The position numbers and the translations under genes were made by a program. 64,000 nt of DNA from Blastococcus sp. VKM Ac-2987. Its GTDB lineage: Bacteria; Actinomycetota; Actinomycetes; Mycobacteriales; Geodermatophilaceae. The notes beneath the pieces are model-generated. The model was not told the origin of the DNA and did no database searches. It was given only the letters and a program-made list of their open reading frames with translations. The stretch lies in NCBI RefSeq assembly GCF_026967805.1, contig NZ_JAPVBG010000003.1, forward strand, positions 248,001 through 312,000. Reading direction: 5' to 3'. How positions within the stretch are numbered: position 1 is the first letter of the stretch; each line of letters starts with the position of its first letter. Shown here piece by piece: positions 1 to 64,000 of this stretch.

Positions 1-2
1 GG

Positions 3-503
3 ACCGCCGAGCCGTCGACCGGGGGACTGCTGGCCCGGTTGAAGGACGAGGTCGATGCCGCCGTCGGCGAGGTCCGTCGGATCCTCGACGGGCTCCGCCC
101 GGCTCCGCTCGACGATCTCGGTCTCGTGGTGGCGGTCCGCCGGCACGCCGACACGCTCGCCTCCAGGGTGCCGGTGCGGGTGATCGCCGAGCAACTGCCC
201 CAGCTGCCGCCGGAGGTCGAGACGGCGGCCTACCGGATCGCCCAGGAGGCGCTGACCAACGTGGCCCGCCACTCCGGCGCCCGATCGGCCGAGGTGTACG
301 TGCGCGCGCGGCGCGGGTGCCTGGAAGTGACCGTGGTCGACGACGGCACGGGCTTCGCCCCATCCGACGGCTGCCGTGCCGGCGGGGTGGGCCTGGTCTC
401 GATGCGTACCCGTGCCGCGGCCGTGAGGGGCGGGCTCACGGTGACCAGCGGGCCGGGGGGCACGCGCGTCACCGCCGGTCTGCCGCTGGAGGCGGAGCGG
501 TGA
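3..503 (+). CDS. NarL-type sensor histidine kinase, C-terminal part (cut by left edge)
   Basis: C-terminal 166 residues of a histidine kinase that senses an unknown signal and phosphorylates the response regulator encoded next. The reading frame is open to the first base, so the start lies outside the window. The visible part is the end of a HisKA_3 dimerisation region (LRPAPLDDLGL) followed by an HATPase_c domain: N-box EALTNVARHS, G1 box DDGTGF and G2 box GVGLVSMR. This arrangement is typical of the LytS/NarX-like family in actinobacteria. The stop overlaps the GTG start of the response regulator by four bases, so the two are translationally coupled. The sensor domain cannot be seen. Confidence 0.9.
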   Translation, partial: TAEPSTGGLLARLKDEVDAAVGEVRRILDGLRPAPLDDLGLVVAVRRHADTLASRVPVRVIAEQLPQLPPEVETAAYRIAQEALTNVARHSGARSAEVYVRARRGCLEVTVVDDGTGFAPSDGCRAGGVGLVSMRTRAAAVRGGLTVTSGPGGTRVTAGLPLEAER

Positions 504-1141
504 CCGTGCGCGTGGTGCTGGCCGACGACCACCCGATGTACCGGTTCGGGCTGCGCGCCGTCCTCGACGCCTCGCCCGAGGTCGAGGTGGTCGGGGAGGC
601 AGCCGACGGGGCGGAGCTGCTGGCCGTGGTGGACCGCTGTGCGCCGGACGTCGTCCTGACCGACCTCTCCATGCCGACCCTGTCCGGCACGGCGGCCATC
701 GACGAGCTGACCCGACGGCGCCCGGGCCTGGGCGTCCTCGTGCTCACCATGCACGAGGACGACGGCTCCCTGCTCGGGGCGCTCCGCGCAGGAGCGCGGG
801 GCTACCTGCTCAAGGGCGCGGATCGGGAGGAGATCGTCCGGGCCGTTCTCGCGGTCGCCGGCGGCGACGCCGTCTACGGCGGAGCGGTCGCGCGGCGCGT
901 CGTCGACGCCCTGACCGGGACCGCCTCCACGACCCCGGCCTTCCCCGGGTTGACCGCGCGCGAACGCGAGGTGCTGGAGCTGCTCGCCGCCGGCCTGCCC
1001 ACCGGTCAGATCGCCCGTCGGCTGGCCCTGTCGGACAAGACGGTGCGCAACCACGTCTCGGCCGTGCTCACCAAGTTGCAGGTCCCGGACCGCGCGACCG
1101 CCATCGCCCGCGCCAGGGAGACCGGCATGGGCCGCGCCTAG
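500..1141 (+). CDS. NarL/FixJ-family response regulator
   Basis: DNA-binding response regulator of 213 residues, partner of the upstream kinase. The N-terminal receiver domain shows the acidic pair in LADDHP, the phospho-acceptor Asp at about residue 55 (VVLTDLSMP), the switch Thr in VLTMHED and the conserved Lys in YLLKGAD. The C-terminal LuxR helix-turn-helix begins near LTAREREVLELL and contains the recognition helix KTVRNHVSAV. I chose GTG at 500 because it gives the four-base GTGA overlap with the kinase stop and starts the receiver domain where the family does; the frame is open further upstream only as antisense shadow. Target genes are unknown. Confidence 0.93.
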   Translation: MTVRVVLADDHPMYRFGLRAVLDASPEVEVVGEAADGAELLAVVDRCAPDVVLTDLSMPTLSGTAAIDELTRRRPGLGVLVLTMHEDDGSLLGALRAGARGYLLKGADREEIVRAVLAVAGGDAVYGGAVARRVVDALTGTASTTPAFPGLTAREREVLELLAAGLPTGQIARRLALSDKTVRNHVSAVLTKLQVPDRATAIARARETGMGRA

Positions 1142-1249
1142 CCCGTCGCACCGGTGCCGATCGCTGCGCGCGAGGAGCGGTTGACTCCTGCCCCCGGAGG
1201 AGACGTTCCCCCCACGGACGGCGTCGCCTGCACCCCTGGGCCGGTGCGG

Positions 1250-1378
1250 CCGGATCGTGCGGGTGCCGACTCTCCGCATCGCCCAGGACGACGCCGCTGA
1301 CGAGTTGCTCGGCCGCGACCCGCTCGCCCTGCTCCTGGGCATGCCGCTGGACCAGGACGTGCGTCAACGAAGCAGCTG
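1250..1378 (+). repeat. Truncated HhH-GPD gene 5' end, copy 1
   Basis: Bases 1263-1355 match the first 93 bases of the intact HhH-GPD gene at 7150 with few differences, giving a would-be start LRIAQDDAADELLGRDPL. Homology stops exactly after CTGGACCAG. Five unrelated bases then lead into GCGTCAACGAAGCAG (1361-1375), a tail shared with copies 2 and 3 but absent from the intact gene. A -10-like hexamer CCGGAT (1250-1255) lies 7 bases before the GTG, at the same distance as in the intact gene. The frame ends at a TGA after the tail, so no functional glycosylase can be made. Confidence 0.85.
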
Positions 1379-1409
1379 ATCTTTCCCGGCTCGGTGGGGC
1401 ACGTCCTCG

Positions 1410-1430
1410 ACGCCGCATATGTGACGGCGT
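1410..1430. promoter_or_regulatory. Inverted repeat upstream of the LuxR-type regulator
   Basis: ACGCCG (1410-1415) and CGGCGT (1425-1430) form an inverted repeat around an AT-richer centre (CATATGTGA), 36 bases before the ATG at 1466. Its position suits an operator for an autoregulated LuxR-family protein, but this is inference only. A -10-like GACACT sits about six bases before the ATG and no clear Shine-Dalgarno sequence is present, so the gene may be transcribed without a leader. Confidence 0.3.
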
Positions 1431-1465
1431 AGCCGTACGGCGCCGCGAGGGTCGACACTACGGTC

Positions 1466-3103
1466 ATGGCCACGGCGAAGCCGGCGCTGGACGAGGCGCG
1501 GGCGGCCTACCGGCAGGGCGACTGGCCCGCAGCCCGGGAGGCGTTCTCTCGCGCGGCCCAGGACGGACTGATGAGCGCCCCCGAGGACCTGGTCGCGGCG
1601 GCGCAGGCCAGCTGGTGGTGTGGACGGGCCGGTGAGTCCGTTCGCCTCGTAGCCCGGGCGCACCGTCAACTGCTGGACGCCGGGCGCCTCGAGGAGGCGG
1701 CCTCGGCTGCCTCGGACGTGGCGATGTACCACCTGCTCCTCGGCCAGCTGCCGCTCGGCTCCGGCTGGATGAACCGGGCCAGCCGGCTGCTGCGCGACGT
1801 CCCGGAGTCCCCGACGCACGGCTACGTCGCCTTCTACCGCGACGTCGAGTACAACCTGCCGCAGGCCTCGCCCGAGGGGGTGCTGGCCGCCGCCCGCGGC
1901 ATCGTTGCGCTGTCACGCCGGCAGGCGGACCGGGCGCTGGCGCTGGTCGCCCTCGTCGCCGAGGGGTACGCCCTGGCCGGGACCGGGCGGGTCCCGCAAG
2001 GGATGACGCTGCTCGACGACGCGATGGTGGGGCTGGATGCCGAGACCATGTCGCCGGAGTGGTTGGGCAACGCCTTCTGCATGGCCATGGAGGTCGCCGA
2101 ACGGGTCGGCGACGTCGCCCGGATGCGGCTCTGGCTCGACGACGCCGAGCAGTGGCTGGACTCGTTGCCGGCGGCGGTGCTGTTCACCGGCGCGTGCCGC
2201 GTGTACCGGGCCCGGCTCTGGCAGCTGTCCGGTGAGTGGGAACGGGTGGAACCGGCGCTGGACCGGACCTGCCGCGAGCTGCGCGAGTTGTGCCAGGAGA
2301 CCGTCGGGGCGGCCTGGCTGGTCCGCGGTGAGCTACGGCTGCTCACCGGGGACCGACCCGGGGCCGAGACGGCGTTCGGGGAGGCGCACCGGCGCGGCGC
2401 CGACCCGCAGCTCGGTCTGGCGCTGCTGCAGCTGGACCGCGGGGACGTCGCCGCCGCCGGTGCTGCGGTGCGGACGGCGTTGCTGCACGGGGCGGAAGGG
2501 CACCTCCACCAGCGGGCCCGGTTGCTGACGGCGGCCATCCGCATCGCCTGCGCCGCGGACGACCTCGCCGAGGCGCAGCGGCGCTCGGAGGAGCTGCGCG
2601 AGCTCGGCAGCACCTGGCCGCAGTCCCTCGTCGTCCCGCTGGCGGGCACCGCGGCCGGGGCGGTCGCCCTGGCACGGGGAGCCCCGGCCGAGGCGCTGCC
2701 GCCGCTGCGGGCCGCCTGCCACCGGTGGCACGAGCTGGGCACGCCCTATGAGGCCGCGTGCAGCCGGCAGCTGCTCGCCCGGTGCTACCGAGCTCTGGGT
2801 GACCGGGCGAGCGCGGAGCTCGAGGAGGACGCGGCGGCGAAGGTGCTCGCCCGGCTGCGCGCCCGTCCCGCATGGCCGGAACTCGGCGGCAGGGCTACCG
2901 CACCGACCCCTGCCGGCCTGACCCGGCGGGAGGCTGAGGTCCTGCGCCTCCTCGCGGCGGGATTGCACAACGCCGACATCGCCGCGACCCTGACGATCAG
3001 CCGGCGGACGGTGGAGCGGCACCTGTCCAACCTCTACCCCAAGCTCGGCGTCGGCTCCCGGTCCGCCGCCACCCGGTACGCGGTCGAGCACAGCCTGGTC
3101 TGA
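1466..3103 (+). CDS. LuxR-family transcriptional regulator with TPR-like N-terminus
   Basis: Cytoplasmic regulator of 545 residues. Most of the protein is alpha-helical repeat sequence with TPR-like features (alanine-rich paired helices such as ARAAYRQGDWPAAREAF near residue 12, and further repeats to about 440). The last ~70 residues are a LuxR helix-turn-helix starting at LTRREAEVLRLLAAGL, with recognition helix RRTVERHLSNLYPKLGV. No Walker A or B motif is visible, so this is not a full-length LAL/MalT ATPase but a shorter relative lacking the NTPase domain. It lies between two truncated HhH-GPD copies with the methyltransferase gene in the same direction. Ligand and targets cannot be predicted. 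Confidence 0.88.
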   Translation: MATAKPALDEARAAYRQGDWPAAREAFSRAAQDGLMSAPEDLVAAAQASWWCGRAGESVRLVARAHRQLLDAGRLEEAASAASDVAMYHLLLGQLPLGSGWMNRASRLLRDVPESPTHGYVAFYRDVEYNLPQASPEGVLAAARGIVALSRRQADRALALVALVAEGYALAGTGRVPQGMTLLDDAMVGLDAETMSPEWLGNAFCMAMEVAERVGDVARMRLWLDDAEQWLDSLPAAVLFTGACRVYRARLWQLSGEWERVEPALDRTCRELRELCQETVGAAWLVRGELRLLTGDRPGAETAFGEAHRRGADPQLGLALLQLDRGDVAAAGAAVRTALLHGAEGHLHQRARLLTAAIRIACAADDLAEAQRRSEELRELGSTWPQSLVVPLAGTAAGAVALARGAPAEALPPLRAACHRWHELGTPYEAACSRQLLARCYRALGDRASAELEEDAAAKVLARLRARPAWPELGGRATAPTPAGLTRREAEVLRLLAAGLHNADIAATLTISRRTVERHLSNLYPKLGVGSRSAATRYAVEHSLV

Positions 3104-3116
3104 CGGGAGTGCGCAG

Positions 3117-3149
3117 GAACACCCATGCTCTCCGCGCGGATGGGTGTTC
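3117..3149 (+). terminator. Hairpin terminator after the LuxR-type regulator
   Basis: GAACACCCAT (3117-3126) and ATGGGTGTTC (3140-3149) form a perfect 10-bp stem with a 13-base loop, starting 13 bases after the regulator's stop codon. There is no T tract, as is usual for actinobacterial terminators. The stem separates the regulator from the methyltransferase gene. Confidence 0.6.
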
Positions 3150-3234
3150 GCACCGAAGCATCGCGGTCCGCGCTCGCCCTAGCGTCGGTCGGGCAGCCGA
3201 ACGACTGCCCGAGCACGGACCCCCCGGAGCGATC

Positions 3235-4323
3235 ATGCCCACCACCCAGATGCAGCAGCGCCCGTTGGACGAGCAGCGGGCGACGGCCTTCGCCGATCGG
3301 ATGGTCAGCGCCGTCGATGCGGCCAGCCTGGTGCTGCAGTGCAGCATCGGCGACCAACTCGGGCTGTTCGACGTGCTGGCGGAACTGGACGGCGCCACGT
3401 CGGAGCACGTCGCACGGGCTGCCGGGATGCAGGAGCGCTACGTGCGCGAATGGCTCGCCGCGCTGACCGTGGCCCACGTCGTCGAGCACGACGCCTCGAC
3501 CCGCACCTACCGGCTGCCTCCCGAGCACGCCGCCGCGCTCACCCGAGCCGCCGGACCGGACAACCTGGCCCGGCTGTGCCGGTACATCCCGATGCTCGCC
3601 GAGGCCGAGCACCTGGTGGTGGAGGCGTTCCGCTCGGGCGGGGGAGTGCCCTACTCGGCGTTCAGCCGGTTCCACGAGGTGATGGCCGAGGACAGCGCCG
3701 CCGTCAACGACGCCTCGCTGCTCGCCACCATCCTGCCCCTCGTCCCGGGTCTGCCGGAACGGCTCACCGCCGGCATCGACGTCGCCGACTTCGGCTGCGG
3801 CTCCGGCCACGCGGTCAACCTCATGGCCCGGGCCTTCCCGGCGAGCCGCTTCATCGGCTACGACTTCTCACCGGAGGCGATCGGTCGGGCCCGGGCCGAG
3901 GCGGTCGACTGGAACCTGCCGAACACCCGCTTCGAGCTGCAGGACGTCGCCGACCTCGACCGTGCCGACGCCTTCGACCTGATCACCGCCTTCGACACCA
4001 TCCACGACCAGGCGCAGCCGGCGCAGGTGCTGGCCGCCGTCGCCGCGGCGCTGCGGCCGGACGGGGTGTTCCTCATGGTGGACATCACCGGGTCGAGCGA
4101 GGTCGCCGACAACGTCGACCTGCCGCTGGCGACGCTCCTCTACACCTGCTCGCTGCTGCACTGCATGCCGGTCTCGTTGGACCTGGGCGGGGTGGGACTG
4201 GGCACGATGTGGGGCCGGCAGACCGCGCTGCGCATGCTCGGTGAGGCGGGCTTCGCCGATGTCAGGGTCCGGGAGATCGACACCGACCCGCAGAACGCCT
4301 ACTACGTCTGCACCCTCGGCTGA
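3235..4323 (+). CDS. SAM-dependent methyltransferase with N-terminal winged-helix domain
   Basis: A 362-residue class I methyltransferase of the type related to M. tuberculosis Rv2258c. The N-terminal third is a winged-helix dimerisation domain (CSIGDQLGLFDVLAEL, then a helix-turn-helix-like stretch EHVARAAGMQERYVREWL). The Rossmann domain starts near residue 175 with motif I VADFGCGSGHAVNL, the acidic residue of GYDFS and motif IV-like DLITAFDTIHD. ATG 3235 is preceded by GGAG at a good distance; the open frame back to 3109 crosses the terminator and is not needed. The substrate is unknown. It shares a cassette-like interval with the LuxR-type regulator. Confidence 0.88.
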   Translation: MPTTQMQQRPLDEQRATAFADRMVSAVDAASLVLQCSIGDQLGLFDVLAELDGATSEHVARAAGMQERYVREWLAALTVAHVVEHDASTRTYRLPPEHAAALTRAAGPDNLARLCRYIPMLAEAEHLVVEAFRSGGGVPYSAFSRFHEVMAEDSAAVNDASLLATILPLVPGLPERLTAGIDVADFGCGSGHAVNLMARAFPASRFIGYDFSPEAIGRARAEAVDWNLPNTRFELQDVADLDRADAFDLITAFDTIHDQAQPAQVLAAVAAALRPDGVFLMVDITGSSEVADNVDLPLATLLYTCSLLHCMPVSLDLGGVGLGTMWGRQTALRMLGEAGFADVRVREIDTDPQNAYYVCTLG

Positions 4324-4371
4324 GCCTGAAGTCAGGGCATCGCCCCGCGATTGCGTCCGGTGCGGGCCAGG

Positions 4372-4500
4372 CACGATGAACGCGTGCCCACCCCTTCGCA
4401 TCGCCCAGGACGACGCCGCCGACGAGCTGCTCGGCCGCGACCCGCTGGCCCTGCCGATCGGGATGCTGCTGGACCAGCACAGGCGTCAACGAAACAGTGG
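4372..4500 (+). repeat. Truncated HhH-GPD gene 5' end, copy 2
   Basis: Bases 4384-4477 match the first ~93 bases of the HhH-GPD gene, with one extra base near the start (ACCCCTTCGC against ACCCTCCGC) that breaks the frame. Homology ends after CTGGACCAG at 4477. Five bases later comes the shared tail GCGTCAACGAAACAG (4483-4497). A -10-like CACGAT (4372-4377) lies six bases before the GTG. The layout equals copies 1 and 3, although the sequence between copies is unrelated. Confidence 0.85.
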
Positions 4501-4689
4501 AGCGTGCGGGAAAGGTGACTCCTGAACGCTGCTCGCCGGGACCCCTCGGCAGCCGGTCACCGGGTGGCGGGTGCGCATGGCGCACGGGCATGGAGTGGGT
4601 GGCCGCGCGGGCGTCGATGTGCGCGGCCGTCTGCCGGGTCGACGAGGCCGTTGCGTCGGAGAAGTGGACCGACCGTGGTGCTCCTGCGA

Positions 4690-4899
4690 TCAGGTCATGC
4701 CGCCGCCGCCGCCGCCGCCGCCGCCGTCGCCGCTGCCGCTGCCGCCCGGGCCCGGGGGAACGACACCGAAGGGGAGGCCTCGCTCCTTGCCGCAGCGGCG
4801 GCAGACCTTCTGGTCCGGGCCGTCGTAGCGCTCGTCGGCCGGGTGACGGGATAGCCACGAGTGGAGCCCCAGGTGGCAGCGAAGGGGTTTACCGGTCAC
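4690..4899 (-). CDS. Small zinc-ribbon-like protein with poly-glycine tail
   Basis: A 69-residue protein with GTG start at 4899. The N-terminal part PLRCHLGLHSW and a CRRCGK knuckle near residue 34 resemble short actinobacterial and phage-associated proteins that probably bind one zinc ion. The C-terminus is a run of glycines, which produces the conspicuous CCG repeat near 4700 on the plus strand. Plus-strand ORFs over the same bases are poly-alanine or poly-proline shadows. A GGGAG lies very close to the start. The gene sits alone between truncated HhH-GPD copies 2 and 3, as if it were passenger DNA. Function unknown. Confidence 0.55.
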   Translation of the reverse strand: MTGKPLRCHLGLHSWLSRHPADERYDGPDQKVCRRCGKERGLPFGVVPPGPGGSGSGDGGGGGGGGGMT

Positions 4900-4996
4900 C
4901 TCCCGAGGCTGTCCGGCGCGTCATGGCTCCCCCAGAGCGGAAGGTCTCTGCGGCCGAGAACCTTCGCCCCTTCCGATCGACCCTGACCCGGGATGA

Positions 4997-5206
4997 CCTG
5001 TATCCGCACAGGCAGAAGAGGAGGACGAGGGATGGGCGTGCGACGCAGCGTGCGGTGGGGAATCCGTCGGGGCGGCGGCTGCCGACACGCAGGCCGTCTA
5101 CGGGACCGACCCCAACGATCTGCCGCCGGAGGACCGGGTGACGAAAACCGCGATAATCGCCCGGGGCCTCGGCAGCGGCGGGGGTGGCGCAGGCGGCATG
5201 CAGTAG
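4997..5206 (+). pseudogene. Decayed ORF remnant with a plausible C-terminus but no start
   Basis: The frame ending at TAG 5204 encodes a protein-like tail (YGTDPNDLPPEDRV, then TKTAIIARGLG and a glycine-rich end). Going upstream the frame stays open only to a TGA at 4994, and no ATG, GTG or TTG with a ribosome site precedes the conserved-looking part. An ATG at 5032 after a good AGGACGAGGG lies in another frame, so a frameshift could have separated start from body. I do not recognise the family. It fits a degraded passenger gene in the interval between copies 2 and 3. Confidence 0.3.
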
Positions 5207-5260
5207 ATGGGTCGGCCGCCGCTCCTGCTCGCGGGTGATTGCCCCGGGATCGCCCTAGGG

Positions 5261-5388
5261 CACCGTCTTCGGTGTGCCGACTCTCCGCATCGCCCAGGAC
5301 GACGCCGCCGACGAACTGCTCGGCCGCGACCCGCTCGCGCTGCTCCTCGGCATGCTGCTGGACCAGCGCTTGGGTCGACGAAGCAGTG
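5261..5388 (+). repeat. Truncated HhH-GPD gene 5' end, copy 3
   Basis: Bases 5274-5366 match the start of the HhH-GPD gene through CTGGACCAG; the coding part is very close to copy 1. Five bases follow, then the tail GGGTCGACGAAGCAG (5372-5386). A -10-like CACCGT (5261-5266) lies seven bases before the GTG. To its right lie a convergent toxin-antitoxin pair and a hydrolase gene before the intact HhH-GPD gene. Confidence 0.85.
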
Positions 5389-5476
5389 CAGCGGCCACCC
5401 GGGCGCGGTAGGTGGTCGGAAGGGAGGCGTCCGCCCCCGACGAGCCGCGCAGACACCTGGTCGCCCGAGTGTCATG

Positions 5477-5794
5477 TCAGAGACCGAGGTACCTGGCCAG
5501 GGCGACCTCGACCTCCTCGAGTTCGTCGCGATGGAGGACGAAGGCGGGCTCCCCGTCGATGAAGCTCACGTCGATGCTGCGGAGCTGGTCGACGAGGAAC
5601 CGGGTGGGGACCCCGCCCAACTCGATCTCGGGCCGGAACACCGCCGGCTGCGCCTTCGTCGAGGTCGGGACGATCGTCGCGATGCTCCAGGCCATGTCGG
5701 TCGGGCTGAGCACCAGGCCGTAGCGCCGGCCACGCTGCTCGTGACCACGTCGGGCCTCGCCGAGGTCCACCCGATAGACGGCCCCGCGGATCAC
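5477..5794 (-). CDS. MazF/PemK-type toxin (endoribonuclease)
   Basis: A 105-residue protein of the CcdB/MazF fold, expected to cleave mRNA when its antitoxin is lost. It begins [20 protein letters not shown], the usual start of the family (RGxxyxVdl followed by a GxEq-like motif), and continues with the core strands RYGLVLSP and [12 protein letters not shown] 5794 was chosen because it overlaps the antitoxin stop in a GTGA and matches family length; the open frame extends 24 codons upstream into the antitoxin. It is the second gene of a two-gene toxin-antitoxin operon, located between truncated copy 3 and the hydrolase. Confidence 0.85.
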
Positions 5795-5991
5795 CAGGCG
5801 TCGGTCTCGTCGGACAGGTCCTCGTCGGCCAACCGCTCGGCGTCGGCACGTCCCCGGGCCAGCCATGCCTCACGATCCAGCAGGCGCAGTGCGCGGCGGA
5901 TGACGTCGGCCGTGCGCTCGTCGTCCCGGATCGCCTCGCGGATGATCCGCTCGTCGTCCTCGGTCGCACGGAATCCGATCGTCCTGGCCAC
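5791..5991 (-). CDS. Antitoxin of the MazF-type module (ribbon-helix-helix-like)
   Basis: A 66-residue, strongly acidic and charged protein. The N-terminal [15 protein letters not shown] looks like the beta strand and first helix of a ribbon-helix-helix DNA-binding domain; the C-terminal half, ending [11 protein letters not shown], should wrap the toxin. It starts at GTG 5991 with no Shine-Dalgarno sequence, while TAACAT lies six bases upstream, so a leaderless transcript is likely. The stop overlaps the toxin start. By analogy with other such modules it should repress its own promoter, and two direct repeats upstream are candidate operators. Confidence 0.8.
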
Positions 5992-5997
5992 GCCGTG

Positions 5998-6033
5998 ATG
6001 TTAGACAAGTGCGCGACGGCTGTACAACAAGTG
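5998..6033 (-). promoter_or_regulatory. Promoter and candidate operator of the toxin-antitoxin operon
   Basis: On the minus strand, TTGTAC and TAACAT (-10, 5998-6003) are spaced by 18 bases, and the antitoxin GTG follows six bases after the -10. CACTTGT occurs twice (plus-strand ACAAGTG at 6005-6011 and 6027-6033), 22 bases apart and so on the same helix face. This fits an antitoxin dimer pair binding over the promoter. Confidence 0.5.
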
Positions 6034-6094
6034 TCCGGATCTGCCGCGCGCTGCTGGTCCTGACCGGCTCCGGTCTGCCGCGGCCCGCCCAGGG

Positions 6095-6898
6095 TCAGCC
6101 GACGGGATGGCGGACCAGGAACGGGACGAGCACCTCGGCCAGCACGTCGGGGTGCGTGAACGTGACGTCATGCCCGGTGCCGGCGATCGTCACCTGGTCG
6201 GCGGCGGGCAGCCACCTGCGGATCAGCCCACCGACGCCGTGGAAGAGCGGGCCGTGGTCGCTCCCGGCGACGTGCAGCACCGGACAGCGCACTCGCGCCG
6301 CGGTGGAGTCGTCGCAGTCCCAGGCCAGCAGCGCAGGGATGTCGGCGTCGAGGAAGGTGTGACTGTCGCGCAGCACCTGCGCTGAGCTTCCCGGGACGGC
6401 CTCGTCGAGCCGACTGCGCCAATCGGGCCCCGTCGTGGTCGTGAGGAAGTGGTCGGCGGCCGCCGTCGCGCCGCGTGCCCGGCGGTCGGCTAGGAGAGCG
6501 GTGTTGGCGGCGCGGAAGGCGGCATCCGCAGGACCGTGCACCGGAGGCGGCTCGACCAGCGTGAGCGTGTGGACCAAGTTGGGGTGGTCGATGGCCAGCT
6601 GGAGCGCGACCGCGGCGCTGTAGGACGTGCCGAGAAGGTGAGCTCGTTCGACGGCGAGCGCCGCGAGCAGTTGTGCGCAGTCGGCCGCGTCCCGAGCGAC
6701 GGAACCGGGCGGCATCGCCGGGCTGCTGCCGGCATAACCGCGCCGGTGGTAGTGGACGACGCCGAACCGCGTCCGCAGTCGCTCGGCCAGCGGCAGGAGT
6801 TGATCAGCAGCCAGTGCGGTCGGCACGAGCACGAGGGGTTCGCCGACCCCGAGGACCGCCGCCTCCAGCTCTCCGTCCTGGATGGGAACCCGGGCCAT
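6095..6898 (-). CDS. Alpha/beta-fold hydrolase
   Basis: A 267-residue alpha/beta hydrolase. The oxyanion region is VLVPTALAAD, the nucleophile elbow LLGTSYSAAV places the catalytic Ser near residue 97, and a C-terminal GTGHDVTF supplies the catalytic His near residue 245. Substrate is unknown; it resembles general esterase or lactonase-like members. I prefer the ATG at 6898, which has GGAG six bases upstream, over the ATG four codons earlier; still longer frames run into the promoter region of the HhH-GPD gene. It is the last passenger gene before the intact HhH-GPD gene and is divergent from it. Confidence 0.82.
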   Translation of the reverse strand: MARVPIQDGELEAAVLGVGEPLVLVPTALAADQLLPLAERLRTRFGVVHYHRRGYAGSSPAMPPGSVARDAADCAQLLAALAVERAHLLGTSYSAAVALQLAIDHPNLVHTLTLVEPPPVHGPADAAFRAANTALLADRRARGATAAADHFLTTTTGPDWRSRLDEAVPGSSAQVLRDSHTFLDADIPALLAWDCDDSTAARVRCPVLHVAGSDHGPLFHGVGGLIRRWLPAADQVTIAGTGHDVTFTHPDVLAEVLVPFLVRHPVG

Positions 6899-7136
6899 CG
6901 AGAGCTCCATGGCGGCAAGGGTGGAACGCAGACCTGGCCGCCGTCCAGACGACAGGGTGGACGGCTCCACTCCCCTCGAACCCCCGTCGGCCGTACGGCG
7001 GCACCACGTCGTCGAGATCGGGGGGCGCGACGGTGGCACCGCGTGAGTCGTTCACTACCCGGTAGCCGGTGGGAGCGGCGTCACCGGAGTCGCTGCGAGC
7101 ACGTCGGCCGGTGATGGCCGAGGGAGGGCGCTGCGG

Positions 7137-7142
7137 CACCAT
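7137..7142 (+). promoter_or_regulatory. -10 hexamer of the HhH-GPD gene (leaderless)
   Basis: CACCAT lies seven bases before GTG 7150. Related hexamers (CCGGAT, CACGAT, CACCGT) sit at the same place in the three truncated copies, which suggests this is a functional promoter for a leaderless mRNA and that it was duplicated together with the 5' coding end. Confidence 0.45.
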
Positions 7143-7149
7143 CGTCAGG

Positions 7150-7743
7150 GTGCCGACCCTCCGCATCGCCCAGGACGCCGCCGCCGACGAGCTGCTGAGC
7201 CGCGACCCGCTCGCGCTGCTGGTCGGGATGCTGCTGGACCAGCAGTTCCCGATGGAGCGGGCCTTCGGTGCCCCACGGCTGCTGGCCGACCGGCTCGGCG
7301 TGCAGACGTTGTCCGCCGCGCAGCTGTCCGACATGGACCCCGAGGAGCTGGTCCGCGTCTTCCAGGGGCCGCCGGCCCTGCACCGCTACCCGGGCTCGAT
7401 GGCCGGCCGGGCGCAGGAGGTGTGCCGCGCCCTGGTGGAGCACTACGACGGGCGGGCCGAGGGGCTGTGGGCCGACGCCCCGGACGGGGCCACGCTGCTG
7501 AAGCGGCTGAACGGGCTCCCGGGCTTCGGCGCGCAGAAGTCGAAGATCTTCCTCGCGCTGCTCGGCAAGCAGTACGGCGTCACGCCGCCGGGCTGGCGGG
7601 AGGCGGCCGGCGACTACGGCACCGAGGGCTCGCGGCGCTCGGTCGCCGACATCACCGGCCCCGGGTCGCTGGCCGAGGTGCGGGCCTTCAAGCAGGAGCA
7701 GAAGCAGGCCGCGAAGGCGGCGAAGCAGGGACCGGGGAGCTGA
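7150..7743 (+). CDS. HhH-GPD-type base-excision DNA repair protein (intact copy)
   Basis: A 197-residue member of the small actinobacterial HhH-GPD family (TIGR03252-like), probably a DNA glycosylase-like protein. The helix-hairpin-helix is LNGLPGFGAQKSKIFLALLG at about residues 117-136. The C-terminus is lysine/alanine-rich; no 4Fe-4S cysteine cluster is present. GTG 7150 is preferred to upstream ATGs because homology with the three truncated copies begins here and a -10 hexamer precedes it by seven bases. The gene is the intact member of a set of 5'-end duplications spread over the preceding 6 kb. Substrate specificity is not established for the family as far as I know. Confidence 0.85.
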   Translation: MPTLRIAQDAAADELLSRDPLALLVGMLLDQQFPMERAFGAPRLLADRLGVQTLSAAQLSDMDPEELVRVFQGPPALHRYPGSMAGRAQEVCRALVEHYDGRAEGLWADAPDGATLLKRLNGLPGFGAQKSKIFLALLGKQYGVTPPGWREAAGDYGTEGSRRSVADITGPGSLAEVRAFKQEQKQAAKAAKQGPGS

Positions 7744-7845
7744 GTCGGAGAGCACCTGCACGGGCTCCGTCCCGGTGGCACCATGGGGCTGGTCCGGGAG
7801 CCGGCGGGGTCACCCTCCGAGTCACCCCGGCCAGCGGAGGGAAGA

Positions 7846-8190
7846 GTGCCCGTGGCCTCGAGCCAGCAGTTCCAGCGGTCGCGCCGACCGGAGCCGGTGC
7901 TGATCACCGAGGCAGCTCCGAGCATGATCGACCAGCAGGCGGCCCGGAAGCGGCGCTACGCGATCACCATGGCCATCCGCAGCGTGGCGCTGATCCTGGC
8001 CGCCGTCTTCTACCAGATCGTCTGGCTGATGGTCATCCTCGCGATCCTGGGCACGGTGCTGCCGTGGATCGCCGTGGTCATGGCCAACGACCGGCCGCCC
8101 AAGGCCAAGACCCGCCTCAAGGGCGTCGACGCGCGCCCCGACCGCGTCCTGGCGAACCCCGCGCGATCCGGGCGGATCATCGAGGGCTGA
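7846..8190 (+). CDS. DUF3099 small membrane protein
   Basis: A 114-residue protein with two adjacent hydrophobic segments (about residues 43-58 and 62-79) and short basic flanks, matching the DUF3099 family of actinobacterial membrane proteins of unknown role. GTG 7846 is preceded by GGAGG five bases upstream, which decides the start over the ATG at 7783. The 3' end overlaps the convergent siderophore ATPase gene by 14 bases, so transcripts from both sides collide. Confidence 0.8.
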   Translation: MPVASSQQFQRSRRPEPVLITEAAPSMIDQQAARKRRYAITMAIRSVALILAAVFYQIVWLMVILAILGTVLPWIAVVMANDRPPKAKTRLKGVDARPDRVLANPARSGRIIEG

Positions 8191-9004
8191 ACGTCCCGGC
8201 CGGCTCCCGCATGTGGTGCCGGCCGATCGGCAGCATCAGCGGCCGGCCCGACGTCGGGTCGACCACGACCCGGCTGTCGAGCCCGAAGACCGCCCGCACG
8301 CACTCCTCGGTGAGCACGTCCGCCGGGTCGCCGGCCGCGTGCAGGCGGCCCGCCGCCAGGGCGATCAGGTGGTCGGCGTAGCGCGCGGCCAGGTTGAGGT
8401 CGTGCAGCACCATGACGACGGTCGTGCCGCGGGCCCGGTTGAGGTCGGTCAGCAGGTCGAGGACCTCGATCTGGTGGCTGACGTCGAGGAACGTCGTCGG
8501 CTCGTCGAGCAGCAGCAGGTCGGTCTGCTGGGCCAGCGCCATGGCGATCCACACCCGCTGGCGCTGCCCGCCCGAGAGTTCGTCGACGGCGCGGTCGGCC
8601 AGCCCGGTCGTCTGCGTCGCCTCGAGGGCCGCGGCCACCGCCGCGTCGTCCTCCGGGCGCCAGCGGGTGAAGAGGCCCTGGTGCGGGTGGCGGCCGCGGC
8701 CGATGAGATCGGCGACCGTGATGCCCTCCGGCGAGATCGGCGACTGCGGGAGCAGCCCGAGGGTGCGCGCCAGCTCCTTGGCCGGCATCCGGTGCACCGC
8801 CTTGCCGTCGAGCAGCACCCGGCCCTCCCGCGGGGCGAGCAGCCGCGACATCGACCGCAGCAGGGTCGACTTGCCGCAGGCGTTCGCCCCGACGATCGCG
8901 GTGATCCGGCCGGGTGGCACGACGAGGTCCAGGTGCTCGATGACCGTGCGCTCGCCGTACCCCAGCCGCAGGGCCTCGGCGGCGAGGACGTGGGTGGCGG
9001 TCAT
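8177..9004 (-). CDS. Siderophore ABC transporter, ATP-binding protein
   Basis: A 275-residue ATPase of the FepC/FecE type that powers ferric-siderophore import. Walker A is GANACGKST near residue 38, Q-loop LLPQSP, signature LSGGQRQR near residue 142, Walker B LLLLDEPTTFLD, and the switch His lies in VMVLHDLNL. It is the last gene of a four-gene operon behind an iron-regulator box; a 52-base gap separates it from the second permease. Gene order binding protein, permease, permease, ATPase is the usual one. Confidence 0.93.
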   Translation of the reverse strand: MTATHVLAAEALRLGYGERTVIEHLDLVVPPGRITAIVGANACGKSTLLRSMSRLLAPREGRVLLDGKAVHRMPAKELARTLGLLPQSPISPEGITVADLIGRGRHPHQGLFTRWRPEDDAAVAAALEATQTTGLADRAVDELSGGQRQRVWIAMALAQQTDLLLLDEPTTFLDVSHQIEVLDLLTDLNRARGTTVVMVLHDLNLAARYADHLIALAAGRLHAAGDPADVLTEECVRAVFGLDSRVVVDPTSGRPLMLPIGRHHMREPAGTFSPR

Positions 9005-9056
9005 GGTGTTCTCCGTTCGCTCGCGTGCGGCCTAGCCGCCAGGACTGCAGGGCCGC

Positions 9057-10109
9057 TCACAGCGAGCCTCCGGCGCGGTTCGTGCGGACGATCAGGTAGA
9101 TCAGGTACGGGGCGCCGAGCACCCCGGTGACGACGCCGACGGGGTAACGCGTGCCGAGCGCGTACTGGCCGGCCAGGTCGGCGACCAGCACCAGGAGCGC
9201 CCCGACGAGGGCGGCCGGCACGAGCAGCGATCCGTGCGGGCCGACGATCCGCGCCGCGATGGGGCCGGCGAGGAACGACACGAAGGCGATCGGCCCGCAG
9301 GCCGCGGTGGCGAAGGCGATCAGGCCGACCGCGGCCACGATCGCGACGAGCCGGGTCCGCTCGACCCGCACGCCCAGGGCCGAGGCGGTGTCGTCGCCCA
9401 GCTGCAGCGCCGACAGGTCCCTCGTCCGGGACAGCAGCACCGGCGCGAGCACGACCAGCGCCAGCAGGGCCGGGACGGTCGCCTCCCACGTCGTGCCGTT
9501 GAGGCTGCCGGTCAGCCAGCGCAGCGCCTCGGCGTAGTCCCAGGCCCCGGCCTGCGACAGCACGTAGGAGGTGATGCTGGTGCACATGGCCGCCACGCCG
9601 ATGCCGATGAGGATCAGCCGGGTGCCCGCGACACCGTCCTTGAACGCCAGCGTGTAGATCATCAGGGCCACGGTCAGCGCCGCGACGATCGCGGTGAGCG
9701 AGACTGCGGTCCCCGACCAGCCGAGGATGACGATGGCGAAGGCGGCGGCCGCGCTCGCACCCGAGCTGATGCCGATCACGTCCGGGCTGGCGAGCGGGTT
9801 GCGCAGCATCGTCTGGAACGTCACACCGGCCAGGCCGAACCCCAGCCCGGCCACCAGGGCGAGGGTCGCCCGCGGCAGCCGCAGCCGCCCGACCGTGAAG
9901 GTCGCGCCGGGGACCTCCTCGCCGAGGACGACCCGGAGCACGTCGCCGGGCGGGTAGGACGTCCGCCCGACCATCAGGCTGACCGTGTACGCCGTGACGA
10001 CGAGGACGGCCAGCGCCACCACGACGAGTCGCCGGCGGGAGGCGCGGCGGACCCGGCCGCGGGCGACGGCGTCGACGGTCGACGGCGACGGGGTGGCGAG
10101 GGCGGTCAC
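9057..10109 (-). CDS. Siderophore ABC transporter permease (second FecCD subunit)
   Basis: A 350-residue integral membrane protein of the FecCD/BtuC family, forming half of the import channel with the preceding permease. It shows about nine to ten hydrophobic helices and the family motifs RLPRATLALVAGLGFGLAG and TMLRNPLASPDVIGI. Start GTG 10109 overlaps the stop of the first permease in a GTGA; the frame is open far upstream, but only as a shadow of that gene. The C-terminal GTRYPVGVVTGVLGAPYL matches the conserved coupling end of the family. Confidence 0.92.
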   Translation of the reverse strand: MTALATPSPSTVDAVARGRVRRASRRRLVVVALAVLVVTAYTVSLMVGRTSYPPGDVLRVVLGEEVPGATFTVGRLRLPRATLALVAGLGFGLAGVTFQTMLRNPLASPDVIGISSGASAAAAFAIVILGWSGTAVSLTAIVAALTVALMIYTLAFKDGVAGTRLILIGIGVAAMCTSITSYVLSQAGAWDYAEALRWLTGSLNGTTWEATVPALLALVVLAPVLLSRTRDLSALQLGDDTASALGVRVERTRLVAIVAAVGLIAFATAACGPIAFVSFLAGPIAARIVGPHGSLLVPAALVGALLVLVADLAGQYALGTRYPVGVVTGVLGAPYLIYLIVRTNRAGGSL

Positions 10110-11149
10110 AGCTCGCGCACCTTCTGCCGGCGGACGATGGCGATGAAGAAGGGCGCGCCGATGAGCGCGGTGATGATGCCGACGTCGACCTCGGCGGGCC
10201 GGGCGACGATGCGGCCGAGCACGTCGGCCGCGGTCAGCAGGCAGGCCCCCGTCAGCGCCGAGAACGGCAGCAGCCACCGGTGATCCACGCCCACCAGCAG
10301 CCGGCACAGGTGGGGGACGACGAGCCCGACGAAGCCGATCGGCCCGGCGACGGCGGTGGCCGCCCCGCACAGCAGCACCGAGCCGCCCGCCGCGACCGCG
10401 CGCACGAGGACGACGCGCTCGCCGAGCCCCGCGGCCAGCTCGTCGCCGAGGGCGAGGGAGTTCAGGCTGCGCGCGGACAGGATGCTGATCGCGGCGCCCG
10501 CCAGCAGGAAGGGCAGCACGGGGGTGATCGTCGCGAAGGACGCGCCGCCGACGCCGCCGACCTCCCAGGACTGGACGCCCTCGGCGATGTCGCCGCGGGG
10601 GAGGGCGATCGCGGTGAGGAAGGAGACCAGGGCGGCCGACGTGGCCGCGCCGGCCAGCGCCAGCTTGAGCGGGGTCGCGCCGCCCCGACCGAGGGATCCG
10701 ACGGCGTGGACGAACACCGCCGCCAGGGCGGCCCCGGTGATCGCCGTCCAGATGATGCTGGTCGCCGTGAACAGCCCGAACCAGGCCAAGCCGACGACCA
10801 CGGCCAGCGACGCGCCCATGTTGATGCCCAGGACGCCCGGGTCGGCCAGCGGGTTGCGGGTGACCCCCTGCATGACCGCGCCCGCCAGCCCGAGCGCGGC
10901 ACCGACGACCACCGCGAGCACGGTCCGGGGGATGCGCTTGGTCACCGCCGCCTCCTCGATCGTGTTCGAGGACCCACCGAGGGCGGCGACGATGTCCGAC
11001 CAGCCGACACCGCGGGACCCGATCGCCACCGAGGTGGCCATCAGCGCGGCCAGGACGGCCAGGACGACCAGCAGCCACAGGAACCGCGCCGACCCCGGAC
11101 GCCGCGAGAGGGCGGCGTCCGGGCTGGGGGTGGTGTCGACCAGGGTCAC
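10106..11149 (-). CDS. Siderophore ABC transporter permease (first FecCD subunit)
   Basis: A 347-residue FecCD-family permease, partner of the next gene. Conserved motifs include RIPRTVLAVVVGAALGLAG, GVTRNPLADPGVLGI and the C-terminal EVDVGIITALIGAPFF. GTG 11149 is chosen because it overlaps the binding-protein stop codon (GTGA). Together the two permeases form a heterodimeric channel for a ferric siderophore; which siderophore cannot be read from sequence. Confidence 0.92.
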   Translation of the reverse strand: MTLVDTTPSPDAALSRRPGSARFLWLLVVLAVLAALMATSVAIGSRGVGWSDIVAALGGSSNTIEEAAVTKRIPRTVLAVVVGAALGLAGAVMQGVTRNPLADPGVLGINMGASLAVVVGLAWFGLFTATSIIWTAITGAALAAVFVHAVGSLGRGGATPLKLALAGAATSAALVSFLTAIALPRGDIAEGVQSWEVGGVGGASFATITPVLPFLLAGAAISILSARSLNSLALGDELAAGLGERVVLVRAVAAGGSVLLCGAATAVAGPIGFVGLVVPHLCRLLVGVDHRWLLPFSALTGACLLTAADVLGRIVARPAEVDVGIITALIGAPFFIAIVRRQKVREL

Positions 11150-12174
11150 GACGCCTTGGCGGCAGCCTCGGCGAGCATCCCGACGTAGTCCTCGAGAACC
11201 CACGGGATGGCGAGCGGGGTCGGGTTCGCGGCCGTGCCCAGCGGGGTGTTGGGCAGCAGCACGACGGCCCCGTTGCGGACCGCGGGCATCTGCGACAGCA
11301 GCGGGTCGGCCTCCAGTGCGTCGACCAGCGCCTGGTCGCCGTAGGTCACGATCATCTCCACGTCCCCGAGCGTGTCGATCTGCTCGGCGCTGATCGCGCC
11401 GGAGAACTTGTCCGGGTCGGTCGACGCCGCGGCGATGCTCCCGGGGGTGGTGAGCCCGAGGTCCTCGAAGAACGCGGCCCGCGTGTCGGACGGGGTGTAG
11501 TAGCTGACCTCGCTGAGGTCGGTGGTGTCCACGTGGGTGAGGAACATGGTCGCCGTCCCCTCGAGACCGGGGTGCTCGGCGACGGCGGCGTCGATGTCCT
11601 GCTGGAGCCCCTCGATCAGCTCCGCCCCCTCCTCGGCCATGCCCATCCCCGCGGCGTTGACCTCGATCATCTCCTGCCACGGCGTCGCCCACGGCGCCTC
11701 CGGGTAGGCCACGACCGGCGCGATCTCGCTCAGCGTGTCGTAGTCCTCCTGGGTCAGCCCGGAGTAGCCGGCCAGGATGACGTCGGGGTCGGTGTCGGCC
11801 ACGGCCTCGAAGTCGATGCCGTCGGTCTCGTCGAACAGGACCGGGGTCTCGGCGTCGAGCTCCTCGAGCCGCTCGGAGACCCACGGCAGCAGCCCGTCGC
11901 CGTCGTCGTCACCGAAGTTGGCGGCGGCCATGCCGACGGGGACGACGCCGAGGGCCAGCGGCACCTCGTGGTTGGCCCAGCTGACCGTCGCGACCCGCTC
12001 GGGCTCCGACTCGATCGTCGTCGTGCCGAGCGCGTGCTCGATGGTGACCGGCGTCCAGTCCGCCGAGCCCTCCGGCCGGGCGTCCGAGGCGGAGGACGAC
12101 GAGGAGCAGGCCGGGAGCGCGACGGTCATGAGCGCTGCCGCGGAGAGCGCGACCAGGCGTGTGGGGCGGTGCAT
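11146..12174 (-). CDS. Siderophore-binding lipoprotein
   Basis: A 342-residue substrate-binding protein of the FepB/FecB class. A signal peptide ends in the lipobox LPAC near residue 23, followed by a serine-rich linker, so the mature protein is anchored to the membrane by lipid. The FecB-like fold begins with VTIEHALGTTTIESEPERVATVSW. It delivers a ferric siderophore to the permeases encoded next; all four genes are closely packed or overlapping. Expression is expected under iron starvation, since a DtxR/IdeR-type box lies 34 bases upstream. Confidence 0.92.
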   Translation of the reverse strand: MHRPTRLVALSAAALMTVALPACSSSSSASDARPEGSADWTPVTIEHALGTTTIESEPERVATVSWANHEVPLALGVVPVGMAAANFGDDDGDGLLPWVSERLEELDAETPVLFDETDGIDFEAVADTDPDVILAGYSGLTQEDYDTLSEIAPVVAYPEAPWATPWQEMIEVNAAGMGMAEEGAELIEGLQQDIDAAVAEHPGLEGTATMFLTHVDTTDLSEVSYYTPSDTRAAFFEDLGLTTPGSIAAASTDPDKFSGAISAEQIDTLGDVEMIVTYGDQALVDALEADPLLSQMPAVRNGAVVLLPNTPLGTAANPTPLAIPWVLEDYVGMLAEAAAKAS

Positions 12175-12207
12175 GGGGTCCTTCCGGTCAGGTCCAGTGC
12201 GCTCAGG

Positions 12208-12226
12208 TGAGGCTTGCCTAACCTAG
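12208..12226 (-). promoter_or_regulatory. DtxR/IdeR iron box
   Basis: On the minus strand the sequence CTAGGTTAGGCAAGCCTCA matches the 19-base IdeR/DtxR consensus TTAGGTTAGGCTAACCTAA at 15 positions. It sits directly upstream of the siderophore-binding-protein gene, where a Fe(II)-loaded regulator would block the promoter. Confidence 0.8.
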
Positions 12227-12285
12227 GTCATGGTCGCCGCGGGTCGGATCACGAACAGGTAACGCCGGGGTGGGGGTGGCGGGGA

Positions 12286-13164
12286 TCACCGGGCGCCGGG
12301 TCGGCGCACGACCTCGGCCGCGCAGGCGAGGCCGGCGTCCAGAGCGGCCGCGGGGGACCGGTCGGGTGTACCGAGCCAGGCGGCCAGCAGCCCGGCCGCG
12401 AACGCGTCGCCGGCCCCGGTGGTGTCCACGACCGTCGTCGGGTGGGCGGCGCGGTGCACCACCTCGTCGCCGGCCACCCACAGCGCGCCGTCCGGTCCGA
12501 GCGTCACCACCGCGATCGGGTGCCGGCCGGCCAGGGCGCGGGCCGCGGCGGTGGGGTCGGCGCAGCCGGTGAGCAGGCGCGCCTCGTCGGCGTTGGGCAG
12601 GACGAGCGTCGCCCCGGCCGTGTCCGCCAGCCACCGGTCCACCCCGTAGCCGAGCAGCGGGCCGGTCGACGCCGGGTCGACCGAGACGGTGCACCCGGCG
12701 TCCGCCGCCGCCCGCAGGGCGGCCAGCCCGGCCTCGCGCGGACCGGGGTGCAGCAGCGTGTACCCGGAGACGTGCAGGTGGCCGCCCGGGGTGGGGGCGG
12801 GCACGTCCGCCGGCCGCAGGGCGAGGTTCGCGCCGCGGTCGGCCAGCATGCTCCGCTGCCCGTCGGGCTCGACGAGGCTGACGATCGTGCCGGTCGCGGC
12901 GCCCGGCACGGTGCGCAGCCGCAGCGCCACCCCGGCCGCCGTGAGCTCGGCGGCCAGTCCCGCGCCCGGTGCGTCGTCGCCGATGCACCCGGCCAGCACC
13001 GTCGGCGTCCCGAGCCGGGCCAGGTGCGCCGCGACGTTGGCGCCGGCGCCCCCGCCGCGGCTGGCGATCGACGCCGGCCGGTCCGATCCGGGCGCGGGCT
13101 CCCCGGACAGCACGACGACGACGTCGGTGGCCACGTCGCCGACCACGACGACGGGGGTGCGCAC
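12286..13164 (-). CDS. psuK: PfkB-family carbohydrate kinase, probably pseudouridine kinase
   Basis: A 292-residue PfkB/ribokinase-family sugar kinase. The N-terminal glycine-rich signature SRGGGAGANVAAHLARLG and the C-terminal signature VDTTGAGDAFAAGLLAAWLG, with its catalytic Asp, are both present. Because the gene directly follows the pseudouridine-5'-phosphate glycosidase gene with an 8-base gap, I infer that it phosphorylates pseudouridine; on its own the sequence could also be a ribokinase or adenosine kinase. The start is GTG 13164. The pair would release uracil and ribose 5-phosphate from RNA-derived pseudouridine. Confidence 0.78.
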   Translation of the reverse strand: MRTPVVVVGDVATDVVVVLSGEPAPGSDRPASIASRGGGAGANVAAHLARLGTPTVLAGCIGDDAPGAGLAAELTAAGVALRLRTVPGAATGTIVSLVEPDGQRSMLADRGANLALRPADVPAPTPGGHLHVSGYTLLHPGPREAGLAALRAAADAGCTVSVDPASTGPLLGYGVDRWLADTAGATLVLPNADEARLLTGCADPTAAARALAGRHPIAVVTLGPDGALWVAGDEVVHRAAHPTTVVDTTGAGDAFAAGLLAAWLGTPDRSPAAALDAGLACAAEVVRRPGAR

Positions 13165-13172
13165 GGCGGCGG

Positions 13173-14102
13173 TCAGGCCGGGCGGGCGGCCAGCGCCGAG
13201 GCGATCCGGCCGGCCAGCTCGGCGTTGCGCAGCACCAGCCGGACGTTGACCGCCAGGGTGGCGCCCTCGCTGGCGCGGTGGAGGTGGTCGAGCACGAACG
13301 GGGTGACCGCCTTGCCGCGCACCCCGGCCGCGTCCGCCGCCGCCAGGGCGTCGGCGATGACCCGGTCGTGCAGGGCCGGGTCCAGCTGCTCGTCGGCGGG
13401 CAGCGGATTGGCGACGACCACGGCGCCGGGGGCGAGCTGCCGGCGCGCGGCGAACACGGCGGCCGCCTGCTCCGCGTCGGCGACCGACCAGTCCAGCGTG
13501 GACCCGGAGTCGGCGACGTAGAAGCCCGGGAACGTGGTCGTGCCGTACCCCACGACGGTGACCGACAGGGACTCCAGCCGCTCGAGGGTGGCCGGGACGT
13601 CGAGGATCGACTTCACGCCGGCGCAGACCACGACCAGCGAGGTCCGGGACAGGGCGGTCAGGTCGGCGGATTCGTCGAAGGTGTCGGCCGACTGCCGGTG
13701 CACGCCGCCCAGCCCGCCGGTGGCGAAGACTTCGACGCCGGTGGCCTCGGCCAGCAGCGCGGTGCTGGACACGGTGGTGGCGCCGCTCATCCCGAGCGCG
13801 GCGGCGACGGGCAGGTCCCGGACGCCGAGCTTGGCCAGGTCGGGATCGGCGCAGACGCGGTCGACCTGCGCGGACGTCAGCCCGACGTGCGGGACCCCGT
13901 CGAGCACGGCGATGGTGGCCGGCACGGCGCCGCCGGCCCGAACCGCGGCCTCGACGTCGTCGGCGGCCGCCCGGTTGTCCGGACGGGGGAGCCCGTGGGC
14001 CAGCAGGGTGCTCTCCAGCGCGACCACGGGACGGCCGTCGCGCAGGGCGTCGGCGACCTCGGGGGACAGGACCGGCTGGGGAGCGGTGTTCGCGTCGTGC
14101 AC
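13173..14102 (-). CDS. psuG: Pseudouridine-5'-phosphate glycosidase
   Basis: A 309-residue PsuG (IndA-like) enzyme that splits pseudouridine 5'-phosphate into uracil and ribose 5-phosphate. Recognisable motifs are VALESTLLAHGLPRP (catalytic Glu), TVSSTALLAEATGVEVFATGG, and CAGVKSILD with the Schiff-base Lys near residue 160. GTG 14102 starts the protein where the family does; the open frame extends a further 51 codons upstream without homology. The kinase gene follows. The start is divergent from the DUF3039 gene at 14194, leaving a short shared promoter region. Confidence 0.9.
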   Translation of the reverse strand: MHDANTAPQPVLSPEVADALRDGRPVVALESTLLAHGLPRPDNRAAADDVEAAVRAGGAVPATIAVLDGVPHVGLTSAQVDRVCADPDLAKLGVRDLPVAAALGMSGATTVSSTALLAEATGVEVFATGGLGGVHRQSADTFDESADLTALSRTSLVVVCAGVKSILDVPATLERLESLSVTVVGYGTTTFPGFYVADSGSTLDWSVADAEQAAAVFAARRQLAPGAVVVANPLPADEQLDPALHDRVIADALAAADAAGVRGKAVTPFVLDHLHRASEGATLAVNVRLVLRNAELAGRIASALAARPA

Positions 14103-14193
14103 CCTGTCATCATGGTCGGCGGGTGCGCCGAGCACCGCGGCGACCCCGGCCGCGCGGCCGCCGCACGACTGGACCGTCGAGCAGGGAGCCCGC

Positions 14194-14421
14194 ATGAGCA
14201 GCAGCGACATCCTCGAGCGGCCGGACGTCCGCGAGTCGGACACCGGCAACGCCAACGAGGTCTTCCACTACGTCAAGAAGAACAAGATCGCCGAGAGCGC
14301 GGTCATGGGCACCATGGTCGAGGCCCTGTGCGGCGAGATCTTCCCGGTGACGAAGAGCCCCAAGCCCGGCAGCCCGGTGTGCCCGGCCTGCAAGGAGGTC
14401 TACAACCAGCTCCGCAAGTAG
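14194..14421 (+). CDS. DUF3039 protein
   Basis: A 75-residue actinobacterial protein of unknown function. Sequence blocks FHYVKKNKIAESAVMGTMVEA, shortened here to its core, a central CGEIFPVTKSP and a CPACKEVYNQL end match the DUF3039 family. The three cysteines (CGE, CPAC) suggest a small metal site. ATG 14194 has GGGAG upstream; the much longer open frame to 13534 is antisense to psuG. A dispersed repeat (R1) follows the stop codon. Confidence 0.85.
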   Translation: MSSSDILERPDVRESDTGNANEVFHYVKKNKIAESAVMGTMVEALCGEIFPVTKSPKPGSPVCPACKEVYNQLRK

Positions 14422-14446
14422 CGGGCAGGGGCCGAACACCTGCTCG

Positions 14447-14544
14447 GTCGTCCCGAGTCGGCCCGGAGGGTCCGCGCAGGGACGACGAATGCGCTCAGCG
14501 CAGCCGCGACGGCACCTGGCCGCGGTGTCGTCCGGAGGACGACA
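14447..14544 (-). repeat. Dispersed stem-loop repeat R1 (convergent intergenic)
   Basis: Two-part element. GTCGTCCC (14447-14454) pairs with GGGACGAC (14479-14486) around a GGCCCGGAGGGTCC core. After a spacer containing GGCACCTGGCCGCGG, a second hairpin TGTCGTCC-GGA-GGACGACA follows (14526-14544). The same layout recurs at 18709-18808 and, inverted, at 37539-37672. It lies between the convergent DUF3039 and YihY genes, so it may act as a two-way terminator. Confidence 0.7.
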
Positions 14545-14553
14545 GTGCAATCC

Positions 14554-15633
14554 TCATCGCAGGCCGAGTCGCCGGGCCTCGTCGTCCAGCTTGGCCTGGC
14601 GGCGGGCCCGGCGCCGCCGGTCGTGCCGGCTCAGCGGCGCGGGCCAGCGGGACTGGATGGTGGCGTTGAGCTCCGCCCCGAGCAGCACGGCCATGCCGAA
14701 GAAGAAGCAGAACAGCAGTGCCCCGATCGGCGCCGCGAGCGCCCCGTAGGGGAGCGCCGTGGTGAGGAAGTCGCCGATGTAGGCGCGCAGCAGCAGCGCG
14801 GCGAGCAGGAAGAAGCCCAGGCTGAGCAGCGCGCCGGGCAGCTGCCGCCGCCAGGGGAGCCGGTTGGGCAGGATCACGTGGAAGAAGCTGGTGAGCGCCA
14901 CCAGCAGCCCGATGACCACCAGCGGCCAGTAGACGGCGTTGATCAGCATCACTGCGGTGTCCCGCCAGTCCGGCGGCACGAGATCGGCGAGGGTGCCCCG
15001 GCCCAGCACCAGCAGCGGCAGCATCAGCACCGCCATCAGCAGGCCGACGACGAAAAGCCACAGCGCCTTGAGCCGGGTGCGGATGGGTCCGCGCACGTCC
15101 CGCTGGTCGTAGGCGATGACGATGGTGTTCATGAACGTCGCCGTCGCCGACGAACCGGCCCACAGCGAGACCAGGAAGCCGAGGCTGACCACCTCGAGCC
15201 GGCCGGACCCGAGGATGTCGGCCAGCGTGGGCCGCACCAGGTCGTCGACGACGTCGTCGGTGAGGAACTGCGAGGAGGCGTCGAGCAGCTGCTCCTCGAT
15301 CATCGCGACGGCCTCGCCACCGATCAGGTCACCGAGGTAGCCCAGCGACCCGAGCAGCCCGATGAGCAACGGGGGCACCGAGAGGATCTGCCAGAACGCG
15401 GCCTCCGCCGACAGGCCGAGGATCCGGTCCTGCCAGGCCTTGGCCAGCGTCCGCCCGAGCACCTGCAGGGGCACGCGCAGGAACCCCGGCCAGCGCCGCA
15501 GCCGGGAGGGCCTGGGGGAGTCGGCCTTGGACGCGCCGCCACCCGCGCCCGGGGCGGCGCTCGCCGGCTCGTCCGCCCCGGCCCGGGCGGGCGAGTCGCT
15601 GGGCAGGACGGCGCTCACCTGCACAGTGTGCAC
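14554..15633 (-). CDS. YihY/virulence-factor BrkB-family membrane protein
   Basis: About 359 residues. A proline/alanine-rich cytoplasmic N-terminus is followed by six hydrophobic segments between roughly residues 75 and 330, matching the YihY/UPF0761 family (RILGLSAEAAFWQILSVPPLL and the late YGALAAPIGALLFCFFFGMAVLLGAELNA). The C-terminal tail is very basic (RHDRRRRARRQAK). Function is unclear; despite an old name these are not established as RNase BN. The start is uncertain: GTG 15633, 15624 and 15618 are all in frame, and longer frames overlap the VanW gene. Confidence 0.82.
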   Translation of the reverse strand: MHTVQVSAVLPSDSPARAGADEPASAAPGAGGGASKADSPRPSRLRRWPGFLRVPLQVLGRTLAKAWQDRILGLSAEAAFWQILSVPPLLIGLLGSLGYLGDLIGGEAVAMIEEQLLDASSQFLTDDVVDDLVRPTLADILGSGRLEVVSLGFLVSLWAGSSATATFMNTIVIAYDQRDVRGPIRTRLKALWLFVVGLLMAVLMLPLLVLGRGTLADLVPPDWRDTAVMLINAVYWPLVVIGLLVALTSFFHVILPNRLPWRRQLPGALLSLGFFLLAALLLRAYIGDFLTTALPYGALAAPIGALLFCFFFGMAVLLGAELNATIQSRWPAPLSRHDRRRRARRQAKLDDEARRLGLR

Positions 15634-15701
15634 GCGGGCGCCGTCCCCGACCGGTGCGGTACCGGCGGACGGCGTCCTCCCGGCCGGCCCGGCCGACGGC
15701 G

Positions 15702-17909
15702 TCAGGCCGCCCGTGCCCGCGCCGGCCGCCGGCCGCCCGGGGTCGGGGCGCTGCTGGGCGCCGTGCCCTCGGGGGCCGGGGGTGCCGGCTCGGGCGGGAC
15801 GCAGTTGATGATCGGCTCCGCCGCGTAGCGGGTCTGGAAGGGCTCCCGCTTGATCTCCGCGCCGCTGGTGAGGTCGCGGAAGACCCGGGTCACCGTGATG
15901 TCGAAGCCGGTGGACCCGGACTGCGGCTCGCATGTCGGGCTGTCCGGCTTGTTCTGCACGACGGGCTGGCGCAGGTTGTACCGGTCGCTGCTGATCGACT
16001 GGATCTCGTAGCGCGGCGTCCCGTAGAAGGTGACGGTGAGCGAGCCGGGCGTCCAGGCCGTGTCGACGTAGACGCCGGTGTCGCCGTCGTTGCGCCACTT
16101 CAGGTCGATCGAGTCGTAGTAGACCGTCGCCTCGCGGCCGGCCGGGTAGCGGCTGATGTAGTAGCTGTGCGGCTTGTGGAAGACGTCCTCGAGCCCGGCG
16201 AAGAAGACCGCGTTGAACATCGTGGTGGCGAACTGGCTGATGCCACCGCCGACGGCCTTGGTGAACTCGCCGTTGTTGATGACGGTGGCTTCCACGTAGC
16301 CCTGGGCCACGCCGCGGGGGCCGGTGAAGCCGTTCAGGCTGAAGGTCTCGCCGGGCATGATCAGCGCGCCGTCGACCTCCTCGGCCACCACCCGGATGTT
16401 CTCGCCGCTGGCGGGGTTGCTGATGTTGGTGGTGAAGCTGGAGATCTCCTCGCGGATGCCGAGCGCCTCGGCCTCCTCGGTGGTGAACTCGGCCGGCACG
16501 GGCCCGAGCTGGGCGGTCACTGTCCGCGGCGCCGGGTCGGCCAGCACGGGCAGCAGCTGCTCGACCAGCTGCGCCGGGGCGACGCCGGTCCCGTCGACCG
16601 AGGGCACGACGCTCACCGAGCCGCCGGACACCTCGAACCGGGCGTCCTGGGCGGGGGTGCCGAACGCGCCCAGCTCGTCGCCGAGGGCCTCCTGCAGCGC
16701 CACCGGGTCCAGGCCGACGACGAGCTCGCCGTCGTCGGCCGGGGTGAAGGTGAGGGCGGCGGCGATCGCGTCAACGGGCACCTCGGCGGAGGTCACCCCG
16801 TCCTGGCTGACGACCTGCACCGGCGCCGACAGCGCGGGGGTGACCGTCTCGTCGAGGACGCGCTCGGCCTCCTCGGCGTCGACGGCCACCGGGGTGACCT
16901 CGACGGGCAGCTCGATCGGCGTGGCCGGGTCGCCGCCGGCCGCCAGCGCGTCGGTGATGGCCTCGGCGGCGCCGTCACGGTCCAGCGCGCGGCCGTCCAG
17001 CGGTTCCACCACCGACGGCGTGGTGCCGTCGAGGGCGATCGTGGCGTCCTGCGGGGCGCGGTCGACCTGCGCGGCGATGCCCTCGATCTGGGCCTGCAGC
17101 GCGGTCTCCTCGCCGGTGATGACCGGCTCCACCTCGCGGTCGGCGAAGAGGGTGACCAGCCGGGTCCACGGGTTGAGGGGCTGCTCCTCGGCGGCGTCCA
17201 CGGTGCCCGGGACGTCGAGGGTGATGCCCGCGGTGGCGGGGGAGAGGGTGGCAGTCACGTCGGCGGCCTGCACGGTGTGGTCGGCGACCACGCGCGGGGC
17301 CAGCTGCTCCTCGAGCCGCTGCGCCGCCGAGGCGGGGGCGAGGCCACCGACGTCGACGCCGGCCACGACGGTGTTTCGCGGCACGTCGCCGGAGGACACC
17401 AGCAGGTCGGCCCCGTAGGCGCCGGCGAGCAGGACGAGGACGCCGGCCGGGACGACGGCGGCGCGACGGCGCCACCAGGGGCCGCGCGGCCCGGGGGCAG
17501 GGAGCTCGTCGCCCGGCGGCGCACCGGCGGGCCCGTCGCTGTCACCCCCGCCGACGGGCGGGACGACGGCGGTGCTCGTGGTCCCGCCGGCGTCGTCCGC
17601 CGGAGCGGGCGTCCCGGCCGAGAGGTCGATGCGTTGCGTGCCGTCGGCGTCGTCGTCCGCCGGGTGCTCCTCGGCGCGGTGCTCCTCGGCGGGGTGCTCG
17701 TCGGCGGTGTGCTCGTCGGCGCCGGACCCGGCGGCCGGCTGCTCCGGAGACGGCTCGGGGGTGGTGCGCAGCCATTCCCGGCTCACCGGGCGGGTGTCGT
17801 CGGGTTGCTCCCCGAACGCCGGCGAGGAGCCCGCCGGCCGGGGCCGCCCCTCGGCGCCCTCGGGGTGCATGCGCACGGTCTCGTCGTGCGCAGGGGACTG
17901 CTGGGACAT
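15702..17909 (-). CDS. VanW-domain cell-envelope protein
   Basis: A 735-residue, single-pass membrane protein. The N-terminal ~145 residues are a cytoplasmic, low-complexity region with acidic-histidine repeats (ADEHPAEEHRAEEHPA). One transmembrane helix follows near residues 150-172, then a large extracellular part with two peptidoglycan-binding-4-like repeats, and a VanW domain (about 490-620: GETFSLNGFTGPRG, VVGGGISQFATT-like core, FHKPHSYYISRYPAGREATV). The C-terminus is proline-rich. ATG 17909 has GGAGG upstream and decides the start; the frame extends 39 codons further. VanW proteins occur in peptidoglycan contexts, but their activity is not firmly known. Confidence 0.85.
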   Translation of the reverse strand: MSQQSPAHDETVRMHPEGAEGRPRPAGSSPAFGEQPDDTRPVSREWLRTTPEPSPEQPAAGSGADEHTADEHPAEEHRAEEHPADDDADGTQRIDLSAGTPAPADDAGGTTSTAVVPPVGGGDSDGPAGAPPGDELPAPGPRGPWWRRRAAVVPAGVLVLLAGAYGADLLVSSGDVPRNTVVAGVDVGGLAPASAAQRLEEQLAPRVVADHTVQAADVTATLSPATAGITLDVPGTVDAAEEQPLNPWTRLVTLFADREVEPVITGEETALQAQIEGIAAQVDRAPQDATIALDGTTPSVVEPLDGRALDRDGAAEAITDALAAGGDPATPIELPVEVTPVAVDAEEAERVLDETVTPALSAPVQVVSQDGVTSAEVPVDAIAAALTFTPADDGELVVGLDPVALQEALGDELGAFGTPAQDARFEVSGGSVSVVPSVDGTGVAPAQLVEQLLPVLADPAPRTVTAQLGPVPAEFTTEEAEALGIREEISSFTTNISNPASGENIRVVAEEVDGALIMPGETFSLNGFTGPRGVAQGYVEATVINNGEFTKAVGGGISQFATTMFNAVFFAGLEDVFHKPHSYYISRYPAGREATVYYDSIDLKWRNDGDTGVYVDTAWTPGSLTVTFYGTPRYEIQSISSDRYNLRQPVVQNKPDSPTCEPQSGSTGFDITVTRVFRDLTSGAEIKREPFQTRYAAEPIINCVPPEPAPPAPEGTAPSSAPTPGGRRPARARAA

Positions 17910-18051
17910 GGAAGGTTCCTCCGGTCGCCGCCGACCGGGGGTCCCCGGAGACGACGGAGCCGCCGGCCCTCCGTCCGCACGAGGCGGTGCGGAGGACGCG
18001 GCGGCGTCGTCGGGTGAGGCGGTCATCGCGGGCGCGACGATATCGCCTCCA

Positions 18052-18279
18052 TCAGGCAGTTACGCGCTGCTCGCCCTCTGTGTCGATGATGTCGACGGCG
18101 ATGTCACGGAGCTTGGTCTCGTACTCCCGGGCGTGGTGCCCGCAGAACACGAGGTCGCTACCGCTGGCGAGCACGACACGGACCTTGGCCAGGGCGCCAC
18201 AACGGTCGCAGTGGAAGGGCACGACCAGGTCGTCGGCGGCGGGGGTCGTCGTCAGCGTCTGGGTCATCTGGGTCATCAC
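18052..18279 (-). CDS. DUF7455 small zinc-binding-like protein
   Basis: A 75-residue protein conserved near sigA in actinobacteria. It contains CDRCGALAKVRVVLASG followed by FCGHHAREY, a Cys2-Cys-His-His arrangement suited to one zinc ion. Two start codons (ATG ATG) lie at 18279-18274; neither has a strong ribosome site. The function is unknown. It is encoded on the same strand as sigA but separated from it by about 525 bases. Confidence 0.75.
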   Translation of the reverse strand: MMTQMTQTLTTTPAADDLVVPFHCDRCGALAKVRVVLASGSDLVFCGHHAREYETKLRDIAVDIIDTEGEQRVTA

Positions 18280-18708
18280 TCGCTCTCTACCGCACGGACC
18301 CGCGGCTGCGGATCGGCCTCCTGCACAGCGCCAGGATGGCCCCTCGGATTCCCGTTCCCACCCGGTTCATCCGGGACTCGCCGAAAGAGATGAGTCCGTA
18401 ACACACCGGGCGTGGGTGGAGCGGGTCCAGCAGGGGACGTCACTGGGGTGGAACTGGTGGTGCACGTGCTGGTGGTGATCTGCCGGCTCGGTGGTGGCCC
18501 GGGCCGACCGTGGGTCCGCTGCTGTTCTGACGAGGCCCACGCTACGCCGTCTACCCGACACATGTGGGCGCACACCGGTCGTGACCACACCGGAACCCTT
18601 CCGGGTGAGGGAGGCGGTGACATGGCGGCCCTCCGGATCGCACCCGCTCCGAGACGCGGCGACGGCCGCCGACCCGGTGATGGGCCGGCGGCCGCCGGGA
18701 GGTCCAGG
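18280..18708. other. Intergenic stretch without a supported gene
   Basis: About 430 bases between the DUF7455 gene and repeat R2. Short ORFs exist, for example MAALRIAPAP from ATG 18622 after a good GAGGGAGG, but that frame runs straight through repeat R2 and looks accidental. CTCCGGATCGCA near 18640 resembles half of the R-family hairpin. I find no tRNA or recognisable small RNA here. Confidence 0.4.
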
Positions 18709-18805
18709 GTCGTCCCGAGCGGGCCCGGAGGGTCCGTGCAGGGACGACGCAGCGGCTCAGCGCCGCTGGGGTAAGGCACCTGGCCGCGGTGACGTCCGGA
18801 GGACG

Positions 18806-18808
<3 letters not shown>
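18709..18808 (-). repeat. Dispersed stem-loop repeat R2, overlapping the sigA stop codon
   Basis: Same design as R1: GTCGTCCC (18709-18716) with GGGACGAC (18741-18748) around GGGCCCGGAGGGTCC, the spacer GGCACCTGGCCGCGG, then hairpin TGACGTCC-GGA-GGACGTCA (18790-18808). Compared with R1 the second stem differs at paired positions (GTC/GAC against ACG/CGT), so pairing is kept. The last three bases of the stem are the complement of the sigA stop codon. Confidence 0.7.
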
Positions 18809-20155
<1,347 letters not shown>

Positions 20156-20327
20156 TCAGGTTCCTTCCCGTGCTGGGTTCGTTCCCCGGGGGACCGTGTG
20201 GTCCGCGGGCAGCGGCTCCGGCCTGTGCTCTGGAGGGGGTGAGGACCCGGCGGACCGGCGCGGCGTTTGGCCGCGGTCGGGTCGGGGGATCCCTCCCGGC
20301 TGAAGGGCGACGGGCTGGGGCGTCACC

Positions 20328-20333
20328 ATTGTA
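20328..20333 (-). promoter_or_regulatory. Probable sigA promoter -10 element
   Basis: On the minus strand TTACAAT provides a good -10 (TACAAT, 20333-20328) in an otherwise GC-rich gap. Transcription from here would give a leader of roughly 165 bases before the GTG at 20155. No convincing -35 is visible; TTCTTTC lies about 15 bases upstream. Confidence 0.4.
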
Positions 20334-20441
20334 ACGACGTCCCCGGGCGAAAGAAGCGCCTCGGATCCGAGGTCCTCGCTCCGACGAGGCGTACCGGCCG
20401 CCCCGGGAGGGTGCGGCAGGCCACGAGGGGCACCGGGCAGG

Positions 20442-21185
20442 TCAGGGCTCCAGGTGCTCGGCCGCGGCCAGGGCGGCCCCGACGATGCCGGCGTCGTTCT
20501 GCAGCTCCGCCGGCACCACGGGGGTCCGGGTGGAGAGCAGCGGCACCCACTTGTGCGCCTTCTTGCTCACCCCGCCGCCGACGATGATCAGGTCGGGCCA
20601 CAGGCCCGCCTCGAGGACGTCGAGGTAGCGGTCCACCCGCCGCGCCCAGTCGGGGTAGCTGAGCTCCTCCCGCTCGCGGGCGGCGGCGGAGGCCTGGCGT
20701 TCGCCGTCCTCGCCGTCGACCTGGATGTGCCCGAACTCCGTGTTGGGCACCAGCCGGCCGTCGACGAACAGGGCGCTGCCGATCCCGGTGCCGAACGTGA
20801 GCATGAGCACCACGCCGCGGCGGTCGCGCCCGGCGCCGTAGCGCATCTCGGCGATGCCGGCGGCGTCGGCGTCGTTCAGCGTCTCCACCGAGCCGGGGAT
20901 GCGCTGGGAGAGCCCGGCGTCGACGTCGGTGCCGATCCAGCTCTTCTCGACGTTGGCCGCCGTGTGCGCCACCCCGGACTTCATCACCCCCGGGAACGTG
21001 ACGCCCAGCCGACCGGTCCACCCGAAGGCGTCCACGATCTGCGCCACGACGTCGTAGACCGGCTCGGGCAGCGAGGGCTGCGGCGTCTCGATCCGCAGCC
21101 GTTCGCCGACGAGCCGCCCCTCGTCCAGGTCGACCAGGCACCCCTTGATGCCGCTGCCGCCGATGTCCACTCCGAAGCCCTGCAC
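20442..21185 (-). CDS. ppgK: Polyphosphate glucokinase
   Basis: A 247-residue ROK-family kinase that phosphorylates glucose with polyphosphate or ATP. The phosphate-binding motif FGVDIGGSGIKGCLVDL is at the N-terminus, followed by LGVTFPGVMKSG, the catalytic Asp in TLNDADAAGIAEM and the second phosphate loop LTFGTGIGSALFVDG. GTG 21185 is preceded six bases upstream by TAACCT on the minus strand, suggesting a leaderless mRNA. It shares a short divergent region with suhB and lies upstream of sigA on the same strand. Confidence 0.93.
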   Translation of the reverse strand: MQGFGVDIGGSGIKGCLVDLDEGRLVGERLRIETPQPSLPEPVYDVVAQIVDAFGWTGRLGVTFPGVMKSGVAHTAANVEKSWIGTDVDAGLSQRIPGSVETLNDADAAGIAEMRYGAGRDRRGVVLMLTFGTGIGSALFVDGRLVPNTEFGHIQVDGEDGERQASAAAREREELSYPDWARRVDRYLDVLEAGLWPDLIIVGGGVSKKAHKWVPLLSTRTPVVPAELQNDAGIVGAALAAAEHLEP

Positions 21186-21244
21186 GCCGACAGGTTAGTG
21201 AGGGCCGCCACCGGTCCGGCCACCCCTGCGGCAGGATCGCGGTC

Positions 21245-22075
21245 ATGGCCTCTCCCCGGACCGGTGCCGCCCCGGCCCCCGAGCCCGCCGCGCTGCTCGC
21301 TCTCGCGGTCTCGGCGGCCCGCGAGGCGGCCGTCCTGGTCGCCCGCGGACGGGACACGGCGGCCGAGCAGGTCACCACCAAGTCCAGCCCCGTCGACGTC
21401 GTGACGGCGGTCGACGCGGCCTCCGAGGAGCTGCTGGTCCGGCGGCTGCTGGCCGACCGCCCCGACGACGGGGTGCTGGGGGAGGAGGGCGCCGAGCGCG
21501 GGGGCACCAGCGGGGTGCGCTGGATCCTCGACCCGATCGACGGGACGGTCAACTTCCTCTACGACGTCCCGGCCTACGCGGTCTCGGTCGCCGCCGAGGT
21601 GGACGGGGTCGTGCGGGCCGGCGCGGTGCTCGACGTCGCGACCGGGGAGCTGTTCACCGCGACGGCCGGCGGTGGGGCGTGGCTGGCGGCGCCCGGCCGG
21701 CCCGTGCGGCGGCTGGCGGTCAACCGCCCGGAGTCGCTGGACCGCACTCTGGTGGCGACCGGCTTCGGCTACCGGGCCGAGCAGCGGCGGTCCCAGGGTG
21801 CGGTCGTGGCGCAGCTGCTCCCGCTGGTGCGCGACATCCGGCGGTTCGGCAGCGCCGCCCTCGACCTGTGCGCGGTGGCCGCCGGCCGGGTCGACGCGTA
21901 CTACGAGCTCGACCTCAACGCGTGGGACCACGCCGCCGGCGCGCTGGTGGCCGCGGAGGCCGGGGCGGTCGTGGCCGGGCTGGGCGGCACCCCGGTCGGC
22001 GAGCCGATGGTGGTCGCCGTCGCGCCGTCGGTAGCCGAGCCGTTCCTCGAGCTGGTGGCCGAGCTGCACCGCTGA
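21245..22075 (+). CDS. suhB: Inositol monophosphatase family protein
   Basis: A 276-residue Mg-dependent phosphatase. Metal-binding motif 1 is seen as GEEGAE and WILDPIDGTVNF (residues ~80-105), and motif 2 as NAWDHAAGALVAAEAG near residue 220. Likely substrates are inositol monophosphates or related sugar phosphates, relevant for actinobacterial inositol lipids and mycothiol. ATG 21245 has no clear ribosome site; CAGGAT lies seven bases upstream. The gene is divergent from ppgK and convergent with cei, as in the M. tuberculosis locus. Confidence 0.92.
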   Translation: MASPRTGAAPAPEPAALLALAVSAAREAAVLVARGRDTAAEQVTTKSSPVDVVTAVDAASEELLVRRLLADRPDDGVLGEEGAERGGTSGVRWILDPIDGTVNFLYDVPAYAVSVAAEVDGVVRAGAVLDVATGELFTATAGGGAWLAAPGRPVRRLAVNRPESLDRTLVATGFGYRAEQRRSQGAVVAQLLPLVRDIRRFGSAALDLCAVAAGRVDAYYELDLNAWDHAAGALVAAEAGAVVAGLGGTPVGEPMVVAVAPSVAEPFLELVAELHR

Positions 22076-22088
22076 GGCGCCGGCCTCG

Positions 22089-22634
22089 TCAGCACCCGGT
22101 GGCCGCGTCCTCCGTGGCCGCCAGGGTCTCGGCCACCTGCTCGGGGGTGGCCAGGCTGTCCGGGAAGACGAAGTCCGGGCCGATCGCCAGGTCGACGACG
22201 GCGTCGGCCCGGACGTCCCGGTAGGTGGTGGACCCGGGCATGAAGACGGTCAGGAACCGCGCGGCGTCCGCGCCGGGCGCCCCGTACCGCACCTCGCCGA
22301 CGCCCTCGACCGCCCGGTCGGTGGGGTCGTTGGCGACCTCTCGGACGGTGAAGCCGCGCGCGCCGAACTCGTCGGCGACCCGCTGCGCCAGGCCGGCCTC
22401 GTCGGTGGAGTTGAAGATGCGCACCGACACGGTCGCCGGATCCAGCGACGGGGGTGCGGCCTCCGCCGTCTCGCACGCCGCCGCCTCCGCGGCCTGCCGC
22501 TCGCGGTCCTGCCGCACGACCGTCCACCACACGGCACCGGCGGCCACGGCCAGCACGAGCAGGAAGATCAGCGGCGGGAGCGGCCGACGGCCACTGCGCG
22601 GGCGCACCGGAGGACGGACGGTGCGCTCGGTCAC
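22089..22634 (-). CDS. cei: Envelope-integrity protein with LytR C-terminal domain
   Basis: A 181-residue protein with a short basic cytoplasmic tail, one membrane helix (PLPPLIFLLVLAVAAGAVWW, residues ~19-38) and an extracytoplasmic LytR_C domain (VSVRIFNSTDEAGLAQRVADEL-like region through the C-terminus). A Cys pair (ACETAE near residue 54, and the final GC) could form a disulfide. By position next to suhB it corresponds to M. tuberculosis Rv2700 (Cei), which is needed for envelope integrity. GTG 22634 has GAGGAG upstream. Confidence 0.82.
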   Translation of the reverse strand: MTERTVRPPVRPRSGRRPLPPLIFLLVLAVAAGAVWWTVVRQDRERQAAEAAACETAEAAPPSLDPATVSVRIFNSTDEAGLAQRVADEFGARGFTVREVANDPTDRAVEGVGEVRYGAPGADAARFLTVFMPGSTTYRDVRADAVVDLAIGPDFVFPDSLATPEQVAETLAATEDAATGC

Positions 22635-22752
22635 GGTGAAGCTCCTCGGCGAGGACCCGGCAGGAGCGGCGCCGGCCGGCCCTCGGGGGACCGGCGGAGC
22701 CAGCGTCCTGCTGCGGACAACTGTCGGCTGAGCTTAGGGGCGCCGGCCGGCA

Positions 22753-23796
22753 CTAGATCGCATCGTCGTCCAGCGCGGCGCGTCCCAGCGCCACGCAGGG
22801 GTCGATCCGCTCGGCGTACCCGCTGGTGTCCTTGCCGGCCATCGCGCCGGCCGCGGAGCGGGCCACGATGCCGGCGATGATCGCCGCGAACTTGAAGAAC
22901 CCGAACCCCACGTACCAGTTGAGGTCGGAGAGATCGGTGCCGGTGACGGCCGCGTACCGCTCGGCGACCTCGCGGCGGGTCGGGAAACCGGGCAGCGCCG
23001 TGACCACGCTCTGGGAGGAGGGGCGCTGCTCGCCGGCCTCCGGCCAGTAGACGAGCATCATCCCGAGGTCGGTCAGCGGGTCGCCGAGCGTGGACATCTC
23101 CCAGTCCAGCACCGCGGAGATCCGGCCGGGCGTGCCCGGGTCGAGCAGGCAGTTGTCCAGGCGGTAGTCGCCGTGGGTGATGCCCGGCCGCTGGGTGACC
23201 GGCACGGTCTCGGCCAGGCGGGCGGCCAGGGCGTCCAGACCCGGGCGCGGGCGGTCGCGGGTGGCCTCCCACTGGGTCGTCCAGCGGCGCACCTGCCGGG
23301 CGAGGAAGCCCTCGGGCCGGCCGAAGTCGCCCAGCCCGACGGCGGCCGGGTCGACGGCGTGCAGCGCGCCCAGCGTGTCGACCAGCGCGTTCCCGATCGC
23401 GCGCCGCTGCTCGGGCGCGTCGGCGTACCCGGCGGGGAGCTCGCGGGCGGCGTGCACGCCGACGATCCGCTCCATCACGTAGAAGGGCGCACCGAGCACC
23501 TCGGGGTCGGTGCACAGGTGCAGGGTGCGGGGCACCGGCACGGGCGTGGGACCCAGCGCGGAGATGACCCGGTGCTCGCGCGCCATGTCGTGCGCGGTGG
23601 CCAGGACCGCGCCCGTGGGCGGGCGCCGGAGGATGACGGCGTCGGCCGGGCTGGCCTCCGGGCTCACCACGTAGGTGAGGTTGGACATGCCCGCCGCGAT
23701 CAGCTCGATGCGCACCGAGCGCCATCGCTGGTCGCCGAAGGCGGCGGCCAGATACGGCCCTACGACGGCTGGATCAGCACCCGGGGGAGTCGACAC
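22753..23796 (-). CDS. Phosphotransferase family protein (APH/ACAD10-like)
   Basis: A 347-residue aminoglycoside-phosphotransferase-fold kinase of the type related to the N-terminal domain of ACAD10/11. It has AAGMSNLTYVV as nucleotide-binding loop, VILRRPP, the catalytic loop ITHGDYRLDNCLLDP near residue 207, and VLDWEMSTLGDPLTDLG as metal-binding motif. Substrates of this branch are probably hydroxylated acyl-CoAs or small metabolites, not antibiotics. GTG 23796 is preceded six bases upstream by TACCCT, so the mRNA is probably leaderless. The gene interrupts the otherwise mycobacterium-like order between cei and DUF4193. Confidence 0.85.
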   Translation of the reverse strand: MSTPPGADPAVVGPYLAAAFGDQRWRSVRIELIAAGMSNLTYVVSPEASPADAVILRRPPTGAVLATAHDMAREHRVISALGPTPVPVPRTLHLCTDPEVLGAPFYVMERIVGVHAARELPAGYADAPEQRRAIGNALVDTLGALHAVDPAAVGLGDFGRPEGFLARQVRRWTTQWEATRDRPRPGLDALAARLAETVPVTQRPGITHGDYRLDNCLLDPGTPGRISAVLDWEMSTLGDPLTDLGMMLVYWPEAGEQRPSSQSVVTALPGFPTRREVAERYAAVTGTDLSDLNWYVGFGFFKFAAIIAGIVARSAAGAMAGKDTSGYAERIDPCVALGRAALDDDAI

Positions 23797-24081
23797 CGGC
23801 GCAGGGTAACCTCTGGCGCTCCGCAGCCGCCCGCCCGTTCCCGGGCCCGATGTGTCACCTCTGCCGAGGCGGGCACAAATCGGGACCGTGCGGCGTTGGC
23901 GGGCTGCCGGCCCCGACGTCAGGAGGAGCCAGCGGGGTGGAGGGCGCCGCGTGAGCGGGCTGCCCCCACACCGACCCACCGGTCGCCTACCGGCGACCGC
24001 CAGGACGACGGCGCGCATCCCGCGCCGCGTCAGACGAGCGGGCACGACGCCCGCGACAACCCCGGAGGAGGGGCACACCCC

Positions 24082-24381
24082 ATGGCCACCGACTACGACG
24101 CCCCGCGCCGCAACGAGACCGACGAGCTCGGGGAGGACTCGCTCGAGGAGCTCAAGGCGCGGCGGGCCGAGGCCCAGTCCTCTTCGGTCGACGTCGACGA
24201 GACCGACTTCAACGAGAACCTCGAGCTGCCCGGCGCCGACCTCTCGAACGAGGAGCTGACGGTCCGGGTCCTGCCCAAGCAGGAGGACGAGTTCACCTGC
24301 TCGCGCTGCTTCCTGGTGCAGCACCGCAGCCGCCTGGCCGCCACCCGTGGTGACCAGGTCTTCTGCCGCGACTGCGCCTGA
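24082..24381 (+). CDS. DUF4193 zinc-ribbon protein
   Basis: A 99-residue, very acidic protein. The N-terminal half is disordered and Glu/Asp-rich; the C-terminus ends in a zinc ribbon, CSRCFLVQHRSRLA...FCRDC. It corresponds to M. tuberculosis Rv2699c by family and position. The partner or target is unknown; CxxC pairs and strong conservation suggest a role with RNA polymerase or another core machine, but that is inference. ATG 24082 follows CCGGAGGAGGGGC. Confidence 0.87.
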   Translation: MATDYDAPRRNETDELGEDSLEELKARRAEAQSSSVDVDETDFNENLELPGADLSNEELTVRVLPKQEDEFTCSRCFLVQHRSRLAATRGDQVFCRDCA

Positions 24382-24459
24382 CGAGGAGCCCGTGGCCCCC
24401 GCCGCGCGCACGCCTGCGGCGGGACCCTGCCGGGAGGCTCACCACAGGAGGGACGACCG

Positions 24460-25359
24460 ATGACCGAGGGGCCGCGCACCGGCGCGCCACGTGACGTCCC
24501 GCCCCCGCGTCCGGTGACCCCGCCGGCGGAGGCGCCGGCGGAGGAGGGCCCGCTGGCCCGGGCCGGACGGGCCCTCGCCGAGGCCGTCGCCGGGCTCACC
24601 GGCACCGGTTCCGACCGGTCCGCGGGCGGCGGCCTGCGCGACGTCGTCGGAGCCGTCGCCGGAGCGGTGGCCGGCGCCTTCGGCCCCACCCCGTCGGCCC
24701 CCGGGCCCGCGGGCGCCGCCACGGGTGACCGCGCCGCCCCCGGGGACGGCCGGAACCCCGGCGCGCTGCTCGGCGATCTGCTCGCCACCGCCGTGCCCCG
24801 GCTGCCGATCCGGGACCGGGCGCGGCTGCGCGCCGCCCACCCCGGGGCGTCGGACGCGGAGATCGCCGAGGCGCTCGTCCAGCGCACCGCCCGGGTCACC
24901 TCGGGCATCGGCGCGGCCACCGGCGGGTTGTCCGCCGCGCACTGGTTCGCGCCGCCGTCGCTGCTCGCCGTCCCGCTGGAGCTGGGCGCGGAGACGGTCC
25001 TCGTCGCCGCCGTCGAGGTGGTGCTCATCGGTGAGCTGCACGAGCTGCACGGCCGGCCGGCCCCCGGCGACGCCGCCGAGCGGGCCCAGGCGTACCTGCG
25101 CAGCTGGTCCGAGCAGCGCGCCGTCACCGGCCCGGGGCCGGCGGGGCTGGGCTCCCTGCTGGGGACGGCGGGGGTGCGCGCCCTCCGGCGGCGGATGACC
25201 CGCCGGCTGGCCGGCGCGGTGCCCTCGGCCGCGCCGTTCCTCGTCGGTGCCGCGCTCGCCGGGCGGGTCAACCGCCGGGCGACCGAGACCCTGGCCCGCC
25301 GTCTCCTGGGTGACCTGGGGAGCCCGCCGCCTCGCGACGGCGGCATGGCCGGCAGCTGA
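24460..25359 (+). CDS. Uncharacterised actinobacterial protein
   Basis: A 299-residue protein I do not recognise with confidence. The first ~105 residues are low-complexity (Pro/Ala/Gly). A conserved-looking core follows with [29 protein letters not shown], then two hydrophobic helices ([19 protein letters not shown] and [21 protein letters not shown]), reminiscent of EcsC-like membrane-associated proteins. The C-terminus has an amphipathic, Arg-rich segment. It lies between DUF4193 and dut, where M. tuberculosis has a DUF3093 gene. ATG 24460 has AGGAGGGACG upstream. Confidence 0.75.
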
Positions 25360-25406
25360 CCCCGGCCGTGCCCACCGGTGCCCGCCGCGCGGCTAGGGTC
25401 GCCGTC

Positions 25407-25913
25407 GTGCCCGAGCCCTCCGCCGAGCCGGACGTGCCCGTCCTGCTGACCGCGCCCGACGGCGCCGTGCCGCGCTACGCGCTGCCCGGGGACGCCGGCG
25501 CCGACCTCACCGCGGCCGAGGACGTCGAGCTGGCCCCCTTCGAGCGCCGGCTGGTGGGCACCGGGGTCGCGGTCGCGATCCCCGAGGGCTACGCCGGCTT
25601 CGTGCATCCCCGCTCGGGGCTGGCCCACCGGCTCGGGCTGAGCATGGTGAACGCACCGGGGACGATCGACGCGGGGTACCGGGGCGAGATCATGGTCAAC
25701 CTCATCAACCTGGACCCGGCGACGCCGGTGCGGCTCTCCCGCGGGGACCGCATCGCGCAGCTCGTGGTGCAGCCGGTGGCCCGGGCCCGGTTCGTGGCGG
25801 TGCGCGAGCTGCCCGCCAGCGATCGCGGCGCCGGCGGGCACGGCTCCACCGGCGGGTACCGGGCCGCGGCGCCCGGGTCCTCCGATCCATCAGCACTCGA
25901 GGGGCGGAACTGA
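25407..25913 (+). CDS. dut: dUTP diphosphatase
   Basis: A 168-residue trimeric dUTPase that hydrolyses dUTP to dUMP, keeping uracil out of DNA. All five motifs are visible: GDAGADLTA (1), HPRSGLA (2), [16 protein letters not shown] (3), [10 protein letters not shown] (4) and GGHGSTGGY (5). GTG 25407 is preceded seven bases upstream by TAGGGT, suggesting leaderless transcription; the frame extends 13 codons further upstream. The DUF3710 gene starts one base after the stop, so the two are co-translated. Confidence 0.95.
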
Positions 25914-25914
25914 C

Positions 25915-26640
25915 ATGCCGTTCGGACGACGGCGCAATCGCATCGACCGCAGCCTGCGCGAGCGGGGCGTGCCCCCGGAGCCGCAGCCGCGGATCCGGGA
26001 CGTCGAGGAGACGACGGGCCCCTGGGACGAGGCCGACGATCCCGGCGACGGCCTGGTCCGCATCGACCTGGGGGCGATCCGGCTCCCGGCGCTGCCGGGG
26101 ATGGACCTGCGGGTCGAGCTCAACCAGCAGCAGAAGGTGATCGGCGCGACCCTGCGCCACGGCGACTCGCTGCTCCAGGTCGCGGCGTTCGCCGCGCCCC
26201 GGGCGGCCGGCATCTGGGACGACGTCCGCGCCGAGCTGGCCCGCACCGCCTCGGGGCAGGGGGCCTCGCTGCGCGAGGTCGAGGGCCCCTTCGGCATCGA
26301 GCTGGCCGGCACGGTCATCGCCGCGCTGCCGCCCCGGCCCGGGCAGCCCGCGCAGCCGGCGGTGCGGCGGCCGGCCCGCTTCCTCGGCGTCGACGGGCCG
26401 CGCTGGTTCCTGCGGGGCCTGCTCAGCGGCTCGGCGGCCGCCGGTGCCGAGGCGGAGGCCCAGGCGCTGGAGACGGCGTTCCGCGGCATCGTCGTCGTCC
26501 GGGGCTCGGAGCCCATGCCGGTGCGCGAGCCGCTCCCGCTCGCCCTGCCCCCGCAGGCAGCGGCGCAGCTCGCCGCGCAGCAGGAGGCGGCCCAGGGCAC
26601 GCCACCTCCGGCCGGCGGCACCGCCGCCGGGCCGGCCTGA
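25915..26640 (+). CDS. DUF3710 protein
   Basis: A 241-residue cytoplasmic protein of the actinobacterial DUF3710 family, equivalent to M. tuberculosis Rv2696c by neighbourhood. The N-terminus is charged (FGRRRNRIDRSLRE); the core includes RIDLGAIRLPALPGMDLRVEL, QQQKVIGATLRHGDSLLQVAAF and RFLGVDGPRWFLRGLLSG. Activity unknown. It starts one base after the dut stop codon, and its own stop is followed by a small hairpin (GCAGGCA/TGCCTGC, 26650-26670) before the OB-fold gene. Confidence 0.88.
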   Translation: MPFGRRRNRIDRSLRERGVPPEPQPRIRDVEETTGPWDEADDPGDGLVRIDLGAIRLPALPGMDLRVELNQQQKVIGATLRHGDSLLQVAAFAAPRAAGIWDDVRAELARTASGQGASLREVEGPFGIELAGTVIAALPPRPGQPAQPAVRRPARFLGVDGPRWFLRGLLSGSAAAGAEAEAQALETAFRGIVVVRGSEPMPVREPLPLALPPQAAAQLAAQQEAAQGTPPPAGGTAAGPA

Positions 26641-26704
26641 CGACGCGACGCAGGCAACACCTGTGCCTGCCCCCGTGCCGACGCGCCCGCACTACGCTGG
26701 CACC

Positions 26705-27082
26705 GTGACGGAGACCCGACCGGCGGGCTGGTGGTCGCGCACGTTGCAGCGACTCACCGCCGACGACCACACCATCGACGCGCAGGAGCTGCGGGCCGGG
26801 ACGGCGAGCGCCGGCTGCGAGCCGGTCAGCTCCTGCCGCAAGGGCGCCGTGGTCACGGTGACCGGCCGGCTGAAGTCGGTGGTCTACACGCCGCGCGAGA
26901 CCGTGCCGACGCTGGAGGCGGAGCTGTTCGACGGCTCGGGCTCGGTCACGCTGGTCTGGCTGGGCCGGCGGCGCATCGCGGGCATCGAGCCGGGCCGCTC
27001 CCTCACCGCCCGCGGCCGGTTCGCCGCCTTCGACGGCCGGCAGGTCATCTACAACCCCTGGTACGAGCTCGGCGCCGGCTGA
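26705..27082 (+). CDS. OB-fold nucleic-acid-binding protein
   Basis: A 125-residue single OB-fold protein, equivalent to M. tuberculosis Rv2694c by position. The barrel strands are visible as VVTVTGRLKSVVYTP, LEAELFDGSGSVTLVWLGRR and SLTARGRFAAFDGRQVIYNP, the usual pattern of tRNA-anticodon-type OB domains. GTG 26705 lies six bases after a good -10 (TACGCT, 26693-26698), so this gene has its own leaderless promoter despite being co-directional with dut. The role is unknown; the family is adjacent to repair and K+ genes in many actinobacteria. Confidence 0.85.
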   Translation: MTETRPAGWWSRTLQRLTADDHTIDAQELRAGTASAGCEPVSSCRKGAVVTVTGRLKSVVYTPRETVPTLEAELFDGSGSVTLVWLGRRRIAGIEPGRSLTARGRFAAFDGRQVIYNPWYELGAG

Positions 27083-27140
27083 CCGGCGGCGGGGAACCGC
27101 CGCGGTCGCGAGCGGAGGTCAGCGAACGAGGGGGACGAGG

Positions 27141-27947
27141 GTGACCGCAGCAGGTCCGCCGGCCGACGGCGAGCAGGAGCGCCCGGCCGGCGCCGGTGCC
27201 GACGCCCCGGCGTCGCTGTTCGACCGGGACCAGATGCTGGCGTCGCTGGGCGGCTGGCGGGGCATGGTCGACGCCACGCTGCCCACCGTCGCCTTCGTGG
27301 TGGCCAACGGCATCGCAGGCCTGCGCACCGGGATCTGGGCGGCGGTGGCCGCCGCGGTCGTCGTCTTCGTGCTGCGGCTGGCGCGCCGGGAGAGCGTGCA
27401 GCAGGCCGTCGGCGGGCTGTTCGCCGTCGGGATCGCGGTCGCCATCGCCGCGAACACCGGGCAGGCGCGCGACTTCTTCGTGCTCGGCATCGTGCGCAGC
27501 CTGGCGGTCGGGGTGGTGCTGCTCGGCTCGATCCCGTTCCGGTGGCCGCTGGTCGGCGTGGTCGCCGAGTTCCTCGCGCCCAGCCACCTGGGGTCGATGG
27601 CCGCCCACTCGATGCCGTGGAACCGGCGCGCGGCGCAGGCCCCCGTCCCCGAGCCGGTCGCGGCGGCCCGCGCCGTCCCGGAGGCGCCCGAGCTGCACTG
27701 GCGGCACGACCCCCGGCTGCTGCGCGCCTACTCGTGGCTGACCGTGCTCTGGGCCGCCTCGTTCCTGCTGCGCGCCGGCGTGCAGTGGGTGCTCTACCGC
27801 GCGGACGAGGTGGAGCTGCTGGGCACCGCGTCGGTCGTCCTCGGCCTGCCGCTGACCGCCGTCGTCCTCGTGGTGACGCTCTGGGTGGTCGCCCGCATGC
27901 ACCGCCACCGCACGCCCGGACCGCCGGAGGCGGACCCCGCCGCCTGA
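27141..27947 (+). CDS. DUF3159 membrane protein
   Basis: A 268-residue integral membrane protein of the DUF3159 family (Rv2693c-like). About six hydrophobic helices are evident, from GGWRGMVDATLPTVAFVVANGI near residue 36 to a last segment ending LVVTLWVVARMHRHR. No catalytic residues are obvious. It ends 16 bases before the convergent TrkA gene stop. The start is GTG 27141, and no strong ribosome site is visible. Confidence 0.85.
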   Translation: MTAAGPPADGEQERPAGAGADAPASLFDRDQMLASLGGWRGMVDATLPTVAFVVANGIAGLRTGIWAAVAAAVVVFVLRLARRESVQQAVGGLFAVGIAVAIAANTGQARDFFVLGIVRSLAVGVVLLGSIPFRWPLVGVVAEFLAPSHLGSMAAHSMPWNRRAAQAPVPEPVAAARAVPEAPELHWRHDPRLLRAYSWLTVLWAASFLLRAGVQWVLYRADEVELLGTASVVLGLPLTAVVLVVTLWVVARMHRHRTPGPPEADPAA

Positions 27948-27963
27948 CGGCGTTCGGTTCCGG

Positions 27964-28647
27964 TCAGCCCTCGGTGCGCCGGGGCCCTCCGGCGGGTGCG
28001 AAGACGGCCTGCAGCTCCTCCTCGGTGTCCCCGTGCGAGACGAACAGCAGCTCGTCGCCGGACTCCAGCGGCTCGTCCGGCGACGGCGTCACGACCCGCT
28101 CGCCGCGGAGGATCGCGGTCAGCACGGTCTCGCGGGGGAGCGGCACCTCCCGCAGCGCGTGGCCGACCCACGAGGTGTCGTCGCCCAGGGTGATCTCGAC
28201 GAGGTTGGCCGCGCCCTTGCGGAAGCTCATGAGCCGGACGACGTCGCCGACGCTCACGGCCTCCTCGACCAGCGCGGCGAGCACCCGCGGCGTCGAGACG
28301 GCGACGTCGACGCCCCAGGCCTCGGTGTAGAGCCACTCGTTGCGCGGGTCCTTGACGCGGGCCACCACGCGGTTGACGGCGAACTCCGTCTTGGCCAGCA
28401 GGGAGACGACCAGGTTGGCCTTGTCGTCACCGGTCGCGGCGACGACGACGTCGCAGGTGGCCAGCTGCGCCTCTTCGAGCGAGGAGACCTCGCAGGCGTC
28501 GGCCTGCACCCACTCCGCGCCCGGCACCGACCGGGTGCGCACCTTGCGGCCGTCCTTCTCGATGAGCATGACGGTGTGGCCGTAGCCCAGGAGCTCCCCG
28601 GCGATGGACCGGCCGACCGCGCCGGCCCCGACGATCGCGACGCGCAT
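27964..28647 (-). CDS. ceoC: TrkA-family potassium-uptake regulator (second of pair)
   Basis: A 227-residue protein with an N-terminal RCK Rossmann domain (MRVAIVGAGAVGRSIAGELL, NAD-binding GxGxxG) and a C-terminal TrkA_C domain (~residues 140-215). It binds NAD(H) or nucleotides and gates a K+ transporter. Its ATG overlaps the stop of the preceding TrkA gene (ATGA), so the two form one unit. The order matches M. tuberculosis Rv2692 (ceoC/trkB). The divergent KimA-like permease is the likely partner. Confidence 0.9.
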   Translation of the reverse strand: MRVAIVGAGAVGRSIAGELLGYGHTVMLIEKDGRKVRTRSVPGAEWVQADACEVSSLEEAQLATCDVVVAATGDDKANLVVSLLAKTEFAVNRVVARVKDPRNEWLYTEAWGVDVAVSTPRVLAALVEEAVSVGDVVRLMSFRKGAANLVEITLGDDTSWVGHALREVPLPRETVLTAILRGERVVTPSPDEPLESGDELLFVSHGDTEEELQAVFAPAGGPRRTEG

Positions 28648-29315
28648 CAGTGCTCACCGTCCCGGGGCCCGCGCTCGACGACCTCGTGGACGCGCGCGGT
28701 CAGCTCGTCGGTGGCGGCGACGATGAGCTGGTCGCCGTCCTGCAGCACCGTGGCGGGCGTGGCCAGCTGCGCGTCGCCGAAGCGGACCAGCCAGGCCGCC
28801 CGGGCCCCGGTGGCCGCCTCGAGGGCGGCGAGCTTGCGCCCCACCCAGCCCTCGGTGACGGTGACCCGCACCAGCAGCACCTTGCCCGTGGGTTCGCGCC
28901 AGAGCTCGCTGACCTTGACCGACAGCAGCTCGCGGAGCAGCCGGTTCACCGTCCACGGGACGGTCGCGACGCTGGGGATGCCCATGCGCTCGTAGACCTC
29001 GGCCCGCTTGGAGTCGTAGATGCGCGCCACGACGTGCTGCACACCGAAGGTCTCGCGCGCGACCCGGGCGGAGATGATGTTGGAGTTGTCGCCGCTGCTC
29101 ACCGCGGCGAACGCGCCGGCGGAGTCGATGCCGGCGTCCAGCAGCGTCTGCCGGTCGAAACCCAGGCCCTTGATCTGGCGGCCGGTGAAGTCCGGGCCCA
29201 GCCGGCGGAACGCCTCCGGGTCCTGGTCGATCACGGCCACGCTGTGCCCGATCTGCTCCAGGCGCCGGGCGATGGCCGAGCCGACGCGGCCGCAGCCCAT
29301 CACGACCACGTGCAC
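28647..29315 (-). CDS. ceoB: TrkA-family potassium-uptake regulator (first of pair)
   Basis: A 222-residue RCK-domain protein: the N-terminal Rossmann motif is MGCGRVGSAIARRLEQIGH with an acidic residue at the end of strand 2 (VIDQD), and the C-terminal part is a TrkA_C domain. It corresponds to Rv2691 (ceoB/trkA). It probably acts with the next gene as a hetero-assembly on a K+ transporter. It is divergent from the KimA-like permease at 29491, with ~175 bases between them for two promoters. Confidence 0.9.
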   Translation of the reverse strand: MHVVVMGCGRVGSAIARRLEQIGHSVAVIDQDPEAFRRLGPDFTGRQIKGLGFDRQTLLDAGIDSAGAFAAVSSGDNSNIISARVARETFGVQHVVARIYDSKRAEVYERMGIPSVATVPWTVNRLLRELLSVKVSELWREPTGKVLLVRVTVTEGWVGRKLAALEAATGARAAWLVRFGDAQLATPATVLQDGDQLIVAATDELTARVHEVVERGPRDGEH

Positions 29316-29490
29316 GTGTCACTCCCCGCATGTCCCGGTGGCGCCGGCGCCGTCCGCCCGCGCATCCCGGCCGCGAAGCTACACCCGCGCCAGGCGCCCG
29401 ACCCCGCAGGTGCGGCGGTTCCTCCTCCGACGGGGCGGGCGTGCGCCGAGTCACCGGCGCGCGGGCCCCCGGCGTCCGTACCATCGCGCC

Positions 29491-31533
29491 GTGCCGACCC
29501 TGTCCGACCTCGGACAACTCCCGAAACGTCTCGTACTCGGCCGCCCGGTGCGCAGCGACCGGGCGGGGGAGTCGCTGCTGCCCAAGCGCCTCGCGCTGCC
29601 CATCTTCGCCAGCGACCCGCTCTCCTCCGTGGCCTACGCCACGCAGGAGATGCTCATCGTGCTGACCCTCGCCGGGAGCGCCTTCCTCTTCCTGTCGCCA
29701 TGGCTCGCCGCAGCCGTGGTCGTCCTCCTGGTCACCGTGGTGCTCAGCTACCGCCAGGTGGTCAGGGCCTACCCCTCGGGCGGCGGCGACTACGAGGTCG
29801 CGATGAAGAACCACGGGCCCGGAGCGGGGCTCGTGGTCGCCAGCGCCCTGCTGGTGGACTACGTGCTGACCGTCGCGGTGTCGGTGTCCGCCGGCACCGA
29901 CAACATCATCTCCGCCTTCCCGTCGCTCAACGACCACCGCCTCCTGATCGCGGTATCCCTCGTGGTGGTGCTCGCCGCCGCCAACCTCCGCGGCCTGCGC
30001 GAGTCCGGCCGGACCTTCGCGCTTCCCACCTACCTGTTCATCTCGGGCATCCTCGTCATGCTCGTCACCGGGTTCATCCGGTACTTCTTCAGCCCCGAGG
30101 GCCTGGTGGCCGAGAGCTCCGACTACTCGATCACCCCGGAGTCGGGATACACGGATCTCGCCGGCCTGGCGCTGGTGCTGCTCGCCCTGCGGGCCTTCGC
30201 CTCCGGGTGCACCGCCCTCACGGGCGTCCAGGCGATCGCCAACGGCGTACCGGCGTTCCGGCCGCCCAAGAGCAGGAACGCGGCCACCACCCTGGCGCTG
30301 ATGGGCGGCATCGCCGCGACGATGTTCGCCGGGGTCACGGCGCTGGCGGTGCTCGCCGACGTCAAGTACACCGAGTTCACCTGCGACCTGGTCGGATTCG
30401 AGGGGAACTGCGAGACCGATCCGCAGCGGACGGTCATCGCCCAGCTCGCCGCGGCGGCTTTCGGAGGCGACGGTTCGCTCGGCTTCTACGTGATCCAGAC
30501 CGCGACGGCCCTGATCCTGATCCTGGCCGCCAACACCGCCTTCAACGGTTTTCCGCTGCTCGGCTCGGTGCTCGCCCAGGACCGGTACCTGCCCCGGCAG
30601 CTGCACACGCGCGGTGACAAGTTGGCCTACAGCAACGGCATCCTGCTGCTGGCCGGTTTCGCGGTGCTGCTGATCGTCGCGTTCGACGCCTCGGTGAGCC
30701 AACTGATCCAGCTGTACATCATCGGCGTCTTCACCAGCTTCACCATCGGTCAGTGGGGCATGGTCCGGCACTGGCACCGGGAGATGGGGTCGACCGAGGA
30801 CCGGTCGGCGCACAGCCGGATGCGCCGTTCGCAGGCGATCAACTTCCTCGGCGGCAGCCTGACGTCGGTGGTGCTCGTCATCATCGTCGTCACGAAGTTC
30901 ACCCACGGGGCCTGGCTGGTGCTCGTGTCGATGCCGGTGCTCATCGTGCTCATGAGGGCCATCGACCGGCACTACTCGCACGTCGCCGACCAGCTGGTGC
31001 CCGACACCGACTCCCGCACCCTGCCCAGCAAGGTGCACGCCGTCGTCCTGGTCTCGAAGGTGCACAAGCCGACGCTGCGCGCACTGGCCTTCGCCCGCGC
31101 GACGAGGCCCGACGAGCTCACCGCGCTGACGGTCAACGTGGACGACGAGGAGACCCGCGCCCTGCAGGCGGACTGGGAGCGCTACGACATCCCGGTGCCG
31201 CTCACCGTGCTGGAGTCCCCGTACCGGGAGGTCACCCGGCCGCTGCTCGACTACGTGAAGAGCATCCGCCGGGACAGCCCCCGGGAACTGGTGGTGGTCT
31301 TCGTGCCGCAGTACGTCGTCGGCCACTGGTGGGAGAACGTCCTGCACAACCAGAGCGCCCTGCGCCTGCGCGCCCGCCTGCAGTTCCAGCCCGGCGTGAT
31401 GATCACGACCGTGCCGTGGCTGCTGGCGAGCACGGCCGGTCACGAGGACGGCGACGGGCGCCGCGGCGGTCCTGCACCCGGTGACCTGCGCCGCGGGTTC
31501 ACCGACGAGCTGGACGTGACGCCGTATGGCTGA
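29491..31533 (+). CDS. APC-family permease, probably K+ importer (KimA-like)
   Basis: A 680-residue membrane protein with about 12 hydrophobic helices in the first 470 residues (for example IFASDPLSSVAYATQEM, then SYRQVVRAYPSGGGDYEV) and a ~200-residue cytoplasmic C-terminal domain (KVHAVVLVSKVHKPTLRALA). This is the architecture of KimA, a high-affinity K+ importer of Bacillus; Rv2690c is the mycobacterial relative. Placement next to two TrkA proteins supports a K+ role, but substrate is inferred. GTG 29491 lies six bases after TACCAT, suggesting leaderless transcription. The stop overlaps the next gene's start by eight bases. Confidence 0.82.
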   Translation: MPTLSDLGQLPKRLVLGRPVRSDRAGESLLPKRLALPIFASDPLSSVAYATQEMLIVLTLAGSAFLFLSPWLAAAVVVLLVTVVLSYRQVVRAYPSGGGDYEVAMKNHGPGAGLVVASALLVDYVLTVAVSVSAGTDNIISAFPSLNDHRLLIAVSLVVVLAAANLRGLRESGRTFALPTYLFISGILVMLVTGFIRYFFSPEGLVAESSDYSITPESGYTDLAGLALVLLALRAFASGCTALTGVQAIANGVPAFRPPKSRNAATTLALMGGIAATMFAGVTALAVLADVKYTEFTCDLVGFEGNCETDPQRTVIAQLAAAAFGGDGSLGFYVIQTATALILILAANTAFNGFPLLGSVLAQDRYLPRQLHTRGDKLAYSNGILLLAGFAVLLIVAFDASVSQLIQLYIIGVFTSFTIGQWGMVRHWHREMGSTEDRSAHSRMRRSQAINFLGGSLTSVVLVIIVVTKFTHGAWLVLVSMPVLIVLMRAIDRHYSHVADQLVPDTDSRTLPSKVHAVVLVSKVHKPTLRALAFARATRPDELTALTVNVDDEETRALQADWERYDIPVPLTVLESPYREVTRPLLDYVKSIRRDSPRELVVVFVPQYVVGHWWENVLHNQSALRLRARLQFQPGVMITTVPWLLASTAGHEDGDGRRGGPAPGDLRRGFTDELDVTPYG

Positions 31534-32848
31534 CCGGCGTCGTCCCGGCCGCCGTGCGGGCCGGCCGGCCCTCCCGCGGGCGGACCGCGGCGGTGGCTGG
31601 ACCGGGCGGGAGTTCGAGGTCGAGGTGGGCCCGGTCGCGCACGGCGGGCACTGCGTGGCGCGGCACGAGGGCCGGGTGGTGTTCGTCCGGCACACGCTGC
31701 CGGGGGAGCGGGTGCGGGTGCGGGTGACCGAGGACCGGCACCCCGGCTTCTGCCGCGCCGACGCCGTCGAGGTGCTGACCGCGGCACCGGGCCGGGTCGG
31801 GCGGCCCTGCCCCTACAGCGGCCCGGGGAAGTGCGGCGGCTGCGACTGGCAGCACGTGGACCCGGCGGAGCAGCACCGGCTCAAGGCGGCCGTGGTCCGG
31901 GAGCAGCTGGTGCGGCTCGGGAAGCTGGACGCCGACGACCCGGTGGTGACCGGGCTGGCGGTCGAGGAGCTGCCCGGCGGAGCGCTGCGCTGGCGGTCCC
32001 GGGCCCGGTTCGCCGTCGACCGCGCCGGTGCCCCCGGCCTGCGGCGGCACCGCTCGCACGACGTGGTGGTGCTCGACGACTGCCCGATCACCGTCGAGCC
32101 GGCCGCCCGCGCGGTGCTGTCCCGGCGCTGGGCGGGCGCCGGTGCGGTGGACGTCTCCATCGACTCCACCGGGGCGGTCACGACCACCCGGCTGGACCGG
32201 CGCGGCCGCCCGCAGCACAGCGAGGTGCTGCAGGCGGGGGAGGAGCTGCCCCGGGAGCCGGCCGGGCGCGCCGAGCGGCGGGCGGGCGGCCGGGACTGGG
32301 AGGTCGAGGGCACCGGGTTCTGGCAGGTGCACCCGGCCGCGGCCGACGCGCTCGTCACGGCCGTCGCCTCGTTCGCCGCGGTGGGGGCCGGCGACACCGT
32401 GCTGGACCTGTACGCCGGCGCGGGCCTGTTCGGTGGCGCGCTCGCCCCGGCGGCCGGCGAGGACGGCCGGGTGGTGTGCGTGGAGTCCGACCCCGGTGCG
32501 TGCGCGGCGGCCGACGCCAACCTGGCCCACCTGCCACAGGCCGAGGTCTGGCAGGGCGAGGTGGACGCCGAGGGGCTCGCGGAGCTCCTCGCCGAGCTCG
32601 GCACGCCGCCCGACGTCGTCGTCCTGGACCCGCCGCGGGCCGGTGCGGGGCGCGCGGTGAGCCGGCTGCTGGCCGGCACCGGGGCGCGCGCCGTCGTCTA
32701 CGTCGCCTGCGACCCCGCGGCCCTCGGCCGGGACGTCGCCGCCTTCGCCGAGGCCGGGTACCGGCTCGCCGCCGTCCGGGGCTTCGACGCCTTCCCGATG
32801 ACCGCCCACGTGGAGAGCGTCGCGCTGCTGGTCCCGGCGTCGTCGTGA
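31526..32848 (+). CDS. TrmA/RumA-family RNA methyltransferase with TRAM domain
   Basis: A 440-residue SAM-dependent RNA (uracil-5)-methyltransferase homologue. The N-terminus holds a TRAM domain (FEVEVGPVAHGGHCVARHEG), then a 4Fe-4S-type cysteine set (CPYSGPGKCGGCDWQH). The C-terminal Rossmann domain has LDLYAGAGLFGGAL, DPPRAGAG and the nucleophile Cys in VYVACDPAALGRD near residue 392. Target is rRNA or tRNA uridine; which site is not clear. It overlaps the KimA-like gene by eight bases, as the Rv2690c-Rv2689c pair does. Confidence 0.9.
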   Translation: MADRRRPGRRAGRPALPRADRGGGWTGREFEVEVGPVAHGGHCVARHEGRVVFVRHTLPGERVRVRVTEDRHPGFCRADAVEVLTAAPGRVGRPCPYSGPGKCGGCDWQHVDPAEQHRLKAAVVREQLVRLGKLDADDPVVTGLAVEELPGGALRWRSRARFAVDRAGAPGLRRHRSHDVVVLDDCPITVEPAARAVLSRRWAGAGAVDVSIDSTGAVTTTRLDRRGRPQHSEVLQAGEELPREPAGRAERRAGGRDWEVEGTGFWQVHPAAADALVTAVASFAAVGAGDTVLDLYAGAGLFGGALAPAAGEDGRVVCVESDPGACAAADANLAHLPQAEVWQGEVDAEGLAELLAELGTPPDVVVLDPPRAGAGRAVSRLLAGTGARAVVYVACDPAALGRDVAAFAEAGYRLAAVRGFDAFPMTAHVESVALLVPASS

Positions 32849-32860
32849 CCGGGCGGTAGG

Positions 32861-32992
32861 TCAGGCCGCGGCGCTCGGCCGGCCGTCGGCCGGCCGGGTG
32901 CGGTCGCCCTGCTGTGCGCCGACCGGCCGGTGCCGGGCGGCCCATCGGCGGGCGCAGCGCAGGCGCCACCAGCAGAACAGTCGCTCGGCCAT
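32861..32992 (-). CDS. Possible small Arg/Trp-rich protein
   Basis: A 43-codon frame from ATG 32992: MAERLFCWWRLRCARRW, then a polar tail. It sits in the 237-base gap between the RNA methyltransferase and the phosphatase. The aromatic/arginine N-terminus resembles small membrane-peripheral peptides, but there is no convincing ribosome site and the gap is simply GC-rich. Low-confidence call, recorded so it is not lost. Confidence 0.25.
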   Translation of the reverse strand: MAERLFCWWRLRCARRWAARHRPVGAQQGDRTRPADGRPSAAA

Positions 32993-33085
32993 GCCGGGAG
33001 CCTGCCCGGCCCGATATGCGTGGGCAAGCAACCACGCGGCGTGACGGTGGCGGCGTTCCCACGTCGCTCCGCGGCGGGGGCGGGG

Positions 33086-34273
33086 TCAGACCTGCAGCCG
33101 GCGCTCGTCCCCGGTCCGCCACTCCAGCAGGACGATGCTGGCGTCGTCCTGCAGGTGGTCGGACTGGTGGCTGAGCACGCGGCGCATCAGCCGCCGCAGC
33201 GTCTCCGGCGCCGAGTCGCCGTCCGCGGCGGCCCGGTGGATGAAGTCCGCCAGCCGCTCCTCACCGAAGAACTCCCCCTCCGGCGACCGGGCCTCGACGA
33301 CGCCGTCGGTGTAGAGGATGACCCGGTCCCCGGGGTGCAGCTGGGCCTCGCACACGTCTGGCTTGCGCACCTGCAGGCCGAGCGGGGGGTGTGGCTTGCA
33401 CGGCCCGAGGTGGAGCAGTGCGCCACCCCGGACGACGATCGGGTCCGGGTGGCCGGCGTTGATCCAGCGCAGCTGGCCGGTGTCCAGGTGCAGGCGGGCG
33501 AGCGCGGCCGTGGCGAACCGGCTGTCGGTGAACTGACCGGCGATCACGTCGTTCATCGCCGCGGCGACCTCCGGGAGGTCCCACATGTTCCGGCGCGCGT
33601 GGCGGTAGGCGCCGACGGCCGCGGAGGACAGCAGGGCTGCCGGGAGACCGTGGCCCACGGCGTCGAGCACCATCAGATCGACCAGTGGACCGTTGACGGC
33701 GTAGTCGAAGGTGTCCCCACCGATGTCGTAGGCCGGCTCGAGCGCGCCGGAGACCACCACGCGGTCGGAGCCGAAGGTCAGCGGGGGCAGCAGCTCCCAC
33801 TGGATCTCGGCGGCCAGGCTGAGCGTCCTGCGCCGGCGCAGCTGGGCGAAGATGTCGGTGTACTGGTCGCTGACCACGAACACCTCGCTGATCAGCGAGA
33901 CGAAGGCCCGCAGCAGCCGTTCGCGGTCCGGCGCCAGGTCCGGCACGAGCAGCTCGACCACGCCGAGCCGCTCCACCCCGTCCAGCAGGGGCACCCACAG
34001 GCGCGTGGACCGCGGCCCCACGGGTGAGGTCAGCACCTCGACCCGGCGGAACGCGCGCCCGCCGAGGGTCCCGTCGACGGTCAGCTCCTGCCGCAGGGGC
34101 ACGCCCACGCCCCGCACCGGCTGCAGCAGCAGCTGCTCGTAGTCGCTGAGGTAGACGACGGCCTCGCTGCACCCGAGCTGGCGGGCGCGGGCCGCGACGA
34201 CCGCGGACAGCTGGTCGGGTGCCAGGAGGTGGACGTCCTCGAGGAAGGCCTGCAGCGGATCCGGGGTCGTCAC
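33086..34273 (-). CDS. PP2C-family (SpoIIE-type) phosphatase with GAF-like sensor
   Basis: About 395 residues. The N-terminal ~165 residues look like a GAF sensor domain (VARARQLGCSEAVVYLSDYEQLLLQP...). The C-terminal ~230 residues are a SpoIIE/RsbU phosphatase: metal-binding Asp residues in YDIGGDTFDYAV, VDLMVLDAVGHGLPAALL and RVILYTDGVVEARSPEG. Such proteins dephosphorylate anti-anti-sigma factors and so control stress sigma factors; no such partner genes lie nearby. The start is uncertain: GTG 34273 is chosen at the onset of homology, with the frame open to 34339. Confidence 0.85.
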   Translation of the reverse strand: MTTPDPLQAFLEDVHLLAPDQLSAVVAARARQLGCSEAVVYLSDYEQLLLQPVRGVGVPLRQELTVDGTLGGRAFRRVEVLTSPVGPRSTRLWVPLLDGVERLGVVELLVPDLAPDRERLLRAFVSLISEVFVVSDQYTDIFAQLRRRRTLSLAAEIQWELLPPLTFGSDRVVVSGALEPAYDIGGDTFDYAVNGPLVDLMVLDAVGHGLPAALLSSAAVGAYRHARRNMWDLPEVAAAMNDVIAGQFTDSRFATAALARLHLDTGQLRWINAGHPDPIVVRGGALLHLGPCKPHPPLGLQVRKPDVCEAQLHPGDRVILYTDGVVEARSPEGEFFGEERLADFIHRAAADGDSAPETLRRLMRRVLSHQSDHLQDDASIVLLEWRTGDERRLQV

Positions 34274-34421
34274 CGCCCGACGATCGCAGGTCGGCGGCGC
34301 GACCACACCCCGGGGAGCCGCCGACGTGACCACCGGCACAGCGGGCCGGACGCCCAGGTGGCCGGTGGTGACGCGCTGTCGACGATCGGGGCCCGCGGAG
34401 CGCCTCGGCTACCGTCTGGGG

Positions 34422-34652
34422 GTGCCCACGTGGGAATACGCCTCGGTCATCACCGCCAACGACGCCGAGTCGCAGCGAGCCGGGGTGAGCATCAAGCTCC
34501 CCGGCGGCGCGTCGGAGCGGCAGCAGGGCGACACCAGCTCTGTCCTCAACAAGCTCGGCGCCGAGGGGTGGGAGCTGGTCAGCTACCACTCCAGCGGCGC
34601 CGGCACCTGGGGGTTCGAGCAGTTCTGGCTCAAGCGGCAGGTCGGCTCCTGA
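34422..34652 (+). CDS. DUF4177-like small protein
   Basis: A 76-residue protein with a WEYASVI start and the hallmark LNKLGAEGWELVSYHS followed by a C-terminal FEQFWLKRQ, a pattern of DUF4177 and related small beta-rich proteins. Function unknown. GTG 34422 lies six bases after TACCGT and has no ribosome site, so the transcript is probably leaderless. The upstream frame to 34326 has no support. Confidence 0.75.
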   Translation: MPTWEYASVITANDAESQRAGVSIKLPGGASERQQGDTSSVLNKLGAEGWELVSYHSSGAGTWGFEQFWLKRQVGS

Positions 34653-34726
34653 GCGGCGCGGCACCCCGGGGCTGACCGCGCGGAGCGCCCGGCCCCGGCC
34701 GCCGCCGGTCATCGGACGGCGCGGTG

Positions 34727-34742
34727 TCGAACACCTGTTCGA
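34727..34742 (+). promoter_or_regulatory. LexA/SOS box
   Basis: TCGAACACCTGTTCGA is a perfect palindromic match to the actinobacterial SOS box (TCGAAC-N4-GTTCGA). It overlaps the expected -35 of a promoter whose -10 (CAGACT, 34752-34757) lies six bases before GTG 34764. LexA bound here should block the small gene downstream, and DNA damage should release it. Confidence 0.85.
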
Positions 34743-34763
34743 CCCGTGCGGCAGACTGGTGCC

Positions 34764-35132
34764 GTGGACGCGACGGTGCCGCCGGGCTGGCCGGGTGAGG
34801 TGCGCCCGCCGGGAGCGCCCGACTGGGAGCGCACCGCCGTCGTCTGGCTGTTCGACCTCGTGCCACCGGACTACCGCGCGCACGAGGTGCTCCGCCGGTA
34901 CCCGGTCCTGCTCGCCCGGTTCGCCGCCGACCACGTCTCCGCCGGCCTCGAGGCGGCCCGCACGGGGTGGCGCACGCTGCGCGTGGAACTGGCCGACCAG
35001 CTCCCGCCCGACGCCATCGAGGCGGCGATGGTCGCCTACGAGCGGGAGGGTGCGCGGCTGGCCGCCGCCGCCCGCGGCGTCGAGGTGGTCGGCGGCGCGC
35101 TCCGGGGCGAGCGGTGGGTCCCGCGACTGTGA
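34764..35132 (+). CDS. Small protein predicted to be SOS-induced
   Basis: A 122-residue soluble protein I cannot assign. It has an aromatic, helical N-terminal half (WERTAVVWLFDLVPPDYRAHEVLRRYPVLLARF) and a helix-rich middle (LEAARTGWRTLRVELADQLPPDAIEAAM), ending AAARGVEVVGGALRGERW. No signal peptide, membrane helix or Cys is seen. GTG 34764 is chosen because a -10 (CAGACT) precedes it by six bases and a perfect LexA box covers the -35; a GTG at 34746 would place the -10 inside the gene. A role in the DNA-damage response is inferred from that box alone. Confidence 0.8.
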   Translation: MDATVPPGWPGEVRPPGAPDWERTAVVWLFDLVPPDYRAHEVLRRYPVLLARFAADHVSAGLEAARTGWRTLRVELADQLPPDAIEAAMVAYEREGARLAAAARGVEVVGGALRGERWVPRL

Positions 35133-35147
35133 GCGGGCAGGGGCGTG

Positions 35148-35319
35148 AGCATCGCAGCGAGGAACGAGCGAGGAGCGGAGCGCCCCGCGGGAGCGAACCA
35201 TCGGCGCTGTGAGCTGCATCCGCTGATCCCGCTCGACCGGAAGTGCGGGGAAAGCGCAGTTACAGTGGGTCGGCGGCTGCCGAGCAGCTGCCGCCCGACC
35301 GAGAGGACACCGTCGAGCC
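35148..35319. promoter_or_regulatory. dxs upstream region with candidate promoter
   Basis: TACAGT (35261-35266) is a good -10 for dxs, about 54 bases before its GTG; a -35 is not clear. Nearer the upstream gene, 35148-35200 is a GAGCGAGGA/GCGGAGC-rich stretch (imperfect AGCGAGGAACG direct repeats) that looks like a repetitive-extragenic type sequence. GAGAGGA shortly before the start supplies the ribosome site. Confidence 0.4.
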
Positions 35320-37251
35320 GTGCCGCTCCTGCGATCGCTCCGGGGTCCCGAGGACCTCCGGGCCCTGCCCCCCGACCAGCTGCCCGCCCTCGCGGCGGAG
35401 ATCCGTGATGCGCTGGTCACCAGCGTCGCCCGGACCGGTGGCCACCTGGGGCCCAACCTCGGCTGCGTCGAGCTGACCATCGCGCTGCACCGGGTGTTCG
35501 ACTCCCCGCGCGAGCCGATCGTCTTCGACACCGGCCACCAGTCCTACGTGCACAAGATGCTCACCGGGCGCGTCGACGGGTTCGAGCGGCTGCGCCAGCG
35601 CGGGGGCCTGTCGGGCTACCCCAGCCGCGCCGAGAGCGAGCACGACTGGGTGGAGAACAGCCACGCCTCGACGTCGCTGTCCTACGCCGACGGGCTGGCG
35701 AAGGCATTCGCCGTCCGCGGGGACCAGCGCCCCGTCGCCGCGGTGATCGGTGACGGCGCCCTCACCGGCGGCATGGCCTGGGAGGCGCTGAACAACATCG
35801 CCGCCGCCAAGGACCGCCCGGTCGTCATCGTCGTCAACGACAACGGCCGCTCCTACTCGCCGACGATCGGCGGGGTCGCCGATGCGCTGGCCACCTTGCG
35901 GCTGCGGCCCGGGTACGAGAACGCCCTGCTCCAGGTGCGCCAGGCGCTGCACCGCGCCCCCGTCGTCGGCTCGGCCCTCTTCGACGCGCTGCACGCGATC
36001 AAGAAGGGGATCAAGGACGTCCTGTCGCCGCAGGGCATGTTCGAGGACCTCGGCATGAAGTACGTCGGCCCCGTCGACGGGCACGACATCGAGGTCATGG
36101 AGTCGGCGCTGCGCCGGGCCCGCTCCTTCGGCGGCCCGGTGATCGTGCACGCCGTCACCACCAAGGGCTTCGGCTACCCGCCGGCCGAGACCGACCAGAT
36201 CGACGCATGGCACGCCACCGGGATCTTCGACCCCGACAGCGGCACCAGCGCCCGCAAGACCGGGCGGCCCTGGACCGACGCCTTCGCCGACGAGCTGGTG
36301 CGGGTCGGTGCCGAGCGGCCCGACGTCGTCGCCATCACCGCGGCGATGCTGCACCCGACCGGACTGGCCCCGTTCGCCGAGCGGTTCCCCGAGCGGACGT
36401 TCGACGTCGGCATCGCCGAGCAGCACGCGCTCACCTCCGCCGCCGGGCTGGCGATGGCCGGCATGCACCCGGTCGTCGCGGTCTACTCCACGTTCCTGAA
36501 CCGCGCGTTCGACCAGCTGCTCATGGACGTCGCGCTGCACCGCCAGCCGGTCACCGTCGTCCTCGACCGGGCCGGGGTCACCGGTGAGGACGGCGCCTCG
36601 CACAACGGCATGTGGGACATGTCGATCCTGTCCGTGGTCCCCGGCGTCCACGTCGCTGCGCCACGGGACGAGGCCACCCTCCGCGAGGCGCTCCGCGAGG
36701 CGGTCGACATCTCCGACGGCCCCTCGGTCGTCCGCTTCCCCAAGGGCGTCCTCCCGCCGGACCTGCCGGCGCTGGAGCGGCGCGGGCCGGTCGACGTGCT
36801 GCGCCGCGGGGAGCGGCGGGATGTCCTGCTGGTCGCCGTCGGGTCGATGGTCCCGATGTGCCTGGCCGTCGCCGAGCGCGCCGCGGACCACGGCATCGAG
36901 GTCACCGTCGTCGACCCGCGGTGGGTGCTCCCGGTCTCCGACCAGCTGGTCGAGCTGGCCGCCGGGCACCGGCTGGTCGTCACGGTCGAGGACGGCGGCC
37001 GCGCCGGGGGCGTGGGCACCACGCTCAGCCAGGCGCTGCAGGACCGGGAGATCGACGTGCCGGTGCGCACTGTCGGCCTGCCGCAGCGGTTCTTCGAGCA
37101 CGGCAGCCGCGGACAGGTGCTGGCCGACGCCGGGCTCACCGAGCAGGACGTGGCCCGCCGGATCGCCGAGTGGACCGCGGTGCTCGCCGAGCGCGCCGAG
37201 AACCGGTCGGCCGCCGCCCCCGCCGACGCGACCGCGGACGAGCGGGCATGA
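35320..37251 (+). CDS. dxs: 1-deoxy-D-xylulose-5-phosphate synthase
   Basis: A 643-residue thiamine-diphosphate enzyme that condenses pyruvate with glyceraldehyde 3-phosphate, the first step of the MEP isoprenoid pathway. The TPP/Mg motif is [16 protein letters not shown] near residue 146; [13 protein letters not shown] and the acid-base region [18 protein letters not shown] near residue 365 are also present, followed by the transketolase C-terminal domain. GTG 35320 fits family length. The stop overlaps the ATG of the thiamine-binding-type protein (ATGA), an attractive pairing as Dxs needs thiamine diphosphate. Confidence 0.97.
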
Positions 37252-37535
37252 CCGTCATCGCGGAGATCCAGGTGGCGCCGTCCCCTCCCGGCACCGCGGA
37301 GAACCCGCACGCGCACGTGGAGGCGGCGATCGCCGTCATCCAGGCGTCCGGGCTGCGCTACGAGGTCGGCGCGCTCGGGACCACGCTCGAGGGCGAGGCC
37401 GACGAGGTGTGGGCCACCCTGCGGGCCGCCCACGAGGCGATGCTCGCCGCCGGCGCCTCGGCCGGGCTCTCGCACGTCAAGGTCGCCTCGGTGAACCGCA
37501 CGATGGACAGCCTCACCAGCAAGTTCCGGCAATGA
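37248..37535 (+). CDS. MTH1187/YkoF-type thiamine-binding-like protein
   Basis: A 95-residue ferredoxin-like-fold protein of the MTH1187/YqgV family (thiamine-binding protein superfamily). Motifs: [44 protein letters not shown] and a late [12 protein letters not shown]. Related YkoF proteins bind thiamine or hydroxymethylpyrimidine. Its ATG overlaps the dxs stop, so the protein is made together with a thiamine-dependent enzyme; a regulatory or carrier role is only an inference. The dispersed repeat R3 starts four bases after its stop codon. Confidence 0.85.
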
Positions 37536-37538
37536 CGC

Positions 37539-37672
37539 TGTCGTCCTCCGGACGACACCGCTGAGCACCTCGCGATCCTCCGGATCGCATCGCGGTCAGG
37601 TGCCGTTCCCCCGTGCCGCTGAGCCGTTGAGTCGTCCCTGTGCGGAACCCTCCGGGCCCCACTCGGGCCGAC
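37539..37672 (+). repeat. Dispersed stem-loop repeat R3 (inverted, with extra hairpin)
   Basis: Inverted relative to R1 and R2. TGTCGTCC-TCC-GGACGACA (37539-37557) is the same hairpin as in R1. A second hairpin GCGATCC-TCC-GGATCGC (37572-37588) has a different, still paired stem. Then come CAGGTGCC, GTCGTCCC (37631-37638) and a CCCTCCGGGCC core. The partner of the long stem is imperfect (GGGCCGAC, 37665-37672). The extra hairpin makes R3 about 35 bases longer than R1 or R2. Confidence 0.65.
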
Positions 37673-37693
37673 GGGTTCGTCCCCGTCTCCGAT

Positions 37694-37739
37694 GACGACG
37701 GCCCGGCTCCCTCGACGCTGAGGGGGCCGGGCCGTCGTC
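37694..37739. terminator. Strong two-way hairpin between the dxs operon and fadB
   Basis: GACGACGGCCCGGC (37694-37707) pairs perfectly with GCCGGGCCGTCGTC (37726-37739). The stem continues inward through CCCTC/GAGGG, leaving a six-base loop. It is located between convergent transcription units and should stop transcription from both sides. Confidence 0.75.
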
Positions 37740-37753
37740 CTGGCTCACCGTGC

Positions 37754-37791
37754 GGGGTCCTGGCTCACGTCCGACCGCGAGCCAGGACCCC
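37754..37791. terminator. Second hairpin in the convergent region
   Basis: GGGGTCCTGGCTC (37754-37766) and GAGCCAGGACCCC (37779-37791) form a perfect 13-bp stem with a 12-base loop. It follows directly after the first strong hairpin. Confidence 0.65.
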
Positions 37792-37816
37792 TGATGATCA
37801 GGTCACCTGATCATCA
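37792..37816. terminator. Near-perfect palindrome covering the fadB stop codon
   Basis: TGATGATCAGGT (37792-37803) and ACCTGATCATCA (37805-37816) are exact inverted repeats around one central base. The last three bases are the complement of the fadB stop codon. It abuts the previous hairpin and could equally be a protein-binding palindrome. Confidence 0.5.
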
Positions 37817-39901
37817 TGCGGGCAGCGAGGCCACGCCTTCCGGCAGGAACCGCGCGCCGGTGACGCGTTCCGAGACGCCGGTGCGGTCCAGGTAGGCGGA
37901 GATGCCGCCCAGCCAGAACGGCCACCCGGCGCCGAGGATCATGGCCAGGTCGATGTCCTGCACCGCCTGCACGACGCCCTCGTCCAGCATCAGCCGGATC
38001 TCCTGCGCCAGCGCCCCGACCGCGCGGTCGCGCACCTGCTCCGCGGTGAGCGGGTCGCCGCCGGCGAAGGCGTCCGTGAGCTCGGGGTCGACGACGCCCG
38101 GCTCGACGAACACGCCGGCCTTGCCCAGCTCGACGATCCGCCGCAGCCCCTCGCCGACGGCGAACCGGTCGGGGAACGCCTCGTGCATCCGCTCGGCCAC
38201 GTGCAGCGCCACCGCGGGGCCGACGAGCGAGAGCAGCTCGAACGGCGTCATCGGCAGGCCCAGCGGGTCCAGCGCCCGCTCGGCGACCTCGACCGGCGTG
38301 CCCTGCTCGACGGCGGCGGTGACCTCGCCCAGGAAGCGGGTGAGCAACCGGTTGACGACGAACGCCGGGGCGTCGGCCACCAGCACGCAGCTCTTCTTCA
38401 GCGACTTCCCGAGGGCGAAGGCGGTGGCCAGCGTGGCGTCGTCGGTCTGCTCGGCGCGCACGACCTCGAGCAGTGGGAGGACCGCGACGGGGTTGAAGAA
38501 GTGCAGGCCGACGACCCGCTCGGGGTGCTCCAGCTTCGCGGCCATCTCGGTCACCGACAGCGCCGAGGTGTTGGTCGCCAGCACGCACTCGGGGGAGACG
38601 ACCGCCTCCACCTCGGCGAACACCTGCTGCTTGACCGACATCTCCTCGAACACGGCCTCGATGACGAGGTCGGCGTCGGCGAAGACCTCCTTGGACAGCG
38701 AACCGGTGACCAGGCCCTTCAGCTGGTTCAGCTTGTCGGCGTTCAGCCGGCCGCGCTGCGCGAGCTTGTCCAGCTCGCCGTGCACGTACGCCACGCCCTT
38801 GTCCACGCGGGCCTGGTCGATGTCGGTCAGCACGACCGGCACCTTCAGCTGCCGCACGAACAGCATCGCCAGCTGCGAGGCCATGAGGCCCGCACCCACG
38901 ACGCCGACCTTGGTGACCTTGCGGGCCAGCGACTTGTCCGGCGCGCCGGCCGGTCGCTTGGCCCGCTTGTTCACCAGGTCGAACGAGTAGAGCGAGGCCC
39001 GCAGCGGGTCGCTCATCAGCAGGTCGGTGAGCGCATGGTCCTCCGCGGCCGTGCCGGCGGTGAACGCCTCACCGTCCACGCCCGCGCGGGCCAGGTCCAG
39101 CAGCTCCACGGCCCGGACGGCGCCGGGGGAGGCGTTGCGGGTGCGGGCACCGACGATCTGGCGGGCCCGGGCGATCGCGTCGTCCCACGCGGACCGGTCC
39201 ACCTGCGGGCGGTCCACGGTGACGGAGCCGCCGAGCACGCCGACGGCCCACTCGAGCGAGCGCTCCAGGAAGTCCGCCGGCTCCAGGACGGCGTCGGCGA
39301 TGCCGAGCTTCGCCGCCTTGGCTGCCGGCGTCATCTTGTTCTGCGCCAGGGCGTTCTCGACGACCACCGTGACGGCGGCGTCGATGCCGATCAGGTCCGG
39401 CAGCAGCTGCGTTCCGCCCCAGCCGGGCACCAGCCCGAGGAAGACCTCGGGGAAGGCCACCATCGCGGTGCCGGCGATGGTCCGGTACCGGCAGTGCAGC
39501 GCCAGCTCCAGGCCGCCGCCCAGCGCGACGCCGTTGACGAAGGCGAACGTCGGGACCGACGAGTCCTTCAGCCGGCGGAACACCCGGTGCCCGGTCTCGG
39601 CGATCTCCCGCGCCATGGCGGCGTCGGTGATCGTCGGGACGCCGGAGAGATCGGCGCCGACCGCGAAGATGAACGGCTTGCCGGTCACGCCGATCGCCAC
39701 CGGGGCGGGGGAGCGGGCCTCGATCTCGTCCAGCGCCGCGTCCAGGGACGCGAGCCCGCCGGGGCCGAACGTCGACGGGCGGGTGTGGTCGTGCCCGTTG
39801 TCGATGGTGATGAGGGCGAACTCACCGGACAGGCCGGCCAGGTTCAGGAACCGGACCTTGGCCGCGGTCACGACCTCGTTCTCGAAGACGGTGGTGGTCA
39901 C
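37814..39901 (-). CDS. fadB: Fatty-acid oxidation multifunctional protein (enoyl-CoA hydratase / 3-hydroxyacyl-CoA dehydrogenase)
   Basis: A 695-residue bifunctional enzyme of beta-oxidation. The crotonase domain occupies about residues 1-290 (oxyanion motifs FAVGADLSGVP and NGVALGGGLELALHCRYR; catalytic region FPEVFLGLVPGWGGTQLLP). The NAD-dependent 3-hydroxyacyl-CoA dehydrogenase starts near residue 325 (VGVVGAGLMASQLAMLF) and has the catalytic His in VVGLHFFNPVAVLPL. GTG 39901 overlaps the stop of the thiolase gene, so the two subunits are co-translated, thiolase first. Confidence 0.94.
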   Translation of the reverse strand: MTTTVFENEVVTAAKVRFLNLAGLSGEFALITIDNGHDHTRPSTFGPGGLASLDAALDEIEARSPAPVAIGVTGKPFIFAVGADLSGVPTITDAAMAREIAETGHRVFRRLKDSSVPTFAFVNGVALGGGLELALHCRYRTIAGTAMVAFPEVFLGLVPGWGGTQLLPDLIGIDAAVTVVVENALAQNKMTPAAKAAKLGIADAVLEPADFLERSLEWAVGVLGGSVTVDRPQVDRSAWDDAIARARQIVGARTRNASPGAVRAVELLDLARAGVDGEAFTAGTAAEDHALTDLLMSDPLRASLYSFDLVNKRAKRPAGAPDKSLARKVTKVGVVGAGLMASQLAMLFVRQLKVPVVLTDIDQARVDKGVAYVHGELDKLAQRGRLNADKLNQLKGLVTGSLSKEVFADADLVIEAVFEEMSVKQQVFAEVEAVVSPECVLATNTSALSVTEMAAKLEHPERVVGLHFFNPVAVLPLLEVVRAEQTDDATLATAFALGKSLKKSCVLVADAPAFVVNRLLTRFLGEVTAAVEQGTPVEVAERALDPLGLPMTPFELLSLVGPAVALHVAERMHEAFPDRFAVGEGLRRIVELGKAGVFVEPGVVDPELTDAFAGGDPLTAEQVRDRAVGALAQEIRLMLDEGVVQAVQDIDLAMILGAGWPFWLGGISAYLDRTGVSERVTGARFLPEGVASLPA

Positions 39902-41103
39902 TTGGTGAAGCCCTCCCAGTTCGGGTTCTCCCAGATGACGGTGGCGCCCATGCCGAGGCCGATGCACATGGCGGTGAGGCCGTACCGGACGTCGGGACGC
40001 TCGGCGAACTGCCGGGACAGCTGGGTCATCAACCGCACGCCCGAGGAGGCCAGCGGGTGGCCGACGGCGATGGCGCCGCCCCACGGGTTGACGCGCTCGT
40101 CGTCGTCGGCGATGCCGAAGTGGTCGAGGAAGGCCAGCACCTGGACGGCGAAGGCCTCGTTGAGCTCGAAGAGCCCGATGTCGGAGACGGTCAGGCCGGT
40201 GCGGGCCAGCGCGCGCTCCGTCGACGGGACGGGGCCCACGCCCATGACCTCCGGCTCGACGCCCGCGAAGCCGTAGCCGACGAGGCGCATGCCGATGTCC
40301 AGCCCCAGCTCGAGCGCGACGTCCTCGGCGGCCAGCAGGCAGCCGGTGGCGCCGTCGTTGAGGCCCGCGGCGTTGCCCGCGGTCACGTGCCCGTGCGGGC
40401 GGAACGGCGTCTTCAGCGCGCCGAGACCCTCGAGGGTGGTCTGCGGGCGCGGCGGCTCGTCGACGGTGGCGACGCCCCAGCCCTGCTCGGCCGACCGGGT
40501 GGCCACGGGAACCAGCTCCGGGCCGATCTGGCCGTTGGCCACGGCCTTCGCGTACTTCTGCTGGCTGGCCAGGGCGAAGGCGTCGGCCCGCTCCTTGGTC
40601 AGGTGCGGGAAGCGGTCGTGCAGGTTCTCGGCGGTCGCGCCCATGACCAGAGCGGACTCGTCGACCAGCTTCTCGCTGAAGAACCGCGGGTTCGGGTCGG
40701 CGCCCTCACCCATCGGGTGGCGGCCCATGTGCTCGACACCGCCGGCGATGGCGACGTCGTAGGCGCCGAAGGCGATCCCGCTGGCGGTCGTGGTCACGGC
40801 GGTCATCGCGCCGGCGCACATGCGGTCGATCGAGTAGCCGGGCACCGACGTCGGCAGACCGGCCAGCAGCGCGGCGGTGCGGCCGAGGGTCAGGCCCTGG
40901 TCGCCGATCTGGGTCGTGGCGGCGATGGCCACCTCGTCCACGCGGTCGGCGGGCAGTGCCGGGTTGCGGCGCAGCAGCTCGCGGATCACCCGCACGACGA
41001 GGTCGTCGGCGCGGGTCTCGGCGTAGATGCCCGTCGGACCGGCCTTGCCGAAGGGGGTGCGTACGCCGTCGACGAAGACGACCTCACGCAACGAGCGGGA
41101 CAT
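39898..41103 (-). CDS. fadA: Acetyl-CoA C-acyltransferase (thiolase)
   Basis: A 401-residue thiolase that cleaves 3-ketoacyl-CoA, completing beta-oxidation with FadB. The nucleophile Cys is in SIDRMCAGAMTAV near residue 95; NEAFAVQVL, GGAIAVGHPLASSG (catalytic His) and TAMCIGLGMGATV (second Cys) complete the active site. ATG 41103 has AGGTCTC-like sequence but a GCGGAGG upstream. A 16-base palindrome 54 bases upstream is a candidate operator for a fatty-acid regulator. Confidence 0.95.
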   Translation of the reverse strand: MSRSLREVVFVDGVRTPFGKAGPTGIYAETRADDLVVRVIRELLRRNPALPADRVDEVAIAATTQIGDQGLTLGRTAALLAGLPTSVPGYSIDRMCAGAMTAVTTTASGIAFGAYDVAIAGGVEHMGRHPMGEGADPNPRFFSEKLVDESALVMGATAENLHDRFPHLTKERADAFALASQQKYAKAVANGQIGPELVPVATRSAEQGWGVATVDEPPRPQTTLEGLGALKTPFRPHGHVTAGNAAGLNDGATGCLLAAEDVALELGLDIGMRLVGYGFAGVEPEVMGVGPVPSTERALARTGLTVSDIGLFELNEAFAVQVLAFLDHFGIADDDERVNPWGGAIAVGHPLASSGVRLMTQLSRQFAERPDVRYGLTAMCIGLGMGATVIWENPNWEGFTK

Positions 41104-41156
41104 GAGACCTCCGCAGAGTTCGGGACCGGGCCCGGAGGAGCCCGGCGAAGCATGAA

Positions 41157-41172
41157 GTTACCCGCCGGTAAC
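41157..41172. promoter_or_regulatory. Palindromic operator upstream of fadA
   Basis: GTTACC-CGCC-GGTAAC is a perfect 6+6 inverted repeat, AT-rich at its arms in a GC-rich gap, 54 bases before the fadA start. The form suits a TetR- or GntR-type repressor acting on beta-oxidation genes. The regulator is not in the window. Confidence 0.55.
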
Positions 41173-41325
41173 CTCCTCGCCAAGCGCGCCACGGCACCCC
41201 TTCGGGGGGTCTGCGGGTCACGGTCCGGCAACGGCGGGGGGCTGTGCTTGCAGTCACAAGGCCCCTGCGCGCAAGATGACCCGCCGGAATTTCTCTGTAA
41301 CCCCAACGAAATAGAGGTCCCTCTC

Positions 41326-42429
41326 ATGGCGCGACGGCGCACGGTGACGACGGCGATCGCGGCGGCTCTGGTCTTCGGCCTGGCCGCCTGCGGCGGCGGC
41401 GACGACAGCAGCGGCAACGGCGGTACCAGCGGCGGCGGTGGCGGCGGCGGCGAGGCTGCCGGCAAGGTCGGCGTGATCCTCCCCGACACGGCGTCCTCCG
41501 CCCGCTGGGAGTCGGCGGACCGCCCGCTCCTGGAGGCGGCCTTCGAGGAGGCCGGTGTCGAGTACGACATCCAGAACGCCCAGGGCGACGCCCAGCGGAT
41601 GGCCACCATCGCCGAGCAGATGATCACCGAGGGCGTCACCGTCCTGGCGATCACGAACCTCGACTCGGCCTCCGGTGCGGCGATCCAGCAGCAGGCCGAG
41701 TCGCAGGGCGTGCAGACCATCGACTACGACCGGCTGACCCTCGGCGGCGAGAGCGACTACTACGTCTCGTTCGACAACACCGAGGTCGGTCGGCTGCAGG
41801 GTGAGGGCCTGGCCCAGTGCCTCGGCGACGAGCCGGCGAACATCGCCTACCTCAACGGCTCGCCGGACGACAACAACGCCACGCTGTTCTCCTCGGGCGC
41901 CCACGAGGTGCTGGACCCGATGGACCAGTACACCGTCGTGGCCGAGCAGGCCGTCCCCGAGTGGGACAACCAGCAGGCCGCCACCATCTTCGAGCAGATG
42001 TACACCCAGGCCGGCGGTGACATCCAGGGCGTCCTGGCCGCCAACGACGGTCTGGCCAACGCGGTCGTGTCGATCCTCGGCCGCAACAACGCCGCCGGCC
42101 AGGTGCCCGTCACCGGCCAGGACGCCACGGTCGAGGGGCTGCAGAACATCCTCGCCGGCAACCAGTGCATGACGGTCTACAAGCCGATCGAGGAAGAGGC
42201 CAACGCGCTGGCCGAGCTGGCCGTGGCGCTGGTCAACGGCGAGGAGCCCGAGGTCGACGGCTCGGTCGAGGACCCCGAGGGCGGGCGCGAGGTGCCGTCG
42301 GTGCTCCTGGAGCCGGTCTCGATCTTCCGGGACAACGTCAAGCAGGTCATCGACGACGGCTACCAGACCGCCGCCGACGTCTGCACCGGCGACTTCGCCG
42401 CGGCCTGCACCGAGCTCGGCATCTCCTGA
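41326..42429 (+). CDS. xylF: Sugar ABC transporter substrate-binding lipoprotein (xylose type)
   Basis: A 367-residue periplasmic-binding-protein-like lipoprotein of the CUT2 (ribose/xylose) class. The signal peptide ends in the lipobox LAAC near residue 22, followed by a Gly/Ser linker. The mature domain has VGVILPDTASSARW, IDYDRLTLGGESDYYVSFDN and NDGLANAVVSILGR, close in pattern to XylF/ChvE. ATG 41326 is the natural start before the signal sequence. It heads a three-gene transporter operon; the specific pentose is inferred. Confidence 0.85.
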   Translation: MARRRTVTTAIAAALVFGLAACGGGDDSSGNGGTSGGGGGGGEAAGKVGVILPDTASSARWESADRPLLEAAFEEAGVEYDIQNAQGDAQRMATIAEQMITEGVTVLAITNLDSASGAAIQQQAESQGVQTIDYDRLTLGGESDYYVSFDNTEVGRLQGEGLAQCLGDEPANIAYLNGSPDDNNATLFSSGAHEVLDPMDQYTVVAEQAVPEWDNQQAATIFEQMYTQAGGDIQGVLAANDGLANAVVSILGRNNAAGQVPVTGQDATVEGLQNILAGNQCMTVYKPIEEEANALAELAVALVNGEEPEVDGSVEDPEGGREVPSVLLEPVSIFRDNVKQVIDDGYQTAADVCTGDFAAACTELGIS

Positions 42430-42435
42430 TCCATC

Positions 42436-42515
42436 CGGCCGGGGCACCCCATGGCGGGTGCCCCGGCCGCGTGCTCCCCGCCCTGCGGGTCCCGGCTCCA
42501 CCGGGGCCCGCAGGG
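42436..42515 (+). terminator. Two tandem hairpins between binding-protein and ATPase genes
   Basis: First stem: CGGCCGGGGCACCC (42436-42449) with GGGTGCCCCGGCCG (42456-42469), 14 bp perfect. Second stem: CCCTGCGGGTCCCGG (42481-42495) with CCGGGGCCCGCAGGG (42501-42515), 15 bp with one T-G pair. Such structures typically stabilise the upstream mRNA or cause partial termination, so that more binding protein than ATPase is made. Confidence 0.65.
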
Positions 42516-42573
42516 CGCCACACTGTCTTCCCACGGTCCGGCCGGGCCGTGCCCATGCAGGAAGGACGCAGCG

Positions 42574-43380
42574 GTGTCCGCACCCGATCAACGCACGACC
42601 ACCCCGACCCTCGAGCGGCCCACGCTGAGCCTCCGGGGGGTCAACAAGAGCTTCGGGGCCGTCCAGGTCCTGCACGACGTCCACCTCGACGTCTACCCCG
42701 GCACGGTAACCGCGCTGGTCGGTGACAACGGCGCCGGCAAGAGCACGCTGATCAAGTCCATCGCGGGGATCCACCCGATCGACTCCGGCACCGTGGAGTT
42801 CGAGGGCGAGCCGGTGCAGCTCAACGGCCCCCGGGACGCCGCCCGGCTGGGCATCGAGGTCGTCTACCAGGACCTCGCGCTCGCCGACAACCTCGACGTC
42901 GTCCAGAACATGTTCCTGGGCCGCGAGCGCAAGCGGGGCATCCTGCTGGACGAGGCCTCGATGGAGGAGGCCGCGCGCGACACGCTGGCCAAGCTGTCGG
43001 TGCGCACCCTCAAGTCGGTGCGCCAGCTGGTCTCCAGCCTCTCCGGCGGTCAGCGGCAGACCGTCGCCATCGCCAAGGCGGTCCTCTGGGAGTCCAAGCT
43101 GGTCATCCTGGACGAGCCGACCGCCGCCCTGGGCGTCGCCCAGACCCGGCAGGTGCTCGACCTGGTCCGCCGGCTGGCCGACACCGGTCACGCCGTCGTC
43201 TTCATCACCCACAACATGGTGGACGTCTTCGAGGTGGCCGACCGCGTGGCCGCGCTCTACCTCGGCCGGGTCGCTGCCGACGTCCCCATCTCCGAGGTCG
43301 ACCGCACCCAGGTCATCGAGCTGATCACCTCCGGCCGGTCCGGCGAGCTGGGGCTCGCGCCGGACGCGCTCGAGGACTGA
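42574..43380 (+). CDS. xylG: Sugar ABC transporter ATP-binding protein (single-domain)
   Basis: A 268-residue ATPase: Walker A GDNGAGKST near residue 49, Q-loop VVYQDLAL, signature LSGGQRQTVAI, Walker B LVILDEPTAALGV and switch His in VVFITHNMVD. Enterobacterial XylG has two such domains in tandem (about 510 residues); this protein has only one, so it must act as a homodimer. GTG 42574 has GGAAGG upstream. The permease gene follows after ten bases. Confidence 0.88.
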   Translation: MSAPDQRTTTPTLERPTLSLRGVNKSFGAVQVLHDVHLDVYPGTVTALVGDNGAGKSTLIKSIAGIHPIDSGTVEFEGEPVQLNGPRDAARLGIEVVYQDLALADNLDVVQNMFLGRERKRGILLDEASMEEAARDTLAKLSVRTLKSVRQLVSSLSGGQRQTVAIAKAVLWESKLVILDEPTAALGVAQTRQVLDLVRRLADTGHAVVFITHNMVDVFEVADRVAALYLGRVAADVPISEVDRTQVIELITSGRSGELGLAPDALED

Positions 43381-43390
43381 GAGGACTGCC

Positions 43391-44677
43391 ATGTCGAGCA
43401 ACACCCTGACCGCCGCCGAGGCGAGCGGTCCGCACAAGCCGGCTGCGGGCTTCGAGGGCGACCGCCACGACAACACCGTGGGCGGCGCCGTCCGCGGCTA
43501 CGTCAACAAGCTGCGGGCCGGTGACCTGGGCGCGCTGCCGGCCATCCTGGGCATCGTCGTCCTGGGCATCCTGTTCACGGTGCTCCGGCCGGACACGTTC
43601 CTGACGCCGTTGAACCTGTCCAACCTGCTCGTGCAGTCGACCCCGATCATCGTGCTCGCGATGGGCCTGGTCTTCGTCCTGCTGCTGGGCGAGATCGACC
43701 TGTCCGCGGGTGTGGTGAGCGGCGTCTGCTCGGCGGTGCTCGCCCAACTGCTGGTGCAGGTCGGCGTCGCCTGGCCGATCGCCGTGCTGGCCGCCATCGC
43801 CACGGGTGCCGTGATCGGCGTCTTCACCGGCAGCCTCGTCGGGATGGTCGGCATCCCGTCCTTCGTCGTGACGCTGGCCCTCTTCCTCGGGTTCCAGGGC
43901 GTCACGCTGCGGATCATCGGCCAGGGCGGCACCGTGCCCGTCCGCGAGCCGGTCATCCGCGCCCTGGCGAACGAGAACGTGCCGGTGACCATCGGCTGGA
44001 TCCTGGCCGTGGTCGTCGCGGTGTCCTACGCCGCCTTCGAGCTGTGGCGCTGGCGGTCGCAGCAGTCCCGCGGCCTGGCGCACCAGCCGCTCGTGCTGGT
44101 GGTGGCCCGCATCGTGCTCATCGCCGCGGTGGTGTTCGGCGTGACCGCCCTGCTCAGCGTCGACCGGGCGCTGGCCGCCGCGATCGACCTCGCCGGCATC
44201 CCCTACGCGGTGCCGCTGGTCGTGGTCCTGCTGCTGGTGCTCACGTTCGTGCTCTCGCGCACCACGTTCGGGCGGCACATCTACGCCGTCGGCGGCAACG
44301 CCGAGGCCGCGCGCCGGGCGGGCATCAACGTCACCCGGATCCGGGTGCTGGCGTTCGTGATCTCGTCGAGCCTGGCGGCGATCAGCGGCATCCTGGCCAC
44401 CTCGCGGCTGAGCTCGGTCACGCCGGACGCCGGTGCGGGCAACACGCTGCTGTACGCGGTCGGTGCGGCGGTCATCGGTGGCACCAGCCTCTTCGGCGGC
44501 CGGGGCAAGGCCCGGGACGCCGTCCTCGGTGGCCTGGTGATCGCGATCATCGCCAACGGGCTGGGCCTGCTCGGGGTGGCGGCCTACCTGAACTTCGTGA
44601 TCACCGGTGGCGTGCTGCTGCTGGCGGCCAGCGTGGACGCGCTGGCCCGGCGCCGGGCGGCCACGGCCCGACGATGA
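43391..44677 (+). CDS. xylH: Sugar ABC transporter permease
   Basis: A 428-residue membrane protein of the CUT2 permease family with about ten or more hydrophobic segments. Typical pieces are ALGMGLVFVLLLGEIDLSAG (as VLAMGLVFVLLLGEIDLSAG), GMVGIPSFVVTLALFLGFQG and the coupling region HIYAVGGNAEAARRAGINV, followed by VIGGTSLFGGRGKARDAVLG. A ~45-residue hydrophilic N-terminus precedes the first helix. ATG 43391 has GAGAGGA upstream. A long hairpin follows directly after the stop. Confidence 0.9.
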   Translation: MSSNTLTAAEASGPHKPAAGFEGDRHDNTVGGAVRGYVNKLRAGDLGALPAILGIVVLGILFTVLRPDTFLTPLNLSNLLVQSTPIIVLAMGLVFVLLLGEIDLSAGVVSGVCSAVLAQLLVQVGVAWPIAVLAAIATGAVIGVFTGSLVGMVGIPSFVVTLALFLGFQGVTLRIIGQGGTVPVREPVIRALANENVPVTIGWILAVVVAVSYAAFELWRWRSQQSRGLAHQPLVLVVARIVLIAAVVFGVTALLSVDRALAAAIDLAGIPYAVPLVVVLLLVLTFVLSRTTFGRHIYAVGGNAEAARRAGINVTRIRVLAFVISSSLAAISGILATSRLSSVTPDAGAGNTLLYAVGAAVIGGTSLFGGRGKARDAVLGGLVIAIIANGLGLLGVAAYLNFVITGGVLLLAASVDALARRRAATARR

Positions 44678-44680
44678 CCC

Positions 44681-44716
44681 CTGCCGCCCGCCGTGCTCAG
44701 CGCCGGCGGGCGGCAG
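44681..44716 (+). terminator. Hairpin terminator of the sugar transporter operon
   Basis: CTGCCGCCCGCCG (44681-44693) pairs perfectly over 13 bp with CGGCGGGCGGCAG (44704-44716), loop ten bases, starting three bases after the permease stop. A second stem, ACGCCGGCG with CGCCGGCGT (44729-44767), follows. Confidence 0.7.
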
Positions 44717-44790
44717 GTGCCCACGCCGACGCCGGCGTCCTCCGCTCCGCGCGGGGGGCGCCGGCGTTCGTCGTCAGTGGACATGGGCCT

Positions 44791-44894
44791 AGGCATAGCT
44801 TCCTATGCCCGTGGAACGCGGCGCCGATCCGCAGGCATAGCTTCCTATGCCCGTGGAACGCGGCGCCGATCCGCAGGCATAGCTTCCTATGCCT
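44791..44894. repeat. 42-bp tandem repeat carrying a hairpin in each unit
   Basis: Two full units (44791-44832, 44833-44874) are identical and a third, partial unit runs 44875-44894. Each starts with A + GGCATAG-CTTC-CTATGCC, a perfect 7-bp stem with a four-base loop, followed by a spacer CGTGGAACGCGGCGCCGATCC. The hairpins are AT-rich against the surroundings. The array ends five bases before the RNase D stop codon and lies between convergent genes. Confidence 0.9.
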
Positions 44895-44898
44895 GGGG

Positions 44899-46242
44899 TC
44901 AGGCGCGGGCGATCGCGTCGGTCAGCACGTCGAGGGTCAGCTCCACCTGCCACGCCCGCGCGCCACCGGCGCGCAACGCCTCGGCGACCGCCGATGGCTC
45001 ACGGGGCTCCGGCGGGCTCCACACCAGCCGCCGCACCAGGTCGGGGGAGAGGATGTTCTCCACCGGCACCACGTGCTTCTCCGAGAGCTCGGCGAGCCCG
45101 GCCCGGGCGGCCTGCAGGCGGGTCGCCGCGGCGGGGTCGCGGTCGGCCCAGCGGTTCACCGGCGGCGGGCCGTCACCGGGCTTGCTATGCAGGGGGAGGT
45201 CGTCCTCGGGCAGCGCCTTGCCGCGCGCCAGCGCGGTGAACCAGTGCGCGACCAGCCGCCGGTTGGCCCGGCCGCGGAAGACCGGCAGCTCCAGCAGCGC
45301 ACCCTCGTTCCTCGGGTCGGCCTGCACCGCCGCCACCATCGCCGAGTCGGGCAGCACCCGGCCGGGGGCGACGTCGCGCCGCCGGGCCAGGTCGTCGCGG
45401 GCCTCCCAGATGGCGCGCAGCATCCCGAGCTGGCGGCGGCTGCGCAGCCCGTGCACGCCCGAGGTGCGCCGCCACGGGTCCTGCTTCGGCGCGGGCGGAC
45501 CGGCGGCGAGGATCGCCTCGAACTCCTCGCGGGCCCAGCCGGTCTTGCCCTGCTCCTCGAGGATCGCGGCGAGGGCGTCGCGCAGGTCCACGAGCACCTC
45601 GACGTCGAGCGCCGCGTAGACCAGCCACTCCTCGGGCAGCGGTCGGGTGCTCCAGTCGGCGGCCGAGTGCCCCTTCTGCAGCGAGAACCCCAGCAGCGAC
45701 TCGACGACGGCGCCCAGGCCCACGCGGGGCAGCCCGGCCAGCCGGGCGGCGAGCTCGGTGTCGAACACGCGGGCCGGCACCAGACCGATCTCGGCCAGGC
45801 ACGGCAGGTCCTGGTTGGCGGCGTGCAGCACCCACTCGGCGTCCGCGATGGCCTCCTGGACCACCGACAGGTCCGGCAGCGGGACCGGGTCGAGCAGGCC
45901 GGTGCCCGAGCCGGCGCGGCGCAGCTGCACCAGGTAGGCGCGCTGCCCGTAGCGGTACCCGGACGCGCGCTCGGCGTCGACGGCCACCGGCCCGGTGCCA
46001 CCGCGCAGGGCCTCGGCGTACTCGACCAGCTGCGTGGAGGTCTCGATGACCGGCGGGAGCCCGTCGCGGGGTGCGAGGAGCGGGGTGGGCTCGGGAGCCG
46101 CGGCCGCTGCCACGGCCTCCGGCGTCTCGGGAGTGGGCTCGGTGCTCAGTTGCCGTCCACCTTCTCGCCCGTCCTCGTCTGTCGGTCCACCGGCGCCCGG
46201 CCGGGGTCCACCGCGGCCGGCCGCGGGATCCAGGGGGAGCAC
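44899..46242 (-). CDS. Ribonuclease D-like 3'-5' exonuclease
   Basis: About 447 residues. The DEDD exonuclease domain covers roughly residues 65-240: Exo I VAVDAERASGYRYG, Exo II HAANQDLPCLAEIGL, and Exo III YAALDVEVLVDL with the catalytic Asp and Tyr. An HRDC domain follows (~270-345). It trims tRNA or other RNA 3' ends. The start is uncertain: GTG 46242 is the only in-frame conventional start near the upstream end, but it gives a ~60-residue N-terminal extension. Equivalent to M. tuberculosis Rv2681 by position. Confidence 0.88.
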   Translation of the reverse strand: MLPLDPAAGRGGPRPGAGGPTDEDGREGGRQLSTEPTPETPEAVAAAAAPEPTPLLAPRDGLPPVIETSTQLVEYAEALRGGTGPVAVDAERASGYRYGQRAYLVQLRRAGSGTGLLDPVPLPDLSVVQEAIADAEWVLHAANQDLPCLAEIGLVPARVFDTELAARLAGLPRVGLGAVVESLLGFSLQKGHSAADWSTRPLPEEWLVYAALDVEVLVDLRDALAAILEEQGKTGWAREEFEAILAAGPPAPKQDPWRRTSGVHGLRSRRQLGMLRAIWEARDDLARRRDVAPGRVLPDSAMVAAVQADPRNEGALLELPVFRGRANRRLVAHWFTALARGKALPEDDLPLHSKPGDGPPPVNRWADRDPAAATRLQAARAGLAELSEKHVVPVENILSPDLVRRLVWSPPEPREPSAVAEALRAGGARAWQVELTLDVLTDAIARA

Positions 46243-46281
46243 CGGCGCAACGAGCTCCGGGCCCGTTGTGCCGCACCGATG

Positions 46282-46908
46282 TTAGAGAGTCTCGCTACCG
46301 ACCCGGTCGGAGGGACCCAGCAGCCGCACGCCGGGCGGTGGCAGACCGGCCGCGTTGCCCAGCACCTCCAGCCAGGCCAGCAGGTGCCGGTCGAGGTCGG
46401 TGCCCTCTGCAGTCCAGGAGGCGCGCATCTCCACGTCGACGGAGTGCTCGGGCCCGGCCAGCTCGCCGAACCTCGTGGAGGCGGTGCGGGTGACCGTGCC
46501 GCCGACCGTGTGGTGCGCCGCCCCGGACTCGGCGAGGGCGTCGGTGAGCCAGCTCCAGGCCACCTCGGAGAACATGGCGTCGTCGACCAGCGTCTCGTCG
46601 GTCTCCGCAGAGAGGTATCCGACGCAGCGCAGGGTGCCGTGCCAGGCCTCGTGGCCCGCGGGGTCGTACAGGACGATGAACCGCGCGCTGGCGATCTCGA
46701 CGTCGTCCTCGTCGTCCGGGTCCGGCACCCGCGCCCCGATCGCGTGCGCGAACGGGGCCAGCCGCTGCGGGGCGGGGATGGAGCCCAGCTCGATCTCCGG
46801 GCGGGCGCGCACGCCCGCCAGGGACTCGAGGGCGGCGCGGAACACGGCAGGGACGGCGTCGGCGTCCCTGCTCTCGTCCCCGGCGTCGGCCAGGTTGCGC
46901 GGCTCCAC
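46282..46908 (-). CDS. DUF3000 protein
   Basis: A 208-residue actinobacterial protein found beside hemE and RNase D (Rv2680-like). Conserved blocks include [57 protein letters not shown] and [14 protein letters not shown]. Function unknown. GTG 46908 lies six bases after TACTCT with no ribosome site, so its mRNA is probably leaderless. The frame continues 54 codons upstream into the hemE promoter region without homology. It is divergent from hemE. Confidence 0.85.
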
Positions 46909-47012
46909 GCCCGCAGAGTAGGCCGGTAACCGGGACTGGCGTGCCGACGCGCCGCACACCGGCCGGACGCGGCGGACCGGAGGTCGCCGGGCGTCTGGGA
47001 GGATCGACCCTC

Positions 47013-48065
47013 GTGAGTCCCGCTCCTGTGTCGGCGTCCCCGGCCGATTCCGACCTCGTCCGCGCCGCACGTGGCCTCCCGGTGAGCCGCACCCCCGTCT
47101 GGTTCATGCGCCAGGCCGGGCGCTCGCTCCCCGAGTACCGGGCCCTGCGCGCCGGCACGGCGATGCTCGCGGCCTGCCAGGACCCCGACCTGGTCACCGA
47201 GATCACCCTGCAGCCGGTCCGCCGGCACCAGGTCGACGCCGCGATCCTGTTCTCCGACATCGTGCTGCCGCTGGTGGTGGCAGGGGTGGACATCGAGATC
47301 AAGCCGGGCATCGGCCCGGTGGTCGCGAACCCGGTCCGCACCGTCGCCGACGTGGACGCCCTGCCCGACCTCGCGCCCGAGCAGCTCGGCTTCCTGGAGA
47401 CGGCGGTGCGCGCGCTGGTGGCCGAGCTGGGCCCGACACCGCTCATCGGGTTCGCCGGTGCGCCGTTCACCCTGGCCACCTACCTGATCGAGGGCGGCCC
47501 CTCCAAGGAGCACGCCCGCACCAAGGCCTTCATGTACGCCGAGCCCGAGGCGTGGGCGCGGCTGCTGGAGCGGCTGTCGCGCTCGGCGGCGACGTTCCTG
47601 CGCGCCCAGGTCGACTCCGGTGCCTCGGCCGTGCAGCTGTTCGACTCCTGGGCCGGGGTGCTCTCGGCCGCCGACTACGCCGAGCGGGTGCTGCCGCACT
47701 CGCGGGCGGTCTTCGACGGGCTGGGGGAGCGGGACGTGCCCCGCATCCACTTCGGCGTGGGCACCGGCGAGCTGCTCCCGCTCATCGGCGACGCCGGCGC
47801 CGACGTCGTCGGCGTGGACTGGCGGCTGCCCCTGGACGAGGCCGCCCGCCGGGTGGGCCCCGGGCGCTCGCTGCAGGGCAACCTCGACCCCGCGGTCCTG
47901 CTCGCCGACCGGGACACCGTGGAGCGGGAGGTGCGCCGGATCGTCCGCCAGGCGGAGGCGGCCCGCGGGCACATCTTCAACCTGGGCCACGGCGTGCTGC
48001 CCGACACCGACCCCGACGTGCTCACCCGCGTGGCCGCGCTGGTGCACGAGCTGACCGCGGAGTGA
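47013..48065 (+). CDS. hemE: Uroporphyrinogen decarboxylase
   Basis: A 350-residue enzyme that decarboxylates uroporphyrinogen III to coproporphyrinogen III. Signature 1 is [15 protein letters not shown] near residue 30 and signature 2 [17 protein letters not shown] near residue 150; the catalytic Asp is in [14 protein letters not shown] 47013 has GGGAGG upstream. The stop overlaps the hemY start (GTGA), so both enzymes are made together; hemQ follows further on. Confidence 0.96.
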
Positions 48066-49438
48066 CCCCCCGCCGGCTGGTCGTCGTCGGGGCCGGCATC
48101 ACCGGGCTGGCCGCGGCCTTCGAGTGGCGCCGGCGCCGGCCCGACGACGAGATCGTCGTCCTGGAGGCCGGCGACCGGATCGGCGGCAAGCTCGACCGCG
48201 TCCAGCTCGCCGGCACCTGGTACGACACCGGCCCCGAGGCGCTGCTCGCCCGGGTGCCGGAGGCGGTGGCCCTGGTGGAGGCGCTCGGCTGGGGCGACCG
48301 GCTCGTGGCACCGGCGACCACGCAGGCCTCTGTGGTGCTGCCGGACGGGCGCTTCCCGCTGCCGGCCGGCACGGTCCTGGGCGTGCCCGTCTCGGCCGAC
48401 GGGCTCGACGGCGTCCTGACCCCGGCGGGGGTGGCCCGGGTCCGGGCCGAGGCCGAGCTGCCGCCGCTCTCGCTGCCCGAGGGCGACGTCGCGGTCGGTG
48501 GGCTGCTGCGCGAGCGGCTCGGGGACGAGGTGGTCGACCGGCTGGTCGAGCCGCTCCTCGGCGGCGTGTACGCGGGCCGGGCCGACGAGCTCTCGCTGGC
48601 CGCCACCATGCCGGCGCTGGCCGCCCACGTCCGGGGTGCCCGGTCGGTGCTCGAGGCGGCCGCGGCCGCCCGGGACGCCGGATCCCGCAGCCGCTTCGAC
48701 GCCGACGGGCCGGTGTTCGTGACCGTCGACGTCGGGATCGGTGCGCTGCCTGCGGCGCTGGTCGAGGCGGCAGGTGCGCAGGTGCGGCTCCGCACGCCCG
48801 CGCACGGCCTGCGCCGGACCGCCGGGGGCTTCGAGATCTCGGCCGGGGCGGTGGCCGCCCCGGAGGTCCTGACCGCCGACGCGGTGATCGTCACGGCGCC
48901 GGCGCCCAAGGCCGCGCGGCTGCTCGGCGAGGCCGTCCCCGACGCCGTCGCCCCGCTCGGGGGCATCCCGTACGCGTCCATGGCTGTCGTCGCGATGGCG
49001 TTCCCGGCGCAGGACGTCCCCGCGGGCTCGGGCCTGCTGGTGCCGCCGGTGACCGGCCGGCTGGTCAAGGGCGTCACCGTCTCCTCGGCGAAGTGGCCGC
49101 ACCTGGCCGGCGGGGAGGCGCTGCTCGTGCGGTCGTCGGTGGGGCGCTTCCGCGACGAGTCGCAGCTGCAGCGGCCCGACGACGAGCTGGCTGCCGACGT
49201 CGTCGCCGACGTCGTCGACCTGCTCGGGCTCTCGCGCCCCGATCCCCTGGACACCCGCGTGGTGCGCTGGGGCGGTGGCCTTCCGCAGTACCTGGTGGGC
49301 CACCCGGAGCGCGTCTCGGCGATCCGGACGGCGGTCGGCGCGGTGCCCGGCCTGGCCGTGGCCGGCGCCGCCTACGAGGGGATCGGCGTTCCCGCCTGCA
49401 TCCGCGACGCGCACCGGGCGGTCGACGCCCTCGCCTGA
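48062..49438 (+). CDS. hemY: Coproporphyrinogen/protoporphyrinogen oxidase
   Basis: A 458-residue FAD enzyme of the HemY type. FAD binding: [16 protein letters not shown] near the N-terminus with an acidic [11 protein letters not shown] motif; the C-terminal FAD loop is [20 protein letters not shown]. With HemQ encoded close by, the enzyme most probably acts as coproporphyrinogen III oxidase (CgoX) in the coproporphyrin-dependent haem pathway of Gram-positive bacteria. GTG 48062 overlaps the hemE stop. Confidence 0.93.
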
Positions 49439-49494
49439 CCCGGTGTGGCGGGCCCGGGTTGCCGGGAGCGGCCGGGGTGCCCAGGGTCGGGGGC

Positions 49495-50466
49495 ATGACC
49501 GGGTCCTTCGCACGTGGGCTGGCCGCCGGCGCGGCCGGCACCGTCGCGCTCAACACCGTCTCCTACCTCGACATGGTCCTGCGCGGCCGCCCGGCCAGCC
49601 AGGTCCCCGAGCAGCTGGTCGACGCCGTCGCCGCACGGGTGAGCCGGGCCGTCCCCGGCGGCCGCGCGGAACGCGACGCGCGGCGGAGCGCGCTCGGGGC
49701 GCTCGCCGGCATCGCGAACGGCCTGGGCGTCGGCGTACTGGCCAGCACGGTCCGGTCGCTGGGCGTCCGCTTCCCGGCGCCCGTGGGCGCGGTGCTGGCC
49801 GGCGCGGCGTCGGCGGCGGCGACCGACGGCGCGGTGGCGGCGCTGGGGGTCGCGGACCCGCGCACCTGGTCGGCCGCCGACTGGGCGACCGACGCCGTCC
49901 CGCACCTCGCCTACGGCGCGGCGGTGCAGACCGTGCTGGCGGCGGTGCCGACGCCCGCCGAGCGGACCACGCCCCGGGGGCCGGCCCGCGCCGGGCTGGT
50001 CGTCCGGTCCGCGGTCCTGGGGGTGGCCGCCGGAGGCCGCAGCTCGCTGGGCTTCGCCGGCCCGGTCCTCACCGCGCCGACGGCCGCCGGGGCCCCGGGG
50101 CGGGTGTCCAGGAAGCACCAGGTGCTCAGCGCCGCGGGCGTCGTCGTCGAGCTGATCGCCGACAAGCAGCCGGGCACGCCGCCGCGGACGGAGGGTGCCG
50201 TCCTGGTGCCGCGGCTGCTGGCTGCCGGAGAGGGCGGCGGGCGGTTGGCCGCGCGCGAGCGCTCCAACGGCGCGCTGCCCGTGGTGGCGGGGATCGCCGG
50301 GGCGCTGGTCGGGTCCTACGCGGGGCTGGGCTGGCGGCGCTGGGCCGTCGGGCGCATGCCGGACACGTGGGCCGCGCTCGTCGAGGACGCCGCCGCGCTG
50401 GCGCTCGCCGCGGTCGCCTGCCTGCCCGGTCGCGACCGCCGCCGGCCGGTCGTCGTCCCCCGCTGA
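49495..50466 (+). CDS. Two-part membrane protein with DUF4126-like C-terminus
   Basis: A 323-residue hydrophobic protein. The N-terminal ~155 residues (ARGLAAGAAGTVALNTVSYLDM, then QLVDAVAARVSR) look like one small membrane family. The C-terminal ~160 residues (SAVLGVAAGGRSSLGFAGPVL, VELIADKQPGTPPRTE, VAGIAGALVGSYAGLGWR) resemble DUF4126 proteins. The combination looks like a fusion. ATG 49495 has GGGTCGGGGG-type sequence upstream. It is inserted between hemY and hemQ, co-directional with both. Function unknown. Confidence 0.75.
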   Translation: MTGSFARGLAAGAAGTVALNTVSYLDMVLRGRPASQVPEQLVDAVAARVSRAVPGGRAERDARRSALGALAGIANGLGVGVLASTVRSLGVRFPAPVGAVLAGAASAAATDGAVAALGVADPRTWSAADWATDAVPHLAYGAAVQTVLAAVPTPAERTTPRGPARAGLVVRSAVLGVAAGGRSSLGFAGPVLTAPTAAGAPGRVSRKHQVLSAAGVVVELIADKQPGTPPRTEGAVLVPRLLAAGEGGGRLAARERSNGALPVVAGIAGALVGSYAGLGWRRWAVGRMPDTWAALVEDAAALALAAVACLPGRDRRRPVVVPR

Positions 50467-50738
50467 TCCGGCGGGGCGGCGACCGTCGCGCGGACCACAC
50501 CGGCCGGGGGGCATCCGGCAGGGCTCGCCGCTGTTGACAGGGACGTGACGACGATGCACCGATCGACAAGGATTTCCGTCCGGTCCTCCCCGCCGGGCCG
50601 CTGCCTCCGCCACCACGTGTGGATGGCTGCGTGCGGCGACTGCCGTGCCGCGCACGGCGGCGACCGCAGCGGTCGTGATCCCGCGCACGGCACGGGGCCC
50701 GGCGCTTCCACCGCGGGCTCCGGGAGGACAATGGCGGC
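50467..50738. other. Gap before hemQ without a supported gene
   Basis: TTGACA (about 50535) is a good -35 but no matching -10 is obvious. A 65-codon frame starting GTG 50545 (MTTMHRSTRISVRSS) has a leader-peptide flavour but crosses inverted GC-rich sequence and reaches into hemQ's ribosome-site region; I do not call it. The stretch near 50640-50720 contains GCCGTGCCGCGCACGGCGGC-type inverted repeats. Confidence 0.35.
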
Positions 50739-51458
50739 ATGAGCGAGCAGCAGGTCGAGGAACGCAGCATCGGCAAGCGGGCGAACGAGCTGAACGCGAG
50801 CATCCGCTACACGATGTGGTCGGTGTTCAAGCTGGCCCGGCCGTTCGGCGACGAGGCGCGCACCGCCGCGGCCGACGAGGCCGCCGCGCTGGTCGAGGAG
50901 CTGGCCGGCAAGGACGTCGTCGTCCGCGGGACCTACGACGTGAGCGGCCTGCGGGCCGACGCCGACCTCATGGTCTGGTGGCACGCGACCTCGCCCGAGG
51001 CGTTGCAGGAGGCCTACACCCGCCTCCGCCGGACCGCACTGGGCCGGCGCCTGGAGCCGGTGTGGTCGCAGATGGCGCTGCACCGGCCCGCGGAGTTCAA
51101 CCGCAGCCACATCCCCGCGTTCCTCGCCGACGAGGAGCCGCGCCGGTTCGTCTGCGTCTACCCGTTCGTGCGGTCCTACGAGTGGTACCTGCTGCCCGAC
51201 GAGGAGCGGCGGGACATGCTCAAGGAGCACGGCATGCAGGCCCGGCCCTACCCCGATGTGCGGGCCAACACGGTCGCCTCGTTCGGGCTGGGCGACTACG
51301 AGTGGATGCTCGCCTTCGAGGCCGACGAGCTGCACCGCATCGTCGACCTGATGCGCGACCTGCGGGCCAGCCGCGCCCGCCGGCACGTGCGCGAGGAGAT
51401 CCCGTTCTACACCGGCACCCGCAAGCCGGTCGCCGAGCTGGTCCACGACCTGCCGTAG
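50739..51458 (+). CDS. hemQ: Coproheme decarboxylase (HemQ/ChdC)
   Basis: A 239-residue chlorite-dismutase-fold protein that decarboxylates coproheme III to haem b, the last step of the coproporphyrin-dependent pathway. Features: [42 protein letters not shown] with the catalytic Tyr of the family near residue 146, and [19 protein letters not shown] leading to the haem pocket. ATG 50739 follows GGGAGGACA. It is in the conserved hemE-hemY-hemQ order of actinobacteria. Confidence 0.94.
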
Positions 51459-51538
51459 AGACGCCTCCGGGGGTGCTCCTCGCGCGGTCGGCGTCTGCAG
51501 GACACCCGGAGCGCGAACAACACCCCCGGAGCGGGCGG

Positions 51539-51955
51539 CTACTCCGCCGCGGAGAGCCGGATGGAGACGCTGTTGATGCAGTAGCGGTCGCCGGTGGGCG
51601 TCTGCGGGGCGTCGTCGAAGAGGTGGCCCAGGTGGCTGTGGCAGGTCGCGCACAGCACCTCGGTCCGGCGCATGCCGAAGCTGCGGTCCTCGCGGAGGAT
51701 CACGTTGTCCTCGGCGGAGGCCTCGTAGAACGACGGCCAGCCGCAGTGGCTGTCGAACTTGGTTTCCGAGCGGAACAGCTCGGCGCCGCAGGCGCGGCAC
51801 TCGTAGACGCCGACGGTCTTCGTGTCGACGTACTCGCCGGTCCACGCCCGCTCGGTACCGGCCTGGCGGAGGACCGCGTACTCCTCCGGGGACAGCTGCG
51901 CCCGCCACTCCTCGTCGGTCTTGCTGACCTGGGGCTTCTGGGGGGAGGTCGTCAT
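51539..51955 (-). CDS. msrB: Peptide-methionine (R)-S-oxide reductase
   Basis: A 138-residue MsrB that repairs oxidised methionine (R-sulfoxide). Zinc is held by CRACG and CATCHSHLGH; the catalytic Cys is in DRYCINSVSIRL near residue 129, and HCGWPSFYEA forms the substrate pocket. ATG 51955 is clear. It is convergent with hemQ and divergent from the winged-helix protein at 52066. Position next to hemQ matches the mycobacterial order. Confidence 0.95.
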   Translation of the reverse strand: MTTSPQKPQVSKTDEEWRAQLSPEEYAVLRQAGTERAWTGEYVDTKTVGVYECRACGAELFRSETKFDSHCGWPSFYEASAEDNVILREDRSFGMRRTEVLCATCHSHLGHLFDDAPQTPTGDRYCINSVSIRLSAAE

Positions 51956-52065
51956 GCCTGGAGCAACGACCGCCCCCGGAGCACCATTCCCCGGGCCGGC
52001 TGCGCTCCGCCCGTGCCGCCGGGGCGGGGCGCCGTCGTGCGCCGGGCCGGGAGGAGACTGGGGGA

Positions 52066-52545
52066 GTGACCTCCCCCGATCCCACCGCGCCGCGCGGCCT
52101 GCTGCCGGACGTCTGGTTCACCCGTGACCTGCCGGTGCTCCGCGCCATCGCCCGGCTCGTCGACAGCTCCGAGCACGGCAACACGCCCTACCTGCTGGGT
52201 GCGGTGGTGCCCGCCAGCGGGCTGCCCAAGGCGGAGGTGGTCGCGGCGGCGAGGGCACTGGCCGACACGGGGTACATCGAGCCGCTGACCAACCACGCGG
52301 GCGACATCGTCCGGATCACCGGCATCTCCGCGGAGGCCCGGCGGCTCACCGGCCTCTGGCCGACGCCGCAGAGCGAGTGGGAGCGGCTCACCGAGCAGTT
52401 GGCCGCCCGGGCGGCGAACGCGCCCACCGACGTCGAGCGGCAGCGCTGGCAGGCCTTCGCCGACGCGGCCGCCGCCGTCGGCGAGCACGACGGAGCGCTG
52501 CTGATGTCGGCGCTGATCGGCGGGTACGTGCCCCGGGCGCGCTAG
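52066..52545 (+). CDS. Uncharacterised winged-helix-like protein
   Basis: A 159-residue soluble protein. The middle (PVLRAIARLVDSSEHGNTPYL followed by LPKAEVVAAARALADTGYIEPL) reads like a winged-helix DNA-binding domain; the C-terminal ~65 residues (EWERLTEQLAARAANAPTDVERQRWQAFADAAAAVG) are helical and may mediate oligomerisation. I do not recognise a named family. GTG 52066 has GGGGGAG directly upstream. A strong terminator follows, shared with the convergent cold-shock gene. Confidence 0.75.
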   Translation: MTSPDPTAPRGLLPDVWFTRDLPVLRAIARLVDSSEHGNTPYLLGAVVPASGLPKAEVVAAARALADTGYIEPLTNHAGDIVRITGISAEARRLTGLWPTPQSEWERLTEQLAARAANAPTDVERQRWQAFADAAAAVGEHDGALLMSALIGGYVPRAR

Positions 52546-52563
52546 CGACCCGGCCCCGGAACG

Positions 52564-52601
52564 ACAGCGCCCCCGCCCGGAGAACCGGGCGGGGGCGCTG
52601 T
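52564..52601. terminator. Two-way terminator between convergent genes
   Basis: A 17-bp perfect stem (52564-52580 with 52585-52601; core CGCCCCCGCCCGG-AGAA-CCGGGCGGGGGCG) with an AGAA tetraloop. It is located between the winged-helix gene stop and the cold-shock gene stop and should serve both. The strongest isolated terminator in the window. Confidence 0.85.
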
Positions 52602-52614
52602 GCTGATCAGGCGA

Positions 52615-52818
52615 TCAGAGCGGGGTGACGTTCGCAGCCTGCGGGCCCTTCTGGCCCTGCTCGATGTCGAACGCGATCCGCTGGCCTTCATCGAGCGAGC
52701 GGTACCCGCTGGACTGGATGGCCGAGTAGTGGACGAAGACGTCCGGTCCGCCGCCGTCGGGGGTGGCGAAGCCGAACCCCTTCTCCGCGTTGAACCACTT
52801 GACAGTTCCTTCGGGCAT
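52615..52818 (-). CDS. Cold-shock-domain protein (CspA family)
   Basis: A 67-residue single-stranded-nucleic-acid-binding protein. The start [17 protein letters not shown] contains RNP1, and DVFVHYSAI is RNP2. It is full length for the family and ends [15 protein letters not shown] 52818 has AGGAGCGAGC upstream. Probable RNA chaperone; whether cold-inducible cannot be told from sequence. Confidence 0.95.
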
Positions 52819-52976
52819 TGCTCGCTCCTAGCTGAGGTGCTGCATCGGGGTCCTGCCATAGCGCAGGGCCTTCCCGACGGCACAACCCTAGCCAAAGATC
52901 GCCAGAAGGGAACACAGGAGCGGCAGAACTGTGACCTGGGATTCCCGGCCGTCCGGTCGGACGGCGTCCCGCGGGC

Positions 52977-53381
52977 TCACAGCAGGCGGCCCGGCTCCTC
53001 CGGGAACGCGGGTGCGACACGCCGTCCGCGCCGGCTCCAGCCGGGGCCGTAGGCGCCCACCGAGTAGGGGCTGCGCACCGGCGCGGCGGGCGGCAGGGCG
53101 AGCGGCGCCCGCCACGAGCGGACGCCGAGCGGTGGACCGGCGAGGACGCGCGGAGGCGCCGGCCCCCGCGGCGGGACGGACCGGACCCGGCTCCAGCGCC
53201 GCAGGCCCAGCTGGCCGGCGAGGAGGAGGGCCAGGCAGACCGAGACGGTGAGGAACGCGTCGGTGACCGCCGTCGCCACGTCGAGGGCGGTGATCTGCGG
53301 CCAGCCGATGGTCTCCAGGCTCCGGCCGACCATCTCGATCACGACGTACAGCACGCCGTACGCCAGCAGCCAGATCCTCAC
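52977..53381 (-). CDS. Small membrane protein with basic/proline-rich tail
   Basis: A 134-residue protein with two hydrophobic stretches at the N-terminus (RIWLLAYGVLYVVIEMVG and TDAFLTVSVCLALLLAGQLGL), then a Pro/Arg-rich cytoplasmic tail to the end. GTG 53381 with GGAGAA upstream is preferred; the frame extends 13 codons further. I do not recognise it. Its N-terminal arrangement resembles small actinobacterial membrane proteins of unknown function. Confidence 0.6.
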   Translation of the reverse strand: MRIWLLAYGVLYVVIEMVGRSLETIGWPQITALDVATAVTDAFLTVSVCLALLLAGQLGLRRWSRVRSVPPRGPAPPRVLAGPPLGVRSWRAPLALPPAAPVRSPYSVGAYGPGWSRRGRRVAPAFPEEPGRLL

Positions 53382-53650
53382 CCGTTCTCCTCCACCGTGG
53401 TCGACAGCTGCATCGACCACCGCTACCCGCGGCTGGAGGAACGGCCGGTGCCCGGGCGGCGGGCCTCACCCGTCCGGGGCAAGGGGCGCGACCGTCCGGG
53501 CGACCGAGCGGCCGGCGTGGTGACGCTGCGGCCCGGTCGCCCGCGGTCTTGCGCATTTCCTGCGCTTTCCTGCAGGGCGCCCTGCGGGTCGCTCGCGACG
53601 GTGGCATCGAGCCGGACGGATCCGGCGCACCACCGATCCAGGAGGACCTC

Positions 53651-53872
53651 ATGCACCCCCTCGCCGCCTCGCCCGCCGCCGCCGTCTTCCTGCGCGACAT
53701 CGAGGACCTGCACGACGCGGACCTGGACCTGGTGATCGCCGACCGGCTGGCGGAGTCCGCCGACGCCCTGCGCGCCGCGGTGGCAGCGGCGGAGCTGGCC
53801 CGGCAGGTCGGGCAGCCGGCCGCGCTGCGGGCGCACGCGCTCGGCGCGTCCGCCTCCCGGCTGGCCGGCTGA
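53651..53872 (+). CDS. Small helical protein of unknown function
   Basis: A 73-residue, alanine/leucine-rich protein predicted to be one or two long helices (DLHDADLDLVIADRLAESADALRAAV). No Cys or signal. ATG 53651 has a very good AGGAGGA seven bases upstream, which is the main argument that it is a real gene. It is isolated, between a membrane-protein gene on the other strand and the PilZ gene. Confidence 0.65.
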   Translation: MHPLAASPAAAVFLRDIEDLHDADLDLVIADRLAESADALRAAVAAAELARQVGQPAALRAHALGASASRLAG

Positions 53873-54098
53873 GCCCGGGCGCGCCCTCCGCTCACCCCTC
53901 CGGGTGACCGGGCGGCCCGGAGGTGTCCGGAGCGCGCGGGCAGGTGCCGATCCCCTCCGCGCGTCATCGACAGCCCGGGGAGGCGGCCGACCAGCGGGAC
54001 ACGCCCACTGCGCTGTGCGGTTCCGGCCGGCCGGCGCGCTAGCTTCCGCCGGGGCGCACCGGCGCCAGCACGTCTCGTTTCCGCAGTGGAGGACCGCC

Positions 54099-54731
54099 AT
54101 GACCGAGCCGGAGCACGATCGGCCCGAGGAGAGCAGCCAGGCCGACGTCACCCTCGTGGCGCGAGGGCTGACGGTGACCGCGCAGGTGGAGGTCTCCAAC
54201 GAGCACACCATCGTCGTCCGGCCCCTCGGCCAGGGCGACGAGTGGAAGCAGAAGGTCGAGCCGGGGAACCCGGTCGCGATCTACTGGGTGAGCGGGTACG
54301 AGGAGCGGACCCTCCCCGCGAAGGTCACCGGCGTCGAGGCCACCGAGGAGCCGCTGTGGCACCTCGTCGCCACCGGGCCGGCCGAGCGCAGCCAGCGCCG
54401 CCGGACGGTGCGGGCGCGCGTCGAGGTCCCGGTGGTCCTGCCGTGGCTCGACGGCTCGCTCACCGGCACCACCGTCGACCTCAGCGAGGCGGGCATGCGG
54501 GCGCTCGTCGACGGGTGGGGGCTCCCCCCGGACCCGGGGACGCCGGCACAGGCGAGCATCACGCTGGACGACGTCACGGTGGACGTCCGCGGCCACGTCG
54601 TCCGCCAGCAGGCGGCCGGCCCGCGGTGGCTGCTGTCGGTGCAGTTCCACGAGCTGCCCGATCGGGACGCGGACCTGCTCCGCCGCCGGGTGTTCCGGGC
54701 GCTGCGCGAGGAGCGCGCGCTGGCCGACTGA
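54099..54731 (+). CDS. PilZ-domain protein (c-di-GMP receptor type)
   Basis: A 210-residue protein with a YcgR-N-like N-terminal half (residues ~15-95) and a PilZ domain: the arginine motif RSQRRRTVRARV near residue 104 and the DLSEAGM (DxSxxG) motif near residue 126, both of which contact c-di-GMP. It ends with a basic helix RDADLLRRRVFRALR. ATG 54099 has GGAGG upstream. No GGDEF or EAL protein and no motility genes are in the window. Confidence 0.88.
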   Translation: MTEPEHDRPEESSQADVTLVARGLTVTAQVEVSNEHTIVVRPLGQGDEWKQKVEPGNPVAIYWVSGYEERTLPAKVTGVEATEEPLWHLVATGPAERSQRRRTVRARVEVPVVLPWLDGSLTGTTVDLSEAGMRALVDGWGLPPDPGTPAQASITLDDVTVDVRGHVVRQQAAGPRWLLSVQFHELPDRDADLLRRRVFRALREERALAD

Positions 54732-54738
54732 GGCCGGC

Positions 54739-55806
54739 TCACTCCCCGCCGGCGGCGGGCTTGCGGGCGCGGCTGGGCTGCACCCTCATCGGCTCACCCG
54801 GCATCTTGGGGTAGTCGGGCGGGTAGGGCAGGTCACCGAGGCCGTCGTCGGCCGCCTGCCGCTCGGCGAGCTCGAGCAGCGGCTCGATGCCGAAGGCGTG
54901 CTCGGCGAGGCCGGCGTGCTTGTCGCCGACCTTCGCGAACCGGGCCGGCATGGTGAGGATGTCGAAGTCGGTCGGGTGGACGTCGGGCAGCTCGTCCCAG
55001 TCCACCGGCGCGGAGACCGGGGCGTGCGGCTTCGGCCGGATCGAGTACGCCGAGGCGATCGTGCGGTCCCGGGCCATCTGGTTGTAGTCGACGAAGATCT
55101 TCTCGCCGCGCTCCTCCTTCCACCACGACATGGTCACGCGCTCGGGCAGGCGGCGCTCCAGCTCGCGGCCGAACGCGATCACCGCCCGGCGCACCTCGGG
55201 GAAGGTCCAGCGCGGCTGGATCGGGACGTAGATGTGCACGCCGCGGCCACCGGAGGTCTTCGGCCAGCCCTCCATGCCGAACTCGTGAAGCAGCTCGCGC
55301 ACGTGCGGGGCCACCCACACGGCGTCGGAGAAGTCCGTGCCCGGCTGCGGGTCCAGGTCGATGCGGATCTGGTCCGGCTGCTCGACGTCGGCCCGGGTGA
55401 CCGGCCACGGGTGGAAGGTGAGCGTGCCGAGGTTGGCCGCCCAGGCGACCACGGCCACCGAGTCGGGGGCGATCTCGTCCGCCGTCCGGCCGCTGGGGAA
55501 GGTGATGTGCGCGGTCGGGATCCACTCGGGGGCGTTCTTCGGCACCCGCTTCTGGTAGAACGCGTCGCCGGTGTTGTCCGTTCGCGTGGAGATGCGGGCG
55601 CCCTCGAACACCCCGCCCGGCCAGCGCTCCAGCGTCGTCGGCCGGTCCCTCAGGGCGAAGAGGATCCCCTCGCCGACGGCCACGAAGTACTCGACGACGT
55701 CGATCTTGCGGATGCCCCGGTCGGGGAAGTACGGCTTCTCCGGGTTGGAGACCCGCACCTCGTGCCCGTCGACGTCCAAGACGACGGCGTCCTTGCTGCT
55801 GGCCAT
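54739..55806 (-). CDS. LigD-type polymerase (non-homologous end-joining primase-polymerase)
   Basis: A 355-residue stand-alone polymerase domain of the LigD/AEP family. VSNPEKPYFPDRGIRKIDVVEYF is the typical start; metal-binding Asp residues are in IRIDLDPQPGTDF near residue 148; the later part has KTSGGRGVHIYVPI and FVDYNQMARDRTIASAYSIRP. It fills or extends broken DNA ends with ribonucleotides. A separate ATP-dependent ligase lies 1.7 kb away; Ku is not in the window. Confidence 0.92.
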   Translation of the reverse strand: MASSKDAVVLDVDGHEVRVSNPEKPYFPDRGIRKIDVVEYFVAVGEGILFALRDRPTTLERWPGGVFEGARISTRTDNTGDAFYQKRVPKNAPEWIPTAHITFPSGRTADEIAPDSVAVVAWAANLGTLTFHPWPVTRADVEQPDQIRIDLDPQPGTDFSDAVWVAPHVRELLHEFGMEGWPKTSGGRGVHIYVPIQPRWTFPEVRRAVIAFGRELERRLPERVTMSWWKEERGEKIFVDYNQMARDRTIASAYSIRPKPHAPVSAPVDWDELPDVHPTDFDILTMPARFAKVGDKHAGLAEHAFGIEPLLELAERQAADDGLGDLPYPPDYPKMPGEPMRVQPSRARKPAAGGE

Positions 55807-55840
55807 TCGGCTGCTCCGCTCGCTCCGGGGTCGCCGAGTG

Positions 55841-57406
55841 TCACGCAGGACAGGTCGCCGCGTCCACGGGTACCGCCAGGTCGATGAGGTAGGCGTTGAC
55901 CGCGGCGGTCACGCACTCGGTCTTCGGGTAGGCGGTGTGCCCCTGCCCCTCCCAGGTGAGCAGCACGCCGCTGTCGAGGTCCTCGGCGAGGTCGACGGCG
56001 CCCCCCAGCGGGGTCACCGGGTCCCCGACGTTGCCGATCACCAGGATCGGGGCGCTGCCCTCGGCGTCGCGCTCGGGGAGGGGCGTGCGCTCGGCCTCCC
56101 ACGCCGAGCACGTGTACAGACCGGCGGCCGAGCCCGCGCCGAACAGCGGGTACGCGGCGCTCCACTCGGCGACCAGCTCCCGCACGCGGGCCTCCTCCAC
56201 CGTCTCCTCGGTGTCGGCGCAGTTGATCGCCAGGTTCGCGTCGAAGAGGTTCGAGTAGGTGCCGTCCTCGAGCCGGCCGCTGTAGTCGTCGGCCAGCGAG
56301 AACAGCGCCCGGGCGTCCCCGTTGCGGGCGGCGGCCAGGCCCTGCGCCAGCTGGGGCCAGGACGCGGTGTCGTACAGCGCCGCCTGGACCGCGGTGAGCA
56401 CGACGCCGGGCGTGGCCTGCCGGGTCTCCCCGGGCTCGCTGCTCGGGATGGGCGTGGTCTGCGCCTGCGCCAGCAGCTCCTCGAGGAAGAGCCGGGGGTC
56501 CTCGCCCAGCGGGCAGCCGGCGATCAGGCCGCGGCAGTTCTCGGCGAAGGCGTCGAAGGCCGCCTCGAACCCGGCGGCGCTGGCCGCGGCGTCGGCGATC
56601 GCGTCGGCGTCGGGGTCGACCGCGGCGTCGAGGACCATGGCGCGCACCCGGTCGGGGAAGAGCTCGGCGTAGGTGGAGCCCAGCGTGGTGCCGTAGGAGT
56701 AGCCGAGGTAGTTCAGCTGCTCGTCCCCCAGGGACTGGCGGATCTGCTCCATGTCCCGGGCGGTGTCCACCGTGTTGAAGGTGCCCAGCGCATCGCCGTA
56801 CTGCTCGGCGCAGCCCTCGGCCACCTCGTCGGTGAGCGCGAAGACGGCGTCGAGCTGCTCCTCGGTGGTGGGGCGCGGCTCGGCGGCGATCGCGCGGTCC
56901 TTGAGCTCCTTGGGGATGCACTCGACGGGGGTGGACAGCCCCACGCCTCGCGGGTCGAAGCCGACGACGTCGAAGCGGCGCAGCACGTCCTCGGGCAGGG
57001 TGAGGGCCAGCCCGATGGCGGCGTCCGCGCCGGAGCCGCCCGGACCGCCGGGGTTGACCATCAGCGAGCCGATGCGGTCGGTCTGCCCGGCGAAGACGGC
57101 CCGGACCAGGAACAGCGGCAGCGTCGCCCCGCCGGGCTCGTCGTAGCTGATCGGCACGTCGGTGCGGCCGCACTCGAAGGCGAGGTCGCGCTCGCTGCCG
57201 GGCTGGCCCTCGATCAGCGGCTGGATCTGCGCGTCGCAGTCGGTCCACTCGATCGGCGCGACCTCGGGTTCGGCCGGCGGCGTCGTCGCCGCCGTGGCGG
57301 CCGGCGCCTCCGCGGTCTCGGCGAAGGAGGTGCAGCCGGTCAGGGCCAGCGGCAACGCCAGCAGCAGGCCGGACGCGACGGCCGGGAGGCCACGGTGCAG
57401 ACGCAT
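55841..57406 (-). CDS. Secreted alpha/beta-hydrolase peptidase (tripeptidyl-aminopeptidase type)
   Basis: A 521-residue lipoprotein: signal peptide with lipobox LTGC near residue 24, then an S33-type aminopeptidase. The nucleophile Ser is in NYLGYSYGTTLG near residue 235, the Asp in VIGNVGDPVTPLGG and the His in WEGQGHTAYPKT near residue 490. A C-terminal TAP-like domain is present. It probably removes short peptides from protein N-termini outside the cell. ATG 57406 lies seven bases after TACGCT, so transcription may be leaderless. Confidence 0.88.
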   Translation of the reverse strand: MRLHRGLPAVASGLLLALPLALTGCTSFAETAEAPAATAATTPPAEPEVAPIEWTDCDAQIQPLIEGQPGSERDLAFECGRTDVPISYDEPGGATLPLFLVRAVFAGQTDRIGSLMVNPGGPGGSGADAAIGLALTLPEDVLRRFDVVGFDPRGVGLSTPVECIPKELKDRAIAAEPRPTTEEQLDAVFALTDEVAEGCAEQYGDALGTFNTVDTARDMEQIRQSLGDEQLNYLGYSYGTTLGSTYAELFPDRVRAMVLDAAVDPDADAIADAAASAAGFEAAFDAFAENCRGLIAGCPLGEDPRLFLEELLAQAQTTPIPSSEPGETRQATPGVVLTAVQAALYDTASWPQLAQGLAAARNGDARALFSLADDYSGRLEDGTYSNLFDANLAINCADTEETVEEARVRELVAEWSAAYPLFGAGSAAGLYTCSAWEAERTPLPERDAEGSAPILVIGNVGDPVTPLGGAVDLAEDLDSGVLLTWEGQGHTAYPKTECVTAAVNAYLIDLAVPVDAATCPA

Positions 57407-57491
57407 GATCACGAGCGTAGGAGCCTCGCGCCACCGGTGCAGCGGCGCGCTCCCGATCGGGCGAAGGGGCCGGGGGCGCGGGCGATCCCGG

Positions 57492-58562
57492 TCACCGGTC
57501 CAGCACCTCGGCCAGGTCGTAGCGCACCGGCACGTCGAGCTGGTCGTACGTGCAGCTGAGCGGGTCCCGGTCGGGGCGCCAGCGGAGGAACTGGCCGGTG
57601 TGACGGAGCCGACGGCCCTCGAGCTGGTCGTACTTGATCTCGACCACCAGCTCCGGTCGCAGGGGCACCCAGGACAGGTCCTTCTTCGCGTTCCACCGGC
57701 TGACCGCACCGGGCATGCGGTTCTCCCCGTCCTCCTGCACCTGGGCGTTGGCCCAGTCCTGCCACGGGTGGCCGTCGAGCGCCTCGGCGCGGTAGGCCGC
57801 CAGCTCCTCCACCAGCTCCGCCCGCCGCTTCATCGGGAAGGAGGCGGCGACGCCGATGTGCTGCAGCGTCCCCTCGTCGTAGAGGCCCAGGAGCAGCGAG
57901 CCGACGATCGGCCCGCTCTTGTGCCAGCGGAACCCGGCGACGACGCAGTCCGCCGTCCGGACGTGCTTGATCTTGGTCATCAGCCGCTGGTCCGGCCCGT
58001 AGGGCAGGTCCGCCGCCTTGGCGACGACGCCGTCGAGGCCCGCGCCCTCGAACGTCTCGAACCAGCGCTCCGCGGTGCCGGGGTCGCGGGTGACGCTCGT
58101 CAGGTGCACCGGCGGCCGGACCCCGTCCAGGGCGGCCTCGAGGCGGGCCCGCCGCTCCGCGAAGGGGACCTCCAGCAGCGACTCGTCGCCCAGGGCGAGC
58201 AGGTCGAAGGCGACGAAGGAGGCCGGGGTCTGCTCGGCCAGCAGCCGCACCCGGGACTCGGCCGGGTGGATCCGCTGCAGCAGCGCCTCGAAGTGCAGCC
58301 GGTCGCCGGCCGGGACGACGATCTCCCCGTCCACGACGCACCGCTCCGGCAGCGCGGCCCGGACCGCCTCGACCACCTCGGGGAAGTAGCGGGTCAGCGG
58401 GCGCTCGTTGCGGCTGCCCAGCTCCACCTCGTCGCCGTCGCGGAAGACGATGCAGCGGAAGCCGTCCCACTTGGGCTCGTAGAACATGCCGTCGGCGACC
58501 GGCAGCTTCGTCGCGGCCTTGGCCAGCATCGGCTTCACCGGCGGCATCACGGGCAGGTCCAT
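57492..58562 (-). CDS. ATP-dependent DNA ligase
   Basis: A 356-residue ligase with adenylation and OB domains but no nuclease or polymerase part (LigC-like). Motif I with the adenylated Lys is YEPKWDGFRC near residue 31; further motifs are VDGEIVVP, FDLLALGDESL, DGVVAKAADLPYGPDQRLMTKIKH and WHKSGPIVGSLLLG. Together with the LigD-type polymerase nearby it may do end-joining or repair of ribonucleotide-containing gaps. ATG 58562. Confidence 0.92.
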   Translation of the reverse strand: MDLPVMPPVKPMLAKAATKLPVADGMFYEPKWDGFRCIVFRDGDEVELGSRNERPLTRYFPEVVEAVRAALPERCVVDGEIVVPAGDRLHFEALLQRIHPAESRVRLLAEQTPASFVAFDLLALGDESLLEVPFAERRARLEAALDGVRPPVHLTSVTRDPGTAERWFETFEGAGLDGVVAKAADLPYGPDQRLMTKIKHVRTADCVVAGFRWHKSGPIVGSLLLGLYDEGTLQHIGVAASFPMKRRAELVEELAAYRAEALDGHPWQDWANAQVQEDGENRMPGAVSRWNAKKDLSWVPLRPELVVEIKYDQLEGRRLRHTGQFLRWRPDRDPLSCTYDQLDVPVRYDLAEVLDR

Positions 58563-58673
58563 GCCGGTCAGTCAAGCAGCCCGGTGCGGACCTGCGGGCC
58601 GTGCCGGTCCCGCCGGTCCGGGCCGCCCGCGCCGTCCTTCCCGCCCACGGTCCGGCCGTGCGAGGGTGCGGGC

Positions 58674-59240
58674 ATGGCCACCGTCCACGCCACGACCATG
58701 GCGCCCACCAAGCTCGAGCTCGTCGCCGGCTGGCTGCCCCGGCAGCCCTGGTACCGCGGCACCGGGACGCCGGAGCTGTCCCGCGCGGGTGGCTTCCGCC
58801 TGGACGACCCGGCCGGCGCCGTCGGCATCGAGTTCCTGCTGGTCACCGACGGCACCGGGGCGGACGCGACCACGTACGCCGTACCGCTGACCTACCGCGG
58901 TGCGCCCCTGGACGAGGCGGCCGACGGGCTCCTCGGCACCTCGGAGCACGGCGTCCTGGGCACCCGGTGGATCTACGACGCCGAGCGGGACCCGGTCGCC
59001 GTGGCCCAGCTGCTCGCGTTCGTGGGCGGCGCGGTCGAGGCGCAGCACGCGACCCGGAGCGACACCCTCGATCCGACCGTCGGCCGCTCGCCGGCCGGGA
59101 ACGGGGAACAGCCGACCGCCGTCGAGATCGTCCGGGTGCCCGGCCCCGCCGCGGCCGGCGACGGTCGCGGGACGGTCGAGGCGGACTGGGCGCGACCGGA
59201 CGGGAGCGCGGCCCGGGGCGTCGTCGCCGTCGTCCGGTAG
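58674..59240 (+). CDS. Stand-alone maltokinase N-terminal cap-like protein
   Basis: A 188-residue protein that resembles only the N-terminal cap domain of maltokinase: LELVAGWLPRQPWYRGTG, IEFLLVTDGTGADATTYAVPLTYRG, then TSEHGVLGTRWIYDAERDPV. No kinase motifs (no HGDxxxxN) follow; the C-terminus instead ends with a short beta-like stretch. Its role is unknown. ATG 58674 has GAGGG upstream. It is 0.8 kb from treZ, so a trehalose/glycogen link is conceivable. Confidence 0.8.
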   Translation: MATVHATTMAPTKLELVAGWLPRQPWYRGTGTPELSRAGGFRLDDPAGAVGIEFLLVTDGTGADATTYAVPLTYRGAPLDEAADGLLGTSEHGVLGTRWIYDAERDPVAVAQLLAFVGGAVEAQHATRSDTLDPTVGRSPAGNGEQPTAVEIVRVPGPAAAGDGRGTVEADWARPDGSAARGVVAVVR

Positions 59241-59286
59241 CGCCCGTCGGCCCGTCGCGGGGCCGGATCGCCGCCCCGGGCCGGGG

Positions 59287-60024
59287 TCAGCGGGCCGCCC
59301 GGACGCCGTACCGGGTGAACAGCATGCCGTCCTCCTCGAGCACCTGGCGCAGCTCGAGGGGGACGACGTCGGCCAGTTCCCCGCCGAGCAGCCGGGCACC
59401 GGCCGGGCCGACCAGCGACGGCGCCATCGAGAGCGCCAGGTCGTCGACCACCCCGGCGCGCAACGCCGCACGGAACAACTGGGGGCCGCCCTCGCAGAGC
59501 ACCTGATCCAGGCCGAGCCCGGCCAGCCGGTCGAGGGCGAGCGGCAGGTCGACGTCGTCCTCGCCGCAGACCAGCACCCGCACCCCCGCCTCCGCCAGGG
59601 CGGCCCGGCGCCCGGGATCGGCCGTCCCGGTGGTGATCAGCACGGTGGGCGAGACCGCGCCGGCCACCAGCCGGTCGTCCGGTGCCAGCGAGGCCCGCCG
59701 GGACACCACCACGACCGGCGCGGTGGCCGGACGGCCGAGCTCCACCCGCAGCCGGCCGACGGCGGAGTCGGCCGTGATCGGCCGGTAGCCCTCGGCCGAC
59801 GCCGTCCCGGAGCCGACCAGGACGGCGTCGGAGAGGGCACGCAGCAGCCGGAAGACCCGCTCGTCGCCGGGGGAGCCGAGACCACCGCTACGTCCGTCCA
59901 CGGTCACGGCGCCGTCCAGGGAGGCCACGAAGTTGACCCGCAGCGATCGCCCCGGGGGCAGCCGGTAAGCCTCGACCAGCCCGGCGTCGTCCAGCTCGGC
60001 CGGTCCGGGGAGGAGGCGGCGCAT
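59287..60024 (-). CDS. RibD-like pyrimidine reductase family protein
   Basis: A 245-residue protein of the RibD_C (dihydrofolate-reductase-like) fold. NFVASLDGAVTVDGRSGGLG is the typical NADPH/substrate segment, followed by DAVLVGSGTASAEGY and the late LCEGGPQLFRAAL. No deaminase domain is present. It may reduce a pyrimidine or flavin-pathway intermediate. Its ATG overlaps the treZ stop (ATGA), an unexpected partner. Confidence 0.87.
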   Translation of the reverse strand: MRRLLPGPAELDDAGLVEAYRLPPGRSLRVNFVASLDGAVTVDGRSGGLGSPGDERVFRLLRALSDAVLVGSGTASAEGYRPITADSAVGRLRVELGRPATAPVVVVSRRASLAPDDRLVAGAVSPTVLITTGTADPGRRAALAEAGVRVLVCGEDDVDLPLALDRLAGLGLDQVLCEGGPQLFRAALRAGVVDDLALSMAPSLVGPAGARLLGGELADVVPLELRQVLEEDGMLFTRYGVRAAR

Positions 60025-61778
60025 CAGCGGGTGCTGAACACGGCCGCGCTCTCGGCGGTCAGCGTGACCGTGTCCCCGTCCACCGTCGGCAGCTCACCGG
60101 TGCTGAAGAGGACGTCGGCCACCGGCCGGTCGAGGTCGATCTCCCGCGGCTCGCCGGCCAGGTTCGCCACCACCCGCAGCGAGCCGCGGTGCACCACCAG
60201 CCAGCGGTCGGCGTCGTCCCAGGAGACCTGCACGGCGGAGAGGTCGGCGTCGACCAGGTCGGGGTGGGCGCGGCGCAGCGCCAGCAGCGACCGGTGCACC
60301 GCCAGCAGGCGCTCGTGCGGCTCCTGCGACAGCTCGGACCAGTCCAGCTTGGAGCGGGTGAAGGTCTCCGGGTCCTGCGGGTCGGGGACGACGGCGGGGT
60401 CCCAGCCGTGCTCGGCGAACTCGCCGATCCGGCCCTCGGCGGTGGCCTTGCCCAGCTCGGGCTCGGGGTGGCTGGTGAAGAACTGCCAGGGCGTGGTGGC
60501 GCCCCACTCCTCGCCCATGAAGAGCATCGGCGTGAACGGGCTGGTGAGCACCAGGGTGGCGCCCACGGCGAGCTGGCCGGGGGAGAGGGAGGCCGAGATG
60601 CGGTCGCCCACCGCGCGGTTGCCGATCTGGTCGTGGTCCTGGAGGTAGGCGAGGAACTTCCAGCCGGGCAGCCGGGCGGTGTCCACCGGCCGGCCGTGCG
60701 AGCGGCGCCGGAAGCTCGACCAGCTGCCGTCGTGGAAGAAGGCCCCGGTCAGCGTCTTGGCCAGGCCGGGCAGCCCGGCCTGCGCGAAGTCGGCGTAGTA
60801 GCCCTGGCCCTCCCCGGTCAGCGTGGTGTGCAGGGCGTGATGGAAGTCGTCGCTCCACTGGGCGGCCAGCCCGGTCCCGCCGGCCGCGCGCGGGGTGACC
60901 ATGCGCGGATCGTTGAGGTCGCTCTCGGCGATCAGGGTGAGCGGCCGGCCGACGGCGACCGACAGGCTGTCCACCTCGACGGCCATCTGCTCCAGGATGG
61001 GCACGGCGCGCTCGTCGACGAGGGCGTGCACGGCGTCCAGGCGCAGGCCGTCGACGTGCATGTCGCGCAGCCACATCAGCACGTTGTCGAGGATGTAGCG
61101 GCGAACCTCGTCGGAGTCGGGCCCGGAGAGGTTGATCGACTCGCCCCAGGTGTTGGACCCGCCCTCGGCGAAGATCGGGAAGTACAGCGGCAGGTAGTTC
61201 CCGGACGGCCCGAGGTGGTTGTAGACGACGTCCTGGATGACGCCCAGGCCCTGCTGGTGGCAGGCGTCGACGAACCGCTGGTAGGCCTCCGGGCCGCCGT
61301 ACTCCTCCTGCACCGCGTACCAGAGCACGCCGTCGTAGCCCCAGTTGTGCGTGCCGTTGAAGGCGTTGACCGGCAGCAGCTCGACGAAGTCGACGCCGAG
61401 GCGCACCAGGTGGCCCAGCCGGCCGATCGCCGCGTCGAGGGTGCCCTCGGGCGTGAAGGTGCCGATGTGCATCTCGTAGACCGACCCGCCGGCCAGCGGC
61501 CGCCCGGTCCAGGCGTCGTCGCCCCACGTGTAGGCGGACGGGTCGAACCGGCGCGACAGGCCGTGCACGCCCTCGGGCTGCCGCCGCGAGCGCGGGTCTG
61601 GGCGGGGGGTGTCGTCGTCGCCCAGCAGGAAGCCGTAGTCGGCGTCGGGCCGGGCGTCGATCTCGGCCCGCCACCAGCCGCCGTCGTCCCGGCGCATGTC
61701 GTGGACGGTGCCGTCGACCTGCACGCGCACGCGCTCGGGCAGCGGGGCCCAGACGGTGAACTCGACGGGAGCGGGCAT
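60024..61778 (-). CDS. treZ: Malto-oligosyltrehalose trehalohydrolase
   Basis: A 584-residue GH13 enzyme that releases trehalose from malto-oligosyltrehalose. It starts with an E-set/CBM48-like domain ([17 protein letters not shown]). GH13 motifs: [25 protein letters not shown] with the nucleophile Asp near residue 246, [12 protein letters not shown] with the acid Glu, and [18 protein letters not shown] 61778 has TGGAGG upstream. The usual partner treY and debranching treX are not in the window; the RibD-like gene is coupled downstream instead. Confidence 0.94.
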
Positions 61779-61987
61779 GCGGGGGCCTCCAGGAACGGTG
61801 CGGGCGGGACAGGCTGCTCATGCCCGTACGGCGGTCGGCCAACCGCCGACCGGGACACACCCGCGCACGGACCAGCCGCCGCCCGGCGTGGCGGGCGACC
61901 GGGCGGACGCGACGCGCGGGGCGCTCGTCGTGCGGGCGGGCGAGCTCGTCCACCGCCCGAGCGCAGGTGGGGACGGTGTGTCGCGGC

Positions 61988-62046
61988 TACAGTCGCCGGG
62001 CAGAGGGAAACACATGTCCGTTCCCGGCCGGACGGTCGGCGGACAT
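61988..62046 (+). promoter_or_regulatory. Promoter and hairpin leader of the ATP-grasp gene
   Basis: TACAGT (61988-61993) is a good -10, giving a leader of about 75 bases. ATGTCCG (62014-62020) and CGGACAT (62040-62046) form an inverted repeat within that leader, before AGGAGGA and the ATG at 62076. It could be an operator or mRNA structure. Confidence 0.4.
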
Positions 62047-62075
62047 GCCGGCGTTCCCCGCAGGAGGACTTCCCG

Positions 62076-62969
62076 ATGCCCCGTAGTCGGCTGAATGCAG
62101 CCTTGCGTTCGCGCTTGCAGCCCGCGCACCGCCGGATCGCCGGGCTCCTGCCGCCGACCGCCCGGCGGCGGTACCTCTACCTGGCCGGTCACCACCGCCT
62201 GCCGCGGCTGCGGGATCCGCGGACGTTCACCGAGAAGGTCAACTGGCGCATCCTGCGGGACCGCCGGCCCGAGCTGGCGTGGACGTGCGACAAGCTGGCG
62301 ATGAAGGAGTACGCGGCCCGCGTCCAGCAGGAGGCGGGTGTGGCCGTGCCCGAGACGCTGTGGTCGGGGGAGGACCTGGGGGCCGTGGCCGGTCGCGCGT
62401 TCGACCGGGCCTGGGTGCTCAAGCCCAACCACCGGAGCGGCCTGGTGCGCTTCGGGGCCGCCGCGCAGCCGATGGATGCCCCGACGGTAGCGGCGACGCG
62501 GGACTGGCTGGGCGACGACCAGAGCGTGCTGCTGGGGGAGTGGGCCTACAGCCAGGCCCGGCAGTTGTTCCTCGTCGAGGAGGACATCGCCGGGGCCGGT
62601 CCGCTGGACGACTACAAGTTCTTCGTCTTCCACGGGGAGGTCGCCGCGATCCAGGTCGATCGAGGCAGGTTCACCAGGCAGCACGTGCGCAACTACTACT
62701 CACCCGAGTGGGAGCCCATCACCGTCCAGAAGACGGTGCCGAGCGGCCCGCCGACCGTGGCGCCGGGCAACCTGGCCGCCATGCTGCACGCGGCGGAGGT
62801 CCTCGGGCGCTCCTTCGACTTCATGCGGGTCGACCTGTACAGCACGGGGGACACGGTCTGGTTCGGCGAGCTCACGCCGTACCCGGGCGGGGGCGTCACG
62901 CGGTTCGAGCCCCCCGAGTTCGACTCGTGGCTCGGCGAGCGGTGGTCCCTGCCGACGCTGTCCCGCTGA
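62076..62969 (+). CDS. TupA-like ATP-grasp enzyme
   Basis: A 297-residue protein of the TupA-like ATP-grasp family. Recognisable parts: LRDPRTFTEKVNWRILRDRR, DKLAMKEYAARV, VLKPNHRSG as nucleotide-binding strand, DYKFFVFHGEV, and the metal-binding end MRVDLYSTGDTVWFGELTPYPGGG. These enzymes usually join an amino acid to a carboxyl group on a cell-surface polymer or glycan. ATG 62076 has AGGAGGA upstream. The neighbouring convergent PP-loop gene and the gene at the right edge suggest a surface-polysaccharide locus. Confidence 0.85.
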   Translation: MPRSRLNAALRSRLQPAHRRIAGLLPPTARRRYLYLAGHHRLPRLRDPRTFTEKVNWRILRDRRPELAWTCDKLAMKEYAARVQQEAGVAVPETLWSGEDLGAVAGRAFDRAWVLKPNHRSGLVRFGAAAQPMDAPTVAATRDWLGDDQSVLLGEWAYSQARQLFLVEEDIAGAGPLDDYKFFVFHGEVAAIQVDRGRFTRQHVRNYYSPEWEPITVQKTVPSGPPTVAPGNLAAMLHAAEVLGRSFDFMRVDLYSTGDTVWFGELTPYPGGGVTRFEPPEFDSWLGERWSLPTLSR

Positions 62970-63012
62970 GTCCCAGCGGCGGGCGACGGCGGGGTGGCCG
63001 GACCGTCCGGCG

Positions 63013-63753
63013 TCAGCGCCGGCGCAGCACGTCCAGCGCCGCGGCGGGCTCCCGCACCGCCTTCGCGGCCTTGCGCAAAAGGTCGCGGACCGCGACCAGG
63101 ACGGGGTTGGCGAAGCGGACCCCCTCGCGGTGCGTCAGCCGGCAGGGACGGCACCGCCCGCACGGCCTGCCGAGCAGCGGGCGGAAGCAGAACCAGCGCA
63201 GCAGGAGCAGGTCCAGGAAGCCGGCGGACCGGGCGGCCTCCCGCATCTCGTCCTTGGTCAGGTGGATGACGGGGAACGACCAGAACCGGAAGAGCTCCGA
63301 CTCCGGTGATCCGTTCAGCACGCCCGGCTCGGCGAAGATCCTGCGCTGCCAGTCGCTGAGGCCGGACTCGTAGCGCTCGATGCAGAGCTCGACGCCGGAC
63401 CACCCGAGCGCTCCAGCCGGGCCGCTGAGCCACACGTACTGGGTGCCCATCGACGTCTCCCGGCGCAGGCCTTCCCCGATCGCCGCGTCCTGCGGCGCCG
63501 GCGGGTGATCGCTCGCCAGGACCACGCGGGTCGGGGCCAGGAGGGACGGGTCCGCCAGCCGGGCGAGCAGCCCCGCGCGCATGGCCGCCATGGCGCGCAG
63601 CTCGAAGAGCGTGCTGGGCCGGCCGGTGTCGATCACGTAGATCGGCTGCACGGGGCGCCGCTCGACGAGCAGCAGGTGCATCAACCGGAACGAGGAGTCC
63701 CAGCCGCCGGTCCACAGGAGCTGCACGCGATCGGTGTCAGGTCGTCCGGTCAT
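63013..63753 (-). CDS. QueC-like PP-loop ATPase with zinc site
   Basis: A 246-residue protein. The PP-loop is WTGGWDSSFRL (residues 14-24), a variant of SGGxDS that binds ATP pyrophosphate. Cys189, Cys198, Cys201 and Cys204 form C-x8-C-x2-C-x2-C, the zinc site of QueC (7-cyano-7-deazaguanine synthase). The middle differs from classical QueC, and no queD, queE or queF is near, so it may activate another carboxylate. ATG 63753; TAGCAT lies eight bases upstream on its strand. It converges with the ATP-grasp gene with a 43-base gap. Confidence 0.75.
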   Translation of the reverse strand: MTGRPDTDRVQLLWTGGWDSSFRLMHLLLVERRPVQPIYVIDTGRPSTLFELRAMAAMRAGLLARLADPSLLAPTRVVLASDHPPAPQDAAIGEGLRRETSMGTQYVWLSGPAGALGWSGVELCIERYESGLSDWQRRIFAEPGVLNGSPESELFRFWSFPVIHLTKDEMREAARSAGFLDLLLLRWFCFRPLLGRPCGRCRPCRLTHREGVRFANPVLVAVRDLLRKAAKAVREPAAALDVLRRR

Positions 63754-63924
63754 GCGGCGCGATGCTACGCAGACGACCTGTCCACCCGGTCGACGGCGAC
63801 GGATGCGCCAGGCCGTCCGGGTCGGGAACCCGCAGCTGAGCAGGCCCGGGCCCCTGGAGTTCAGCTACGGTTGGTCCATTGAGGCCTACCCAAAAGGACT
63901 CGCGAGGGGTAGGAGACGGTTCCG

Positions 63925-64000
63925 ATGGTGCCGACCGGCAACACCCGGCGATTGATCATCGCGCTCAGCGCGGCTGCCGTCGTCATCAACATCGTGAGCT
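63925..64000 (+). CDS. Start of a membrane-anchored protein (cut by right edge)
   Basis: The first 25 codons are visible: a short polar start (VPTGNTRR), then a hydrophobic segment LIIALSAAAVVINIVS that looks like a transmembrane helix or signal anchor. ATG 63925 has AGGAGA upstream; GTG 63928 is an alternative. An inverted repeat CTACCC/GGGTAG (63886-63912) abuts the ribosome site. The rest of the gene is outside the window, so no function can be given. Confidence 0.6.
   Translation, partial: MVPTGNTRRLIIALSAAAVVINIVS

Follow-up and report, generated by a model that had tools for sequence, protein, structure and literature searches.

A QueC-like PP-loop protein and a TupA-like ATP-grasp ligase as candidate partners in surface-polysaccharide decoration

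We analysed a window of 64,000 nucleotides from Blastococcus sp. VKM Ac-2987 (G000:C6:248001-312000, in a 4.6-Mb genome of 12 contigs), which carries near its right edge the genes for a TupA-like ATP-grasp ligase (TupA1) and a QueC-like PP-loop protein. We propose, at a probability of roughly one half, that the PP-loop protein would act as an ATP-consuming, amide-forming enzyme that decorates a uronic-acid exopolysaccharide together with ATP-grasp ligases. The two enzymes probably decorate a surface sugar polymer jointly, because genes of both kinds are also neighbours in bacteria that are only distant relatives, where they frequently lie among genes for surface polysaccharides.

Recent work shows that evolution has reused the QueC scaffold, in preQ0 synthesis and in protein deazaguanylation in defence. 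We rate the family of the window protein, marked by the signature WTGGWDS ... PCGxCxPC, as a further repurposing of this scaffold. If this is correct, surface-polymer chemistry joins the uses of the QueC scaffold through a branch spread over many phyla, and family members would no longer be misread as queuosine genes. The pair would also offer two directly testable enzymes for decorating bacterial exopolysaccharides with amides, as few organisms are known to do.

The gene pair and its PP-loop protein

The original prediction placed a TupA-like ATP-grasp gene next to a PP-loop gene that keeps the zinc cysteines of QueC, and both parts of this description were confirmed. The TupA1 reading frame (62076-62969, forward strand; 297 aa) has a strong AGGAGG ribosome-binding site just 5' of it. 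In a Pfam profile search its product matched PF14305 (ATPgrasp_TupA) at E 1.4e-31 and 110.3 bits against a cut-off of 25, and it retains K54, D72, K73, K116, E155, E168, D179, K181, R251, D253, E265 and T267, which are invariant in a 20-sequence alignment; the score and the intact residues together place TupA1 in PF14305. The PP-loop gene (63013-63753, reverse strand; 246 aa) was defined by its reading frame, a family alignment, a profile match and a structure model. The two genes are convergent, 43 bp apart and not co-transcribed. Judged by dN/dS, both look to be under selection, with values of 0.23-0.34 for TupA1 and 0.29-0.35 for the PP-loop gene against three Blastococcus loci each (reference gene treZ, 0.26-0.33 against two).

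In the PP-loop protein, the pyrophosphate-binding motif TGGWDS occupies residues 15-20 (63694-63711, reverse strand), and the zinc site, predicted from sequence, has the form C189-x8-C198-x2-C201-x2-C204 (63142-63189, reverse strand). Alignment of 64 members (63 of the 79 non-redundant members plus the window protein) showed all four cysteines in 64/64 sequences, G17, D19 and S20 in 63/64 with a gap in the remaining row, and T15 in 62/64. Conservation throughout this alignment extends to WTGGWDS, Y39, R45, S47, E51, GxQY at 103-106, P161, K167 and WFC..P....PCGxCxPC. The motif C-x(5-14)-CxxCxxC was found in 91/91 family members, a count that, like the family tree, leaves out one locus with no called anchor gene (L071).

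The window protein scored below threshold against both Pfam QueC (PF06508; E 0.043, 13.7 bits, cut-off 22) and NCBIfam TIGR00364 (13.5 bits, cut-off 150.3), and PF06508 was the commonest Pfam match of the family (61 of 64 members at E 0.1, best 9.4e-8). An hhalign comparison aligned 204 columns of the 64-member profile with 12 canonical QueC sequences (probability 96.2, E 2.4e-9), so the protein is, by profile comparison, a true QueC relative.

The structure model (mean pLDDT 94.2) was nearest in fold to Cap9 (Z 11.2), YcfA (10.3), QueC (9.5) and QatC (9.4); rows below Z 8 were unused, and families missing from the list are not thereby excluded. LarE and ThiI, at Z 8.4-9.3 in this comparison, would fit a sulfur- or tRNA-type PP-loop enzyme in the style of LarE, TtuA or ThiI whose proximity to an ATP-grasp is incidental. 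This we hold to be improbable, given the QueC-type zinc cysteines in every aligned member, the QueC identity of the profile match, and the linkage of the family to sugar ATP-grasps and to no sulfur genes. The fold list also contains 8wex, a solved member of the WbpG/PseA group of N-acetyl sugar amidotransferases, which are likewise PP-loop enzymes from O-antigen clusters (PMC13329287). A protein of this type would carry out amidation or amidino-group formation on an N-acetyl sugar, instead of acting on a carboxylate with the ATP-grasp. We consider this unlikely: the 8wex match is weak (Foldseek E 0.14, TM 0.30), none of the 64 members matched this group in Pfam or NCBIfam at E 0.1, and the cysteine pattern stated for it, CxxC(x)6CxC (PMC13329287), differs from C-x8-CxxCxxC in the window protein.

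Departure from canonical QueC

Homology over the full length and the presence of the zinc site could be taken to mean an ordinary QueC producing preQ0, a reading to which we give next to no probability; we rejected it on absent motifs, sub-cut-off scores and the lack of QueD, QueF and TGT in the genome. The motifs VPxRN, YPDC and YxQxHxxE were each found in 0/91 family members and in 12/12 canonical sequences (E. coli QueC plus the 11 of 30 loci whose frame the pattern found). In the active-site comparison with QueC, the zinc cysteines are kept and these substrate motifs are absent. In E. coli QueC, R99 and Y131 lie within two of the motifs and are essential, and mutating the substrate motifs abolishes its function (PMC13329287). 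The TGGWDS of the window protein is a conservative variant of the phosphate loop: the strict form SGGxDS occurred in 1/91 members and [TS][GS]GxDS in 85/91; the SGGxDS count in the canonical set is circular, the other 19 of 30 loci having been dropped by the frame-finding pattern.

Profile searches of all contigs for QueD (PF01242), QueF (PF14489) and TGT (PF01702) gave no match in the genome; as positive controls, these profiles matched in 9, 8 and 14 of 14 known genomes, respectively. Judged by these searches, the genome is not that of a queuosine maker. The sole other PF06508 match of the genome is an asparagine synthase. The absence of deazaguanine-pathway neighbours claimed in the original prediction thus holds genome-wide for QueD, QueF and TGT, and the sign of an ordinary QueC named in that prediction, queD/queE/queF genes in a genome lacking a further QueC, was not found in the QueD, QueF and TGT searches.

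The published map of PF06508 comprises canonical, QatC, Cap9, LarE, PfkB-linked, WbpG and GMP-synthase clusters, together with three small clusters from archaea, and in the portion of that source available no cluster is described with the WTGGWDS...PCGxCxPC signature or with an ATP-grasp partner (PMC13329287). We found no paper on the QueC-like/ATP-grasp pair or on the WTGGWDS family in the open-licence literature; they may be in print elsewhere.

Distribution and linkage to ATP-grasp genes

Scanning 84,980 species genomes with two exact seed patterns gave 98 confirmed stretches, of which 80 were kept, and identified at least 77 loci of the QueC-related family, a lower bound that is biased to sequences close to the seeds. 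Linkage was counted from six-frame profile matches. A TupA or ATPgrasp_ST domain lay no more than 1.3 kb from the PP-loop domain at 20 of the 77 loci, in seven phyla (Actinomycetota, Pseudomonadota, Synergistota, Balneolota, Chlorobiota, Lentisphaerota and Bacillota): at 9/9 Geodermatophilaceae loci and at 11 of the 68 outside Geodermatophilaceae. Such an ATP-grasp was found at 0/30 canonical actinobacterial QueC loci, searched with flanks of up to 1.5 kb, one of the 30 having a cut flank (2216 bases). At the 68 outside loci, ATP-grasp domains thinned out with distance from the PP-loop domain: 11 were found in the 141 kb at 0-1 kb, 1 in the 130 kb at 1-2 kb and 2 in the 883 kb at 2-10 kb. All 9 ATP-grasp labels sampled were confirmed over the Pfam cut-off. 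Locus L110 was not counted as adjacent, as 2.6-3.3 kb separate its ATPgrasp_ST from the closest PP-loop genes.

Several pairs are arranged operon-like. At L066, L067, L068 and L070 the PP-loop gene shares 4 bp with an ATPgrasp_ST gene, and at L065, L072, L075, L079, L091 and L130 the two lie on one strand with gaps of 9-55 bp. A Synergistales locus has, in order and on one strand, TupA, three PP-loop genes and TupA. Within Geodermatophilaceae the PP-loop gene is present in 10/112 genomes, and in all ten a TupA or ATPgrasp_ST lies no more than 3.1 kb away; nine have TupA, and G186 instead has an ATPgrasp_ST that overlaps the PP-loop gene by 4 bp. By this survey of gene neighbours, the pairing predicted from the window alone recurs, both in these genomes (10/10) and at the 11 outside loci. 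A TupA homologue is present in 44/112 Geodermatophilaceae genomes. The window genome itself has a third TupA on another contig (G000:C1), in an exopolysaccharide-type locus where a PF03721 gene lies 8.9 kb away and no PP-loop gene adjoins it. In G245, two shortened TupA paralogues with open frames stand beside a full copy (G245:C224:45896-47428, L049), and their matches skip approximately residues 60-157 and 63-131.

The patchy distribution in Geodermatophilaceae, together with the structural rank of Cap9 and the nearness of QatC, would suit a role in defence like that of Cap9 or QatC, in which a small carboxylate is coupled to the N-terminus of a partner protein, and the PADLOC QatC model was matched by 1 of the 64 members. 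At E 0.01 the window gene matched no PADLOC model, no neighbour at the window was seen to resemble qatA/B/D or a CD-NTase, and no relative was found in the viral contigs, phages or plasmids searched. With the deazaguanine-binding motifs absent as well and QueD not found in the genome, a defence role has only a slim chance of being correct.

At 56 of the 77 loci, including nearly all Lysobacteraceae copies, no TupA or ATPgrasp_ST was found in the fetched DNA, and the PP-loop enzyme can therefore work without a linked ATP-grasp. Lysobacteraceae make up about a third of the family list, and the PP-loop gene stands alone there. In the family tree, which was built rapidly and leaves many forks open, linked rows are clustered, the ATP-grasp label changing 10 times compared with 23.6 in shuffles, with 4 changes forced by starred branches; independent couplings are therefore fewer than linked loci. 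The window protein groups with sequences from Geodermatophilaceae and Thioalkalivibrio (14 rows, SH-aLRT 90), and every row of this group is linked.

Same-strand runs of two to four PP-loop paralogues occur at 9/77 loci, and a fused double-length protein was seen once. This 517-aa protein of Geodermatophilus sp. YIM 151500 (L065:9173-10726, also listed as L050:10201-11754) joins two QueC-like domains, and its gene adjoins a third, single QueC-like copy and an ATPgrasp_ST gene. A Nitrospinaceae MAG (L080:3115-6530) has four consecutive QueC-like genes and a convergent gene whose 243-aa product is ATP-grasp-like by eye but matched neither Pfam nor NCBIfam at the limits applied. Approximately 15 Lysobacteraceae loci (e.g. 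L113:7062-9726) have a lone QueC-like gene divergent from a set of three genes, encoding an iron-containing redox enzyme (PF14518), a small protein that is VOC-like by eye and a class-III aminotransferase (PF00202). At L088:10856-11677 and other Steroidobacteraceae loci, a lone QueC-like gene precedes a gene of the PEP-mutase family (PF13714).

The trehalose-operon site

The original prediction proposed a check for glycosyltransferases and Wzx/Wzy to the right of the window, and we found treY and glgX/treX instead. Rightward past the PP-loop gene come a membrane protein, a second TupA copy (TupA2; 86% identical, window-equivalent 64954-65904, past the right edge), treY (L002:5932-8265, past the window; TIGR02401 TreY, 879 bits, over cut-off) and glgX/treX. 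On the left lies treZ (60024-61778, reverse strand; TIGR02402 TreZ, 750 bits, over cut-off). Since the membrane protein, TupA2 and then treY follow past the edge, with treZ on the left, the genes for TupA1, the PP-loop protein, the membrane protein and TupA2 form a four-gene insert between treY and treZ, and the right side is therefore trehalose operon and no polysaccharide cluster. Glycosyltransferase-like genes start approximately 20 kb further right, from a look at the sequence.

All 23 genomes of the genus have treY. It is directly followed by treZ in four (G249, G300, G302, G304) and has TupA or PP-loop module genes beside it in five (G000, G016, G158, G245, G307); in the remaining 14, neither treZ nor module genes were found within the 1.5-kb treY flank. 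The position of the module within the treXYZ operon in those five genomes would agree with an action on glycogen or trehalose. This reading also has little to recommend it: two of the five (G016, G307) carry two TupA copies at the trehalose site without a PP-loop gene, treY-treZ is uninterrupted in four genomes, and module genes are located elsewhere in other genera. G245 has a second module of PP-loop, membrane and TupA genes on a separate contig, with only a 67-aa treY fragment (L048:10571-10774, G245:C196) alongside, which suggests that this module was copied from the trehalose site.

The gene at the window edge, described in the original prediction as membrane-anchored, encodes a polytopic protein of 255 aa with no single anchor; only its start lies in the window (63925-64000, forward strand), and it continues to window-equivalent 64692 (L002:3925-4692). 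Its model is helical (pLDDT 81.8), with no Foldseek match at E 0.001, and the protein has no Pfam family at E 0.01 (best E 0.039). Conserved residues of its family, in or near helices, are E65, D115-E116, H121-E122, E187, D195 and E213-E214-E217. The gene adjoins the PP-loop gene in 4/4 Blastococcus loci and only there, which does not bear out its predicted part as a joint partner. Homologues at E 1e-5 or better are found in 29/112 Geodermatophilaceae genomes, and closer ones (E <1e-30) in five Modestobacter genomes with the PP-loop gene at first suggested co-inheritance. We rejected the gene as a shared partner, as these closer homologues lie beside unrelated genes, away from the PP-loop gene. 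The closer homologues also occur in genomes that lack the PP-loop gene (G190, G140, G305, G309) and are missing from two that have it (G186, G202).

Exopolysaccharide clusters in related bacteria

In five Modestobacter genomes (L051-L055), the PP-loop gene lies inside a conserved exopolysaccharide cluster. This encodes a glycosyltransferase, a Wzx-like protein (PF13440), a pyruvyltransferase (PF04230), and hexapeptide and type-3 (Acyl_transf_3) acyltransferases, and continues with another glycosyltransferase, an ABC exporter, TupA and, in all but L055, ATPgrasp_ST, placed to either side of the PP-loop gene, and then Wzz. In G048, G276 and G280 a UDP-sugar dehydrogenase gene (PF03721) lies on the PP-loop contig, at 17, 28 and 31 kb respectively, whereas G099 and G092 have theirs on another contig. 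At the Thioalkalivibrio locus (L075), one strand carries genes for an epimerase, an ABC transporter, ATPgrasp_ST, the PP-loop protein, an AMP-binding-like protein, a glycosyltransferase-like protein and a PF03721 UDP-sugar dehydrogenase, the last 3.9 kb from the PP-loop gene. Among 116 neighbour genes sampled (of 145 neighbour proteins), there was a modest excess of glycosyltransferases, with GT2 in 7.

The surface-polymer modification put forward in the original prediction thus fits the Modestobacter and Thioalkalivibrio clusters, but not the DNA to the right of the window, which is trehalose operon. The nitrile- or amide-type product it named did not gain support; the amide in our proposal is one that we infer.

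Proposed function

PP-loop enzymes of the QueC branch form an acyl-AMP that is passed to ammonia or an amine, as is established for QueC and Cap9, and TupA-like ATP-grasps form an acyl phosphate. By analogy with this superfamily chemistry, the zinc-bearing QueC relative would activate a carboxylate with ATP as an acyl-AMP and form an amide from it with ammonia or an amine. A further amide bond would be made, by way of an acyl phosphate, by the adjoining TupA-like ATP-grasp. Both enzymes may decorate a surface polysaccharide containing uronic acid, or produce a small amine that is attached to it. In the simplest joint scheme, the PP-loop enzyme would make or lengthen the amine partner, or amidate a second carboxylate, and the ATP-grasp would then join the amine partner to the uronic acid, before or during export. 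In the lineage of the window, the module between treY and treZ would serve a polymer encoded elsewhere in the genome.

Precedents for both halves of this scheme come from two reports: the TupA-like ATP-grasp domain of Cj1438C amidates capsule glucuronic acid with serinol or ethanolamine phosphate (PMC11800379), and Cap9 links a carboxylate to a protein amine (PMC13329287). Against joint action stand the convergent orientation of the window genes within a trehalose operon, the 56 loci without an ATP-grasp, the modest size of the glycosyltransferase excess among neighbours, and the third TupA of the window genome, which has no PP-loop gene beside it.

A more speculative scheme, which we regard as possible but doubtful, is a modular amide-assembly line, in which QueC-like acyl-AMP ligases would pass to TupA or ATPgrasp_ST acyl-phosphate ligases, each paralogue adding one amide-linked unit to a string that ends on a uronic acid. 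If true, this would be a template-free, two-chemistry route to peptide-like decorations on sugar polymers; we found no description of such a scheme in the open-licence literature.

Comparison with known systems

With canonical QueC (PF06508 cluster 1), the window family shares the PP-loop fold, the C-x8-CxxCxxC zinc site and the conserved TK/NK lysine region. It differs in having TGGWDS for SGGxDS and GxQY where QueC has VPxRN, in lacking YPDC and YxQxHxxE, and in scoring below the PF06508 and TIGR00364 cut-offs. Cap9 and QatC are the nearest folds, and Cap9 is reported to use the scaffold for amide formation (PMC13329287). Cap9 retains the canonical motifs, whereas the window family is without them, and the window gene has no adjacent CD-NTase as in type IV CBASS, being flanked instead by TupA, the membrane protein and treYZ. 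QatC, described as having the zinc pattern C(x)19CGxCxxRR and long extensions at its termini (PMC13329287), contrasts with the window protein, which has C-x8-CxxCxxC and a length of 246 aa. WbpG/PseA resembles it as a PP-loop enzyme from surface polysaccharide clusters, but differs in its cysteine pattern and matches its fold weakly.

On the ATP-grasp side, Cj1438C of Campylobacter jejuni shares its Pfam-type domain with TupA1. There the domain is fused to a glycosyltransferase, whereas TupA1 is a separate protein, and the available part of the report mentions no QueC-like partner (PMC11800379). ATPgrasp_ST (PF14397, sugar-transfer associated ATP-grasp) is the most frequent same-strand partner of the family's PP-loop genes, whereas the window pair has TupA.
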